From the NCBI GenBank assembly GCA_022749995.1, contig JAKIWO010000004.1:1-54143 (forward strand): DNA of 54,143 nt, read 5' to 3'. Both the position numbers and the translations under genes were made by a program. Shown here piece after piece: positions 1 to 54,143 of this stretch. The notes beneath the pieces were generated by a model. It saw only the letters and a list, made by a program, of their open reading frames with translations. It did not search any database and was not told where the DNA came from. The DNA is from Thermoplasmata archaeon (lineage in GTDB: Archaea; Thermoplasmatota; Thermoplasmata; Lutacidiplasmatales; UBA184). How positions within the stretch are numbered: the first letter of the stretch is position 1; each line of letters begins with the position of its first letter.

Positions 1-165
1 AACAAGGGGACGTGCACGCTGTCGTCCCAGGGCACGTGCTCCTTCACCTGGAACTCTGCTGACGACACGTGCGGCTCTTCGACTCTCTCCGCGACCTACT
101 GGGGGGCCACCTACTACTACAAGAGCAGCGGATCGACGGTGGTCGGCGTCACGGGCGGCTGCTAA
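1..165 (+). CDS. C-terminal fragment of a Cys-containing, Ser/Thr/Tyr-rich (probably secreted) protein, truncated by window edge
   Basis: Frame 1 open from base 1 to TAA at 163-165: NKGTCTLSSQGTCSFTWNSADDTCGSSTLSATYWGATYYYKSSGSTVVGVTGGC*. Confidence 0.5.
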   Translation, partial: NKGTCTLSSQGTCSFTWNSADDTCGSSTLSATYWGATYYYKSSGSTVVGVTGGC

Positions 166-331
166 GGGCCGTCGTAGGGGGGATTGCGGCACCTCCCTAC
201 GCGGGGAGGCATCCCGGGCCATACGTACGTCAACCTGGGTCAGGCGCTCCTCGAGACGGAGGTAGGACGTGCCCGTCGATGGTACAAGCGGACGTCGCGA
301 GCGGTTTCAGAATGGGTCCCTTCTCAAGCGC

Positions 332-754
332 CTAGCCGGGAGGGAGGGCAAGCTCCGAAGGATTGCCGTTCCAAATGTCGATGACGCACCTCCACTGGCC
401 GCCCGGAGTTTTTCGCCATACCGTCACCGTCTTTCCGTGCTGCGTGACCTGCGCGCCGGTCGCATCCGGGAGCGTGAATCGGCTCCTCTCCACCAGGTAG
501 CCTAGGTCTCCTTGCTCGCTGATGAAGGCGAGCTCGGGTTCCCAATCCACCGAAAACCCCGGTATCGCCAAGCTTTGGGTCACGTATTCGCGGATGGCAG
601 ATCTGCCGACCAAAGCGGGCTTATCCGGCGGCATAACTATGGCGTCCTCGGCCCAGTACGAGACGATCTTCTCGACATCTCGTGAGCCGAGCGCTTTGGC
701 CCATTCTCGGCTGGTCTGCATCAGACCGACTTGCTCGGGCGCAACGGCCGACAT
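332..754 (-). CDS. SnoaL-like/DUF4440 nuclear transport factor 2-fold protein
   Basis: MSAVAPEQVGLMQTSREWAKALGSRDVEKIVSYWAEDAIVMPPDKPALVGRSAIREYV... typical SnoaL-like pattern; internal Met chosen as start. Confidence 0.75.
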   Translation of the reverse strand: MSAVAPEQVGLMQTSREWAKALGSRDVEKIVSYWAEDAIVMPPDKPALVGRSAIREYVTQSLAIPGFSVDWEPELAFISEQGDLGYLVERSRFTLPDATGAQVTQHGKTVTVWRKTPGGQWRCVIDIWNGNPSELALPPG

Positions 755-973
755 GGCAGTCCTACCGCATCTCGGCACTGGGTTAAGGCCGCGCCCGGCG
801 GGGACAGCATGTGCCTTCTCAACCTCCAGATGCTTCACTCGGCCGTGCGACCCTTTTCAGAGCGAGCGATTCTCAAAGGGAGAGCCGGAGAGGGTCTGGC
901 GTTGGGCGCGAAATCTATCACTGCCGATATCCATCGAAACGGTAAGGCGTAGATCGGGTGATCGCAGCTCCGA

Positions 974-1609
974 GTGATCCTCCAACACGACCGGACCCGG
1001 GGCCGGTCATCTGTCCTGACAATTCAGCCGGTCAGACGTCCCGCTACAGCACAGTTAGGGGCTGGCCGCAGTTGGATGCTGGGCCTCTACCTCCTGGCCT
1101 TCAGCGTTCTCGGCGGGTTGGTTGCGATCGCGTTGGGCTCGGTGGCCGAGGCCGTGGGAGTGCTCCTTCTTGTCATCGGGTTGTTCGCCGTCATGTGCAT
1201 CGCCTCACGCATGAGGGCAAATTCGAACAAACAGTCGATTCCGGCCTCCGTCGCCATCTACCCAGATCGGGTGGAAGCAACCTTCCATGACTCCGGGAGT
1301 CCAGGCTCGGTCCCTCAACGACTCAACATCCCGTTCGCGGCGGTGGAGATGATTTCGTCTGCCGGAAACAACGACGGGAGAGAGCACCTCTGGGTTCCCG
1401 CCGTCATTTCTGCCAATCCGGCTCGAGTCGGAAAATTTCAGCCAAGTTCGGTCCTCGCGACTCTACGTGCTCCGCCCGCACCGGCCGGTTGCGCTCAATC
1501 CTTCACCCTCGCGACGCACAACTTGGAACCCGTCCGGGCTGCCTACCTGAGAGCCGTGCCATCTACGGTCGTTCTTAGAGACGGAGGTCTCCGGGGCCCG
1601 GAGTATTGA
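974..1609 (+). CDS. Hypothetical membrane protein with two N-terminal hydrophobic segments
   Basis: LGLYLLAFSVLGGLVAIALGSVAEAVGVLLLVIGLFAVMCIA hydrophobic stretch then soluble domain; start uncertain. Confidence 0.5.
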   Translation: MILQHDRTRGRSSVLTIQPVRRPATAQLGAGRSWMLGLYLLAFSVLGGLVAIALGSVAEAVGVLLLVIGLFAVMCIASRMRANSNKQSIPASVAIYPDRVEATFHDSGSPGSVPQRLNIPFAAVEMISSAGNNDGREHLWVPAVISANPARVGKFQPSSVLATLRAPPAPAGCAQSFTLATHNLEPVRAAYLRAVPSTVVLRDGGLRGPEY

Positions 1610-1817
1610 CGTGCGAGGTTACCCAGCGAGTTGCTAGCGCCGCTGACGGTGCGAGACGTGCCGAATGAGCATCTCGCCAATGCTACGAACGAAAGGCTCC
1701 CTGGCTAGAACGAGAACTTGTCCTCGAGAACGATTCACCGACCTTTAGAGCACTGGAATCCTTCAATATTCGGGCTCGCTCAGGTCGGAGCGGACTTTGG
1801 CGGCTCCACGAGTAAAA

Positions 1818-2267
1818 ATGAAGCCAGAAGAGCTTTCGAATTTGATGCATACGCTGGACGATGCTTGGAATGCGGGGCCCAACAGTAAGCTCTGGGAGAC
1901 GTTCAGACAGCGGCACACCGAGGACGTCCAGGTCTACTGGCCCGGTCAACCCGAGCCTACCCGCGGACGTCACAACCACGACCTTGAGGCCGTGGAGTTC
2001 TTCAAGACATTTCCTGATAATCGCCTCGTCAACCGCCCCTACAAGATCTTCTTCGCAGCCGACCATCATACCTGCTCGGTCGCCGACTTCACCGGCACGA
2101 TGAAGGGACCGATGACGATGGGGCCGGGCAAAATCGCCCCCGCCACTGGGAAGAGTTTCCACGTGGAGTTCTGCACCATCGCCACATGGAATGACCGGGG
2201 AGAGATTACCGAGGAGAGACTCTTCTATGATCTCGTGGGCCTACTGAAGCAGATCGGGCTGGGCTGA
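1818..2267 (+). CDS. SnoaL-like polyketide cyclase/ester cyclase family protein
   Basis: MKPEELSNLMHTLDDAWNAGPNSKLWETFRQRHTEDVQVYWPGQPEPTRGRHNHDLEAVEFFKTFPD... Confidence 0.7.
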   Translation: MKPEELSNLMHTLDDAWNAGPNSKLWETFRQRHTEDVQVYWPGQPEPTRGRHNHDLEAVEFFKTFPDNRLVNRPYKIFFAADHHTCSVADFTGTMKGPMTMGPGKIAPATGKSFHVEFCTIATWNDRGEITEERLFYDLVGLLKQIGLG

Positions 2268-2412
2268 GGGTGGGCTCACCTACCCAAGGAATCGACTGCA
2301 CGGTCGAGGTTGCGATTCGCTCCTCCCGCGGCGAGAGCCGGTGCCGTACCTCCCCTGCGAGAACCGAGCCTCGGGGGGACTTTCAAATCGGGTGCGACAT
2401 CGTGGCCAGAGC

Positions 2413-2937
2413 ATGGTCGGACGGAGCACGGCCAAGATCCAGATTCGGGACTACCGCGAGACAGACCGCTCGTTCGTGGTCAGCCTATCCGACGAGACCC
2501 ACCACGAGTTGCGAGGGATGGATCCCGACCGATTCCCTCCTGCCGTCGTTCGAGATTCCTCCAACTGGTTCGAGAGGGGTCTCTACGAATCCTGGGCTCG
2601 ACGGTCCCTGTTCCTCCTTGCCCAAGTGGGGGACGAGCCGGCCGGCTTCATCCTCGCCGGACCCACGAACGATTCGTGGACTCCCACACCGGATGAACCG
2701 CGACCGCCGCAGAAGATCGGAGAGGTCTACGAGCTCCATGTGGCCAAGGCCCACCGTCGGAAGGGGGTCGGGTCCGCATTGCTCGACGCGTCAGAGCGGG
2801 AGTTGGCCCGCCAAGGCTTCGCGTACGTGACGCTGGTGCATCTCGCCCAGAACTCGGTCGCGGCCCAGCTGTACGCCGCGAGTGGATACCGCCCGAGGTG
2901 GGTGGTCCAAGAGAAGACGTTGAGTCCGACGCTTTGA
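2413..2937 (+). CDS. GNAT family N-acetyltransferase
   Basis: IRDYRETDRSFVV...VYELHVAKAHRRKGVGSALLDASERELARQGFAYVTLVHLAQNSVAAQLYAASGYRPRW; RRKGVGSALL acetyl-CoA motif. Confidence 0.9.
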   Translation: MVGRSTAKIQIRDYRETDRSFVVSLSDETHHELRGMDPDRFPPAVVRDSSNWFERGLYESWARRSLFLLAQVGDEPAGFILAGPTNDSWTPTPDEPRPPQKIGEVYELHVAKAHRRKGVGSALLDASERELARQGFAYVTLVHLAQNSVAAQLYAASGYRPRWVVQEKTLSPTL

Positions 2938-2991
2938 CCGGCTGACGAGAATAGGTGCCTATTTCGCCACCGGAGCGTACTCCGGCTCTCC

Positions 2992-3282
2992 ATGACCGCG
3001 GTGGCCCCGGCGCAGAAGCTTCTGATGAAGAACCGCCGAGTCCGAGTCTGGGAGATGGTACTCCAGCCGGGGGAGACCTACCCTCGTCACCAACACCGGC
3101 ATCCCTACCTCTCGATCATGTTGGAGGACGCCACGGTACTCCTCACGGATGCCGAGGGTCGCGAGGAACGGCTCAAGGTCCGGAAGGGGGACGTAGTCTG
3201 GCGGGCTCCGCCCGAGGACCATTCCGTGCGGAACGTCGGCCGCACGAGGTTTCGGAATCGATTGGTCGAGCTCTACGGATAG
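2992..3282 (+). CDS. Cupin domain protein
   Basis: RVWEMVLQPGETYPRHQHRHPYLSIMLED...LKVRKGDVVWRAPPEDHSVRNVG; cupin metal-binding motifs. Confidence 0.8.
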   Translation: MTAVAPAQKLLMKNRRVRVWEMVLQPGETYPRHQHRHPYLSIMLEDATVLLTDAEGREERLKVRKGDVVWRAPPEDHSVRNVGRTRFRNRLVELYG

Positions 3283-3296
3283 CGCCGCGCGGTTGC

Positions 3297-4856
3297 CTAT
3301 TCGACGGTCGGTGGGGCCGGCGGCGCTCCGGCGATCTCTTGGCCGAGCGCAACGAAAGCGGCGGCGAGCGAGGGCCGCAGCAGCGGCAATCGGTGCCGTT
3401 CGGCCGCGCGGTAGGCTTCCCGCGCTCCCTCGACCGAGTGCATCTTGAAGCGGAGCCCGGCGAGGCGGAACTCCGCCTCGGCCCGCTGCGGCATGAGCCC
3501 GAGTTCACGGGCTCGCTCCGCGGCTTGCTGGAATCCGGCCTCGGCCTGATCCCACTGGCCCCGCCGTTCCTCGATCAGGCCCAGGGAGAGAGCGACGGCC
3601 GGTTCCCCTGCCGGGTCGGAGGCGCGCTCGAGCATGCGCGCGGCCAGGCGGGTTTCCCGTTCGGCTTCCTCGATCTCTCCGAGCTTGAGACGGAACTCGG
3701 TGCCGTACAGGTACGACCAGGCCTCCCATCGGGGCTCGCGGGCCCGCTCGGCGATGGCACGGACGCTCGCGAGGTGCTCGAGCGCCAGCCCCGGGTCGCT
3801 CGAGCCCACGAGATCGGCGAGCAGGAAGGTCGCCCGCACGAGGTCGGCGTCCGCGCCGGAGGGACCGAGCAGCCGGATCGCGCGATCGTACCAGCGCGCG
3901 GCCTCCTCCTGCATCTCCGGCCCGAGGCGAGCGAACGCCGATGCGAGCTCTAGGCCGGCCCGTCCGGCCGCTCCGGGCTCTCCGGTCTGTCGCAAGAACT
4001 CGAACGCCTTCATCGCCTCATCCAGCGCGGTGACCGCGTCCCCCTTCTCGGCAGCGACGCGGGAGCGCAACCGGTGGACCGCCGCCGCGCCTCCGATATC
4101 GCCCAAGTCCAGGAAGATACCGAGTGCCTCCTCTCCGAAGCTCTCCGCCTCCTTCGGACGGAGCTCCTCCCAGGCCATCTCGGCGCGTGCGAGCTGAAGT
4201 TGGGCGCGACCGGACCGGTCCTTCGGGGAAAGTCGCTCCACGGCCTCCAGGTAGGCACGCCCCGCAGCCGGAAAGTCACCGAGAGAATGGTACAACTGGC
4301 CCAGTTCACGGCTGATCTCGACTAGCTCAGTTCGGTGGTCCCCTCCCAGCTTGAGGAGGTCGCTGCGAGCCTGTTCGAAGTGGTGCGCGGCCTCGGGCCG
4401 CCGCCGCTCTTCCTTGGCGAGCTGCGCAGCCGCGAGGTTGTAGGTGAACGACTTCTGAGGGATCCGACCCAGGAAGAAGTGGCGCCCTAGCTCCGCCGAC
4501 GTTACCGGCGCGGCCGGGTTAGTTAGTCGTTCCATGGCGGCGGCGATCCGGCCGTGGATCACTCGCACCCGGCTCTCGGCGAGGGAGCGGTAGATCCGAC
4601 CACGGAGCGCCTCATCGGTGAAGGCAAACCGTTCCCCCCCGGGCCGTTCTCGCAGTACCCCGTCGCGCACGAGGCGCTCGAGCTGCTCGGAGAGCACCTC
4701 CGGCTCGCGCTCGAGGGCTGCCCCGAGGAGGGCGAACTCGAACTCACCGCCAATGGCACTGGCGTAGGCCAACGTCCGGAACTCCTCGGGCGCCCAGATC
4801 GCCCTTGGGTCGGAGTCCGGCCCAGCTGGGAGGGCCTCCTCCCCGCTCTCCGACAT
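3297..4856 (-). CDS. TPR-repeat protein
   Basis: Repeated Ala/Leu-rich helical pairs (GQLYHSLGDFPAAGRAYLEAVERL, GLIEERRGQWDQAEAGFQQAAERARELG) over most of the protein. Confidence 0.75.
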   Translation of the reverse strand: MSESGEEALPAGPDSDPRAIWAPEEFRTLAYASAIGGEFEFALLGAALEREPEVLSEQLERLVRDGVLRERPGGERFAFTDEALRGRIYRSLAESRVRVIHGRIAAAMERLTNPAAPVTSAELGRHFFLGRIPQKSFTYNLAAAQLAKEERRRPEAAHHFEQARSDLLKLGGDHRTELVEISRELGQLYHSLGDFPAAGRAYLEAVERLSPKDRSGRAQLQLARAEMAWEELRPKEAESFGEEALGIFLDLGDIGGAAAVHRLRSRVAAEKGDAVTALDEAMKAFEFLRQTGEPGAAGRAGLELASAFARLGPEMQEEAARWYDRAIRLLGPSGADADLVRATFLLADLVGSSDPGLALEHLASVRAIAERAREPRWEAWSYLYGTEFRLKLGEIEEAERETRLAARMLERASDPAGEPAVALSLGLIEERRGQWDQAEAGFQQAAERARELGLMPQRAEAEFRLAGLRFKMHSVEGAREAYRAAERHRLPLLRPSLAAAFVALGQEIAGAPPAPPTVE

Positions 4857-4993
4857 TCGTCTTGCGGGGGGAGATGCGTGGGGTCGATGGATAAACCCTC
4901 GTCCCAGAAAGTGGGTACCGGCGGGGGACCTCCGGGAGCGCCGGGCCGCACCAGGTTACCTCTTAATAGCCGACCCGGGGTGGGCGCGAGCCG

Positions 4994-5269
4994 ATGCCGC
5001 CCGGCGAGGACGAGTTTGCCATGGAGAACGCCCGCTCCGTATCGGAGTTGCCGTTCCCGCGACGCGTGGTGTTCTGGGGCTTCGGCGGGCTCGTGGTCCT
5101 TGCCGTCGGGTTCTACCTGTGGTGGGGTCTGTCGTTCGGCGTCTGGGTGGACAACGGGGTCTACGCCGTCGTGATTGTCCTGCTGCTGAGCGGTCTCGCC
5201 GGGATGTGGCTCGTCAGTCCCAACCCACCGGTTCCGCCCCTCCCACCCGAGAGCCGCCGACCGGGCTAG
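4994..5269 (+). CDS. Small membrane protein, two predicted TM helices
   Basis: VVFWGFGGLVVLAVGFYLWWGLSFGVWVDNGVYAVVIVLLLSGLAGMWLV. Confidence 0.6.
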   Translation: MPPGEDEFAMENARSVSELPFPRRVVFWGFGGLVVLAVGFYLWWGLSFGVWVDNGVYAVVIVLLLSGLAGMWLVSPNPPVPPLPPESRRPG

Positions 5270-5281
5270 GCGCCCGTACGG

Positions 5282-6706
5282 CTAGAGAGGCCTACCGGCA
5301 GCCGCCCAACTCGGGCCGCTGGGGGCACTACAGACCACGCAAGCCGGCGGCGCCCCAAGATCGATCGGTGGGGGTCCTTCGAGCGTCCCCAGCAACGCGC
5401 CATCGATGGCCTTCTCGATCGCGTGGCCACAGGTCTCCGACCCGCACCATCCGATCAGGCGGACCGTGCTCGACCCGGTGAGCTCCTCGACCCGCTCGGC
5501 GCGCGAGAACGCGGCGACGAACGCCGCCTGGGCCTTTTCCCGGAGGCCGGCGTCGTACTCCGCTAGGGCGCCCCGAACCGACTCCACCAGTCCGTCTCGG
5601 GGAAGGCTCACTCGTACTCCCAGCCGGTTGACGGCGCTCAACTGGCGGGCCGCGGCTTCCCGAGGGCCGACATCGAGCCGCAGCGGTACGCCCCGAGTCT
5701 CCCAGTAGTAGTACTTCGCGCCGGGGCGGTCGCTCCGCTCATCCATGTGGACCCGGAGGCCGGCTTTCTGGAGATCCGCCACGGCCTCTCGGGCGTAAGG
5801 GGTCGGGTCAGCCCCCTTGGCGGACGGGACCGGGACCACTACCACCTGGTACGGAGCGATGTCGGAGGGGAAAGCGACCCCCTTCTCGTCTCCGTGCACC
5901 GCGACGATCGCACCGAGGAGGCGCTCGGACAGGCCGAAGGTCGTCTGGTGGGCGTACTGGGCCGAGCCGTCCGGCGCCTCGTACTGGATGCCGTAGGGGC
6001 GGGAGAAATTCTCCCGATAATGGTGGATCGACCCGATCTGGAGCGTGCGGGCGCTGCCCAACGGGATGTCGAGCGCCACCGTGTAGAATGCGCCGGGGAA
6101 CTTGTCCCAGTCTGGGCGGCGGACCGCCAGGTACGGGAGCCCGAACCGCTCGGCCATCTTGGAGAAGGCGCCGAGATTGCTCTGCACCCGCTCGGTGGCG
6201 GTGGGTTCGTCGCGCTGGCAGGTGTGCTCTTCGAAGAAGTGGATCTCCCGCACCCGAATGAATGGACGCGTGGTCTTGGTCTCGTACCGGAAGGTGTTCA
6301 CGATCTGGTAGACGTTGAGCGGCAGGTCTTGATGGGACCGGATCCAGAGCTTGAAGATCGGGTACATCGCCGTCTCGCTCGTCGGCCGCAGCACGAGCGG
6401 GACGTCGAGCGGCGTGCTCCCGCCGCGGGTCACCCAGTAGACCTGCGCGTCGAACCCTTTGATGTGTTCCCGCTCCTTCTGGAACTCGGTCTCCGGGATC
6501 AGGGCGGGGAACTCGACCGGCCGAGAGCCGGTCGCCTCGATCTCCTCCTCCATCACGCGGTCGAGCCGCCGACGGGCGAGGAACCCGTACGGGGTCCAGA
6601 CGTTCATCCCCTTCACCGGGTAGCGCTTGTCGGTGAGGTCGGCCGCCTCGACCACCGCGAGGTACCAATCGATGAATGCCGAGGCCTTCTCCGGTAGCTC
6701 CGGCAT
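5282..6706 (-). CDS. proS: Prolyl-tRNA synthetase, archaeal/eukaryal type
   Basis: RYPVKGMNVWTPYGFLARRRLDRVMEEE...LRPTSETAMYPIFKLWIRSHQDLPLNVYQIVNTFRYETKTTRPFIRVREIHFFEEHT; class II aaRS motifs; C-terminal CGSETCGHAIE. Confidence 0.97.
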   Translation of the reverse strand: MPELPEKASAFIDWYLAVVEAADLTDKRYPVKGMNVWTPYGFLARRRLDRVMEEEIEATGSRPVEFPALIPETEFQKEREHIKGFDAQVYWVTRGGSTPLDVPLVLRPTSETAMYPIFKLWIRSHQDLPLNVYQIVNTFRYETKTTRPFIRVREIHFFEEHTCQRDEPTATERVQSNLGAFSKMAERFGLPYLAVRRPDWDKFPGAFYTVALDIPLGSARTLQIGSIHHYRENFSRPYGIQYEAPDGSAQYAHQTTFGLSERLLGAIVAVHGDEKGVAFPSDIAPYQVVVVPVPSAKGADPTPYAREAVADLQKAGLRVHMDERSDRPGAKYYYWETRGVPLRLDVGPREAAARQLSAVNRLGVRVSLPRDGLVESVRGALAEYDAGLREKAQAAFVAAFSRAERVEELTGSSTVRLIGWCGSETCGHAIEKAIDGALLGTLEGPPPIDLGAPPACVVCSAPSGPSWAAAGRPL

Positions 6707-6780
6707 CGCGAACGATGGTGAGGCGTGCGGCGTATAACGCCAGCGCTACCGGAGCGCTGTCGCTGTCCGGACGACCGCAC

Positions 6781-6790
6781 TTGTTTATGC
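6781..6790 (+). promoter_or_regulatory. Candidate TATA box of DUF373 gene
   Basis: ttgtttatgc 24-33 nt upstream of ATG 6814, spacing expected for a near-leaderless archaeal transcript. Confidence 0.4.
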
Positions 6791-6813
6791 GTCCGCTGCG
6801 CTTCTAGGGGGCA

Positions 6814-7908
6814 ATGCGCCTCGTCGTCTGCGTCGACCGGGACGATGACCTGGGCCGCAAGGCTGGCGTCCCCGGACCCGTCGTCGGCCGCGCGGCCGTA
6901 CTGGAGGCTGCGGCCAAGCTCGGCATCGCCGACCCCGGCGACTGCGACACCAACGCGATGTACGCCGCCGTGCAGCTGCTCGACGAGATCCGCCGGCACG
7001 GGGACGAATCGGAGATCGTCGTCCTCACCGGATCGCCCAAGGTCGGCATATTCTCCGACCGCCGGGTAGCCGAGCAGTTCGACCAGGTGCTCAAGGACCA
7101 CCCGGCCGGCTCGGCCCACCTCGTCAGCGATGGGGCGGAGGACGAGTACCTGTTCCCGATCCTCGCCTCGCGGGTCCGCATCGACGGCGTCCACCGGGTG
7201 TACGTCCGACAGAACGCCAGCATCGAGTCGACCTACTACACCGTGATCCGTGCCCTCAAGGACCCGAAGTTCCGGACCAAGACGATCCTGCCGCTGGCGC
7301 TCCTGTTCATTGCACTCGGTCTGGCCGCCGCGGCGGGTGTCGTCTGGTGGGGCGTGGTCACGCTGCTCGTCGCGGCGGGCGTCTACCTCGTGGCCTGGAC
7401 GTTCGACATCGACGAGATGATCATCGAGTCGCTCCGCTCGGCCTCCTCCGACATACGGCAGGGCTCGGTAGCGTTCGGCTTCGCGCTCGTTTCGCTCGCC
7501 TTGGTCTCGATCGGCTTCCTTCTCGGGTACAATCAGTACGTGGGCCACCCCGGATCCGCCCCGGTTCCCCGACTCCTGCTCTTCGTGAGCACCGGGCTGC
7601 TCTGGTGGTTCGTCGGAGGCGAGGTCTGGGAGAGCGGCCGTGCGCTGCGCCGCTACCTATCTTCCCGCAAGGTCGGTGCCGGCTACCCGATCGTCACCAT
7701 TTCCATCGTCGGGCTTGGGCTGCTCTCCTACGGGGTCGTGAGCATGATCGATTACTTCGAGAGCGCGGCCCTCGGACCGCCGCTCTGGGTATTGGTCGCG
7801 TTCTTCGCGAGCGGCTTTGCGCTCACGCTGACCGCGGCGCTGCTCGCCCAGTACATCCGCGGGCGCACCGGCACCGACGAGCCGGCGGCCGAAGTCAGTC
7901 CCAGTTAG
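6814..7908 (+). CDS. DUF373 family archaeal membrane protein
   Basis: MRLVVCVDRDDDLGRKAGVPGPVVGRAAVLEAAAKLGIADPGDCDTNAMYAAVQLLDEIRRHG... followed by multiple TM segments. Confidence 0.9.
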   Translation: MRLVVCVDRDDDLGRKAGVPGPVVGRAAVLEAAAKLGIADPGDCDTNAMYAAVQLLDEIRRHGDESEIVVLTGSPKVGIFSDRRVAEQFDQVLKDHPAGSAHLVSDGAEDEYLFPILASRVRIDGVHRVYVRQNASIESTYYTVIRALKDPKFRTKTILPLALLFIALGLAAAAGVVWWGVVTLLVAAGVYLVAWTFDIDEMIIESLRSASSDIRQGSVAFGFALVSLALVSIGFLLGYNQYVGHPGSAPVPRLLLFVSTGLLWWFVGGEVWESGRALRRYLSSRKVGAGYPIVTISIVGLGLLSYGVVSMIDYFESAALGPPLWVLVAFFASGFALTLTAALLAQYIRGRTGTDEPAAEVSPS

Positions 7909-8516
7909 GGCCCGCCGGAAGCGAGCGCTCGCTCGACATCGGCGAGCGGGGCGATCCAGCGACACCGCTCCGCGAGCAACTGCTGGACACCGGCCGGGGT
8001 CCGACCCTCGGGGAGCGATCGCTGCGCGAGCGTGCGCAGGTCCTCCCAGTAGTTCCAGGGAAAGACGACCCAGACCCAGTTCTCCCGCGGGATTTCCTCG
8101 CCCCGGTGCGTGGGAACGAACCGCGAATGGCCGATGTGCAGCAGCGCGGCGCTTTCCAGGTGCTGGGGGCCGCGCGCGCGCACGTGCTCCGTCGCCAGTT
8201 CAAGGCTCTCCCCGGTGTCGGTGATGTCATCGACGACCAGCACCGAAGTGCCTTCGAGGCTCACGGCGAGTGACTCGGTCAGCTCCGCCTTGCCGGTGGG
8301 GGTGGCGGTGACGCCCCAGTGCTGGGCGCGGAGCGCGTGCAGCCGCTTGATGCCGAGCCGATCGGCGAGCAGTCGGGCCGGGACCCATCCGCCCCGGGTC
8401 AGGCCCACGAGCGTGTCGGGCGCGCCCCCGCCCCGACGCACGCTCTCGGCGATCCGGTCGGCGAGTGCCTCGATCTCGCGCCAGCTCGTCAGGCGGCAGC
8501 GAGGGTACTCGACCAC
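7905..8516 (-). CDS. Phosphoribosyltransferase (purine/xanthine PRTase family)
   Basis: PDTLVGLTRGGWVPARLLADRLGIKRL...SVLVVDDITDTGESLELATEHVRA; PRPP-binding motif VVDDITDTGES. Confidence 0.92.
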   Translation of the reverse strand: MVEYPRCRLTSWREIEALADRIAESVRRGGGAPDTLVGLTRGGWVPARLLADRLGIKRLHALRAQHWGVTATPTGKAELTESLAVSLEGTSVLVVDDITDTGESLELATEHVRARGPQHLESAALLHIGHSRFVPTHRGEEIPRENWVWVVFPWNYWEDLRTLAQRSLPEGRTPAGVQQLLAERCRWIAPLADVERALASGGP

Positions 8517-8526
8517 GGAGGGCGCA

Positions 8527-9789
8527 CTACGGGTAGATGCCCCGCATCTTGATCGCGTCGACGACCCGCTGGATGGCCACGACGTAGGCCGCCGTGCGGT
8601 TGTGCACCTTGCGCTGCATCGCTTCCGCGTGCACCTCGCCGTAGGAGCGGACCATGACGCGCTCGAGCCGGTCGTTGACTTCTTTGAGCGTCCAGAAGAA
8701 CCCCTGGATGTCCTGCGCCCACTCGAAGTAGCTCACCGTCACGCCGCCGGCGTTCGCGAGCACGTCGGGCAGGACCGTGATCTTCCGGTCGTAGAGGATC
8801 TGGTCGGCTTCGGGCGTGGTGGGGCCGTTGGCCGCCTCGGCCACGATCTTGGCGCGGATGGCGTGGGCGTTCTTGCCCGTGATCTGATTCTCGAGCGCCG
8901 CGGGGATCAGGATGTCGACGTCCATGGCGAGCAGCTCGTCGTGGGTGAGCGGCTTGGTGCCGGCAAAGCCAACGACAGAGCCGGTCTTCTTCTTGTGCGC
9001 TTCAACCGCCGCCACGGACAGGCCCGCCGGGTTGTAAATGCCCCCGCGGGTGTCGGAGACAGCCACGATCTTGGCGCCCTGCTCCTCTTGGAGGATTTTG
9101 GCGGCGACGCTGCCCGCGTTGCCAAAGCCTTGGACCGCGACGGAAGCGCCCTTGACCTTGACCTTCGAGTGGGGCGCCGCCTCGCGGATGACGTAGGCGC
9201 ACCCGCGACCGGTCGCCTCGCCGCGACCCTCGCTGCCGCCGAGGGAGATGGGCTTGCCCGTGATCACGCCGGGAACGGAGTAGCCCTTGAGCACGGAGTA
9301 GGTGTCCATGATCCAGGCCATCGTCTGAGAGTCCGTGTACACGTCCGGGGCAGGAATGTCCATCTCCGGACCGATGAGTGGGGCGATCTCGCTCGCGTAG
9401 CGGCGGGTCATCCGCTCGAGCTCCCCCTGGCTCATGTGCTTGGGGTCGCAGATGACGCCGCCCTTGGCGCCACCGTAGGGCAGGTTGACCACCGCGCACT
9501 TCCAGGTCATCCACGCCGCCAGCGCCCGGACCTCGTCGAGCGAGACGTTCGGGTGGTAGCGGATCCCCCCCTTGCAGGGGCCGCGGGCCATGTTGTACTG
9601 GACTCGGAAGCCGGAGAAGACACGGTAGCTGCCGTCGTCCATGCGGACCGGGAAGTTGACGCTCAGCTCCCGCTTCGGGTGCTTGAGCATCTCGCGGATG
9701 CCGCCGTTGATCCCGATGAGGTCGCAGACGATGTCGACCTGCTTTTTCGCCGTCTCGAACGGATTGATGGAGCTTCCCTCGCTTGGCAT
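8527..9789 (-). CDS. gdhA: Glu/Leu/Phe/Val dehydrogenase (glutamate dehydrogenase)
   Basis: MPSEGSSINPFETAKKQVDIVCDLIGINGG...YNMARGPCKGGIRYHPNVSLDEVRALAAWMTWKCAVVNLPYGGAKGGV; start at 9789. Confidence 0.97.
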   Translation of the reverse strand: MPSEGSSINPFETAKKQVDIVCDLIGINGGIREMLKHPKRELSVNFPVRMDDGSYRVFSGFRVQYNMARGPCKGGIRYHPNVSLDEVRALAAWMTWKCAVVNLPYGGAKGGVICDPKHMSQGELERMTRRYASEIAPLIGPEMDIPAPDVYTDSQTMAWIMDTYSVLKGYSVPGVITGKPISLGGSEGRGEATGRGCAYVIREAAPHSKVKVKGASVAVQGFGNAGSVAAKILQEEQGAKIVAVSDTRGGIYNPAGLSVAAVEAHKKKTGSVVGFAGTKPLTHDELLAMDVDILIPAALENQITGKNAHAIRAKIVAEAANGPTTPEADQILYDRKITVLPDVLANAGGVTVSYFEWAQDIQGFFWTLKEVNDRLERVMVRSYGEVHAEAMQRKVHNRTAAYVVAIQRVVDAIKMRGIYP

Positions 9790-9856
9790 GTACCTCACCC
9801 CAAGGGTGGGCGGGCACGACCGGTTCCGTACTTGAAGCCTGCTCCGTCCCGGCCGC

Positions 9857-10828
9857 TCATCTCGACGGAGAAGGCCGCCAGGGTTGCCAACGGGAGCGCG
9901 GGGCGGGACGGGAATGCCCCTCCCGCTTGAACCAGGCGCCCCGACCGCGGCGGGCTTGGCCCACCACCGTGAGCGGGGTGCCGAGCTGGGCAAAGGCGCG
10001 GCGGAGTGCCGGGAGCGACGCCGGGGGAACCGCCGCCAGCAGTTCGTACTCCCCGCCGTAGACGGCCAGCTGGAGCCTCTCCGCGCGGGTGAGCATGGCC
10101 CGGCGCAGTCGGGGATCCAGGGGCAGCAGCTCCTCCTGGAACGTCAGCTGGCACCGGCTCGCCTCCGAGAGGATCCGGCCCGCCTCGGCCACGCCGTCGG
10201 AGGTGTCGATCATGGCGTGCGCGTGCCGGATGAGCCGCTCGCCCTCCGCCAAGCGGGGGGTGATCCGGAGGAGCTCCCGCTCGGGGTGCTGTCCGTGAGC
10301 TCGGGTCTTCGCCTTTTGTCGGGTCACCCATCCGGGGCCGCCGACGCGTCCCGTCAGTACCAGGAGGTCCCCGGGCCGAACTCCGGTGTGAGGCGCCAGG
10401 TGCGTCGAGGTGGTGGCTCCTAGGAAGGTGCCCACCAGTAGTTTTCGCGGTGAGGGCTTGCTGTCGCCCCCCACCAGCGTTCCCCCCGTGCGCGCAAGTC
10501 CGTCGCGCACGCCGCGTACGACCTGGCGCCCCCACTCCCTCGGGGTGCCGGGGGGCAGGAACAGGCCCAGGAGAAAGGCGACGGGCCGTCCCCCCTTGGC
10601 CGCCAGGTCGCTGGCGTTCGCCCCCACCAAGGCCCGGCCGACCAACCGCGGGGGGGAATCCGGTAGGAAGTGCGCGCCCTCGACGAATCCGTCGGTGGTG
10701 AGCAGCATTGCCCCGCTTCGAGGTCCGCGCAGCGCGGCGGCGTCATCGCCGAGCGGAAGCAGGACCTCGCGGGAAGCTCGGGCGCCGCGAACGAGCCAAC
10801 GATGGAACTCGCGCTCCTCGAACAGTGG
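9857..10828 (-). CDS. thiL: Thiamine-monophosphate kinase-like (AIR synthase-related) protein; start codon unclear
   Basis: Frame read through 10708 upstream gives ...PLFEEREFHRWLVRGARASREVLLPLGDDAAALRGPRSGAMLLTTDGFVEGAHFLPDSPPRLVGRALVGANASDLAAKGGRPVAFLLGL; ThiL-type GDDAA and TTDGFVEGAHF motifs. 5' boundary approximate. Confidence 0.82.
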   Translation of the reverse strand, partial: PLFEEREFHRWLVRGARASREVLLPLGDDAAALRGPRSGAMLLTTDGFVEGAHFLPDSPPRLVGRALVGANASDLAAKGGRPVAFLLGLFLPPGTPREWGRQVVRGVRDGLARTGGTLVGGDSKPSPRKLLVGTFLGATTSTHLAPHTGVRPGDLLVLTGRVGGPGWVTRQKAKTRAHGQHPERELLRITPRLAEGERLIRHAHAMIDTSDGVAEAGRILSEASRCQLTFQEELLPLDPRLRRAMLTRAERLQLAVYGGEYELLAAVPPASLPALRRAFAQLGTPLTVVGQARRGRGAWFKREGHSRPAPRSRWQPWRPSPSR

Positions 10829-10856
10829 GCCGCCTCGGGCCGGGCGGGTTCGGCCG

Positions 10857-12050
10857 CTACTTGTACGGGACGTACTCTTTCCCGAGCAGCTCGCGACCGA
10901 GGATGATCCGCATGATGTTGAGGCCCCCTTCGGCGCCGACGAGGTACGACATGATGCCGCGGAACCCGAGCTCGAGCCCCACCTCCTTGGTGTAGCCAGC
11001 GGCGCCGAACCACATCATCACGCGCCGGACGGTGTCGAACGCCACCTGCGGAGCCGCGAGCTTGACCGCGGCCACGGTCCGGTCGACCTCGGAGCGCTGG
11101 GCGGGGGTCGCGCCCGCCGCGGCCCGATCGAGCAGCCAAGCGGCCCGGCGGCACTGCCACTTCACCGCCTCGACCTGCGTGAACAGGTCGACGTACTCGA
11201 ACTGGATCGCCTCGAACTTGGCGAGCGGCTGTCCGAACACTTCCCGCTGTTTGATCCATTCCGCCCCGACCTCGAGCGCCCGCTCCGCAGCCCCCACGCA
11301 GGCGGCCGCCACGAAGGTCCGGGCGACGGAGAATCCCTCCATCGCGCACCCGAACCCGTGCCCCTCCTTTCCGACGAGGTAGCGCTCCGGCACCCGCACG
11401 TCGTCGTAGACGATGCCGCCGGTCGAGATGCCCATCCGGCCCATGTTCTCGAACCGTCGGGTGGTGATCCCGGGCGAGCGGGTCGGTACATACAGGAAAT
11501 GGAACCCGTCCCCGCCGCCGTCCTTGACGAGGGTCAGGTGGCCGCCGCCGAGGGCCTTCGCTTCCTCGACGCCGGAGATGAACGCCTTCTCCCCCCGGAT
11601 CCGGAACTCCTTCCCGTCCCGGCGGGCTTCGGTGCGCAGTCGGGCCAGGTCGCTGCCGCCGGAAGGCTCGGTCGTTCCGATGCCGAGGAACGCCTTCCCC
11701 CGGCAGACCGGGGGGAGGATCTCCCGCTTGGCCTCCTCGGTACCGTGACGGGCCAGGATGCTGCCCCAGCCCGCTTCGAGCAGGAAGAAGACGGCCGTGG
11801 CCATCGAGAAGTCGCCCCGACCCACCTCCTCGGCGGCAATCTCGGTCAGTACGGCGGAAGCTCCGATCCCACCGTACTGCTCCGGTACCGGCATCGCGAG
11901 GAGGCCCAACTCGGCCATCCCGGCGAGCACCTCGCGGGGGATCTCGCCCTCCGTATCGATCCGCTTTTCGTTCGGCCGAAGCACGGCGTCCCCGAACTTC
12001 CGGACCGCGGATTGGAACGCGAGCTCCTCCGGATTCAATTCGAAGTCCAT
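10857..12050 (-). CDS. Acyl-CoA dehydrogenase family protein
   Basis: MDFELNPEELAFQSAVRKFGDAVLRPNEKRIDTEGEIPREVLAGMAELGLLAMPVPEQYGGIGAS...GTTEPSGGSDLARLRTEARRDG... Confidence 0.95.
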   Translation of the reverse strand: MDFELNPEELAFQSAVRKFGDAVLRPNEKRIDTEGEIPREVLAGMAELGLLAMPVPEQYGGIGASAVLTEIAAEEVGRGDFSMATAVFFLLEAGWGSILARHGTEEAKREILPPVCRGKAFLGIGTTEPSGGSDLARLRTEARRDGKEFRIRGEKAFISGVEEAKALGGGHLTLVKDGGGDGFHFLYVPTRSPGITTRRFENMGRMGISTGGIVYDDVRVPERYLVGKEGHGFGCAMEGFSVARTFVAAACVGAAERALEVGAEWIKQREVFGQPLAKFEAIQFEYVDLFTQVEAVKWQCRRAAWLLDRAAAGATPAQRSEVDRTVAAVKLAAPQVAFDTVRRVMMWFGAAGYTKEVGLELGFRGIMSYLVGAEGGLNIMRIILGRELLGKEYVPYK

Positions 12051-12069
12051 GCAGCGGCCGGTGAACCTC

Positions 12070-12083
12070 GTTCGGTTATAGGG
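12070..12083 (-). promoter_or_regulatory. Promoter element (CCCTATAACCGAAC) of acyl-CoA dehydrogenase gene
   Basis: TATA-like CTATAA, about 20 nt upstream of start 12050; identical to element at 12150-12163. Confidence 0.65.
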
Positions 12084-12149
12084 TTCCCCGACCGCCACCG
12101 TCGACGGAGCCGCCCGCGAATCGGCACAGCGACCCCCGCCCCCACAAAC

Positions 12150-12163
12150 CCCTATAACCGAAC
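12150..12163 (+). promoter_or_regulatory. Promoter element (CCCTATAACCGAAC) of GAPDH gene
   Basis: Identical 14-mer in opposite orientation, about 20 nt upstream of ATG 12183. Confidence 0.65.
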
Positions 12164-12182
12164 TCCGGCTCGTGCGGTTCCC

Positions 12183-13205
12183 ATGGCGCCGGTCCGCGTT
12201 TCCGTGAACGGATACGGGACGATCGGCAAGCGCGTGGCCGACGCGGTGGCCCGCCAGCCGGACCTTTCGCTGGTGGGCGTCTCGAAGACCCGGCCGAGCT
12301 TCGAGGCGAGCATCGCCATCGAGCGGGGCTACCCGCTCTTCGTCGCCGGAGAGGCGGGCGCGGAGCCGTTCCGCGCTGCCGGCATCCCCGTGAGCGGGAC
12401 CCTCCGCGACATGATCGCCCGGAGCGACGTCGTCATCGACTGCGCGCCGGAGAGCGTGGGCCGGCAGAATGCCGCCCTCTACCAGCAGGCGGGCGTGCGG
12501 GCGGTCTTCCAAGGCGGCGAGGCCGCCACCGTCGCCGAGGTCTCCTTCAACGCGGCCGGCAACTACTCGGCGGCGAAGGGGAAGCGAACCGTTCGCGTTG
12601 TCTCCTGCAACACCACGGGCCTGGCCCGCGCCGCCGCGGTGCTCCGGGAGCGGTACGGGGTGGAGGAGTGGGAGGCCACACTCGTGCGCCGGGCCGCCGA
12701 CCCGCCCGAGACACAGCGGGGCCCCGTGGACGGTATACTGCCCGCCATGCGGATCCCGTCCCACCACGGTCCGGATGTCCAGACCATCTTCCCGGATCTG
12801 CGCATCTCCACCATGGCGGTCGTCGTCCCTACGACCCTGATGCACGTGCACGTGAACCACGTACGGCTGGTGCGCCCGCCTCCCTCGGCCGAGGCGGTGC
12901 TCGAGGCCTTCCGTCAGGCGCCCCGGTTCCGTGTCTTCCGCCCGTGGGAGCAGGCCGGGGGAACCCCGCAGGTGATGGAGTTCGCCCGGGACCGTGGCGG
13001 GCGCCGTCCGGACATGATGGAGAACGTCCTCTGGGAGGACGGACTCGGGCTCACGGGCAAGGATCTCCGGTTCTTCCAGGGCATCCACCAGGAGTCGATC
13101 GTCGTGCCCGAGAACGTGGACGCGGTGCGGGCGATGTTCGAGCTGGCTCCGGACGGTCCGAGCTCGATGGCGATGACCGACCGGAATCTCGCCCGGGCGG
13201 CCTAG
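12183..13205 (+). CDS. gap: Type II (archaeal) glyceraldehyde-3-phosphate dehydrogenase
   Basis: VRVSVNGYGTIGKRVADAVARQPDLSLVGVSKTRPSFEA...VVSCNTTGLARAAAVLRERYG; SCNTTGL catalytic Cys motif. Confidence 0.96.
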   Translation: MAPVRVSVNGYGTIGKRVADAVARQPDLSLVGVSKTRPSFEASIAIERGYPLFVAGEAGAEPFRAAGIPVSGTLRDMIARSDVVIDCAPESVGRQNAALYQQAGVRAVFQGGEAATVAEVSFNAAGNYSAAKGKRTVRVVSCNTTGLARAAAVLRERYGVEEWEATLVRRAADPPETQRGPVDGILPAMRIPSHHGPDVQTIFPDLRISTMAVVVPTTLMHVHVNHVRLVRPPPSAEAVLEAFRQAPRFRVFRPWEQAGGTPQVMEFARDRGGRRPDMMENVLWEDGLGLTGKDLRFFQGIHQESIVVPENVDAVRAMFELAPDGPSSMAMTDRNLARAA

Positions 13206-13304
13206 CGCACGGAGTCGCCGTCGGGTGTCAGGAGGGGGGCACACCCCGTTTCTCCCGTTCCGGAAGGTTCAATATACTGGATGTCCGGCTTTTCCCTGGC
13301 ATCC

Positions 13305-16295
13305 ATGACCCATCCGTCGAACCTGCAACGCCCAAACCCGACCGATCGGCGCCCGTTCCTCCTGGCAAGCATGCTCGCCTGGGGCATCGTCGCAGCGCTT
13401 GTGATTTCCGGTAGCGCGCTCGCGCCGCAGTCCCATACCTCTCTCCCCTCCGCTCCGCAGGAGGGTGCGGTCCATTCCCTGCTCCTGCCTGCTCCCTCGC
13501 GCGCCCCGGGCCCGGCCTGGTACAGCCCTCCGTCGCACCTTCTCGGCCCGTTCAACGGCACCCTGTACAACGCGAGCTTGGACCAGACGCCCGGCGGCGC
13601 GGGCTCGGGCGCCTTCGTCGGGGTGGACCCGGCGACTCATCTGGTCTACGCCAGCAACATCCTCGGTGGCTTCGTGAGCGCCTACTCCGAGACGACGGGC
13701 CAGCTCGTGGGGGAGTCACCGCTACTCGTCACCCGGCCGGGCTCCTCCGAGGTGCTCGGGCTTGCCCTCGACCCAGCCCACCAGCGCTTGTGGGTGGTCG
13801 AGGCCGGTCCAAGTGCGATCTTCCTGCTCAACGAGACCACCCTGCAGCCCATCCTGAACGTTACCTTCCCCGCGAGCTTCCACTCGACACCGTTCCGCCT
13901 GGTGTACGACCCCGTCTCTCTCAACCTGTACGCCCGGGGGGCCAGCGGCAACGTCACGTCGTTCGACCCCGCCACGCTCACCCTCGAGCGTACCTGGAGC
14001 TGTCCGGGCTGCCTGGACGAGCCGATCTCTATCGTGCCGGGCGAGAACGAGCTGCTGGCTCCCAGTGGAGCCAACAACACCACCGTCCTCAGCCTGCCCA
14101 ACCTGCTCCTCGTCCGCAATCTCACCTCCCCGACGCCGAGCTTCAGCGCCACGGGGGCGGCCTACGACCCGTCCTCGGGACTGGTCTGGGTGGAGAACGG
14201 CAGCGGATCACCGACCCCATTCGAGGAGTTCAATCTCGCTTCCGGAGTCTACGGTGGGCCGGTGGGCGCCGGCGTGGCCAAATGCGAGTACTTAGTCTAC
14301 GACGGACCCTCGAACTCCTTCACTGCCATCACCAACGGGGGGCAGTTCAACATCTACTCGTTCAACGGCACCAGCGGGGCCCTCGTCGGCCACTTCAGTG
14401 GGGCCGCCCAGTTCGGGGGAGCCGGCCTTTCCGGCATCGACGAAGCGTACTCCCCGGCCATCGACACGAGCAACGACGAACTGATCGTCGGAATCATCGA
14501 GGGGAACTATACCGCCGCGTTCTCCTTGCCGGCGCTCGCGCCGCTGCACCCGGTCACCGAGTTCGCTATCGAGGCGTTCACCGGTGTCAGCGACGCCCCG
14601 GCGGGATTGTTCTACTCCTTGGGGACCGGCCCCAGCACGCTGGTCGCCCACGACTGGTCGAATGGCAGCCTGGCCTGGCTCACCACCCTCCCGAACGCAC
14701 TGGTCCTCGCGAGCCTGAGCGGACTCGCCGTCGACACCGGACTCGGCCGACTGTACGTGTTCAACAGTTCCCTCCCCGGCTTCCAGGAGTTCAGCGCCAC
14801 GACGGGGGTCGAACTCAGCACGAGTATCAGCCTCCCGCTCACCTTCTCGTTCACCGCGGTGGGCATCGACTCGGTGCACCACGTGCTGTATGCGCTGAAC
14901 AGCTCCGGCAACGTCACGCTCGTCAACACGCAAACCGACATCCCGCTCGGCACCGTCGTGGCTCCCGTCGGGGTCACCACCGCCTGCGGAGAGATCGTTG
15001 ACCCCGTCAGCGAATCGGCGTACGTCTCGAATTGCACGAACACCCTGAACACCATCTACTCGGTCAACGGGAGCTCGGGCTCGCTCGGGTCGAAGCAGTG
15101 GCACCTCGGTACCACCATCGCCTCGGCCGCGTTGGACCCCGCGCACCGGGAGCTGTTCGTGGGCGGCGGGAGAACACCGTACAACATCACCGTCCTCCCC
15201 CTCTCCGGGGCCGGCGCGCCCACCTCCTTCCTGACGGGCGGGCAGGCTCCTTCGGGATTGGGTGTCCAGCCCAGGTACAGCGAGCTGTTCCTCGCCAACG
15301 TCAGCAGCCCTGTGACCACGCTCTTCGACACCAGCACCCACGCCCAGCTCGGTACGGTCCGAGCCGCCGTCTCCTTCGGCTCCATCTCCAACCCCGTCGA
15401 CGGTGCGACGGTGCTGGATCAGGTCGTCCAGGGCGCCGACCTGCTGCTGCGCCCGGTCACCGCCCCGCTCGCCCCGAGCGGCCTCGCGCTGCTCGCGGGC
15501 AACACCACGCTCAACGCGAGCTGGAGCCGGATCGGCGCATCCGGGAGCGGTAACGGGACCGTCACGGGCTACACCGCCTCCCTCGGCACCAGCGCCTCGG
15601 GGCCGTGGACCACGAACCTGAGCGTTACCGCCCTCAATGCCACCTTCACGCACCTCGCCGACGGGACCGTCTACTTCGTCACGGTGAGTGCCACGAACCC
15701 CGCCGGAGCGGGTCCGCGTGCGGCCCCGGTTTCCGCCACACCGGTCGGCGTTCCGTTCCCGCCGACCACGCCGAGCTCGACGGCGGGCGGTAGCGGGAGC
15801 ATCCACCTGAGCTGGAATCCGCCCGCCTCGACGGACGGGGCCCCCGTGACCAACTACACCGTGGAGTACTCGGCGCACAGCTCCGGCCCCTGGAGCACCC
15901 TCAGCGCGGGCACCGCGCTCAACGCCTCGGTGACGGGCCTTTCGGCAGCCACGAACTACACGCTGTACGTGCTAGCGTGGAATTCGGTGGGCCGCAGCAA
16001 TCCGAGCGCGCAAGTCCACACCGCCACCTCCGCGGCCTCCTCGAGCAGCTCTTCTTCCCCGATCAGCGGCTCCAACCTGCTCTGGATCCTACTCGCGTTG
16101 GTCGTGATCGCCGCGGTGGTCGCGGCGCTGCTGCTCGCCCGGCGGCGCAAGCCGCGCGGCGCGCCGACCCCGCAACCGTCGGCTCCGTATCCCCCGCAGT
16201 ACCCGCCGCAGGGCGGGTACGGCGCCCCGCCGCCCGGCGCGGCACCCCCCACGGTGGCCCCGCCGCCCGCCGGTCCGCCCCCCGGGGCGATGTAG
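13305..16295 (+). CDS. Large secreted/anchored surface protein: beta-propeller-like N-terminal region, two fibronectin type III domains, C-terminal TM and Pro/Gly-rich cytoplasmic tail
   Basis: N-terminal hydrophobic segment (LLASMLAWGIVAALVISGSALA), FN3 pattern (PLAPSGLALLAGNTTLNASWSRIG...YTASLG; PFPPTTPSSTAGGSGSIHLSWNPP), SNLLWILLALVVIAAVVAALLLARRRK then PQYPPQGGYGAPPPG. ORF extends to 13281; TATA-like aatatact at 13271 favours ATG 13305. Confidence 0.8.
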   Translation: MTHPSNLQRPNPTDRRPFLLASMLAWGIVAALVISGSALAPQSHTSLPSAPQEGAVHSLLLPAPSRAPGPAWYSPPSHLLGPFNGTLYNASLDQTPGGAGSGAFVGVDPATHLVYASNILGGFVSAYSETTGQLVGESPLLVTRPGSSEVLGLALDPAHQRLWVVEAGPSAIFLLNETTLQPILNVTFPASFHSTPFRLVYDPVSLNLYARGASGNVTSFDPATLTLERTWSCPGCLDEPISIVPGENELLAPSGANNTTVLSLPNLLLVRNLTSPTPSFSATGAAYDPSSGLVWVENGSGSPTPFEEFNLASGVYGGPVGAGVAKCEYLVYDGPSNSFTAITNGGQFNIYSFNGTSGALVGHFSGAAQFGGAGLSGIDEAYSPAIDTSNDELIVGIIEGNYTAAFSLPALAPLHPVTEFAIEAFTGVSDAPAGLFYSLGTGPSTLVAHDWSNGSLAWLTTLPNALVLASLSGLAVDTGLGRLYVFNSSLPGFQEFSATTGVELSTSISLPLTFSFTAVGIDSVHHVLYALNSSGNVTLVNTQTDIPLGTVVAPVGVTTACGEIVDPVSESAYVSNCTNTLNTIYSVNGSSGSLGSKQWHLGTTIASAALDPAHRELFVGGGRTPYNITVLPLSGAGAPTSFLTGGQAPSGLGVQPRYSELFLANVSSPVTTLFDTSTHAQLGTVRAAVSFGSISNPVDGATVLDQVVQGADLLLRPVTAPLAPSGLALLAGNTTLNASWSRIGASGSGNGTVTGYTASLGTSASGPWTTNLSVTALNATFTHLADGTVYFVTVSATNPAGAGPRAAPVSATPVGVPFPPTTPSSTAGGSGSIHLSWNPPASTDGAPVTNYTVEYSAHSSGPWSTLSAGTALNASVTGLSAATNYTLYVLAWNSVGRSNPSAQVHTATSAASSSSSSSPISGSNLLWILLALVVIAAVVAALLLARRRKPRGAPTPQPSAPYPPQYPPQGGYGAPPPGAAPPTVAPPPAGPPPGAM

Positions 16296-16327
16296 CGAGC
16301 CTGCGCCACCGCGTTCCTCGCAAGGAT

Positions 16328-16335
16328 GATATAGG
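16328..16335 (+). promoter_or_regulatory. Candidate TATA box for rpo7 operon
   Basis: gatatagg about 27 nt upstream of ATG 16358. Confidence 0.5.
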
Positions 16336-16357
16336 TCATCTCGGTCGGCCGCCGCCG

Positions 16358-17038
16358 ATGTATTATCTCGACGAACGGCGGGACGTCGTCCGGATCCCGC
16401 CGGACCGGCTCGGCGTCAAGCTCGAGACGACGATCTCCGAGCTCGCCCAGCAGCAGTTCGAAGGCAAGCTGGTCGACGGGCAGAACCTGACCGTCACCAT
16501 CCAGGATGTGAAGCCGCTCGGCGAGGGCCACATCATCCATGGGGACGGAGGCGTCTACCAGGAGGTGGAGTACCGGGCGCTGCTGTTCCGTCCCGAGCTC
16601 CAGGAGGTCGTCGAGGGCGCCGTCGTCGAGATTCGGAAGTTCGGCGCCTTCGTCCGGTTCGGTCCGCTCGATGGGCTGCTCCACGTCTCCCAGATCATGG
16701 ACGACCGAGTGAACATCGACGAGCACAACCAGCGGCTCGTCGGCGTGGAGACCAAGCGCGACCTCAAGGTCGGCTACAAGGTCCGCGCCCGCATCGTCTC
16801 GCTCTCCCTCTCCGAGATCTCCCCGAGGGACAGCCGGATCGGGCTCACGATGCGCCAGCCGGGCCTCGGACGCCTCGAATGGATCGTCGAGGCGCACAAG
16901 AAGGCCGAGGACAAGACCAGCAAGCGGCCGGCGCCCCCCAAGCGGGATGTCCAGCCCGGCAAGGCGCTGCCCAAGCCCGCGGCCAAGCCGGCGGCGAAGC
17001 CTGCGGCGGCTCCCGCCGCCGGAGGTCCCGCCGCATGA
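16358..17038 (+). CDS. rpo7: DNA-directed RNA polymerase subunit Rpo7 (RpoE') with Lys/Pro/Ala-rich C-terminal tail
   Basis: MYYLDERRDVVRIPPDRLGVKLETTISELAQQQFEGKLVDGQNLTVTIQDVKPLGEGHIIHGDGGVYQEVEYRALLFRP...GAVVEIRKFGAFVRFGPLDGLLHVSQIMDD (S1 domain). Confidence 0.95.
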   Translation: MYYLDERRDVVRIPPDRLGVKLETTISELAQQQFEGKLVDGQNLTVTIQDVKPLGEGHIIHGDGGVYQEVEYRALLFRPELQEVVEGAVVEIRKFGAFVRFGPLDGLLHVSQIMDDRVNIDEHNQRLVGVETKRDLKVGYKVRARIVSLSLSEISPRDSRIGLTMRQPGLGRLEWIVEAHKKAEDKTSKRPAPPKRDVQPGKALPKPAAKPAAKPAAAPAAGGPAA

Positions 17039-17220
17039 TGAGCCTCAAGGCCTGCAAGAACTGCCACACCGTCACCGACCTGGCGAAGTGCCCCCGCTGC
17101 GGCGGGGAGACCTCGCGGGAGTGGCAGGGCTACCTCCTCGTGATCGACCCTGACAAGTCGGAGATCGCCCGGAAGCTGGGGATCAGTGCCGCGGGCCGCT
17201 ACGCGCTCCGGGTCAAGTGA
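17035..17220 (+). CDS. spt4: Transcription elongation factor Spt4 / RpoE''
   Basis: LKACKNCHTVTDLAKCPRCGGETSREWQGYLLVIDPDKSEIARKLGISAAGRYALRVK; C4 zinc ribbon; overlaps rpo7 stop. Confidence 0.95.
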   Translation: MMSLKACKNCHTVTDLAKCPRCGGETSREWQGYLLVIDPDKSEIARKLGISAAGRYALRVK

Positions 17221-17743
17221 GGAACGGGTCTGGGTCGTCCCCGAGGCGCTCCGCCCGGCCTTGGCGAGCGAGTACGGCCCGGTCTTCTCCGGTCGTGCCG
17301 CCGAGGACCGGATCCGGCGCCTAGCGACCTTCGCTAGCTGCGGGGACCGGGTCACCGCGCTCGCGCTCCAGCTCGATCATCCGCCGCTCGTGGGGATCGT
17401 GGACTTCAAGACCCAGCGGAAGGAGAAGATCTCGCCGAACGCCTTCGTCACCCTCAAGGCGCGTCGGTACCGCCGGGTACGCAACCCGCCGGGGATGCTG
17501 ACCGAATCATTGCGCCGCGCCGTGCGCGAGCTGGTCGGGATCGGTGGGGGACTCATCGAAGTCGAGGGCGAAGAGGACCTGGGCTCGCTCGCGCTCGTCG
17601 AAGCGCTCCCGCTCGGTGCGACCGTTATATACGGTATCCCGGGTGCGGGGGTCTCGTTTGTGACGGTGGACGTCGTGGCCAAAGAGCACGTTCGGGCGCT
17701 CATCGCCCGCATGGAATTGCGGAGGATCGCCCGTGGAAGTTAG
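17186..17743 (+). CDS. GTP-dependent dephospho-CoA kinase (DUF359 family)
   Basis: VGIVDFKTQRKEKI...FVTLKARRYRRVRNPPGMLTESLRRAVRELVGIGGGLIEVEGEEDLGSLALVEALPLGATVIYGIPGAGVSFVTVD; real start probably near 17219. Confidence 0.9.
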   Translation: MPRAATRSGSSEERVWVVPEALRPALASEYGPVFSGRAAEDRIRRLATFASCGDRVTALALQLDHPPLVGIVDFKTQRKEKISPNAFVTLKARRYRRVRNPPGMLTESLRRAVRELVGIGGGLIEVEGEEDLGSLALVEALPLGATVIYGIPGAGVSFVTVDVVAKEHVRALIARMELRRIARGS

Positions 17744-18314
17744 GGTGCTCGAGCAGCGCCAGAACCCGCTCCTCAAGCGGGTCGAACTGCAATTCGAAGT
17801 CGACCACACCGGCGCCGCCACGCCGCGCCGAGCCGATGTGATCGGCGAGCTGGCCAAGCAACTCAAGGTCCCCAAAGAGCGGGTCGTCCTCGAATCGATG
17901 CACGCGCGATTCGGCATCCCCCAGAGTCGCGGCGAGGCGCGGCTCTACGCGAGCACGGAGGCCCGCGACCGGGTCACTCGAGAGCACATCCTCATCCGCA
18001 ATGGCCTGAAAGAAAAGAAGACGGCCGCACCGCCCGGGGAAGCCGCCCCGACCCCGGCCCCAGCCGCTCCCGCCGCCCCAGCGCCGGCGGCACCGCCCGC
18101 GGCGGAGTCGAAGCCCGAGTCCAAGCCGGAGGCGAAGGCGGAGAAGAAGGCCGAGCACAAGCCGGAGCCCAAGGCGGATCACAGGGCCGAGCCCAAGGCG
18201 GATCACAAGGCCGAGCCCAAGGCGGATCCCAAAGCGGAGGCCAAGGTCGAGCCGAAAGCCGAGTCTAAGGGCGGTGGCAAGTCGGCGGCCAAGCCCTCCA
18301 AGAAGGAAGGTTGA
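17733..18314 (+). CDS. rps24e: 30S ribosomal protein S24e with about 95-residue low-complexity C-terminal extension
   Basis: MEVRVLEQRQNPLLKRVELQFEVDHTGAATPRRADVIGELAKQLKVPKERVVLESMHARFGIPQSRGEARLYASTEARDRVTREHILIRNGLKEKK then A/P-rich and EPKADHK-repeat tail. Confidence 0.95.
   Translation: MEVRVLEQRQNPLLKRVELQFEVDHTGAATPRRADVIGELAKQLKVPKERVVLESMHARFGIPQSRGEARLYASTEARDRVTREHILIRNGLKEKKTAAPPGEAAPTPAPAAPAAPAPAAPPAAESKPESKPEAKAEKKAEHKPEPKADHRAEPKADHKAEPKADPKAEAKVEPKAESKGGGKSAAKPSKKEG
18115..18260 (+). repeat. In-frame imperfect tandem repeat (about 24-nt units encoding EPKADHKA-like octapeptides)
   Basis: gccgagcccaaggcggatcac repeated: HKPEPKADHRAEPKADHKAEPKADPKAEAKVEPKAE. Confidence 0.85.
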
Positions 18315-18316
18315 GC

Positions 18317-18529
18317 GTGGGCAAGGCCCGTACCGACTTCTACTCGACGAAGGGCGAGACGCTCGCTCGGACCCATCAGCCCTGTCCCAAATGCGGGCCC
18401 GGGATATTTCTCGCCGAGCACTCGAACCGCCGCTCCTGCGGTCGCTGCGGCTACATGGAGAGCCGCTCGGAGCCGAAGCCCGTGGGCAAGCCCGTCGTGG
18501 GGAAGGCCAAGCCGACGAAGCCGGCCTAA
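18317..18529 (+). CDS. rps27ae: 30S ribosomal protein S27ae
   Basis: MGKARTDFYSTKGETLARTHQPCPKCGPGIFLAEHSNRRSCGRCGYMES; C4 zinc ribbon. Confidence 0.95.
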   Translation: MGKARTDFYSTKGETLARTHQPCPKCGPGIFLAEHSNRRSCGRCGYMESRSEPKPVGKPVVGKAKPTKPA

Positions 18530-18666
18530 GTTCGCCCCCAGTTCGTCGGTTGCTCCAGCTCGGCGCCGTCGTGGTCCGCTTAGGCTCGCCCGTCCGCTGC
18601 GCGGCGGCACGCCTCGGGGACAACGCTTACGTAGCGCGTGCCTACCTCGACCCGTCCTCGATCCGC

Positions 18667-18740
18667 GGGCCCGTAGTATAGCTTGGATATCACAGAGGCC
18701 TCCGGAGCCTCAAACCCGGGTTCGAATCCCGGCGGGCCCG
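18667..18740 (+). tRNA. tRNA-Arg(CCG)
   Basis: Acceptor GGGCCCG/CGGGCCC, anticodon stem GAGGC/GCCTC with loop CTCCGGA (anticodon CCG), T-arm CCGGG-TTCGAAT-CCCGG, discriminator G. Confidence 0.92.
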
Positions 18741-18742
18741 TC
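18723..18742 (+). repeat. Direct repeat copy 1 (inside the tRNA-Arg 3' end): cgaatcccggcgggcccgtc
   Basis: 20-bp exact match to 19560-19579. Confidence 0.95.
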
Positions 18743-18822
18743 CCCGAAAGGGAGGGAGGTGGGTCGTCGGGCCGCCACCCAGATTTTCGAGTCTCTCCCC
18801 AGCACCGCACTCTCAGCGGAGG

Positions 18823-19221
18823 CTATCGCCAAACTACCGAAAGCGAAGGGACCCTGAGGAACGCCGGGTCATTCGATACCAATGGGAGCCCGCGTGAAAT
18901 CGCGAGGGAGGCAATCATCCTATCGTGAAGCTCCGGGATAGCTAGGTCCAGAAACGAACCCCAGCCCATCGGACCCAAGGCCGCGAGCTGGATGTATCCG
19001 GAACCCCGAACCTGGGTGAGGACCTCCTCTACAAGGGAACGTGGTTCCGGCGCCCCGATCCGCCCGCGTAGGGCGAGATACGCGAACTCGCCGAGGGCGA
19101 CCTCCGGTAAGAACAGCGTTGCTTCTCCGTTCTCGGCCTCTCGAAATATACGCTCGCTCCGGCGGGGAAGTGAGTCATCGAGATGCCGGATCAGTGCGAC
19201 CGTGTCGATGACGGCGTCCAT
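18823..19221 (-). CDS. vapC: PIN-domain toxin (VapC-like)
   Basis: MDAVIDTVALIRHLDDSLP...FLPEVALGEFAYLAL...IPELHDRMIASLAISRGLPLVSNDPAF; PIN acidic residues. Confidence 0.88.
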   Translation of the reverse strand: MDAVIDTVALIRHLDDSLPRRSERIFREAENGEATLFLPEVALGEFAYLALRGRIGAPEPRSLVEEVLTQVRGSGYIQLAALGPMGWGSFLDLAIPELHDRMIASLAISRGLPLVSNDPAFLRVPSLSVVWR

Positions 19222-19448
19222 CAGAGGAGCCACTCTTTCTGGAGTGCGCGGAGCTCTCGCTCCGCCTTGCCTACGTTGACGCGGCCTTTCAGTAGACCCC
19301 GCAGAGTCTGGCGCCCGTGGCGGATCAGGACACCCTCCTTCGTCTCAAGAATGAGGACGGTCTCCCCCTCTTCGAGGTGGTGTCGACTTCGCAGCTCCTT
19401 TGGTAGCGTGATCTGGCCCTTCGAACTTACGACGGCAGACTTCGTCAT
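19221..19448 (-). CDS. vapB: AbrB/MazE-type antitoxin (VapB)
   Basis: MTKSAVVSSKGQITLPKELRSRHHLEEGETVLILETKEGVLIRH; swapped-hairpin AbrB signature; stop overlaps PIN start (TGATG). Confidence 0.9.
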   Translation of the reverse strand: MTKSAVVSSKGQITLPKELRSRHHLEEGETVLILETKEGVLIRHGRQTLRGLLKGRVNVGKAERELRALQKEWLL

Positions 19449-19480
19449 AGTTCCCTGGAAGATGCACCCGAGTCAATAAA

Positions 19481-19497
19481 CTTTACCTTAGGTAAAG
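19481..19497. promoter_or_regulatory. 17-bp palindrome, candidate VapBC autoregulatory operator
   Basis: ctttacc-tta-ggtaaag, perfect 7+3+7 dyad, 33 nt upstream of vapB start. Confidence 0.6.
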
Positions 19498-19559
19498 GAA
19501 TGTCGACCTCCGCCTCCTCAGAACCCCTGGACTCCAAGGTCCTAGAACCTACAACCAAC

Positions 19560-19579
19560 CGAATCCCGGCGGGCCCGTC
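19560..19579 (+). repeat. Direct repeat copy 2 of tRNA-Arg 3' end (att-like)
   Basis: cgaatcccggcgggcccgtc identical to 18723-18742. Confidence 0.95.
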
Positions 19580-19708
19580 GCTCACCTCGGCCGGGTCCGG
19601 ACCCGGACGCCATCGATGGCCTCTGACTACCCCTTGCCTGACGTCGCTTACGTGGCGCAGCCTTACGCATAGGTAGGACTAATAGCCGCCAATCTCCTCC
19701 GCGAAGCT

Positions 19709-20146
19709 ATGGCGGACGAGTTGCTGCCGGAGTTCCATTGCCATCGCTGCATCTACACCTGGACTCCGAGACGCACGCCAGTCCGCATGTGTCCCCGATG
19801 CAAGTCGAGGCTCTGGAACGTGCCGGAGCTCCGTCCCGTGCGGCTGGGAACCGGCCTCGGGATCCCCGAGGTGTTCGGACCTCATCGCCTCAAAGTCCTG
19901 GCGCTGGTCTCGAACTACGGCGCGAAGCGAGTGCGGGTGTTCGGATCGGCTCGGCGCCGCGAGGCGAACAATAGGAGCGACGTCGACCTCCTCGTGGACG
20001 GTTTGCCCAAGGCCTCGCTTCTCGACCGCGCCCACCTTGAGACCGAACTGAGTCGAATCTTGGGGCGCTCGGTCGACGTCGTGGAAGAGGATGGCCTGCC
20101 TTGGTCGATCCGTCCTCAAGTGCTGGCCGAGGCGGTTCCCTTCTGA
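19709..20146 (+). CDS. MNT nucleotidyltransferase-domain antitoxin with N-terminal zinc ribbon
   Basis: HCHRCIYTWTPRRTPVRMCPRCKSRLW zinc ribbon; VRVFGSARRREANNRSDVDLLVDG (GSx10DxD) nucleotidyltransferase motif. Confidence 0.85.
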   Translation: MADELLPEFHCHRCIYTWTPRRTPVRMCPRCKSRLWNVPELRPVRLGTGLGIPEVFGPHRLKVLALVSNYGAKRVRVFGSARRREANNRSDVDLLVDGLPKASLLDRAHLETELSRILGRSVDVVEEDGLPWSIRPQVLAEAVPF

Positions 20147-20502
20147 GCGCCTCCGAAGCACGTGCCCGGACGTCGGTCGACAGAATGCTGCGCGAGGCGG
20201 CAGCCGCCCAGCGGTACCTCGCTCGTGGGAAGGAGGCATTCTTCGACGTGCGATCCCCGGAGATCCGGGAAGCGACGGAGCTGCGAATCCTTCACTTCAC
20301 GGAGACCGCGACGAAGGTGGGACGGCCGTTCCGGAACGCCAATCCCCTCATCCCCTGGGACGACCTCGACCAGCTTCGAAACGATCTCGTCCACGAGTAC
20401 CCCGAGGTCAAGGCCGATCCGATTTGGCGGTTCGTGCACGATGACCTGCCCGGCCTGGTCGCGAAGCTCCGGCGGGCCCGATATCCGACCGGCCGGGAGT
20501 AG
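20101..20502 (+). CDS. HEPN-domain (DUF86-like) toxin partner
   Basis: VDRMLREAAAAQRYLARGKEAFFDVRSPEIREATELRILHFTETATKVG...LDQLRNDLVHEYPEVKADPIWRFVHDDLPGLVAKL; RNDLVH = RX4H motif; overlaps the MNT gene, exact start uncertain. Confidence 0.85.
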   Translation: MVDPSSSAGRGGSLLSASEARARTSVDRMLREAAAAQRYLARGKEAFFDVRSPEIREATELRILHFTETATKVGRPFRNANPLIPWDDLDQLRNDLVHEYPEVKADPIWRFVHDDLPGLVAKLRRARYPTGRE

Positions 20503-20578
20503 TCGCGAATCCCTAGCCGGAAGAAGAGGGTGCGGCCTCTCACGTGGGCTCCTGGGACGGATTCGAACAACTAGTTCA

Positions 20579-20597
20579 TCGAATCCCGGCAGGCCCG
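20579..20597 (+). repeat. Direct repeat copy 3 of tRNA-Arg 3' end (1 mismatch)
   Basis: tcgaatcccggcAggcccg versus tcgaatcccggcGggcccg. Confidence 0.85.
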
Positions 20598-20617
20598 AAT
20601 CACGTAGGAGCGCTGGG

Positions 20618-21025
20618 TCAGCCGAGCCAATCGGTCTCGGCGAGCTGGCGGAAGTGCGGATCGCCGGTGAGCAGCCGAGAGCCGGTCGCTCGAGCCGTCG
20701 CGAGCACCAGCCCGTCGCTCAGTCCCGGTCTCCCGAGCCTCAAGGACCTAGCCCGGCTCCGAAGCTCGGCCGTCGCAGCCGCCGCGGCTAGTGCCAGTTC
20801 GGGTCTGATGGGCACCACTGCGGAGGACTCCGTGATTGCAGCCATTTCCTGTTGGATCTGTCCGTCCCCCAGCCCGTCCCGGAAACACTGCAGCGCGACT
20901 TCCGCCAACACGATCGCCGGCGTGAAGCAGGAGTCCGCCGCCTCCAGGCGATCTTTCGCGTCGATCCCGAGCGCGGTTCCGCGGATCAGCTCGATCCAGG
21001 CGAACGAGTCAATCGTGAGCCGCAA
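20618..21025 (-). CDS. PIN-domain toxin (VapC-like), TTG start
   Basis: LRLTIDSFAWIELIRGTALGIDAKDRLEAADSCFTPAIVLAEVALQCF...LGRPGLSDGLVLATARATGSRLLTGDPHFRQL. Confidence 0.88.
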   Translation of the reverse strand: MRLTIDSFAWIELIRGTALGIDAKDRLEAADSCFTPAIVLAEVALQCFRDGLGDGQIQQEMAAITESSAVVPIRPELALAAAAATAELRSRARSLRLGRPGLSDGLVLATARATGSRLLTGDPHFRQLAETDWLG

Positions 21026-21221
21026 GCCGGTCCTCGTCCGCGAATCTTGACACCACTCCCTTGCCGCTGCCCAACATACGGTGCAGCGCGCGTGATCGCC
21101 GCTCACGCACCAGCTGCAGGATGGTCTCGTCCGCGCTCCGGGTGTGGAACACCTGCCGTAGCCGCTCCAGCTCGGCGAGCGTCTGCCTCGAGACCCGCAC
21201 CGAGGATACCGCGGCCGCCAT
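21009..21221 (-). CDS. VapB-like antitoxin paired with the PIN protein
   Basis: MAAAVSSVRVSRQTLAELERLRQVFHTRSADETILQLVRERRSRALHRMLGSGKG; RHH-like N-terminus; overlaps PIN gene. Confidence 0.75.
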   Translation of the reverse strand: MAAAVSSVRVSRQTLAELERLRQVFHTRSADETILQLVRERRSRALHRMLGSGKGVVSRFADEDRLAAHD

Positions 21222-21375
21222 GCGCGAGATTGCATGCACGCATGCGCGATAGGGCCTCCGTGTGTGGTGAACTCTGGTGAGTGCCCCCAACGGAGCGTCG
21301 GATGGCCGTGCTCCGCGAACTGGTCCCTGGTGGCAGAGGATACCCTGGCGCGAGCCGAGCTCGGCGCGGGTGCCG

Positions 21376-21747
21376 CTAGTCCTGCGAGCGGGCGCGGTGA
21401 TCGTGCAGCCGGAGTGCGTTTCCGGCGGGGTCCCAGATCACTCCCTGGTGACCGCTCTCCCGAAGGCACTTGACGCCGGCCCGAGTCAGCGCGGCCTCGG
21501 CTACCGGATAATCGGACACATGGAAGACGAGGGGTGTACCGGCCCCCTCGGGTCCGAGGGCGATCACGGGCGAATCCTCGTCGAGGTACAGCGTCAGCGG
21601 AAAGCCTCCGGCCTCTAGTTCGGTCCACACGGGGTTGACCTTCCCCCTCACGGCGAACCCAAGGAGCCCCTGGTAGAAGGCTAGCGACGATTCCATGTCC
21701 TTCACCGGCAGGATGATGTGTCCCACGCCCTCGACGACGCCCCCCAC
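21376..21747 (-). CDS. VOC/glyoxalase family protein
   Basis: GVGHIILPVKDMESSLAFYQGLLGFAVRGKVNPVWTELEAGGFPLTLYLDED...VIWDPAGNALRLHDHR. Confidence 0.85.
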   Translation of the reverse strand: MGGVVEGVGHIILPVKDMESSLAFYQGLLGFAVRGKVNPVWTELEAGGFPLTLYLDEDSPVIALGPEGAGTPLVFHVSDYPVAEAALTRAGVKCLRESGHQGVIWDPAGNALRLHDHRARSQD

Positions 21748-21830
21748 GGTGGACGCACCGCGAGCGGACGTATGAACTAACGCGGCGGGTGAGCTTGCGC
21801 GCCTCCGCGCTCGATGGACCGAGGGTGCCC

Positions 21831-22475
21831 TTACCCCGCGGCCTTGGAGCGGCTGCGCCAGACGACGATCACGGCCACGACGGCCGTAAGGAGGTAGCAC
21901 GCGAGGAGGAAGTCGTACAGCCACGGGATGTACGAGAGGGCTCCCGGATACGCCGAGGTCCCGAAGAGGTACTTCTCGAACTCCGTCATGGACGGGAATC
22001 CCACCTGCGAGTACGACTCGACGATGCCGACCATAGCGAGCACGGCCAGGAGCGACCACGCTAGGGCGACGAGCCCCACATGCCGGCGCAGGAGTCCGGG
22101 CGTCCCATCAGCCGAGGAGGGGAAGGAGAACACCAACACGACCGTGGCCCCTACCACGTCCACGAGCGCCATCGCCAGGACGCCGTACCAGTGGGAGTAG
22201 TACGCCTTCTGGGCACCGAAATTGGTCTGCAGGTTCTTGTCCGTGACGAGCATGACGACGGCCACTACGAAGTCGAGCAGCAGCAACGCGGCCAGCGCGA
22301 GTCGGATCTTGTCCGGTCCGGGGCGGTTCCGCGGGGCACCCTGAGGCTCGGAAGCGGGCACGAGTTCGCAATTGAATCCCCCCTGATAGGCCCTTCTGTT
22401 GGAACCCTCCAGCGGGTTCCGGTCGACGTGCGGCTTTGCACCAAACGCTCGGACCGTGGGTCGGTCACCGCTCAC
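21831..22475 (-). CDS. Hypothetical polytopic membrane protein
   Basis: Four hydrophobic helices, e.g. LALAALLLLDFVVAVVMLV, VGLVALAWSLLAVLAMVGIV; start uncertain. Confidence 0.6.
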   Translation of the reverse strand: MSGDRPTVRAFGAKPHVDRNPLEGSNRRAYQGGFNCELVPASEPQGAPRNRPGPDKIRLALAALLLLDFVVAVVMLVTDKNLQTNFGAQKAYYSHWYGVLAMALVDVVGATVVLVFSFPSSADGTPGLLRRHVGLVALAWSLLAVLAMVGIVESYSQVGFPSMTEFEKYLFGTSAYPGALSYIPWLYDFLLACYLLTAVVAVIVVWRSRSKAAG

Positions 22476-22556
22476 GTTTCCGGCCCCCGTTGCCCGGGCG
22501 CGGACCGCTGGGGTGCCGCGGTTAGACTGAAGGTCCCGAGGAGGCTACGCCCCGCC

Positions 22557-23075
22557 ATGCAACTCCGTCCGCTCTACCGTGCGCAGTTCGAGTATCCCCA
22601 GCAGTGGGAGGCCGAGCTCAAGGGAAAGAACGGCGTGGAGGAACAGACCTTCCTGCTGGCCGAAGGAACGGTCGAGGGGAAGCTCACCGGGGCGCTGCGA
22701 GGCGCCAACTACGCCCGTCGCCGGACCGACGGGACGGCGGTGACCGACTTTCGCGGGGTCCTCGAGTGCGCGGACGGTGCGGTGGTCCTGTTCGAGTACC
22801 GCGGGTTCGGACGAGCCCACACCCCGGAGCACGACCGGATCGCGGGTGCCAGCCGGCGTCAATGGGTCGCCACGGCCACCCACCTCTCGCACGATCCTCG
22901 GTACGCCTGGCTCAACGACACCGTCTGCGTGGGCACGGGCGAGGTCGGTCCGCGTCCCGGCGGCGTGGTCGAGAGCGGCGGCGGTCTTAGCGGAGGACCG
23001 GCCGCTCGCCTTCGACTGGAGGTGGCCGAGCTCGTCTGGGAGCCGCCGGAGCCTGCGGCGCCATCCACGAAGTAG
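22557..23075 (+). CDS. DUF3237-like protein
   Basis: MQLRPLYRAQFEYPQQWEAELKGKNGVEEQTFLLAEGTVEGKLTGALRGANYARRRTDGTAVTDFRGVLECADGAVVLFEYRG. Confidence 0.65.
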   Translation: MQLRPLYRAQFEYPQQWEAELKGKNGVEEQTFLLAEGTVEGKLTGALRGANYARRRTDGTAVTDFRGVLECADGAVVLFEYRGFGRAHTPEHDRIAGASRRQWVATATHLSHDPRYAWLNDTVCVGTGEVGPRPGGVVESGGGLSGGPAARLRLEVAELVWEPPEPAAPSTK

Positions 23076-23138
23076 TGGCTGCCGGGTCGCTGCCCTAGTG
23101 GATCAGCGGTCTCCGCCCGACGCCGGACGGTACTCGGG

Positions 23139-23882
23139 CTAGTACTCCCCGTAGAACGGGGCGTCGACCGACATCGACGCGACGTCGTAGACCTCGATCT
23201 GATTGCCGTCGGGGTCCAGCAGGTAGGCTAGTCGGATCCCGTTCGGCCCGGTATGGAACGGGAACTCCCGGAACGGCCTCAGGTCGGCCGGCTCGCAGCC
23301 GATCGCGTGCGCTTTTTCGAGGACGCGTGGGACGTCGGGCACCCGCACCCCGATGTGGTCCAGCGCCTCTCCGGCGACGAACGGAACGCCGAACTGCCCT
23401 CCCGGCGGATACCAGTTCAACTCGAGTTGCTGACCGGTGCGCGGGTGGCGGAGCATGACGTTCCGGGAGTGGAGCTCCGCGTTCACGCGAGCGGGAGTGA
23501 CCGGCTCGAAGCCGAGGATGGTCGTGTAGAATAGGGTGGATCGCTCAAAGTCGGTCACGCGCAGTCCGAAGTACGTGACCAGTGGGATCCCCGGACCCAT
23601 CTGCGATGCTGCGGCAAAGGTGCGATGCGAGGGACGCCCGTCGATCAGTTGCTCGGGCACGGACGGGGGTCCGTCGGGGAATCGGTCCAGGAAGCGAGCG
23701 GGGTCGGTCCAGAAGGAGAGGCAGCTGAACCCGTCCTGGGTCCCTTCGCGTAGGACATACGCCCCGTAGCAGCCCGGGGATCCGAACAGGAGCGCCGCCC
23801 GTTGCTCGAGCGCTTTCAGCAACTCCCTCTCGGCACCCGATCGTGGACGGAGCGAGAGCATCTCGACGTACATGGCGGGCAC
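23139..23882 (-). CDS. Antibiotic monooxygenase-like plus VOC (glyoxalase) two-domain protein
   Basis: N-terminal MYVEMLSLRPRSGAERELLKALEQRAALLFGSPGCYGAYVLREGTQDGFSCLSFWTDPARF; C-terminal VTYFGLRVTDFERSTLFYTTILGFEPVTP...LAYLLDPDGNQIEVYD. Confidence 0.8.
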   Translation of the reverse strand: MPAMYVEMLSLRPRSGAERELLKALEQRAALLFGSPGCYGAYVLREGTQDGFSCLSFWTDPARFLDRFPDGPPSVPEQLIDGRPSHRTFAAASQMGPGIPLVTYFGLRVTDFERSTLFYTTILGFEPVTPARVNAELHSRNVMLRHPRTGQQLELNWYPPGGQFGVPFVAGEALDHIGVRVPDVPRVLEKAHAIGCEPADLRPFREFPFHTGPNGIRLAYLLDPDGNQIEVYDVASMSVDAPFYGEY

Positions 23883-24101
23883 GCCGCTGCGATTCGTGCA
23901 CGTCGCTTATACCTAGTCGCGGGGCCCGAAGGCAGCCACCCGGCCGGCGGCCCAACGGTCGTACGCCGAGCCGTCCCGGCTCTGAGGATTCGGTACAGTG
24001 GTCGAATGGATCCGCCGGCCCGTACACCGGGTCGGCGAGGACTCCGCGGTCTGGGTGGCACAGTCCCGGTACTGTTACTAGCCGCTCGTAGCTGTCGGCT
24101 C

Positions 24102-24980
24102 ATGGCCGCGGAGCGGGACGTACGGGTCGGCGATGGCCGACGATTGAGGCTGACCGAGGGCGGAGCAGCGTCGGGGCCGGCCGTGTTCGTCCTGCACGGC
24201 TCCCCCGGAATGGGTGACCTGTACGAGCCGCACGTCCGCGACGCCCGGGCGCGAAGGGTGCGCCTCATCGGCCACGACCGGTCCGGCTACGGGGATTCCA
24301 CCCCGCACCCCGGCCGCAGCATTGCGGACGAGTCCGCAGACGTGGCGGCGATCGCCGACGAACTGGGAATCGACCGATTCGGGGTCTGGGGATTTTCCGG
24401 CGGGGGCGCTCTCGCGCTGGCCTGCGCCGCCCAACTGCCGAAACGCGTAGTCGGGGCCGCGTGCATCTCCGGCCTTGCTCCGAGGGGGGCGGACGGGCTC
24501 GACTGGCTCGCCGGCATGGGGGAGTCGAACGTCGAGGAGTTCCGTCAGCTCCTCGAGGACCGACCGGCCTGGGAGCGCAAGACGACCGAGGAGTGCGCCG
24601 CCCTGGCGAGCGCCGATCTGGCGCAACTGACCTCGAGCATGTCCACGCTCCTGTCCGAGGTGGACCGGGCAGCGTTCCAGGGTGACCTCGGGCGCTACTT
24701 CCACGGCATCATGACCGGGGGAGTTCGGCACGGTAGCGACGGCTATCGGGACGACTCGCTGGCCCAGATGCAGCCGTGGGGATTCGACGTGCAATCCATC
24801 CGGGTCCCGACCCAAATCTGGCACGGCGCACAGGACCGATTCGTTCCCTACACGCACGGTCAGTGGCTAGCCGCCCGGATCGCCGGAGCGGAGGCGCATC
24901 TCCTTCCCGTGGAGGGGCACATCACGCTCTACGAGCACGCGGTTCCGCAGGTCCACGCTTGGCTCGCCGCCCGGTTCTGA
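24102..24980 (+). CDS. Alpha/beta hydrolase
   Basis: AVFVLHGSPGMGDLYEPHVRDARARRVRLIGHDRSGYGDST...FGVWGFSGGGALALACAAQLP; GFSGG nucleophile elbow; DRF and GH near C-terminus. Confidence 0.92.
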   Translation: MAAERDVRVGDGRRLRLTEGGAASGPAVFVLHGSPGMGDLYEPHVRDARARRVRLIGHDRSGYGDSTPHPGRSIADESADVAAIADELGIDRFGVWGFSGGGALALACAAQLPKRVVGAACISGLAPRGADGLDWLAGMGESNVEEFRQLLEDRPAWERKTTEECAALASADLAQLTSSMSTLLSEVDRAAFQGDLGRYFHGIMTGGVRHGSDGYRDDSLAQMQPWGFDVQSIRVPTQIWHGAQDRFVPYTHGQWLAARIAGAEAHLLPVEGHITLYEHAVPQVHAWLAARF

Positions 24981-25049
24981 CCGGGTCCGACGGCGCGCCT
25001 TGCCGGACCGCCAGGTGCCGTCCGGCCGGGCGCCAAGAACGGGGGATCG

Positions 25050-27215
25050 CTAGTAGAGCCAGGTGCCTCCCGCTTGGTTGAACCCGTTGAGGTAAACCAC
25101 GGTCTTGTCCACCGGGTCGGCCGCGCTACCGGCCACGTAGTCCGCTCCAGGGTTGTTCGCGGGCGAGAGGGCCGTCCAGCCTCCTCCGACGAAGCTCCAC
25201 GTGTCCGACATCGCCACGGACCCTACGCCGAGCCCTCCGTACAGGAGCACATACCCGTCCAGGGGGTCGTACACAGCGCTTCCGCCGACCGTCCCCGGAG
25301 GGGGAACTCCGGCCGACGCGGTGATGTTGGTCCAGGTCCCACCCAGATAGCTCCACGTGTCGTCGAGGTAGATCGTCGAGCCGTTCTGGCCCCCGAACAG
25401 CAGCACGTAGCCATCCCAGGCATCGTACACCATCGCGGAGGCCGCGCGACCAGAGGGAGCCGGCCCGCAGGTCACGCACGCCGGCGGCGCGAGCGCGGTC
25501 CAGGTGCCCGCCACAAAGGTCCAACTGTCGTTCGACCAGGCGACGTGCGAGGCATTCGGCGCGTACTCCTCTCCCCCAAAGAGGAGGACATACCCATCCG
25601 CCGCGTCGTACACCATCCCCGAGAGCACCCGGGGACGCGGTGAGATGGCGGGGAAGAGCTGGGTCCACTTTCCTCCCAGGTAGGTCCAGGTGTCGTTCCC
25701 GTAGGTCCCGGTCACCGTGACCTCTCCGCTGAAGAGCAACACGTACCCATCGGCCTGGTCGTACGCCAGACCGAAGGCGACCCGCCCGGAGGGTGAGACC
25801 GCGGGTCGGAGCTGGGTCCAGTGTCCGTGGGCGTAGCTCCAGGTGTCGCCCAACAGGCCGCCGATATTCCCGTTATTGATGCGCGCGCCGCCGAAGAGGA
25901 GCACGTACCCATCGGCCTCGTCGTAGACCATGCTCACGATCACTCGAGCCGGCGGTCCGGACGTGGCGACGTGGAGCCAGACATCGGCCTTGAACGTCCA
26001 GGTGTCTCCGAGCCCCGCGCTGTGGTTTCCCCCAAAGAGGACCACCTTGTTGAGCGCGCTGTCGTACGCCGCGCTGGCCATCGCCCGGGAGCTCGGCGGC
26101 GTGGCCGGTGCGAGCTTGGTCCAGCTGGCGTTGACGAACTGCCACGTGAACGCCGAGTTGACGCCGCCGGAGCTCCGACCGCCGAACAGGACGAGGTAGT
26201 GGTCGATGGTATCGTTGGTCAACGTAGCGCCGAAGACGGCGACCGGGATCGTGGCGGGGTGGAGCTGGCTCCAGTGCCCGCGGGTGAAGTTCCACGTGTC
26301 GAGGAAGACGGCGCCGAGGCCCGTCTCACCGCCGAAGAGCACGACCCAGCCGTGGGTGTTGTCGTAGCCCAGCGCCATGTTCTCGCGCGCGGTCGGGGGC
26401 GTGGCCGGGCTCAGCGTCGTCCATGCGCCGCCGACCCAGGTGAAGGTGCTGGACCGGACGGTCCCGCCGGAGGGGGAGCCACCGAACAGCACGAGGTAGG
26501 AGTCGTTCGTGTCCCAGACCATGCCCGCACCGGCGGCGGCCGGCGGAGGGGACCCGGGCGTCAGGTGGGTCCAGGCTCCGTGCAGGAATTTCCACGTGTC
26601 TCCCAGCCGGCCGCCGGAACCCAGCCCGCCGAAGAGGAGCATGTACCCGTCCTTGTAGTCGTAGGCGATCGCTGCACTGGCTCGGGCCGACGGACTCGTC
26701 GCCGGCGTCAGCTGCGTCCAGAGCCCGTTGTACGTCCACGTGTCCGACAGGAAGCTCCCGTTCCATCCGCCGAACAGCACGACGTACCGGTCCGCTGCGT
26801 CGTACGCCATCGCCGCCGCAGATCGGGCGGAGGGAGAAAGCGGATGCGCGGTCCAATCCGGTAGGGTGGTGGTGCTCGGGTGCGGGCTGCGTGGGGCCGG
26901 AGGAGCGGAAGCATGGGGTGGACTGCAACTGTAGGACCCGCTCCCGGAGGCACTGCTGCAACTCCAGGCGCCCCCCGCCGCGGGCCCGGCACCCTGAGCC
27001 AGCGACGCGGCGGCCCGCTCGAGTTCGGCCGGAGCGCGTAGGAGTGCGGCGGCTGCGGAGCGGGCCAGCGCCGATGTCGCAGGTATCAGGGCTCGGTCCG
27101 CGCTGACCAGGGTGGACGATAGCACTAGCACAAGCGTGACCGCTAGGAGCGCGGCCGTCCTTCCCCCGCGCGATAGTCTGCGCTCCATCCCTCGCCGCTT
27201 CGACGTCGCAACCAT
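25050..27215 (-). CDS. Secreted Kelch-repeat beta-propeller protein
   Basis: N-terminal signal-like segment; many repeats of YDAADRYVVLFGGWNGS..DTWTY..G.WTQL.P. Confidence 0.92.
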   Translation of the reverse strand: MVATSKRRGMERRLSRGGRTAALLAVTLVLVLSSTLVSADRALIPATSALARSAAAALLRAPAELERAAASLAQGAGPAAGGAWSCSSASGSGSYSCSPPHASAPPAPRSPHPSTTTLPDWTAHPLSPSARSAAAMAYDAADRYVVLFGGWNGSFLSDTWTYNGLWTQLTPATSPSARASAAIAYDYKDGYMLLFGGLGSGGRLGDTWKFLHGAWTHLTPGSPPPAAAGAGMVWDTNDSYLVLFGGSPSGGTVRSSTFTWVGGAWTTLSPATPPTARENMALGYDNTHGWVVLFGGETGLGAVFLDTWNFTRGHWSQLHPATIPVAVFGATLTNDTIDHYLVLFGGRSSGGVNSAFTWQFVNASWTKLAPATPPSSRAMASAAYDSALNKVVLFGGNHSAGLGDTWTFKADVWLHVATSGPPARVIVSMVYDEADGYVLLFGGARINNGNIGGLLGDTWSYAHGHWTQLRPAVSPSGRVAFGLAYDQADGYVLLFSGEVTVTGTYGNDTWTYLGGKWTQLFPAISPRPRVLSGMVYDAADGYVLLFGGEEYAPNASHVAWSNDSWTFVAGTWTALAPPACVTCGPAPSGRAASAMVYDAWDGYVLLFGGQNGSTIYLDDTWSYLGGTWTNITASAGVPPPGTVGGSAVYDPLDGYVLLYGGLGVGSVAMSDTWSFVGGGWTALSPANNPGADYVAGSAADPVDKTVVYLNGFNQAGGTWLY

Positions 27216-27390
27216 GGTTTGCTTACCCCTTGAGCGCGGGCCGTTGCCGGACCGCTCGGCCCAGTAGCCGGTTCCGGAGCATAATGCCCGCAGCCGGAGC
27301 TACTCCCGCACTATCCGCGCCCTGCCGGGGTGCTCGCCCCTGAGCCGCGTTGGCGGCGCTTCCGGACGGTAGCCCGCGATGGATACCGAT

Positions 27391-27930
27391 TCAGCGGGAG
27401 CGCGTCCGTGGCCGCGTCGTGCGACGCGCCCGGCCGGCCTTCGTCCGGGCGTAGTCGGCGGCGAGCGACTTCCGGAACGCACTCCACAGTCCCCGCAGCT
27501 CCGACTCGAACCGCTGGCGGGTGGGTTGCTCGGTGTGCCAGAGGGAAGGACGCCGCCGCATTCGAATCTCGAGCTCGGTCCCGCCGGACGCGAGCGTACG
27601 CAGCCGGTAGTCGATCTTCGCATCCCGGACATTTCCGGTAGAATCCGCGCTCCAGCCGTCCGGAGGGCGGAGGGCAACCAACGTGCGGCGCCACCGCCAG
27701 CCCGTGTCCGTCCACCACGCGTCCTCGAAGAGCACCTCCCGCGAACTCTGTCGCAGCACTCGACGCTCGTACGACTCATCGGCCCGCTCCCCGTCGTCGG
27801 CTCCGAAGTCGGTGCACCATCGATACACGTACGGCAGCGGCGCGGGAAACCGCACTTGGATCCGATACTCTGGAGGTGGCCAGCCCGGCCGGCCAGCACT
27901 CCTGCGAGGGATCACAGTTCGTCCCTTCAC
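27391..27930 (-). CDS. SRPBCC/polyketide cyclase-like protein
   Basis: YRIQVRFPAPLPYVYRWCTDFGADDGERADESYERRVLRQSSREVLFEDAWWTDTGWRWRRTLVALRPPDGW. Confidence 0.6.
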   Translation of the reverse strand: MKGRTVIPRRSAGRPGWPPPEYRIQVRFPAPLPYVYRWCTDFGADDGERADESYERRVLRQSSREVLFEDAWWTDTGWRWRRTLVALRPPDGWSADSTGNVRDAKIDYRLRTLASGGTELEIRMRRRPSLWHTEQPTRQRFESELRGLWSAFRKSLAADYARTKAGRARRTTRPRTRSR

Positions 27931-28092
27931 GAGGAGGCGCAGCGGCTCCGTCCATATAGCGGGGGGGCGGGACTGCTATGGACCCCCCTTCGCAGGACTC
28001 CGGGAGTGAGCACTCCCGCGGGATTGAGGCGGCCCCGAGCGCTGCCGGCTTCCGACAAACGTTCAAGTAACCCTGACCGCTTTTGGCCCGAC

Positions 28093-28500
28093 GTGCCTTC
28101 GACTCCTGCGCGCACCGGAGCTCCCCCTCACACGGCGGAGGCGCCCTCGGCTTCGGAGACGCAGCAACTCGTCGATCGGATCCTCAACGAGCTCGAGCTC
28201 CTCGGCCGCAACGTCGACATTTTGGAGCAGTTGAGCAGCAATCCCCCCATGGGGATCATCCGACTCGGGGAGGCGCTCCACCTGCCCATTCACAAGGTCC
28301 GGTACTCACTCCACCTGCTCGAACGGGAAGGCGTGATCCAGCCCTCCGCGGACGGAGCGGTGGTGACGGACCGGGCCAAGCAGTTCTGGGAGTCGCTCGA
28401 TGAGTCGCTCGAGCGGATGACCGGCCTCATCCAGCATCTCAAGGAGCGCGCGGCCGAGTACAACCGCCGGTCGACGGCGCCGGGCCGGAAAGGCTATTAG
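28093..28500 (+). CDS. Winged-helix transcriptional regulator
   Basis: RNVDILEQLSSNPPMGIIRLGEALHLPIHKVRYSLHLLEREGVIQPSADGAVVTDRAKQFWESL. Confidence 0.75.
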   Translation: MPSTPARTGAPPHTAEAPSASETQQLVDRILNELELLGRNVDILEQLSSNPPMGIIRLGEALHLPIHKVRYSLHLLEREGVIQPSADGAVVTDRAKQFWESLDESLERMTGLIQHLKERAAEYNRRSTAPGRKGY

Positions 28501-28526
28501 CGGCGCCTCGGGTCGCCGCGGCCGGT

Positions 28527-28627
28527 GCCGCCGTAGCTCAGTGGCAGAGCGATCGGCTGTTAACCGAAAGGTCAGCGGTTCAATGGGTCCGGAGCCCGCT
28601 CCGGACCGGAAACTCCGCTCGGCGGCG
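28527..28627 (+). tRNA. tRNA-Asn(GTT) with a 29-nt insertion (probable intron) in the T-loop
   Basis: Acceptor GCCGCCG/CGGCGGC, anticodon loop CTGTTAA (GTT), T-stem AGCGG (28574-28578) and CCGCT (28615-28619) separated by 36 nt instead of 7. Confidence 0.88.
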
Positions 28628-28641
28628 CCCTCTCGGTGCGT

Positions 28642-28714
28642 GGGCCCGTAGCTTAGTGGTTAGAGCGACCGGCTCATAACCGGTCGGTCGGCGGTTCGAG
28701 TCCGCCCGGGCCCA
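28642..28714 (+). tRNA. tRNA with CAT anticodon (elongator Met most likely)
   Basis: Acceptor GGGCCCG/CGGGCCC, anticodon stem ACCGG/CCGGT with loop CTCATAA, T-arm GGCGG-TTCGAGT-CCGCC, discriminator A. Confidence 0.92.
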
Positions 28715-28908
28715 TCAGTTGGGGCTCGAAAGCGTGCCATGAGCCACGGTGTGAACACCGTACGGACCGATCCGGCATGGCTCGAGGAGGCTTCCGCTCA
28801 TCGGCCAGCCGATGCGGCTCGACTCGGTAACGTCCGACCCCCCGTGGGCGCGGGAGTGCCGGCGAGCCCGAAATCCGCCGAGGAGCGATGGCGGGAAGCG
28901 ACCGGGGA

Positions 28909-29817
28909 CTAGCTCCCGCGAGCACCGCCGGAGGCGGAGGCGCGAGAGCGCCGAGGCTCCGGGACCTCGAGCGGTCGGGCGGTTTCCCAGGCCCGGTCAA
29001 AATACGCTTGCTGGGCGGTCGCGAAGTCCGGCGTATCGGTCCACATCGCAATCTCGTCGACCGAGCGACGGCCGGTCTCGGGCACGATGAAGACGAGCGC
29101 CTCCGTCCGGTCGATGACCGTGATACGGGCGCGCTGCGGGTCGAGCGTCCTCACGCTGATGTTCGGGTACTTCCGCCGGGCCGCGTCGAACCGGCGCAAT
29201 GCCACCGGAAGCCGGGAATCTTGCTCGAGGATCATCCGGAACCTTCCCCCGCGCCGGAGCAGCGCGGTGAGGGAGTCGAAGGTCCGCAGCCCCGCCGACT
29301 CTCGAAAGGAACGGAACGTCAGCATGGCGCACACCTCCTTCTGCGCCCGTGCGAGCGCCTCGCGAAGGATGGGGTAGACCGCAGCTGACCCCGTGATGAG
29401 TTGGAAGCGGGGGGATCCATCCACGATCGATTGGGTGAGCGCCGGGAGCTGCTCGGCGAGGTTCCGTGCGAGGGCCACGTCCTCCTCGAGCGCTCGGCGT
29501 CGCTCCGTGAGGCTGCGTTCGAAGAGGACGGTGGGGGACAGTGCCACGTACCGACGCGGGCGCTCGGCCGTGATTTGCACGAGGCCCCGTGCGCGCATGC
29601 TGTCGAGCGTTCGATACGCCACCACCCGGTCAATTCCGGCGGCCCGGGTGATCTCGCGCGCCGTGGCACGGCCCTGATGGAGCAGAAGCAGGAACAGTCG
29701 CGCTTCCCGGTCGTGGAAGCCGAACCGGCCCATCGACTCGAGCACCTCTCGCTGCTCCACCGATGCTGCTCCCGAGGGACGTAGCCGAGCGGCGCCAGAT
29801 AAGGAGTTGTGGCCCAC
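28909..29817 (-). CDS. TrmB-family transcriptional regulator
   Basis: LESMGRFGFHDREARLFLLLLHQGRATAREITRAAGIDRVVAYRTLDSMRARGLVQITAERPRRYVALSPTVLFERSL plus C-terminal effector domain; true start may be downstream of 29817. Confidence 0.9.
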   Translation of the reverse strand: MGHNSLSGAARLRPSGAASVEQREVLESMGRFGFHDREARLFLLLLHQGRATAREITRAAGIDRVVAYRTLDSMRARGLVQITAERPRRYVALSPTVLFERSLTERRRALEEDVALARNLAEQLPALTQSIVDGSPRFQLITGSAAVYPILREALARAQKEVCAMLTFRSFRESAGLRTFDSLTALLRRGGRFRMILEQDSRLPVALRRFDAARRKYPNISVRTLDPQRARITVIDRTEALVFIVPETGRRSVDEIAMWTDTPDFATAQQAYFDRAWETARPLEVPEPRRSRASASGGARGS

Positions 29818-29830
29818 AGTTGTTACAACT
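29818..29830. promoter_or_regulatory. 13-bp palindrome AGTTGT-T-ACAACT between trmB-like and amt genes
   Basis: Perfect 6+1+6 dyad, with half-site-like ggagttgtgg about 15 nt away (29802-29811). Confidence 0.55.
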
Positions 29831-29961
29831 CGACTCGGGCCGATCCACGGGAAAGGAAGCGCGGGCCCGCCCCGCCGGGCGCGTCAGGTCCGACGCAGGG
29901 CGTATAAGGGGGAACTTCGCGTCGAGTCTTTCCGGAGCGGTTGGACGGGCGAGTCGCACGC

Positions 29962-31242
29962 ATGGACACGACCTCGCTGGTGAACAATCTCTGGCTCCTC
30001 CTAGCTGCGCTCCTCGTCTTCACCATGACCATCGCCGTCGGCTTCCTCGAAGTCGGCGAGCTCGGGGAGGATCTCTGGCCGAGCCTGCTCAAGACCACGA
30101 TGATCAGCGGCTCGGGTCTGTTCTTCATGGCCCTCGTCGGATTCAACATCGCCTTCGCCCCGACGGTCCTGCACGGGTTCATCGGCAACCCCGTCTACAC
30201 GGGCGCCTTCCTCGGCGGCTTCGACCCGTCGACCTCGCTCTCGGTGTGGTGGTCGCAGGGTCCCTCCCACGGGAACACCGGACTCTACCTCGGGACGTAC
30301 TTCCTGTTCGAGGTCGCCTTCGCCACGGTGACGCTCGCACTCGTGGGCGTCGTCATGCTCCGGAAGGTGAAGCCGGAGGCATTTGCGCTGTACACGATCC
30401 CCTACTTTGTTCTCATCTGGAATCTCCCGGCCGCCTGGATCTGGAACCCGGAAGGTTGGCTGGCGAGCATGGGCATGGTCGACTTCGCCGGTGGGCTCGT
30501 GGTGCACGGGGCCGCCGGCGCAGCGGGCCTGGCGTTCCTCGTACAGATCTGGCGGGAGGAGCGCGCGCGGGGCCTCACCGAAAGCCCCCAGACATCGATC
30601 AAGATGGTACCTACTTGGCTCACGCTCGCGATCCTCCTCCTCTGGGTCGGTTGGTTCGGCTTCAACCCCGGCAGCGTGCTGCAACTGAACGCGGAGGTTC
30701 CGGTGGTCGTCCTCACCACCTTCCTCGCGGCCGCCACCGCCTTCCTGTCCACGATGGGCTGCCAGTACCTGATGACCCGACGCGACCCGGGCCCCCTCTG
30801 GGCGGTGAACGGGATCCTGATGGGACTCATCGTGATCACTCCGCTCGCCGGATTCGTCAGTCCCGCCAGTGCGGTCGTGCTGGGCCTCCTGTGCGGCCCC
30901 CTGTTCATCGCCGGTGAGCGGTACGTCGCCCGGCTCACGTGGTGTTCCGACCCGGTCGGGCTCCTCCCGGGCCACCTGCTCGGCGGGCTCTTCGGCGTCG
31001 GAATGATCGCGTTCTTCACCCAGACGCAGTTCGCCACACTGTCGGGCGCCCCGACAAGCCTCCCGAACGGCCTGCTGTTCGGCGGGGGGATGCCGGCGGT
31101 CCACCAGCTCGGGATCGAGATGTTCGGCGTGGTGGTCGTGATGGCCACCGTCTTCGCCCTCTCCTTCGTCGCGGTGTGGGCGATCGCGAAGGGGCTCCGT
31201 GGGCTCACGCGCCCTGAGCTGTATCGCACTCCTTCGGGCTAG
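29962..31242 (+). CDS. amt: Ammonium transporter, Amt family
   Basis: MDTTSLVNNLWLLLAALLVFTMTIAVGFLEVG...VDFAGGLVVHGAAGAAGLAFLVQIW...WVGWFGFNPGSVLQLN; Amt signatures, 11-TM pattern. Confidence 0.95.
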   Translation: MDTTSLVNNLWLLLAALLVFTMTIAVGFLEVGELGEDLWPSLLKTTMISGSGLFFMALVGFNIAFAPTVLHGFIGNPVYTGAFLGGFDPSTSLSVWWSQGPSHGNTGLYLGTYFLFEVAFATVTLALVGVVMLRKVKPEAFALYTIPYFVLIWNLPAAWIWNPEGWLASMGMVDFAGGLVVHGAAGAAGLAFLVQIWREERARGLTESPQTSIKMVPTWLTLAILLLWVGWFGFNPGSVLQLNAEVPVVVLTTFLAAATAFLSTMGCQYLMTRRDPGPLWAVNGILMGLIVITPLAGFVSPASAVVLGLLCGPLFIAGERYVARLTWCSDPVGLLPGHLLGGLFGVGMIAFFTQTQFATLSGAPTSLPNGLLFGGGMPAVHQLGIEMFGVVVVMATVFALSFVAVWAIAKGLRGLTRPELYRTPSG

Positions 31243-31273
31243 CGCCCCCGTCCTCCCCCAGGACGGATTCCTA

Positions 31274-32365
31274 CTATCGATGTAGTAGCTTCTGGCGCAC
31301 CCCGCGGCCGGCCGCCAGCAGCTTGGGCACGACGACCGGGAAGAGCGCCAGCACGAGGAGAGCCCAGAACCAATAGTTGACGTGGGTCAGCACGTCCAGG
31401 GTCGAGCCGCCGCTGCAGTCCGGGTTCCGGTGCAGGCCGGCGGTGCAGACCACGGCCTTCGGCCCCACCAGCAGGAAGGGGAGCAGCCAGAGCACGCTCA
31501 CGCCCACGGTGACGGCGAAGTTTCGGATGTCCCGGCGCCAGAGGTAGTAGCCGGCGACGAACAGGTTTGCAAACTGCTTGGTCCCGAGCGCGACCCATTC
31601 TGCGATCTTCCTCGGTGGACCCGTCAAGGTGACGAACGCGAGGACGAGCAGCAGCACTCCCGGAAAGTCGTTGTAGCCGTTGGCCGCAAGCAGTGCCGGG
31701 TACGGGCTGCCAATCACGAGGAGCGCCCACGGGCGATTGCGCACGAGGTAGAGGGCGGCCACCCAGCACAGGCTGGTCGTCACCTGGTAGGGGATCAGTG
31801 GGATTGCGAGGAACGGGAGTAGCGGGAGGTAAACGAAGTAGGACCGGGAGGTGTACGAGGCGCAGGCGACCAGCGCTCCCTGGGTGGGCCCAGAGCACTG
31901 TGTGTAGTTGAAGACGAGCTGAGTAGTGTACGGGTTCTTCCCCGCGAGGATGAGCCCCGCGTACCGCGTCGTGGTGAACGGCTCATCGGTGGACCCGCCG
32001 AAGATGCCCGTTGTCAGCACGAGGACCACGAGAGCTCCGGAGAAGAGCAGCAACCAGCGCAGCGATGCCGGCTGCGTCCCGCCGAACCGGCGGGCGAGGT
32101 ACGGGTAGGCGATCGCCCCAACGCCGACGAGGAGCGATATTTCGACGAGGTGCCCGTTGCCGGTCAACCAGTCGAGGGGGGCGGACAGGACCATGGGCAG
32201 CAGGCCCACGCCGAACAGCGCGAGCAGGAGCGGCCCCCAGCGGGCGGGGCGGGAGATGTTGGGCGCCGTGGTGCGGGCGACGGGCGCTCGCGCATAAGCG
32301 CGCCACCGCCCGCCGGGTAAGGCCGCCGTGGATTGTTGGCCACGTCGCGGTGCCGCCGCCACCAA
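31274..32365 (-). CDS. Polytopic membrane protein, glycosyltransferase (GT87/DUF2029)-like
   Basis: Multiple TM helices and YAGLILAGKNPYTTQLVFNYTQ...SYFVYLPLLPFLAIPLIPYQV; start uncertain. Confidence 0.6.
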   Translation of the reverse strand: MVAAAPRRGQQSTAALPGGRWRAYARAPVARTTAPNISRPARWGPLLLALFGVGLLPMVLSAPLDWLTGNGHLVEISLLVGVGAIAYPYLARRFGGTQPASLRWLLLFSGALVVLVLTTGIFGGSTDEPFTTTRYAGLILAGKNPYTTQLVFNYTQCSGPTQGALVACASYTSRSYFVYLPLLPFLAIPLIPYQVTTSLCWVAALYLVRNRPWALLVIGSPYPALLAANGYNDFPGVLLLVLAFVTLTGPPRKIAEWVALGTKQFANLFVAGYYLWRRDIRNFAVTVGVSVLWLLPFLLVGPKAVVCTAGLHRNPDCSGGSTLDVLTHVNYWFWALLVLALFPVVVPKLLAAGRGVRQKLLHR

Positions 32366-32400
32366 GGGTATAGCCTCGGCCGGTTGGACCGTCGACGGAC

Positions 32401-33540
32401 ATGGCCGTCACGCTCGCGGTGCCCCGGGAGACGCACCCGGGAGAGCGCCGCGTCGCGTGCGTGCCCGAAGTCGTGGCCCGGCTTTCCAAGGCCGGACACT
32501 CCGTACGTGTCGAGAGCGGGGCTGGGGAAGGCTCCTACCTGACCGACGACGCATTCGCCCAGGCCGGCGCGAAGCTCGTCGCGGACAACGTGGGGCTGTA
32601 CTCGGGCGCCCAGATCGTCCTCCGAGTGAACGCCCCCACTCCCGAGGACGTGGCCCGCATGGATCCAGGTGCCATCGTCGTGGGGTTCCTGGGCCCCGGG
32701 AGGAACCTGCCCACGGTCCGCGCGATGCGAGAGCGCAAGATCACCGGATACGCGCTCGAACTCGTGCCACGGATCAGCCGAGCCCAAAGCATGGACGCCC
32801 TTTCTTCCCAGGCGACCGTCGGCGGATACGTCGCGGCGCTCCTCGGGGCGAGCGAGTGCCCCAAGTTCCTGCCGATGCTCACTACGGCAGCGGGGACGAT
32901 CCGCCCCGCTCGGGTGTTGATCCTTGGCGCCGGAGTCGCTGGCCTCATGGCGATTGCCACCGCGCGCCGTCTTGGTGCGATCGTGGAAGCCTACGACGTA
33001 CGGCGGGCAGCCGGGGAGCAGGTCCGCAGCCTGGGGGCGAAGTTCCTAGAACTGGCGATCAACGCCGAGGGGGCCGGGGGGTACGCCCGCGAGCTCACCT
33101 CCGAGGAGAAGGTCCAGGAAGGCTCGATGGTCTCCAAAGCGGTGGCCGAAGCGGATGTAGTGATCACCACCGCGAACGTCCCTGGACGGCGCGCTCCACG
33201 GCTGGTCAGCCAGCAGACGGTGGCCCTGATGCGACCGGGGTCGGTGGTGGTGGACCTCGCGGCCGAGAGCGGCGGCAATTGCGAGCTGACCCGCCCGGGC
33301 GAGACGGTGGTGGATCACGGAGTGAAGGTGCTCGGGCCGCTCAATTTGCCTAGCCGCGTTCCGCTCAATGCGAGCCAGATGTACGCCAGGAATCTCCAAT
33401 CGTTCCTCGAGCTGCTCCTCACCAAGGACGGGCAGCTCGTCTCCGACCGGTCCGATGAGATCCTCGTCGCCAGCTGCCTCGTGCAGGACGGTGAGGTCCG
33501 GCACGCCCCGACCCGGGAAGCGCTCGGAGCGTCCGGATGA
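32401..33540 (+). CDS. pntAA: NAD(P) transhydrogenase subunit alpha part 1
   Basis: MAVTLAVPRETHPGERRVACVPEVVARLSKAGHSVRVESGAGEGSYLTDDAFAQAGAKLV...RPARVLILGAGVAGLMAIATARRLGAIVEAYDVRRAAGEQVRSLGAKFLEL. Confidence 0.93.
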   Translation: MAVTLAVPRETHPGERRVACVPEVVARLSKAGHSVRVESGAGEGSYLTDDAFAQAGAKLVADNVGLYSGAQIVLRVNAPTPEDVARMDPGAIVVGFLGPGRNLPTVRAMRERKITGYALELVPRISRAQSMDALSSQATVGGYVAALLGASECPKFLPMLTTAAGTIRPARVLILGAGVAGLMAIATARRLGAIVEAYDVRRAAGEQVRSLGAKFLELAINAEGAGGYARELTSEEKVQEGSMVSKAVAEADVVITTANVPGRRAPRLVSQQTVALMRPGSVVVDLAAESGGNCELTRPGETVVDHGVKVLGPLNLPSRVPLNASQMYARNLQSFLELLLTKDGQLVSDRSDEILVASCLVQDGEVRHAPTREALGASG

Positions 33541-33839
33541 TCAGCGAGCTCTGGACGGCCGCGTTCATCGCGATGCTGGCGGCGTTCACCGGTTACGAGG
33601 TGATCAGCCGTGTTCCGGTGATCCTGCACACGCCCCTCATGAGCGGCTCGAACTTCGTGCACGGGGTCGTCCTGGTCGGAGCGCTGGTCGCCCTCGGCTT
33701 CGCGACCACTTGGCCGGAGCGGATCATCGGGTTCGTGGCCGTGGTGCTGGGGGCGGCGAACGTCACCGGCGGCTACGTCGTCACGGAGCGGATCCTCGAG
33801 ATGTTCGACCGGTCCGGGCGCAAGCCCAAGGGAGGCTAG
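33537..33839 (+). CDS. pntAB: NAD(P) transhydrogenase subunit alpha part 2
   Basis: LAAFTGYEVISRVPVILHTPLMSGSNFVHGVVLVGALVALG...VVLGAANVTGGYVVTERILEMF; ATGA overlap with pntAA. Confidence 0.93.
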   Translation: MISELWTAAFIAMLAAFTGYEVISRVPVILHTPLMSGSNFVHGVVLVGALVALGFATTWPERIIGFVAVVLGAANVTGGYVVTERILEMFDRSGRKPKGG

Positions 33840-35234
33840 ATGGTCGCCGTCACCGACGCGATCGAAGCGGTCTACGTGCTCACCGCGGCATTCTTCATCC
33901 TCGGTCTCCACCGGATGAGCCACCCGACCACCGCGCGCAGCGGCATCGTCTGGGCCGGCTGCGCCATGTTCGCGGCGGTGGCGATCACCTTCCTCACGCC
34001 GGAACTGTTCGCCAACGGGGCCACGAACATCGCTCTGATGGGCCTCGGGATCGCCATTGGCGGGGGGTTCGGGTACCTCGCGGCGGTGCGCGTCGCGATG
34101 ACCGACATGCCGCAGATGGTCGCCATCTACAACGGCATGGGCGGCGGAGCAGCGGCGGGGATCGCCGCGGTGGCGCTGCTCGCAGGTACCTCCGCCACCG
34201 AGGGTTCGCTCGCGGTGACCGGTGGGCTCATCGGCGCGGTCTCGTTTACCGGGAGCCTCATCGCGTTCCTCAAACTCCAAGGCTGGATGCGCCAGAAGCC
34301 GGTCGTCTATCCCGGTCAGCAGCCCACCAACCTGCTCGTCCTCGCGCTCGCCCTCGTCTTCGGCAGTCTGCTGCTGCTGCGCCCGGCGGGGCTACCGTTT
34401 CCCGGCGGCGCGTACCTACCGGCGTTCTTCCTGTTCGCCCTCGGGTTTGGCCTGCTCATGACCCTGCCCATCGGGGGGGCCGATATGCCGGTCGTGATCT
34501 CGATGTTCAACGCCTTGACCGGCTTGGCGGTCGGACTGGACGGCTTCGCGCTCAGCAACTACGCGATGGTGGTCGGCGGCGTCATCGTCGGCGCGGCAGG
34601 TACGCTCCTCACTCTGGTGATGGCCCGCGCCATGAACCGGTCCGTCTCCAATGTGCTGTTCGGTGCCTTCGGCGCGACGGAGGAAGCCGCCGGAACGATC
34701 CAGGGTTCGATGAAGGCGGTCGACGCCGACGACGCGGCGGTGCTGCTCGCGTACGCGAACAAAGTGATCATCGCACCCGGCTATGGGATGGCCGTCGCGC
34801 AGGCCCAGCACAAGGTCAAGGAGCTGATGGACCAGCTCGAGGCCAAGGGGGTCCAGGTGAAGTTCGCTATCCACCCGGTCGCCGGCCGGATGCCGGGCCA
34901 CATGAACGTCCTGCTCGCCGAGGCCGGCGTGCCCTACGACCACCTGAACGACCGAGAAGAGATCAATCCCGAGTTCGCGAGCGCCGACGTCGTGCTCGTC
35001 ATCGGCGCGAACGATGTCGTGAACCCGGCGGCGCGACGCCAGGGGAGCCCACTGTTCGGGATGCCGATCCTCGAGGTGGATGCGGCGAAGAACGTGCTGG
35101 TGCTCAAGCGGGGGCAGGGACGCGGGTTCGCCGGCGTCGAGAACGACTTGTTCTACAAGGAGAACGCGCGGATGGTCTACGGCGATGCCCAGGAGACCGT
35201 CGGCAGGATCGTCCAGGCGCTCAAGAAGCTGTAG
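33840..35234 (+). CDS. pntB: NAD(P) transhydrogenase subunit beta
   Basis: GLHRMSHPTTARSGIVWAGCAMFAAVAITFL...MPQMVAIYNGMGGGAAA...ADMPVVISMFNALTGLAVGLDGF...VIIAPGYGMAVAQAQHKVKELMDQLEAKGVQVKFAIHPVAGRMPGHMNVLLAEAGVPY. Confidence 0.96.
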   Translation: MVAVTDAIEAVYVLTAAFFILGLHRMSHPTTARSGIVWAGCAMFAAVAITFLTPELFANGATNIALMGLGIAIGGGFGYLAAVRVAMTDMPQMVAIYNGMGGGAAAGIAAVALLAGTSATEGSLAVTGGLIGAVSFTGSLIAFLKLQGWMRQKPVVYPGQQPTNLLVLALALVFGSLLLLRPAGLPFPGGAYLPAFFLFALGFGLLMTLPIGGADMPVVISMFNALTGLAVGLDGFALSNYAMVVGGVIVGAAGTLLTLVMARAMNRSVSNVLFGAFGATEEAAGTIQGSMKAVDADDAAVLLAYANKVIIAPGYGMAVAQAQHKVKELMDQLEAKGVQVKFAIHPVAGRMPGHMNVLLAEAGVPYDHLNDREEINPEFASADVVLVIGANDVVNPAARRQGSPLFGMPILEVDAAKNVLVLKRGQGRGFAGVENDLFYKENARMVYGDAQETVGRIVQALKKL

Positions 35235-35312
35235 GCCGCCGGTACCCCGGGAACCCCCCGATCGCGATCCTGCCCCGTCCGTCGGGGGCATCGGCGCGCG
35301 GACCGAACCCTA

Positions 35313-36881
35313 ATGCGGCGGACCCCGTTCTATCGAAGCGTGCTCTCGGCCGAGCCGCCGCGTAGCCCAAGTGAGCAGGAAACCGATGGATTCCTCGGCT
35401 ATCGCCGTTGGGTGCGACTAGCTCGGCGGTTCGCCCTCGAGCCTCAGTACCGGCGGCTCCGCCGCATCGTCCTCGTCGGCCTGCTGGTGCGGCTCCTCCT
35501 GGCCCCCGTCAGCTCCTGGGATTTCGACACCCCGGGCTTCGTGCTTTCCGGCATCTCGACCGTGTACACGGGCAACCCGTACGCATCGTCCCTCTGGGCC
35601 AATCCTCCGCTTGCTCCGTATCTGGCAGCCCCGCTGCTCGCCATCCCGACGCTCCTCTGGGGCCCCCAGAGCCTTGTGGCCGTTGCCTCCGGGGTCGCAC
35701 CGGTCACCGTGGTCACTGGCGTCAACGCAACCTTCCTGCCGAGCCCCATCGCGTTGCTGGCTTGGAAGCTGCCTCTCCTCCTGGCCGACCTGGGGGTTGC
35801 GCTCTTGCTCTATCTCCTGCCGCCGCGACTCGGGCTGCAGGTCCCGTTCTCGCGCGAGGGCCTCGCCGCGGCCTGGTTCCTGAACCCGCTGGTGATCTGG
35901 TCCTCGGCCGTTCATGGGGAAGTGGACTCGCTCGCCATCCTCCTCGTGCTGCTCTCACTCTACGCGGTCATCACCGAGCACTGGTACTCGGCAGGACTGC
36001 TCTTCGGGCTCGGGGTGTTCACGAAGGCCTACCCGCTCGTGCTGCTCCCGCTTCTCGGGGTGGCGGTCGCGCTGTGGCCCAGCGCGTCGCCTCCCCCACC
36101 GCGACAGTGGCTACGTCGGGCGGGCCGCCTCGCCGCCGGAGTGGCAGTCGGCGTGGTGGCGTTCCTCTCCTTCCTCCCCCAGACTTTCGGCTTGATTGTT
36201 TCCAAGGCGACCAATCCGAACTTCGGCGGCATGAGCCTGCTCATTCTCTACAATCGCATCGCGCCCGGGGGCGCCACGGGGCACTGGACGGTACCGACCT
36301 ACATCCCGACCGGCTTGGCGGTCCTCTCGGTGTTTCGGATCATGGCCGTACTGGCCGTGCTGCTCGGCGCCGGATTCTTCGCCTGGCGCTTGTGGCGCCG
36401 GCCCAGCGCGTCACGACAAGAACGGTTCCATTGGCTCTTCCTGGCCGCCCTCTGGGCGATCGTGGGCGTCCTCCTCTCCGACTCGGTTCCGCAACCCGAG
36501 AACGTTGTCGCGCTCCTGCCGCTCATGCTACTCACCCTTCCGGCCCCGGCCCGGTGGCGGAGGCTCGCTCCGTACGTTCTCCTCTCGGGAGCGGGGCTGC
36601 TGATGTATTGGGCGTTCCTTACGCCGCTGGCCATGCTTTACCCTGGGGCCGCGCTCGCCGGGCCCGCGGGGGTCGCCTGGGTGAACGGCGTCGTCCTCGC
36701 CTACGTCCATTCTCCCCTGCTCCACGGGGTCCTGATGACGTGCGCCGGGGTCGTCGGGGGGGCGATGCTGCTGCTCGTGTGGGCGCATTCCGGCTGGCTA
36801 CTCTTGCCCGAGGAGCTGCGCCCACGTCGGGGGGAGGTGAGCGGTGATCGGACGGCTCCGGCGCCCGCGACTCCGGTCTGA
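35313..36881 (+). CDS. Polytopic membrane protein, GT87/mannosyltransferase-like
   Basis: FDTPGFVLSGISTVYTGNPYASSLWANPPLAPYLAAPLLAIP...AAWFLNPLVIWSSAVHGEVDSLAILLVLLSLYAVITEHWYSAGLLFGLGVFTKAYPLVLLPL. Confidence 0.7.
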   Translation: MRRTPFYRSVLSAEPPRSPSEQETDGFLGYRRWVRLARRFALEPQYRRLRRIVLVGLLVRLLLAPVSSWDFDTPGFVLSGISTVYTGNPYASSLWANPPLAPYLAAPLLAIPTLLWGPQSLVAVASGVAPVTVVTGVNATFLPSPIALLAWKLPLLLADLGVALLLYLLPPRLGLQVPFSREGLAAAWFLNPLVIWSSAVHGEVDSLAILLVLLSLYAVITEHWYSAGLLFGLGVFTKAYPLVLLPLLGVAVALWPSASPPPPRQWLRRAGRLAAGVAVGVVAFLSFLPQTFGLIVSKATNPNFGGMSLLILYNRIAPGGATGHWTVPTYIPTGLAVLSVFRIMAVLAVLLGAGFFAWRLWRRPSASRQERFHWLFLAALWAIVGVLLSDSVPQPENVVALLPLMLLTLPAPARWRRLAPYVLLSGAGLLMYWAFLTPLAMLYPGAALAGPAGVAWVNGVVLAYVHSPLLHGVLMTCAGVVGGAMLLLVWAHSGWLLLPEELRPRRGEVSGDRTAPAPATPV

Positions 36882-38004
36882 TCTCGCGCGGCTCGCTACC
36901 GTCGGCTCGCTCTTCGTCGTGGCGGTGCTGGTGCTTCAGAGCAGCGAAGGACCGGGTGCGCTCGCCTCCGCCCGCGTCGCCAGCTGGGCAGGGCTTCCCG
37001 GCGGCACGCTGCAGGTCACTGTCGAGGTGAGTTCGCATCGGCCCTGGCCACTGCCCATCCGCGCAGCGCTGCTGCCGGTGGTGTTCGCACCGACCGCCAC
37101 CTCAGTCTACGTGCTCGAGGACCCGAATTACCCGGCCCTGTTCGGTACTACACCGGAAGTCGCCGCCTTGGTGAGCTTCCTCGGTACCGAGTTCCAACGC
37201 TTCGGTTCCTCCACGACGATCGCGACGCTCGACGCGGCCCAGCTACCGGACTTTCTCTCGGGCAACCGCAGCGCCACCCTGATCGTGGCCAACTACGGTT
37301 GCGTCCCATCGGCTGTCCTCTCCAGCCAGAACGACTCGCTCGGGTCCTGGATCCGCGCAGGCGGTCGACTGGTCTGGGCGGGTGGCCCCCTGGGCTACTT
37401 CGAGGAGCCGGCCGCATCCAGCGCGGGTGGCCCGCTGCCCGGAGGGATGGGGTGGGCCGGCCAAGTACGCCTGCTCGGCTTTCCGCTCGCGGACCCGCTC
37501 CCTGTGGGCAGTGAGGGACCGCAATCGATCAACAGTAGCCCGATGCTGGGAGTCAGTCCGTCCCCCCTCGCCGAAGGACTCGGGTTGGCGTACAACGGCA
37601 CACCGTTCGGAGCGAACGTGACCGAACTGACGGCACACGGGGGTCTCTCGCTGGGGTTCGAGTCGGCTCCCCTCTCCTCAGGGGCTGCGGCGCGAACTTC
37701 GATCGCCTATCTCCCCGTGGGCAACGGTTCCTTGGTGTACTTCGGGGGTGCGGTCAATGACCCGGCCAGTCAGTACGTGCCCGAGGGCGGGGTGCGGTTG
37801 GCGCAGGACGTGGCTGTCCTGCTCGCCTTCCCTTTCACCCCGACGCCGGGTCCCGTCGACGTTCGGAATTTCGACCTCGGCCCGTTCGGCACCCAGCAGG
37901 TACTCTTGCAAGCGACTCCCCCGGTCCGCTCGGAGGGAGTGCTGGTCCAGAGCAACGTGGCGGGCGCCGTACTGTTCGCTTGGGCACAGGCTGTACCCTA
38001 CTAG
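36844..38004 (+). CDS. Hypothetical secreted/membrane-anchored protein
   Basis: N-terminal hydrophobic segment LARLATVGSLFVVAVLVLQSS; Gly/Ser-rich extracellular composition; overlaps upstream gene by 38 nt. Confidence 0.55.
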   Translation: MIGRLRRPRLRSDLARLATVGSLFVVAVLVLQSSEGPGALASARVASWAGLPGGTLQVTVEVSSHRPWPLPIRAALLPVVFAPTATSVYVLEDPNYPALFGTTPEVAALVSFLGTEFQRFGSSTTIATLDAAQLPDFLSGNRSATLIVANYGCVPSAVLSSQNDSLGSWIRAGGRLVWAGGPLGYFEEPAASSAGGPLPGGMGWAGQVRLLGFPLADPLPVGSEGPQSINSSPMLGVSPSPLAEGLGLAYNGTPFGANVTELTAHGGLSLGFESAPLSSGAAARTSIAYLPVGNGSLVYFGGAVNDPASQYVPEGGVRLAQDVAVLLAFPFTPTPGPVDVRNFDLGPFGTQQVLLQATPPVRSEGVLVQSNVAGAVLFAWAQAVPY

Positions 38005-38052
38005 TCGCACCGCCGGAGCGTGGTATCGCCGAGACGCCCGGGAGCCCGTCGT

Positions 38053-40872
38053 CTACTGGCGGCGGCGTGGCTCCGGTGCGCGCGTGTCATCGATTGCCGG
38101 GCCGACCACCATTCGCAACGCTGGGAACGCTGCGGCGATCAAAAGGAACGGAGCCACCGTTGCACAGAAGACTCCTACGAGGTAGTACCGATCCGGAGCG
38201 TACTGCGAGATCGTGAGCTCGTCGAACCGGAGGTTCAGGCCGTAGGGGCCGGCGCTGTACTTGCCGAAGCCGAGCTGGCGGGTCGGGGCGGGGGAGCTTC
38301 GGCTCAGGTTGTCGACGGTGAACGTCGTGCCGCTCGATCCGCTGCGGAGTGAAAAACGAACCTCCGGCGTCGGGACGGAGACGTTGGTGAAGTTCGCGCC
38401 TTGCTGGAGCGCGAAGGCGAAGGAGGGGACGATGGGGGGCATGGAGGGGGAGACGTAGAGGGCGGTGGCGTAGCCGGTGAAGGAGTTGCTGGCGGAGCCG
38501 GGGTAGGGAGGGGAGCCGACGAGAAGGTCGGTGGAGCCGTTGAGGAAGAGGGGGAGCGGGAGGGAGGCGAGAAGGCCGTCGATGTCGAAGGAGAGGCCGG
38601 TGGGGGTGGGGTGGAGGATAGCGAAGCTCCACTGGTCGAGGGGGAGGAGGCCGCCAAGGGAGAGGAAGCGGGTGGTGTTGTGGGTGAGGAGGCCCGAGTA
38701 GACGAGCAACGTCTGGCTGCCATCGCTCGAAAGGAGGAGGGAGGACTCAGGCCCGTTCAGGTAGAGTGGGACGGTGTCCGTAAGTCCCCGGCTGTGCGGC
38801 TCGAAGGAGAGGAAATAGTATCGGTTGAGCCAGGACCCTGGAGGGAACTGGTAACTCGCGTACGCCTCGGAGTTGTAGTACCCAACGGCCGCCGCCTGAT
38901 CGGGCGGCACCGAGCTGTTGCTGCTCGCCCGTACTCCCGGGTCGGAACCGGGCCGGACGAGGCTCCCGGCGGCAAAGGAGGGAGCGCTGGCGTTCTGGAA
39001 CCAGAGGCTGAACGGCGTGCCGTTGACCGCGAGCGTCGAGCGCGGAGCCGTACCATCGAGTTGAATCGTGCCGGCGATCGCGGTTCCGGTACCGTCGTAC
39101 CATCGGCTGAAGGCCAACGGCGGTGCCTTGGCCGAGATCTGCACGGTATTGCCGCTGAGCGTGTAGGTCTCCGACGGGATCGGGCGCACTACGTTGCCCT
39201 CGGGCGGCACGTAGAGTGGGAGCATCGCGTAGACGGGGACCTCTCCGCTCCCGTGGTAGTTGAGCAAGTCAGGCGCGCTGGCGTTGAACAGGAGCGAACC
39301 GGCCACGACGAGCACCAACACCACCCCCACCATCGCTAGCGCTCGCCGGCGCGGACCCGAGGGGCGAACGGCCAGCGCGCTTCGAGGGAGACTGGGCGGG
39401 AAGAACGGCCGAGCGGGGTCGGTGCGGCCGTAGAGCGCCAGGATGAGGAACGAGAGTGCGATGCCCGTCGCCGTCAACACGTTGAACAGTTCGAGGAAGA
39501 GCTGCACCTGGGCCGGCGTGGTCAGCACGCGGGGATTCGAATGGAACAGGTCATACCCCCAGAGGAACGGGCCCACCCCATCGGGCTGTCCATTGGTCAG
39601 GCTGAAGCTGATCAATAGCAGGCCGAGGGCGGGATACGCCAGCAACCCGGCGAGCCGGGTGAATCTCGCGGCGGACGGGCGCCAGCCGAGGAAGCTAAGG
39701 AGGGCGAACGGGAAGACGAAGAGGTAGTTGTCCGGCGTCGGCACGGAACTGGTGAAGACGAAGAGCGTCGCCACCACGAACAGCGTCGACGGTTCGGTAA
39801 ATCGGAGCTGGCGCAGTACGAGCGGGAGGGCGAAGGCAATCCCCCCGAGCAGGACCAGATAACAGTTCGCGGAGAGCGGAGCGAAGTACTGGAAGCCGAA
39901 GTACGCGGCCCGATTGAGGCCGCTCGTCGACCCCACCAATGCCCCGGTGTACTTCCCCAGGTTCCCGTCGAAGGCGTACACGCTGGCGGCGAACAGCGCC
40001 GCGAAGATTGCCGAGAAAGCACCCAGCTCGACCAGGAGCTCCCTTCTCGAACGGGAGTAATACAGGAGGGTCGGAACGAGCACCAGCGCCAACCAGTAGA
40101 AGAACACCGAGACGGCGATCAGGGCGACCGCCGCCACGATACGGGTCGATTCTGGAAGTGCAGGGCTGCCAAAGCGCAGCAGCACGTAGCCGACGGCCAC
40201 GAAGGCGATGGGGACGATGTCGTACTCCGTCCAAACGTAGCTCACGTAGAGGAGAAGCGGGTTCGCCAGCACGAACACGCCCACCCCGGTGGCGAACGAC
40301 CCGCCCCGCGGGCGAGCTACTCGGTAGAGTCCGTACGCCAGCCACGCGGTAAGTACGAAGAAGATGACCTTGAGCGCTGTGTACGCCGCGTAGAGCTGGT
40401 AGCCGGAGCCGACGTACGCGAGGTGCGCCGGCACGAACAGGGCATAGATGAACGGCCCGGCGACCCAGCCGTTGTACGTTGCAGGCGGCGCGGCGCTAGT
40501 GAAGTGGGAGCCGACCGATAGTGCGAGCGGGATATTGTTGGGGTCGTAGAACGGCAGGAAGAGGAAGAATAGATTGACGAGCAACGCGACAAGAAGAGCG
40601 GGTCGTGCGAGAAGCTGCAGCGCGGTCGTCGAGATCCAGCGGGCTCGGCTCCGCAGCCACCCTTTGAGTCTCCGATCGATCAGAGCCGATGCTGTCAGTG
40701 GAATGGCGATGCCCTCTATGCTTCCGGCGCCCGTCGAGGCGGCGGATCCATCGATTCGCGCACTCCCCTGGGCGGCAAGCCCCACCGTGGGGCGCCGACG
40801 CGACTGGGTATCTCCGAGAGGCACTGCTGGGCTCATCGGTGAGCACTCGAGGAACGGGCCGAGGCCCGCCAT
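38053..40872 (-). CDS. Giant polytopic membrane protein with long extracytoplasmic C-terminal domain (paralog of 41966-44653)
   Basis: LLARPALLVALLVNLFFLFLPFYDPNNIPLALSVGSHFTSAAPPATYNGWVAGPFIYALFVPAHLAYVGSGYQLYAAYTALK; multi-TM N-half, large soluble domain, TM near C-terminus. Confidence 0.8.
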   Translation of the reverse strand: MAGLGPFLECSPMSPAVPLGDTQSRRRPTVGLAAQGSARIDGSAASTGAGSIEGIAIPLTASALIDRRLKGWLRSRARWISTTALQLLARPALLVALLVNLFFLFLPFYDPNNIPLALSVGSHFTSAAPPATYNGWVAGPFIYALFVPAHLAYVGSGYQLYAAYTALKVIFFVLTAWLAYGLYRVARPRGGSFATGVGVFVLANPLLLYVSYVWTEYDIVPIAFVAVGYVLLRFGSPALPESTRIVAAVALIAVSVFFYWLALVLVPTLLYYSRSRRELLVELGAFSAIFAALFAASVYAFDGNLGKYTGALVGSTSGLNRAAYFGFQYFAPLSANCYLVLLGGIAFALPLVLRQLRFTEPSTLFVVATLFVFTSSVPTPDNYLFVFPFALLSFLGWRPSAARFTRLAGLLAYPALGLLLISFSLTNGQPDGVGPFLWGYDLFHSNPRVLTTPAQVQLFLELFNVLTATGIALSFLILALYGRTDPARPFFPPSLPRSALAVRPSGPRRRALAMVGVVLVLVVAGSLLFNASAPDLLNYHGSGEVPVYAMLPLYVPPEGNVVRPIPSETYTLSGNTVQISAKAPPLAFSRWYDGTGTAIAGTIQLDGTAPRSTLAVNGTPFSLWFQNASAPSFAAGSLVRPGSDPGVRASSNSSVPPDQAAAVGYYNSEAYASYQFPPGSWLNRYYFLSFEPHSRGLTDTVPLYLNGPESSLLLSSDGSQTLLVYSGLLTHNTTRFLSLGGLLPLDQWSFAILHPTPTGLSFDIDGLLASLPLPLFLNGSTDLLVGSPPYPGSASNSFTGYATALYVSPSMPPIVPSFAFALQQGANFTNVSVPTPEVRFSLRSGSSGTTFTVDNLSRSSPAPTRQLGFGKYSAGPYGLNLRFDELTISQYAPDRYYLVGVFCATVAPFLLIAAAFPALRMVVGPAIDDTRAPEPRRRQ

Positions 40873-40991
40873 AAGTTAGTGCCCAGCTACTGCCGATTCG
40901 CGGGGCTTGGTGCAAAGGCGAGAGTGTCAACGTCTAGGATCCATCGCCGCGGCCTGAGAGGCGAGTGTCCGCACTAGCGCGCCCTGGTGCT

Positions 40992-41999
40992 TCAGCGCGC
41001 GGAGGGACCGGGCGGGGTTCGGCCCGACCCTGCAAGGGCCGCCACGATCGCCCGAACCCGTTGGCCCCTTTCAGGGAGCAGCGCGACGGCACCCGCTGTC
41101 CCGATCCACATGGAACCCAGGATGGCGAATGCCGTTCGACGATCATGTCGCCAGCAGCGCCGGGCGCAGACCGTCGTGTCGCGGACCAGGTGGTAGGTAC
41201 GGTTCGGCGAATACCCGCGGACGAGCTTCGACCGGCCCGCCCAGGAAATGCGTGTCGGCACCCCTTGCTGGTGCCAAAGTTCCGCCCTCACCGCCTCGAA
41301 GAGATGGAAGCCCCTGGCCCGTAGTCGAATGCCCAGATCGTAGTCGACCGCGTCCAGGAAGAGCTCCGCCGCGAACCCACCGGCCTCCTTCGCCGCTGGA
41401 ACGCTAAGGAGGAGTCCCGAATTGATCAGGGTGAGCCGTTCCCGGACGAATTCGTCGCGGTACAGGCGGCGCGCTCGGTAGGCCCCTTCGTAGTGCGACT
41501 CAGCCAGTCGTCGGAGCCCGGTCTTCGGGTTCAGTTCGAGCGTTACCCGCTCTCGATTCCGGGCATTGACCGCCCCCACAGAAAACTGCGGCCGGAGCCG
41601 ACCAAATTGTCGCCGCATCTCCTCCAACGCGCCACCCGCGAGCTGCGAGTCCTGGTCGAGCAGGAGGACGGACCCGAACTGCTGCGCCGCCGCTTCGTCT
41701 AGGCCGGCCTGGTAGGCCGCGCTCAGCCCCTCGTTGCGCCCCGGCGACTTGCGAAGCAGACGGTCCCAAGGCAGCTCTGGCGCGCGCTCGCGAAGCGTGG
41801 CCACCAGGCGATTGGTCGGTCCGGGGTCTTCGCTGTTGTCCCAGAGCAGCACCCCGTCCGCCTGGACGAGCGCCGCGCTCAGCCCCTCGGCCAGCTCCGG
41901 ACCCGGTCGGTACGCGACCAGCACGGCGAGCACGCGGCCGGGTTCGGCCGGAAGAGAGTCGGCGGTCACGGGGACCGACTGCGAGAAGAGGCATTCCAC
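40992..41999 (-). CDS. Glycosyltransferase family 2 (rhamnosyltransferase-like)
   Basis: RVLAVLVAYRPGPELAEGLSAALVQADGVLLWDNSEDPG...VLLLDQDSQLAGGALEEMRR...DAVDYDLGIRLRARG; start approximate (GTG near 41999), overlaps downstream end of neighbour. Confidence 0.85.
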   Translation of the reverse strand: MECLFSQSVPVTADSLPAEPGRVLAVLVAYRPGPELAEGLSAALVQADGVLLWDNSEDPGPTNRLVATLRERAPELPWDRLLRKSPGRNEGLSAAYQAGLDEAAAQQFGSVLLLDQDSQLAGGALEEMRRQFGRLRPQFSVGAVNARNRERVTLELNPKTGLRRLAESHYEGAYRARRLYRDEFVRERLTLINSGLLLSVPAAKEAGGFAAELFLDAVDYDLGIRLRARGFHLFEAVRAELWHQQGVPTRISWAGRSKLVRGYSPNRTYHLVRDTTVCARRCWRHDRRTAFAILGSMWIGTAGAVALLPERGQRVRAIVAALAGSGRTPPGPSAR

Positions 42000-44653
42000 C
42001 CGCGGGTCGTCGGCCGGCCGGATGCGGGCGGGTCGAACACCCGGCGTAGCATAGGCAGCGTCAGCGCGAGCAGGAGGAACGGACCCGCGGTCGCCCAAAG
42101 GACGCCGACGAGGTAGTAGCGGTCGGGTGCGTACTGCGAAACGGCAAATCGGCTGAGGGTGAACTCGACTGAGTACGGGACCGACCGGAACTTGCCGAAC
42201 GCCACCTCCGTGGTCGGCACGATGGAGCTCATGGTCAGGTTGTCCACCGTGTAATGTGTGCCGGTGCTGGTGCTGTCGATGACGAAACTGACCTGAGGCG
42301 AAGCTAGGGTCACGTTGGTGAAGGAGGAGCCCTGCTGGAGATCGAACGCAAACGATTCTACGATGGGAGGCGAGGCGAGAGTGACGTACAAGGCCGTGGT
42401 GTTTACGGCGGAGGACCGATTGGCGGAACCGTGCGCCGGTGCGGACCCGAGCAGGAGGTCGGTAGACCCATTAACGAACAGCGGGAGCGGGACGGAGAAG
42501 AACTGACCGTCGAGGTCAAGGGAGAGGCCGGTAGACGACGGGTAGAGAACGGCGAAATTGGATCGGTCGGGAGAAAGGAGACCGCCGAGGGCGACGGACC
42601 GGGTAGAATTGTGGGTGAGAAGTCCGCAGTAGAGGAGGAGGGTCTGGTTCCCATCGCTCGTCAGCGCCGCGAAGGCCTGCGGACTGTCCAGAAAGAAGAG
42701 GACCGTCTCGTTCGGTGGGGGGTCTCTGGGGAAGAAGTAGAACGTGTAGTAGCGATTCAGCCACGACGAGGCAGCGAAGTGGTACCCCGTGTACGCCAGC
42801 GTTTCATTGAATCCGTGCGGGGCACTCCGATCCGCCGCGGGCGTCGCGTTGCCGTCGGCCGCCACCGCGGGTCCCGACGTCGGAGTCTGCGCGGTCGAGC
42901 CCGAGAGATTGGGCGAGCTCCCGTTCTCGAGCCAGAGCCGGAATGGTAGCCCATCGATCGCGAGCGCGGCGCGCGGAATAATCCCGGAAAAGCCCACGCT
43001 ACCTCCGATCGTCACGGCGTCACCTCGGAACCAGCGGTTGAAGGAGAGGGCGGGGGCGGAGCCGGCTACGTGTACCGTGTTACCGTCGAGCGCGTAGGTC
43101 GCGTTCGGGATGGGCCGGACGACGTTGCCGTTGGGCGGGAGGAAGCTCGGGAGGAGCTCGTCGACCGGCGCGGGCCCCACCCCCCGATAATCGACCAGGT
43201 TCGGCACCGCGGCATTGAAGACGAGGGAGAGCACGGCGATGATCGCGAGTATGCCGACTCCTCGCACCGCCGGACGCCTCCAGCGTCGGAGATCGCCCCC
43301 GGTGGGTAGGGCGACAGGAGAGTCCTCCGGTCCCGTCGGTGGAAGGAGCGGCCGGGCCGGCTCGGTGCGGCTGCGCCGGGCCAAGAGGAAGAAGGAGCCG
43401 CTTATCGCGGCGACTACGAGGAGATTGAACACCCAGTAGAAAGCGGTCAGCTCGGCATGAGTGGTGAGAGGATGCGGGCTCGCGTGGAAGAGGTCGTATC
43501 CGAACAGGAACAGCCCGACCCCGTCCGGTTGCACGTTGCTGATGACGACGTTGATCAGCAGGAGTCCGACGACCGGATAGCCGAGCAGCCCCCAGAGCCA
43601 GCGGAATCGGATCTGGGCCGGCTTCCACAGGAGGAAGCTGAGCACGGCGAACGGGAAGACGAACACGTAGTTGTCCGGCATCGGGATGGCGCTGGTGAAG
43701 ACGAACAGGGAGACGACGATGAACAGGGCTGCCGGTTCGGTGAACCGGAGCCACCGGAGGACGAGCGGGAGCACCAGCCCAATGACGGCCGCGACCCCGA
43801 GGTAGACGGGGAGCGGCAGCGGCAGGAAGAACTGAAGGCCGAAGGAGTCCGATCGATTCAGTGTGATGTTGGAGCCCACAAGCGAGCCGAGGAATGCGGG
43901 GAAGCTGCCCGCGAACGCGTAGACCGTGAAGGCGAGCATCGCACCGAACACCCCGATGAACGCCACCAACTCCCGGAGCAGCTCTCGCCGGGTCGGGGCG
44001 TAGTAGAGAAGGGTCGGGACGAGGACTAGAGCGAACCAGTAGAAGTACACCGAGACGGCAATCAAGGCAACCGCCGAGAGCACCCGGGTCCGGTCCGAAA
44101 CGGAGGGACCCGAGTGCCGCAGGAGCAGGTATCCGACCGAGACGAACGCGACGGGCAATATGTCGAACTCGGTCCAGATGTAGCTCACATAGAGCCACAG
44201 CGGGTTGGCGAGCACGAAGGCGGCGGTCGCGACCGCCAGCGACTCGCTCCGCGGGCGGACGTATCGGTACAGGGCGTAGCTCATCCACGCGGTGCACCCG
44301 AAGAGGATCGCCTTCAGCGAGGTGTACGCCGCATTTAGCTGGAAGCCGGAGGCGACGTAGGCGAGATGCATCGGGATGAACAGTGCGTAGATGAACGGCC
44401 CGGCGACCCAGGTGTTGTAGCTCGACGGCGGAAACGCGCTCGTCAGGTGGGCGCCCGTGGACAGAGCCGTCGGAATGTTGTTCGCGTCGTAGAACGGGAG
44501 CAACAGGAACACGAGGTTCACGAGGGCCGCCACGAGAAGGACCGGTCGGGCGAGGAGCCAGCGGACTGGTCGGACCAGGCGGGCGGCCGGCACGAGCCCG
44601 TGGCCTGCCTCGGTGCGCTCCAGCACCGCGGGCTCGGCCGGGGAGTCGATCAT
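41966..44653 (-). CDS. Giant polytopic membrane protein with extracytoplasmic C-terminal domain (paralog of 38053-40872)
   Basis: LLARPVLLVAALVNLVFLLLPFYDANNIPTALSTGAHLTSAFPPSSYNTWVAGPFIYALFIPMHLAYVASGFQLNAAYTSLK; start ATG 44653. Confidence 0.82.
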   Translation of the reverse strand: MIDSPAEPAVLERTEAGHGLVPAARLVRPVRWLLARPVLLVAALVNLVFLLLPFYDANNIPTALSTGAHLTSAFPPSSYNTWVAGPFIYALFIPMHLAYVASGFQLNAAYTSLKAILFGCTAWMSYALYRYVRPRSESLAVATAAFVLANPLWLYVSYIWTEFDILPVAFVSVGYLLLRHSGPSVSDRTRVLSAVALIAVSVYFYWFALVLVPTLLYYAPTRRELLRELVAFIGVFGAMLAFTVYAFAGSFPAFLGSLVGSNITLNRSDSFGLQFFLPLPLPVYLGVAAVIGLVLPLVLRWLRFTEPAALFIVVSLFVFTSAIPMPDNYVFVFPFAVLSFLLWKPAQIRFRWLWGLLGYPVVGLLLINVVISNVQPDGVGLFLFGYDLFHASPHPLTTHAELTAFYWVFNLLVVAAISGSFFLLARRSRTEPARPLLPPTGPEDSPVALPTGGDLRRWRRPAVRGVGILAIIAVLSLVFNAAVPNLVDYRGVGPAPVDELLPSFLPPNGNVVRPIPNATYALDGNTVHVAGSAPALSFNRWFRGDAVTIGGSVGFSGIIPRAALAIDGLPFRLWLENGSSPNLSGSTAQTPTSGPAVAADGNATPAADRSAPHGFNETLAYTGYHFAASSWLNRYYTFYFFPRDPPPNETVLFFLDSPQAFAALTSDGNQTLLLYCGLLTHNSTRSVALGGLLSPDRSNFAVLYPSSTGLSLDLDGQFFSVPLPLFVNGSTDLLLGSAPAHGSANRSSAVNTTALYVTLASPPIVESFAFDLQQGSSFTNVTLASPQVSFVIDSTSTGTHYTVDNLTMSSIVPTTEVAFGKFRSVPYSVEFTLSRFAVSQYAPDRYYLVGVLWATAGPFLLLALTLPMLRRVFDPPASGRPTTRGWNASSRSRSP

Positions 44654-45663
44654 GCGATCCCAAGGTGCTGGGCGGTCCTCCGAGCATGTTCGGCGTACCA
44701 CCGGCGCTCCAGGCCCGGCGCTAGCGTGCGCAAGGCGAGCCCGGCCACCGTGCGGCTCACGCTGATGCCCGCATCTCCGGCGATCCCACGGCGGAGCAGC
44801 CCGGGGAGCCGCCGGGCAGGGAAGGGTGCCTCCTGCGGGTCGGCGGCCAAGGCGAACAGCGCCTGTCGCTCCAGGAGCTCTCCCTGGGCGAACGGCGCGA
44901 TCGGGCTGCCGTCGGCCATCTTGACGATCCGTTCGAACCCGTCGACGATGGAGCCCCACTTCCGCCGCTCGCGCTCGAAGAACTCGGTCGAGCCCGTGCT
45001 CTCCCAGGAGGCGCTCCAGTGCAATCGGTAGTACGTGAGAGGAGCCGGTTCGTTGCGCAGCGCAAGCGGCGCAACCAGCGCGGAGTAGAACAACAGGTTG
45101 TCGCAGGTCAGGTTCGTCTCGGCCAGATGTGGCAAGGCGGAGGCGATCGCCTCCCGCCGCAGGGCGATAGAACTCAGATTGAAGTAGGCGCTCGCCCGGA
45201 GCAGCCACCGGACGGCCCTCCGGGACCGGTCCTTGGGCGCAACGTCGATCTGCCGTCGGCTCTCGGAGCGGAAGCTCCCGGCGAGGGGAAGCCCTTGCCG
45301 GTCAACGAGTTGTGTGGCGTTGTGGAGATAGCCCAGCTGCGGATCCTCGAACGCCCGGCGCACACAGGCGAGCCGGTCCGGTGCGTACAGGTCATCGTCC
45401 TCCAAGAAGGTGAGGACCTCGCCGCGCGCGGCTGCGATGGCCTCCGCCAACTTGCCGCCCAGCGCGTCGCGGTCGCTGCGAAGCAGCTGGACCCCCTGCG
45501 AGCGTAGGAACCGGTCGGTCTCCTCCTCTTCGAAGTTCTTGACGACGATTAGCTCGTACTCGCTCCGGGAAAGGCTCTGTCCAAGCACCGACGCCACCGC
45601 CGAGCGCAGGAACTCCGTCCGATGGTGGGCTGGTAGAACGACGGTAAGCGCCGGGGCGGACAT
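44650..45663 (-). CDS. Glycosyltransferase family 2
   Basis: MSAPALTVVLPAHHRTEFLRSAVASVLGQSLSRSEYELIVVKN...AEAIAAARGEVLTFLEDDDLYAPDRL; DDD motif; ATGA-type overlap with downstream gene. Confidence 0.92.
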   Translation of the reverse strand: MSAPALTVVLPAHHRTEFLRSAVASVLGQSLSRSEYELIVVKNFEEEETDRFLRSQGVQLLRSDRDALGGKLAEAIAAARGEVLTFLEDDDLYAPDRLACVRRAFEDPQLGYLHNATQLVDRQGLPLAGSFRSESRRQIDVAPKDRSRRAVRWLLRASAYFNLSSIALRREAIASALPHLAETNLTCDNLLFYSALVAPLALRNEPAPLTYYRLHWSASWESTGSTEFFERERRKWGSIVDGFERIVKMADGSPIAPFAQGELLERQALFALAADPQEAPFPARRLPGLLRRGIAGDAGISVSRTVAGLALRTLAPGLERRWYAEHARRTAQHLGIA

Positions 45664-45981
45664 CGCTGCGACGCCGTGGACGGGGACGGGCTCCCATTAA
45701 GGTACTCTTCCTCGACGGGGGGCCACGCCGGAGAACTCAGCTTGGCCGATGGATGCTCCGCCGGTCCGGACAGCCCCGAGTCCGCGAGCGAGAGCGCCTC
45801 GGAGCGGAACTCCGGGTGGAGCGGTGAAACTAAGGTCGCTCGCTGCACTAGATGGCTCGCGCGGCGGTTGACGACCGCTCGGAGGAGGAAGCGGCGTACA
45901 GTGGAGCCTACGGGTGGGTCCTCTACCCGGGTCTTGCTAGGGTCATCGACCTGGGTGGGCGCGGCGTTCTCCAGCCTCGCC

Positions 45982-46743
45982 ATGCGCCTTCGGCTGCGCC
46001 TCGACGGGATCTTCCACCGGCCCCCTCGCGACCGGCCGGTATCCACCAATGTGGAGGGGGAGCTCTTCCAGCTCCTGGGCGATTCCCCCGAAGTACGCCG
46101 GGCCTGGTCCGAGTCGCACGTGATAGGCCTGGAGCAGCGGATCTCCGCGCGGCTTCGCGGCACGCTCCGATTTTCACGGGCTCCGGCGCCGGTCGCGGAA
46201 CCTTCCGGTCCGTGGCTTGAGATGCTCCGACTGATCTACACCGTGGTGCGCGTGCGCCGTCCCGAGCGAGTGATCGAGACGGGCGTGGGCCCGGTCGGTT
46301 CCTCGAGCGCATTCATCCTGGAGGCGATGCGCGCCAACGGCCGGGGCCACCTCTGGTCGCTCGACGCCGGGCGGTACACCGCGCTCTATGGGATCGAACC
46401 CGGCCTCGGGATTCCCGAGGAGCTACGGTCCCGGCACAGTCTCATTATCGGGGAGTCGCGCAAGTGCCTCCCCCAGCTGCTCGAACGGTGCGGTCCGGTG
46501 GAGATGTTCCTGCACGACTCCGACCACTCGCACTCCAACATGCGGTTCGAGTTCGACTCGGTATGGCCCCGGCTGCCGCCCGGGGGCATCCTCCTCTGCG
46601 ACGACGCCAACAACGACTCCCTCGACCGGTTCTCCCGCTCGGTGAACCTCGAGCCGGCGTTCCTTCTCTATGGGTCAACCCCGTTCGGGGTGCTCCAGAA
46701 ACCCGCCACGGCGGGTTCCCTCACGGTCCCGCTAGGCTCCTGA
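45982..46743 (+). CDS. Class I SAM-dependent methyltransferase (CmcI/Mtase24-like)
   Basis: RVIETGVGPVGSSSAFILEAMRANGRGHLWSLDAGRYTALYGIEPGLGIPEELRSRHSLIIGESRKCLPQLLERCGPVEMFLHDSDHSHSNMRFEFDSVWPRLPPGGILLCDD. Confidence 0.82.
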   Translation: MRLRLRLDGIFHRPPRDRPVSTNVEGELFQLLGDSPEVRRAWSESHVIGLEQRISARLRGTLRFSRAPAPVAEPSGPWLEMLRLIYTVVRVRRPERVIETGVGPVGSSSAFILEAMRANGRGHLWSLDAGRYTALYGIEPGLGIPEELRSRHSLIIGESRKCLPQLLERCGPVEMFLHDSDHSHSNMRFEFDSVWPRLPPGGILLCDDANNDSLDRFSRSVNLEPAFLLYGSTPFGVLQKPATAGSLTVPLGS

Positions 46744-46791
46744 GCGCACGAACACGCGGCCGGGCGGTCGGGGGAAGTCCGCGCGGACCGG

Positions 46792-47766
46792 CTACGGCGC
46801 CTGGGCCGTCGACTCGGTGAGGTGGGGGGCCGCGGGAGCCATCGGGTGCCAGTGCAGTTCCTTCGTCCCGTCCACCGGCTCCCAATCGAAGGATCCGCCC
46901 ACGGAGACCAGCGCACCGCTCGCCGCGAGGGTGCGCACGACCGTCTCGCCCGAGAGGAATAGGATCACGCTCGAGCGGGGGACCTCCCCGTTGGCGAGGG
47001 TTCGACCCAACGCCCGGATGACTACCGCGGCCCGCGCGGTGGAGGGGGACGCCGCGTAGCCCCGACGGGCGTGGCTGGCGAGCGAACGGACGTACCGCAC
47101 CTGCTGGCGGATCCATTCCCGGAGCGTGGAGGGAGGCGCATTGCGGACCAGCCCGTCCGGCACGTACTCGGCAGTGAGGCCGGACGCCTCGACGAGCTCC
47201 TGGAGCATCACATCCTCGAGACCCGCATCCCGCGGAAGCGGGACATCGACGCGCCGGAACAGCTGGAAAACTGTCGTCTTGGGCGCGAGGGAGGAGACCT
47301 GGTGGTGAATCTCAACGTATGCAGCGTGCAGTTGGTTGACGATCCGGCTACGGCCCGGAACGAATCCCAGGCGTGGGCTCGCGATTCCGACCGCCGGGTT
47401 GCGCAGACACGCGAGGAGCTTTTCCACAGTACCGGGGAGGACCTGGATGTCGGCGTCGGCCCGGAGCAGCAGCGGGGCGCGCGCCAGGGCCATGAGCCGA
47501 GCCAGTGCCTCGAGTAGTCCGTCGCGGCGGCCCACGTCGACCACCCGCATGGTCGGGATCACGCTGGCGAGTTCCCGAGCGATTTCCGGAGTGCGGTCGG
47601 TCGAGCCGGAGACGTCCACCAGGAACTCGGCGCGGACCGGGATCGAGGCGCATTCTGCCCGGAGGAATTCGACCAGCAGACGAAGGTTGCGCTCCTCGTT
47701 GTACGCCGGGATGAGTATGGACAGCTCCGGTCTACTATCCATCTCATTAGTAATGTCCGTTCGCAT
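46792..47766 (-). CDS. Glycosyltransferase family 2
   Basis: PELSILIPAYNEERNLRLLVEFLRAECASIPVRAEFLVDVSGSTDRTPEIARELAS...APLLLRADADIQVLPG; ORF extends to 47859. Confidence 0.88.
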   Translation of the reverse strand: MRTDITNEMDSRPELSILIPAYNEERNLRLLVEFLRAECASIPVRAEFLVDVSGSTDRTPEIARELASVIPTMRVVDVGRRDGLLEALARLMALARAPLLLRADADIQVLPGTVEKLLACLRNPAVGIASPRLGFVPGRSRIVNQLHAAYVEIHHQVSSLAPKTTVFQLFRRVDVPLPRDAGLEDVMLQELVEASGLTAEYVPDGLVRNAPPSTLREWIRQQVRYVRSLASHARRGYAASPSTARAAVVIRALGRTLANGEVPRSSVILFLSGETVVRTLAASGALVSVGGSFDWEPVDGTKELHWHPMAPAAPHLTESTAQAP

Positions 47767-47959
47767 CGTGTGCCTACCCGGCGCTAGCGGCGAGAGCCTG
47801 GTCCCGCCACCGTATTGCTGGGCTGGAGCGGGTATAAGACCCTCATGGTACGTTCGCACCCGGCAGCGCTCCTCCGGAAGGTCGTCCGCGAAGGAACCCG
47901 ACAGCTACGCCAGCCGTCGGGGATGGTGCCCAACACGGGAACGGGTTGGTCGCAGTGCG

Positions 47960-48358
47960 CTAGCAGCAGCCGCCGGAGCCGCAGCCCCCGCCGCCTTCTC
48001 GCGGGGTCTCCGCCAGAAGGGGGGCCACGATCTTGAAACCGGACTCGTCCAGGTTCTGGACGTAGTCGATGGTCGCTCCGTCCAGCGCCCCGAGCACGCT
48101 CGAGTCCACGACGACGTTGAATCCGTCCACGGGGATCACTTCGTCCCCGCTGCGCGCACGGTCGAACGCCATCCCGAAGCTCGTGCCGCCCCCGCCCCCT
48201 CCGCTGCCGCACCCGCAGCTGCCGCCGCCCGACCCGCAGCCCCCTCCCGAGGAGGGGGACTGCAAGTAGACGCGGACCGCGGTGCCGGGCTTCTGGGAAC
48301 GAATGAGCTGCTCGACCTGGGTTCGTGCTTCCTGTGTGACTTCCAACTTTACCGTCAT
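47960..48358 (-). CDS. HesB/IscA-family protein with Gly/Cys-rich insertion and Cys-rich C-terminus
   Basis: MTVKLEVTQEARTQVEQLIRSQKPGTAVRVYLQSPSSGGGCGSGGGSCGCGSGGGGGGTSFGMAFDRARSGDEVIPVDGFNVVVDSSVLGALDGATIDYVQNLDESGFKIVAPLLAETPREGGGGCGSGGCC. Confidence 0.8.
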   Translation of the reverse strand: MTVKLEVTQEARTQVEQLIRSQKPGTAVRVYLQSPSSGGGCGSGGGSCGCGSGGGGGGTSFGMAFDRARSGDEVIPVDGFNVVVDSSVLGALDGATIDYVQNLDESGFKIVAPLLAETPREGGGGCGSGGCC

Positions 48359-48434
48359 GCCTGGGGCCCTCCTAGCGTGCCCCGACCGAGGACCGGCCCG
48401 CCTGTATTTAATGCCTGAGCGAGGCGTGCCGCGA

Positions 48435-48764
48435 CTAGGCCGAGAAGGACTTCCCGCAGGAGCAGGTCTCCTTGGCGTTGGGGTTGGCGATCTTGAAGCC
48501 GGAGTGGTCGAGCCCCATCAGGTAGTCCACCTGCACGCCCTCGAGGAGGGGAGCGCTCGCGTGGTCCACGACGACCGTGACCCCGCCGCCGTGGAAGGCG
48601 ACCTCGTCGCCGGTCTCCTGCTTGTCGAAGCTCATGCCGTAACTCAGGCCGGAGCAACCGCCCCCTTGGACGAACAGACGGAGCGCGTTGCCCGTCTTGC
48701 CCTGGCGCTCCATGATCTTGAGCACCTGCTCGACGGCGGGGGGCGTGACCTCGACGTGCACCAT
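48435..48764 (-). CDS. Iron-sulfur cluster assembly accessory protein (IscA/ErpA)
   Basis: MVHVEVTPPAVEQVLKIMERQGKTGNALRLFVQGGGCSGLSYGMSFDKQETGDEVAFHGGGVTVVVDHASAPLLEGVQVDYLMGLDHSGFKIANPNAKETCSCGKSFSA; canonical GGCSG and CSCG. Confidence 0.96.
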   Translation of the reverse strand: MVHVEVTPPAVEQVLKIMERQGKTGNALRLFVQGGGCSGLSYGMSFDKQETGDEVAFHGGGVTVVVDHASAPLLEGVQVDYLMGLDHSGFKIANPNAKETCSCGKSFSA

Positions 48765-48864
48765 GGGGGTTCCTCGAAGCAAGTACGGTCCCCTCGGCGG
48801 TTAACGGTTGCGTGAAGCCGGCGACACCCGCTTTTTTATCCTCGAGCCCACCTCGGAACAACGG

Positions 48865-49695
48865 ATGTGTCGGCTGTTTGGGCTCCTCGGTAGCCGAGGC
48901 AGCTCCGCCACCCCTTGGCTGACCGATACCCACGAGTCGCTGCTCGCCCAGTCGAACGCACGCCCGGACCAGCTCCAGTCGGATGGCTGGGGGCTGGCCT
49001 GGTACGAGAAGACCCGCACCCCGCACGTGGAAAAGGGGGTCCGGGGCGCCTTCGATCCCGAGGAGAGCGATCGGTTCCGCTCGGCGGCCCAGCGGGCACG
49101 GGGACCCGTGGTCGTCGGGCATCTGCGCAAGGCGAGCAACCCGATGCACCTGCCGCACTCCATGCTCATTGCGATGGAGAACGTCCAGCCGTTCAGCCAC
49201 GGCAGCTACCTGTTCGCCCACAACGGCGAGATCAGCCTGCCCCGGGAGACCCGACCCCGGCTCGGCAAGTTCGAATCGAACCTCAAAGGGGTCAACGACA
49301 GCGAGGTGCTCTTCTGGCTGTTCGCCAAGCATGTCGAGGCGGCGGGCGACCCGCTTGCCGCCTACGGTCGGGCGCGCACCGAGCTCCAGGAGGTCTGGGA
49401 GGTGGCCGAGCCCCGGGTCGACCGCCCGTACTCTGGCCTCAACTTCCTGTTCTCCCGCGGCCCCAACGAGCTCTGGGCGTTCTGCAGCTCTCTGGGTGAC
49501 CATGGCTCGAGCCTGACCGACCCGAACCGACCGTACTACGAGATGGCCTACCGCACCGACACCCGCGAGCTCATCGTCGGGAGCGAGCCGTTCGACCGGA
49601 GCCTGACCGACTGGCGCACCCTCTCCAACGGGCAGTACCTAGTCGGCCGCGCCGACCACGGGCTCGTGGGCATCGAGACCGGCCCGCTGCCCTAG
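48865..49695 (+). CDS. Class II glutamine amidotransferase (YafJ/EgtC-like)
   Basis: MCRLFGLLGSRGSSATPWLTDTHESLLAQSNARPDQLQSDGWGLAWYEKTRTPHVEKG; N-terminal Cys nucleophile after Met. Confidence 0.93.
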   Translation: MCRLFGLLGSRGSSATPWLTDTHESLLAQSNARPDQLQSDGWGLAWYEKTRTPHVEKGVRGAFDPEESDRFRSAAQRARGPVVVGHLRKASNPMHLPHSMLIAMENVQPFSHGSYLFAHNGEISLPRETRPRLGKFESNLKGVNDSEVLFWLFAKHVEAAGDPLAAYGRARTELQEVWEVAEPRVDRPYSGLNFLFSRGPNELWAFCSSLGDHGSSLTDPNRPYYEMAYRTDTRELIVGSEPFDRSLTDWRTLSNGQYLVGRADHGLVGIETGPLP

Positions 49696-49723
49696 CGCTC
49701 CGAAAGGCGCCTTAAACCCCCGG

Positions 49724-50008
49724 GTGCTCGGGGCGGCCGTGGCGACCGTCGACCTGGACGGGATGCTCCGGGAGTTCGTCCCCCGCCGGCACCTCGAGAC
49801 GACCGCCCCCACGCTGGGGGCAATGCTCGAGGAGCTCGAGGGGAAGTACCCCCGCCTGCGCGGCAAGCTGCGCGACGAGACCGGCACGCTCCGGCCGTTC
49901 GTAAAGCTGTTCCGCAATGGGACCGAGGTGGGCCGCGCCGGTTGGGAAGCGGAGCCCCTCGGGACGAGCGATGTGGTCGACGTGCTCCACTCAATCCAAG
50001 GGGGATAA
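49724..50008 (+). CDS. MoaD/ThiS-family ubiquitin-like sulfur carrier protein (C-terminal GG)
   Basis: VDLDGMLREFVPRRHLETTAPTLGAMLEELEGKYPRLRGKLRDETGTLRPFVKLFRNGTEV...SDVVDVLHSIQGG*. Confidence 0.88.
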   Translation: MLGAAVATVDLDGMLREFVPRRHLETTAPTLGAMLEELEGKYPRLRGKLRDETGTLRPFVKLFRNGTEVGRAGWEAEPLGTSDVVDVLHSIQGG

Positions 50009-50014
50009 CCGACG

Positions 50015-51148
50015 ATGGCGAAGCGGGCAGTGAGGGTGTATGTGGGAACGCGCAAGGGCAGCTACGTGGCCGAGAGCGACCTGGCCCGGAAGAAGTGGAA
50101 GGTCCGAGGACCGTACCACGCCGGCAGCGACGTCTTCCACGTGATGCCCGACCCGAGGCACGACGGGGTCGTCTACTCGGCCGTGAACTCGGTCTTCTGG
50201 GGCCCGATGCTCTACCGGAGCTCCGACCACGGGAAGAAGTGGAAGGAGATCCCAACCCCCCAGATGGGCAAGAAGGCGGACCGCCCGCCCCCGAGCTTTG
50301 ATGTCGACCCCCGCACGATCGTCCGGCCGATCGTGAACCTCTGGCACATCGAGCCGGGGGTGGAGCGCGAACCCTCGACGGTGTGGGTGGGCGTCGACCC
50401 CGCGAGCCTCTACCGCTCCGATGACTCCGGCAAGAGCTGGACCGCGATGAACGGGATCAACGAGCATGCGACCCGCGCCAAGTGGAACCCCGGCGCGGGC
50501 GGGCTCTGCCTGCACTCGATCCTGGTCGACCCGCGGATCCCTGGCCGCATGTACATCGGGATTTCCGCGGCCGGGACGTTCCGTTCCGACGACTCGGGCG
50601 AGCACTGGCGGCCCGCGAACAAGGGGGTGCGCGTGAGCTTCTCCCCGGACCACTACCCGGAGTTTGGCCAGTGCGTGCACAAGATCTCGCTGGACGCGGC
50701 CAACCCCTCGACGATCTACCGGCAGGACCACGACGGCATCTACGTGAGCCACGACGCGATGGACTCCTGGAAGAGGGTCGGAAGGCCGTTGCCGTACGAC
50801 TTCGGGTTCGTCGTCACCTCCCCTGCGAGCCGGCCCGGGACCGCGTACTTCGCGCCGCTGCTGCCGATGGAGCGGATGATGGACCAGAACAGCCTGCAGG
50901 TGTACCGCTGGACCGAGAAGGGCAGGAGCTGGACGTCGCTGCTCAAGCCCGGAGCCTTCCCTGGAAGCTACGGGACCCATCGCGAGGGGATGGCCACCGA
51001 CTCGATGGACCCGCCGGGCATCTATCTCGGCACCAACACCGGGGATGTGTTCCTGTCCCCTGACGAGGGCCGACACTGGAGCGCGCTGCCCTACCGGTTC
51101 CCGCCGATCCACTCGGTCGAGGTCAGCCTCTCTCCGCCGGCGGCCTAG
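50015..51148 (+). CDS. BNR-repeat/sialidase-like beta-propeller protein
   Basis: SSDHGKKWKEI, SDDSGKSWTAMNG, SDDSGEHWRPANKG, DEGRHWSALPYRF BNR Asp-box repeats. Confidence 0.9.
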   Translation: MAKRAVRVYVGTRKGSYVAESDLARKKWKVRGPYHAGSDVFHVMPDPRHDGVVYSAVNSVFWGPMLYRSSDHGKKWKEIPTPQMGKKADRPPPSFDVDPRTIVRPIVNLWHIEPGVEREPSTVWVGVDPASLYRSDDSGKSWTAMNGINEHATRAKWNPGAGGLCLHSILVDPRIPGRMYIGISAAGTFRSDDSGEHWRPANKGVRVSFSPDHYPEFGQCVHKISLDAANPSTIYRQDHDGIYVSHDAMDSWKRVGRPLPYDFGFVVTSPASRPGTAYFAPLLPMERMMDQNSLQVYRWTEKGRSWTSLLKPGAFPGSYGTHREGMATDSMDPPGIYLGTNTGDVFLSPDEGRHWSALPYRFPPIHSVEVSLSPPAA

Positions 51149-51160
51149 GTCGGGGTCCGG

Positions 51161-51856
51161 GTGACCTTCGCGCCGGCCCGGCAGCTCCTGTCGGGGCCGG
51201 ACGTGGGGGGCGGCTACCTACTGCAGCTCAGTCAGGACCGGGAGCCGGAGGTGCCGGGGTTCACCTACCACCTCCAAGAGGGGGGTATCGACGCGGCCGC
51301 ACCCCCTGCGGACTCGGTCGAGTGGCTCGGCTTCGCCCGGTCCGACCGGCCGTGCATGTTCGGCGGGAACCGCTGCTGGGAGCGCCACTTCCCCCAGGCT
51401 ACGGAGCCAGCGAACGCGCTCCGCAACCGGTACAACCGGTTCCGGTTCGTGTTGGGACCGCTGCTCGAACAGCGGGCGGGACACAAGCCGGTGCCGTTGG
51501 TCGCCGGTCTCAAGTCCCTGCTCCAGCGGATCGCGGCGCCCCTCGAAGCGGACCGGATCCCATGGGAGCTCGAGGGGCCGTCGGCGGCGTGGGTCCGAGG
51601 GTCGGGACCGGCTTCGATGCTGGTCGAGATCGGCACCACCGGGGAGGGATGCGTTCGACTCGGTCTCCTCCTGGCCGATTCCGAGATCTGGCCGGTGGCG
51701 CCGGGCGGCCGACCGCCCCACCGGTCCGAAGGGGCGGCCTTTCTCGGAACCTTCGTGGACGGGCTGCTCGTGCGCTGGTCGGAGTATGGAGTGAGTACAA
51801 CCCGGCCGGAGCGCGCGAGCTGGGAAGGGTTCACGGTGCCACTCTCACCACGCTGA
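51161..51856 (+). CDS. Hypothetical protein
   Basis: Complete ORF between BNR and Cas4-like genes, same strand; no family recognised. Confidence 0.55.
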   Translation: MTFAPARQLLSGPDVGGGYLLQLSQDREPEVPGFTYHLQEGGIDAAAPPADSVEWLGFARSDRPCMFGGNRCWERHFPQATEPANALRNRYNRFRFVLGPLLEQRAGHKPVPLVAGLKSLLQRIAAPLEADRIPWELEGPSAAWVRGSGPASMLVEIGTTGEGCVRLGLLLADSEIWPVAPGGRPPHRSEGAAFLGTFVDGLLVRWSEYGVSTTRPERASWEGFTVPLSPR

Positions 51857-51956
51857 CGCGCGCACGGTCGGCCGGCGACCGCCGGCGGATCGGGAGGCTC
51901 GCGCATCGACCGCTCCAAGCGCAGCTTCTTAGCCTAGGCGCGTCGCCGACTGGCCG

Positions 51957-52718
51957 ATGAGCGCTCTATCGCTCCAGCTGGCACCGCCCGAGCATCTGTC
52001 GCCCCACGACCTCGTCACCTACTTCCGCTGCCCCTTCGAGATGGAGGTCGAGCACCTCCGCCGTCACGCTCCGGGTGCGGCCGTCCAGCCGCGGACCCCG
52101 TCCGACGTCGTTCCGCTCCGCCACTCGGCGCTGGCGGCTCCACCGGGGGCGCACCTGCCGGTGCAGGACGGCCGTCTCGACGTCTTCCCCCACGATCGGC
52201 TCGTCTACGAGGACACCGAGGAGGAGGGGCTGCCGATCTTGTTTGCCGACGAGCAGGTCGTACCGGAGCCCCGGCTCCACGCGCACGGCCTCACCCTCGT
52301 GGACAACGAGCTCAACCTGAGCGGCCGGCCGGACCTCGTCATCCGACGCGGCGACGGAGCGCTCGTCCCGGTCGAGTACAAGGCGACGCACCCGTTCCAC
52401 GGGTTGCGCGAGACGCATGGGCGGGTGTTCGATGTCATCCAGCTGTTCCTCGAGTGTCGCCTGGTCGAGGCGGCGACCGGGACTCGGCCCCGATCGGGTG
52501 TGCTGTTCTACGGAGACCAGGCCGGGGACGGAGCGCACGAGGGATTCGTGGAGATCCCGTACGGGAACGAGGGGGACCAGTGGGTCCGCCAGGCGGTCCA
52601 GCTGGTCCGAGCCGATGCCGTCCGCGCGCCGGTGCCGGCCGAGACGAACTGCGGGCACTGCGGCGTGCACCGGGACGGGCTCTGCCGCTTCGCCGTCGGC
52701 CCGGTGCTCTCCGGGTAG
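51957..52718 (+). CDS. Cas4/RecB-like PD-(D/E)XK nuclease with Cys cluster
   Basis: LSPHDLVTYFRCPFEMEVEHLRRH; LSGRPDLVIRRGDGALVPVEYKA (D...ExK); C-terminal CGHCGVHRDGLC as in Fe-S Cas4. Confidence 0.85.
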   Translation: MSALSLQLAPPEHLSPHDLVTYFRCPFEMEVEHLRRHAPGAAVQPRTPSDVVPLRHSALAAPPGAHLPVQDGRLDVFPHDRLVYEDTEEEGLPILFADEQVVPEPRLHAHGLTLVDNELNLSGRPDLVIRRGDGALVPVEYKATHPFHGLRETHGRVFDVIQLFLECRLVEAATGTRPRSGVLFYGDQAGDGAHEGFVEIPYGNEGDQWVRQAVQLVRADAVRAPVPAETNCGHCGVHRDGLCRFAVGPVLSG

Positions 52719-52766
52719 GCTCCGGGCCGCGGCCCGGGCTGCCCCCATGAGCCGGGCTCGCAGGGG

Positions 52767-52774
52767 TTAAATAT
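52767..52774 (+). promoter_or_regulatory. Candidate TATA box of the rRNA transcript
   Basis: ttaaatat in an otherwise GC-rich region between Cas4-like stop and 23S 5' end. Confidence 0.5.
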
Positions 52775-52939
52775 CGACCCCCTCCTCCGCACGGCTCGCG
52801 TGCTCCCTGCCAGTGAGCGCGCGATTCGTGCACTCGTAGAGGCCGGGGCCTCTCCGGGGAAGGGCGGTGGCCCCCGCGGGAGCGGACGGCCGATGACGCC
52901 AATCACACGCGTTCTGGACGCTTGTCAAACGCCATCAGA

Positions 52940-54143
52940 GTAGCTGACTCCTGTCAGTTGGGGAATGGCTGGGCTCGGGCGCCGACGAAGGTCGTGCCAA
53001 GCTGCGATAAGCGGTGGGTAGGCGCAAGGAACCTGCGATCCACCGATTACCGAATCGGAACTCCGGACCCTTAGGGGTCATTCCGAAAGGAAAGGGAACC
53101 CCCCGAAGTAAAGCATTCTAGTAGGGGGAGGACAAGAAATCAACAGAGATGCCGTTAGTAAAGGCGATCGAACACGGCAGAGGACAAACCGAATCCCCGC
53201 CCGGTGAGGGCGGGGAGATGTGGAGTAGTGGACCTCCGCACTCGCGGGCTTCCGGAGCCGAACGCGCCTGGAATGGCGGACCATAGGGGGTGAAAGTCCC
53301 GTAGGCGAACGGAAGAGGCGAGACTGGAGGTATCCTGAGTACCGTGCGTTGGATATCGCGCGGGAAGCTGGGAGGTACAGACTTCCAATCCTAAATACGT
53401 CCCGAGACCGATAGCGCAATAGTAGTGCGAACGAACGCTGAAAAGTACCTCGGAAGGGAGGTGAAAAGAGCCTGAAACCAACTGATGACAAAGCCGCATG
53501 AGGTCCCTAAGGAACGAAGCGGGCGCAAGCCCGTGGACACAGGATCCATGCGTCCGTTTTGAATAACGGGCCAGGGAGTTTCGATCCATGGCAAGGCGAA
53601 GGCCCTCAACGGCCGGAGCCGCAGGGAAACCGACAGTCCGCAGCGCCGCAAGGCGTGAGGGACGGGGTGCGCTCGCCCGAAGTCATGGGTGGAAGACCCG
53701 AAGCCAATCGATCTAAGCGTGGGTAGGTTGAAGCCTGCCGAAAGGTAGGTGGAGGACCGAACCGGTGTTGATGTGCAAATCACTCGGATGACCTGTGCTT
53801 AGGGGTGAAAGGCCAATCTAGACTGGGAATAGCTGGTTCCTCTCGAAACTACTCGCAGGTAGGTCTCGGCCGAGCTGGCTCGGAAGGTAGAGCACCGATT
53901 ACGGGACCTGGGACCGAAAGGTCTCAGCCTGTTGTCGAACTCCGAACTTCCGTGCAGCGTAGACGCCGGGAGTGAGCGCTGCAGGGGTAAGCCCGCAGTA
54001 CGAAAGGGAATGCAACCCAGCCTCGCATTAAGGGCCCCAAGTGCCGGTTCAGTGTTATGCAAAGGGCGTCCGTGTTCGAAGACAACTGGGAGGTGGGCTC
54101 AGAAGCAGCCATCCTTCAAAGAGTGCGTAACAGCTCACCAGTC
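52940..54143 (+). rRNA. 23S rRNA, 5' portion (truncated by window end; 5' boundary approximate)
   Basis: gggaatggctgggctcgggcgccgacgaaggtcgtgccaagctgcgataagc ... ggtgaaaagagcctgaaacc ... gaatagctggttcctctcgaaa; conserved 23S domain I/II motifs. Confidence 0.96.

Follow-up and report, generated by a model that had tools for sequence, protein, structure and literature searches.

Most archaeal tRNA introns lie at position 37/38, and introns in the T-loop are best known from the Crenarchaeota (PMC4090602, PMC8450103, PMC3218864), as the first-pass annotation of the present locus had stated. Position 59/60 is one of the listed non-canonical positions, the non-canonical introns coming mostly from Crenarchaeota (PMC4090602). 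The 59/60 introns of Crenarchaeota and other archaea (PMC4090602; Sugahara 2008, cited there) share with the introns described here the position, the bulge-helix-bulge (BHB) motif and a presumed splicing by the endonuclease EndA. In the Thermoproteales, however, introns occur at many positions and often several in a tRNA, whereas here those outside 37/38 are mostly found at one position, and the crenarchaeal EndA is an (alpha beta)2 enzyme with a CSL loop, whereas here it is of the alpha'2 type without the loop. The large-scale transposition of tRNA introns in the Thermoproteales (Fujishima 2010, cited in PMC4090602) likewise concerns many isoacceptors of one lineage but very similar introns in different tRNAs, whereas here introns of different isotypes in one genome have no similarity beyond the BHB. 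The Asgard Atabeyarchaeia and Freyarchaeia are also soil archaea rich in non-canonical tRNA introns, although these are present in 92 to 95% of their tRNAs, more than half of them with several (PMC11291895), compared to about 38% and one dominant position here. The permuted tRNAs of Thermofilum pendens and Cyanidioschyzon merolae have their junction at the same place of the T-loop, 59/60 (PMC3218864), whereas the present gene has its exons in the usual order and a short intron. We found no description of tRNA introns in Thermoplasmatota or Thermoplasmata in the open-licence literature, and the paper on the Lutacidiplasmatales (PMC9287336) makes no mention of introns. Within that literature, an expansion of 59/60 introns at one position in the Lutacidiplasmatales appears to be undescribed, and the archaeal mode of tRNAscan-SE 2 may find such introns.

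The window, a 54,143-nt stretch from a Thermoplasmata archaeon of the Lutacidiplasmatales (contig JAKIWO010000004.1), carries a tRNA-Asn(GUU) gene that is interrupted in the T-loop (Table 1). The insert is very probably a genuine archaeal pre-tRNA intron at 59/60, predicted to be spliced by EndA and the ligase RtcB, and one of at least 14 in the genome, a core of which was probably inherited from the ancestor of the family.

Table 1. Position of the interrupted tRNA-Asn gene, its parts and its neighbour in the window.
Feature	Position	Strand	Remarks
tRNA-Asn(GUU) gene, interrupted	28527-28627	+	72 nt mature plus 29 nt intron; CCA not encoded
Exon 1, tRNA positions 1-59	28527-28584	+	one D-loop position without residue
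T-stem 5' strand, outer BHB helix	28574-28578	+	pairs with 28615-28619; paired in 100%; compensatory changes AU/CG/GC at column pair 49-100
Central helix 5' strand TTCA, positions 54-57	28579-28582	+	partner is intron GGAA, 28608-28611; A57-G mismatch
5' bulge, A58 U59 / G	28583-28585	+	predicted cut before 28585
Intron, 29 nt, position 59/60	28585-28613	+	boundary from empty-site homologues
Intron hairpin, 9 bp, CCCG loop	28586-28607	+	double-sided changes at 9/9 pairs
3' bulge, A C / U60	28612-28614	+	predicted cut after 28613
Exon 2, positions 60-73	28614-28627	+
tRNA-Met(CAU), uninterrupted neighbour	28641-28716	+	Asn-Met pair preserved in relatives

The arms of the tRNA are the acceptor stem GCCGCCG/CGGCGGC, the D-stem GCTC/GAGC, the anticodon loop CTGTTAA and the T-stem AGCGG/CCGCT, and the T-loop between AGCGG (28574-28578) and CCGCT (28615-28619) measures 36 nt. 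The first-pass annotation had proposed that the removal of 29 nt restores a 72-nt tRNA-Asn(GUU), which agrees with the sequence; its intron length was right, while its coordinates, 28584-28613, span 30 nt and are corrected to 28585-28613. With these nucleotides spliced out in silico, ARAGORN calls a 72-nt tRNA-Asn GUU. On the window as it stands, the program misses the gene and reports only a tRNA-Arg(CCG) and the tRNA-Met; the Rfam tRNA model gives a match of 35 bits that is interrupted at the T-loop. At 52937-54143, an archaeal 23S rRNA gene begins and continues beyond the contig end.

The helix TTCA/GGAA, the bulges AUG and ACU and the intron hairpin, which had been folded by hand, are all present, the hairpin being GGUCCGGAG-CCCG-CUCCGGACC. 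The precursor has a 3-4-3 bulge-helix-bulge with three of four pairs in the central helix, and the fold of the T-arm with the intron has a z of -3.87; ViennaRNA opens the central helix where a mismatch (mostly A57-G) is present. The 59/60 site places the intron outside the canonical 37/38 class, while the two 3-nt bulges around a 4-bp helix, the normal tRNA after removal and the EndA and RtcB genes of the host place it in the BHB class. A permuted or split tRNA-Asn was considered and ruled out, as the exons are conserved and follow each other directly in the usual order.

A DNA search of 60 relatives revealed a tRNA-Asn intron of 28 to 35 nt at the same site in 35 of the 37 family genomes, widely divergent in sequence and constant in architecture. 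Of the remaining two genomes, one (G003, 83% complete) gave no match, and the weak match in the other (G006) is a tRNA-Thr(UGU). In the 31 distinct tRNA-Asn sequences, 91.6% of the cells are paired, compared to 81.9% in shuffles and 33 to 45% with the partners slid, and double-sided changes occur at all nine hairpin pairs. The family alignment contains 93 double-sided compensatory cells versus 34.7 in shuffles (0 of 500). Other families of the class have a tRNA-Asn without insert (G042, G043, G044, G045, G051, G054, and G057) or with a 37/38 intron (G053 and G055), and the uninterrupted T-arm of G054, AGCGGTTCGAATCCGCT, is letter-identical to that of several family members after removal of the intron. 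Conservation, covariation and empty sites support the earlier proposal of a BHB-type T-loop intron in the tRNA-Asn of a non-crenarchaeal archaeon.

What that proposal missed, having seen the tRNA-Asn intron, is the scale, with at least 14 tRNA genes sharing the insertion point and the pattern extending through the family. Eight of the nine weak tRNA matches in the genome are tRNAs with a similar T-loop insert, the ninth being a tRNA-Trp(CCA) whose 87-nt intron lies at 37/38 (L117, G000:C12:6229-6498), and the tRNA-Arg(UCU), already above the cut-off of the tRNA search, has a T-loop insert, too. We searched with R2, a covariance model of the T-arm plus intron; a model built from Asn only (R1) misses several isotypes, and a full-length alignment of mixed isotypes is off-register in the T-arm. 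R2 yields 14 matches in the genome, a count that depends on the filter (13 or 14, and 12 under the strictest settings): Asn GUU, Asp GUC, Ala GGC, Arg UCU, Arg UCG, Gly UCC, Gln CUG, Glu CUC, His GUG, Leu UAG, Lys UUU, Ser GCU, Ser GGA, and Ser CGA. They make up about 38% of the tRNA genes detected (at least 14 of about 37), the total of at least 37 being composed of 34 from the tRNA search and three found by R2 alone. The identical set of 14 intron-bearing isoacceptors is found in G010. Leu UAG was assigned by eye and from its G010 counterpart because of an ARAGORN mis-call; the program also mis-calls Lys in G010, G029, and G007. One further R2 match, L276 in G029 (E 0.002), is probably spurious.

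The exact insertion point is given by G008, a 98% complete genome of the same family (genus g4) with only five R2 matches. Its tRNAs His GUG, Ser GCU, Ser GGA, Arg UCG, and Leu UAG contain no intron and have the T-loop TTCAAAT or TTCGAAT, and the same five tRNAs in the genome under study carry the intron precisely between TTCRAA and T. Among 82 introns parsed from eight family genomes, the T-stem has 5/5 pairs and U60 is present in 82/82, and A58A59 is found in 80/82; the central helix has four pairs in 34 introns, three in 47, and two in one, and the hairpin pairing is 0.85 compared to 0.43 when shuffled. The parsing presupposes the 3-4-3 frame and favours U60, so that independent support for this frame comes from slide controls and the empty sites. 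The residue at position 57 and the intron base facing it covary, G57 being matched by C and A57 by G or U (Fisher p 1e-18, a descriptive value, as the sequences are related), and strong covariation against shuffles and slides is also seen across isotypes.

These data bear on two other readings of the tRNA-Asn gene. It might be a decayed pseudogene or an assembly artefact with a chance hairpin, considering that a standard tRNA finder misses it and that the genome is a MAG (87% complete) in 95 contigs. However, the same position is occupied in 35 family genomes with compensatory changes, the remaining tRNA parts are intact, and 13 more tRNAs carry the same insertion. The first-pass annotation had named an intact second tRNA-Asn as the mark of a pseudogene; none was found in the genome at E<=10 or in the 37 family genomes. 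With the intron present in 35 of 37 genomes, no intact copy found and strong covariation in the hairpin, a pseudogene or artefact is extremely improbable. Hardly more credible is an excision at 58/59, which had been left open next to 59/60. In the window, TTCAA/CT would also give a 7-nt loop, but a cut at 59/60 yields TTCRAAT, the sequence of the intron-free homologues, in nearly all introns, whereas the alternative would give a different residue 59 for most introns and lose the symmetry of the 3-nt bulges, with U60 in 82/82.

The genome encodes both candidate splicing enzymes. The EndA gene (G000, contig C41) codes for 353 aa with two PF01974 units in one chain, the second being the catalytic unit with the conserved Tyr, His, and Lys motifs, as in alpha'2-type enzymes, and the protein aligns with the alpha'2 EndA of A. 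fulgidus (1r0v) over residues 24 to 336. In the sequence alignment, it has no CSL or ASL insert where the A. fulgidus variant 3p1y carries one, 3p1y being taken from its sequence and the literature to be the CSL-grafted enzyme; the family alignment reads [FY]GSxxGxRLxLS without insertion. The closest named relatives are the EndAs of the MAGs SubAcS9-61, AcS1-67, AcS5-116, and AcS11-62, all tabulated as Ca. Lutacidiplasmatales (PMC9287336), which suggests this name for the host. RtcB is encoded with an E-value of 4.5e-171.

A genuine intron at 59/60 suggests the following route, which is predicted from the sequences together with its cleavage, ligation and order of processing. In the precursor, T-loop bases 54 to 57 would pair with four intron bases, so that a BHB links the T-stem to the intron hairpin. 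The host alpha'2 EndA would cut each strand between bulge bases 2 and 3, and RtcB would ligate U59, which is A59 in most relatives, to U60, restoring the 7-nt T-loop. According to reviews, alpha'2 enzymes process canonical BHB motifs only (PMC6379350, PMC4033280, PMC12397907), and the A. fulgidus enzyme is reported to require them (PMC12397907, PMC6379350); another group maintains that homodimeric EndA also cuts BHL-like motifs and demonstrates cleavage of a minimal BHB by a Ferroplasma enzyme (PMC8707768). The introns keep the 3-nt bulges said to be required by the A. fulgidus enzyme, and they may do so because this type of EndA needs such bulges. Against the proposed route stands the one central-helix mismatch, mostly A57-G, of over half of the introns, given the reported need of the A. 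fulgidus enzyme for a canonical BHB.

Among the 60 relatives, R2 gives 5 to 14 matches in all 37 family genomes and 0 or 1 in 21 other members of the class. In 300 class genomes drawn, there are 4 to 13 matches in 62 of 62 family genomes and at least one, mostly just one, in 65 of 238 others. Another family of the class, f25, has up to six matches (L353-L379 in genomes G216, G113, G131, G160, G093, and G119, with L364 and L369 lacking a tRNA assignment), mostly in other tRNAs: elongator Met, initiator Met, Leu UAA, Lys, and Ser GGA. Since these are mostly different tRNAs from those of the Lutacidiplasmatales, they point to an independent expansion at the same nucleotide position. In family f11, a T-loop 59/60 intron is found in tRNA-Lys(CUU) (L095 and L096 in G047 and G058).

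Within the family, the sequences suggest that most introns descend vertically, as introns of the same isotype are more alike across genera than those of different isotypes, and pairs from the same genome are hardly more alike. A core would have come from the ancestor of Ca. Lutacidiplasmatales, probably by vertical descent, with at least some introns gained or lost since. The EndA tree, based on a single gene with modest support, separates a clade of g2, g3, g4, and g7 with 5 to 10 matches from a clade of g1, g5, and g6 with 10 to 14, and the Glu CUC, Ser CGA, and Leu UAG introns are only found in the latter. A recent spread from tRNA to tRNA inside each genome, with the shared TTCRAAT as target, as proposed for the Thermoproteales, would account for one insertion point in 14 isoacceptors and draws on a near-universal target sequence; the differing isotype set of f25 suggests repeated gain at one site, and introns of the same genome are slightly more similar (0.035 versus 0.023, permutation p 0.024). 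On the other hand, near-identical introns in different tRNAs, the sign of recent copying, were not found among the 82 introns of eight genomes (best scaled score 0.44 for different isotypes within one genome), and introns of the same isotype are more alike across genera (mean scaled score 0.122 versus 0.023, 0 of 500 permutations). We therefore consider a recent spread unlikely, while an ancient transposition of introns between tRNAs is possible. Somewhat less likely still is that the T-loop introns are kept for disrupting an integrase attachment site in the 3' part of the tRNA, the protection hypothesis that PMC3293823 attributes to Randau and Soll. Position 59/60 falls in the 3' region typically homologous to attP sites (PMC3293823), but the use of one exact nucleotide position is equally explained by the need of the intron to pair with TTCR.

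The tRNA-Asn intron is ordinary in mechanism; what is unusual is the expansion, lineage-wide and at a single position, alongside an alpha'2 EndA that lacks the loop. In current models, introns outside 37/38 are linked to an EndA of broad specificity with CSL or ASL loops, and 14 introns at one T-loop site next to a loop-less alpha'2 enzyme offer a direct test of this rule: either the canonical 3-4-3 motif matters and not the position, or the Lutacidiplasmatales EndA has widened its specificity in another way. Tentatively, and with somewhat less than even confidence, we suggest that 59/60 is a site especially open to intron gain. Nearly all tRNAs share TTCRAAT, so that any tRNA could accept an intron that pairs with TTCR and is spliced by an ordinary alpha'2 EndA of narrow specificity, as may have happened in at least two expansions within Thermoplasmata (Lutacidiplasmatales and f25). 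If so, introns could expand without the loop that current models regard as the driver of those outside 37/38. The graded series of intron-bearing and intron-free copies in the family makes gain and loss traceable. Many tRNAs of the family genomes are overlooked or wrongly called by simple tRNA finders, which would distort statements on these genomes that are based on tRNAs.

Some tRNAs of the class seem to carry more than one intron. The tRNA-Lys(UUU) (L259, G000:C36:1170-1420) and tRNA-Leu(UAG) (L260, G000:C6:19950-20200) of the genome under study each seem to have, in addition to the T-loop intron, another one in the D-loop, and the Lys D-loop insert is also found in G010, G029, and G007 (L290, L272, and L312) and in the class-mate G058 (L248). 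A tRNA-Lys(UUU) from another family of the class (L234, G040:C258) has apparently three introns, in the D-loop, anticodon loop, and T-loop. Several T-loop introns of the order-mate G038 (L103, L247, L252, L256, and L258), mostly in tRNAs with another intron, have only 13 to 14 nt, unusually short for archaeal tRNA introns, and lack the hairpin, a short loop closing the central helix instead.
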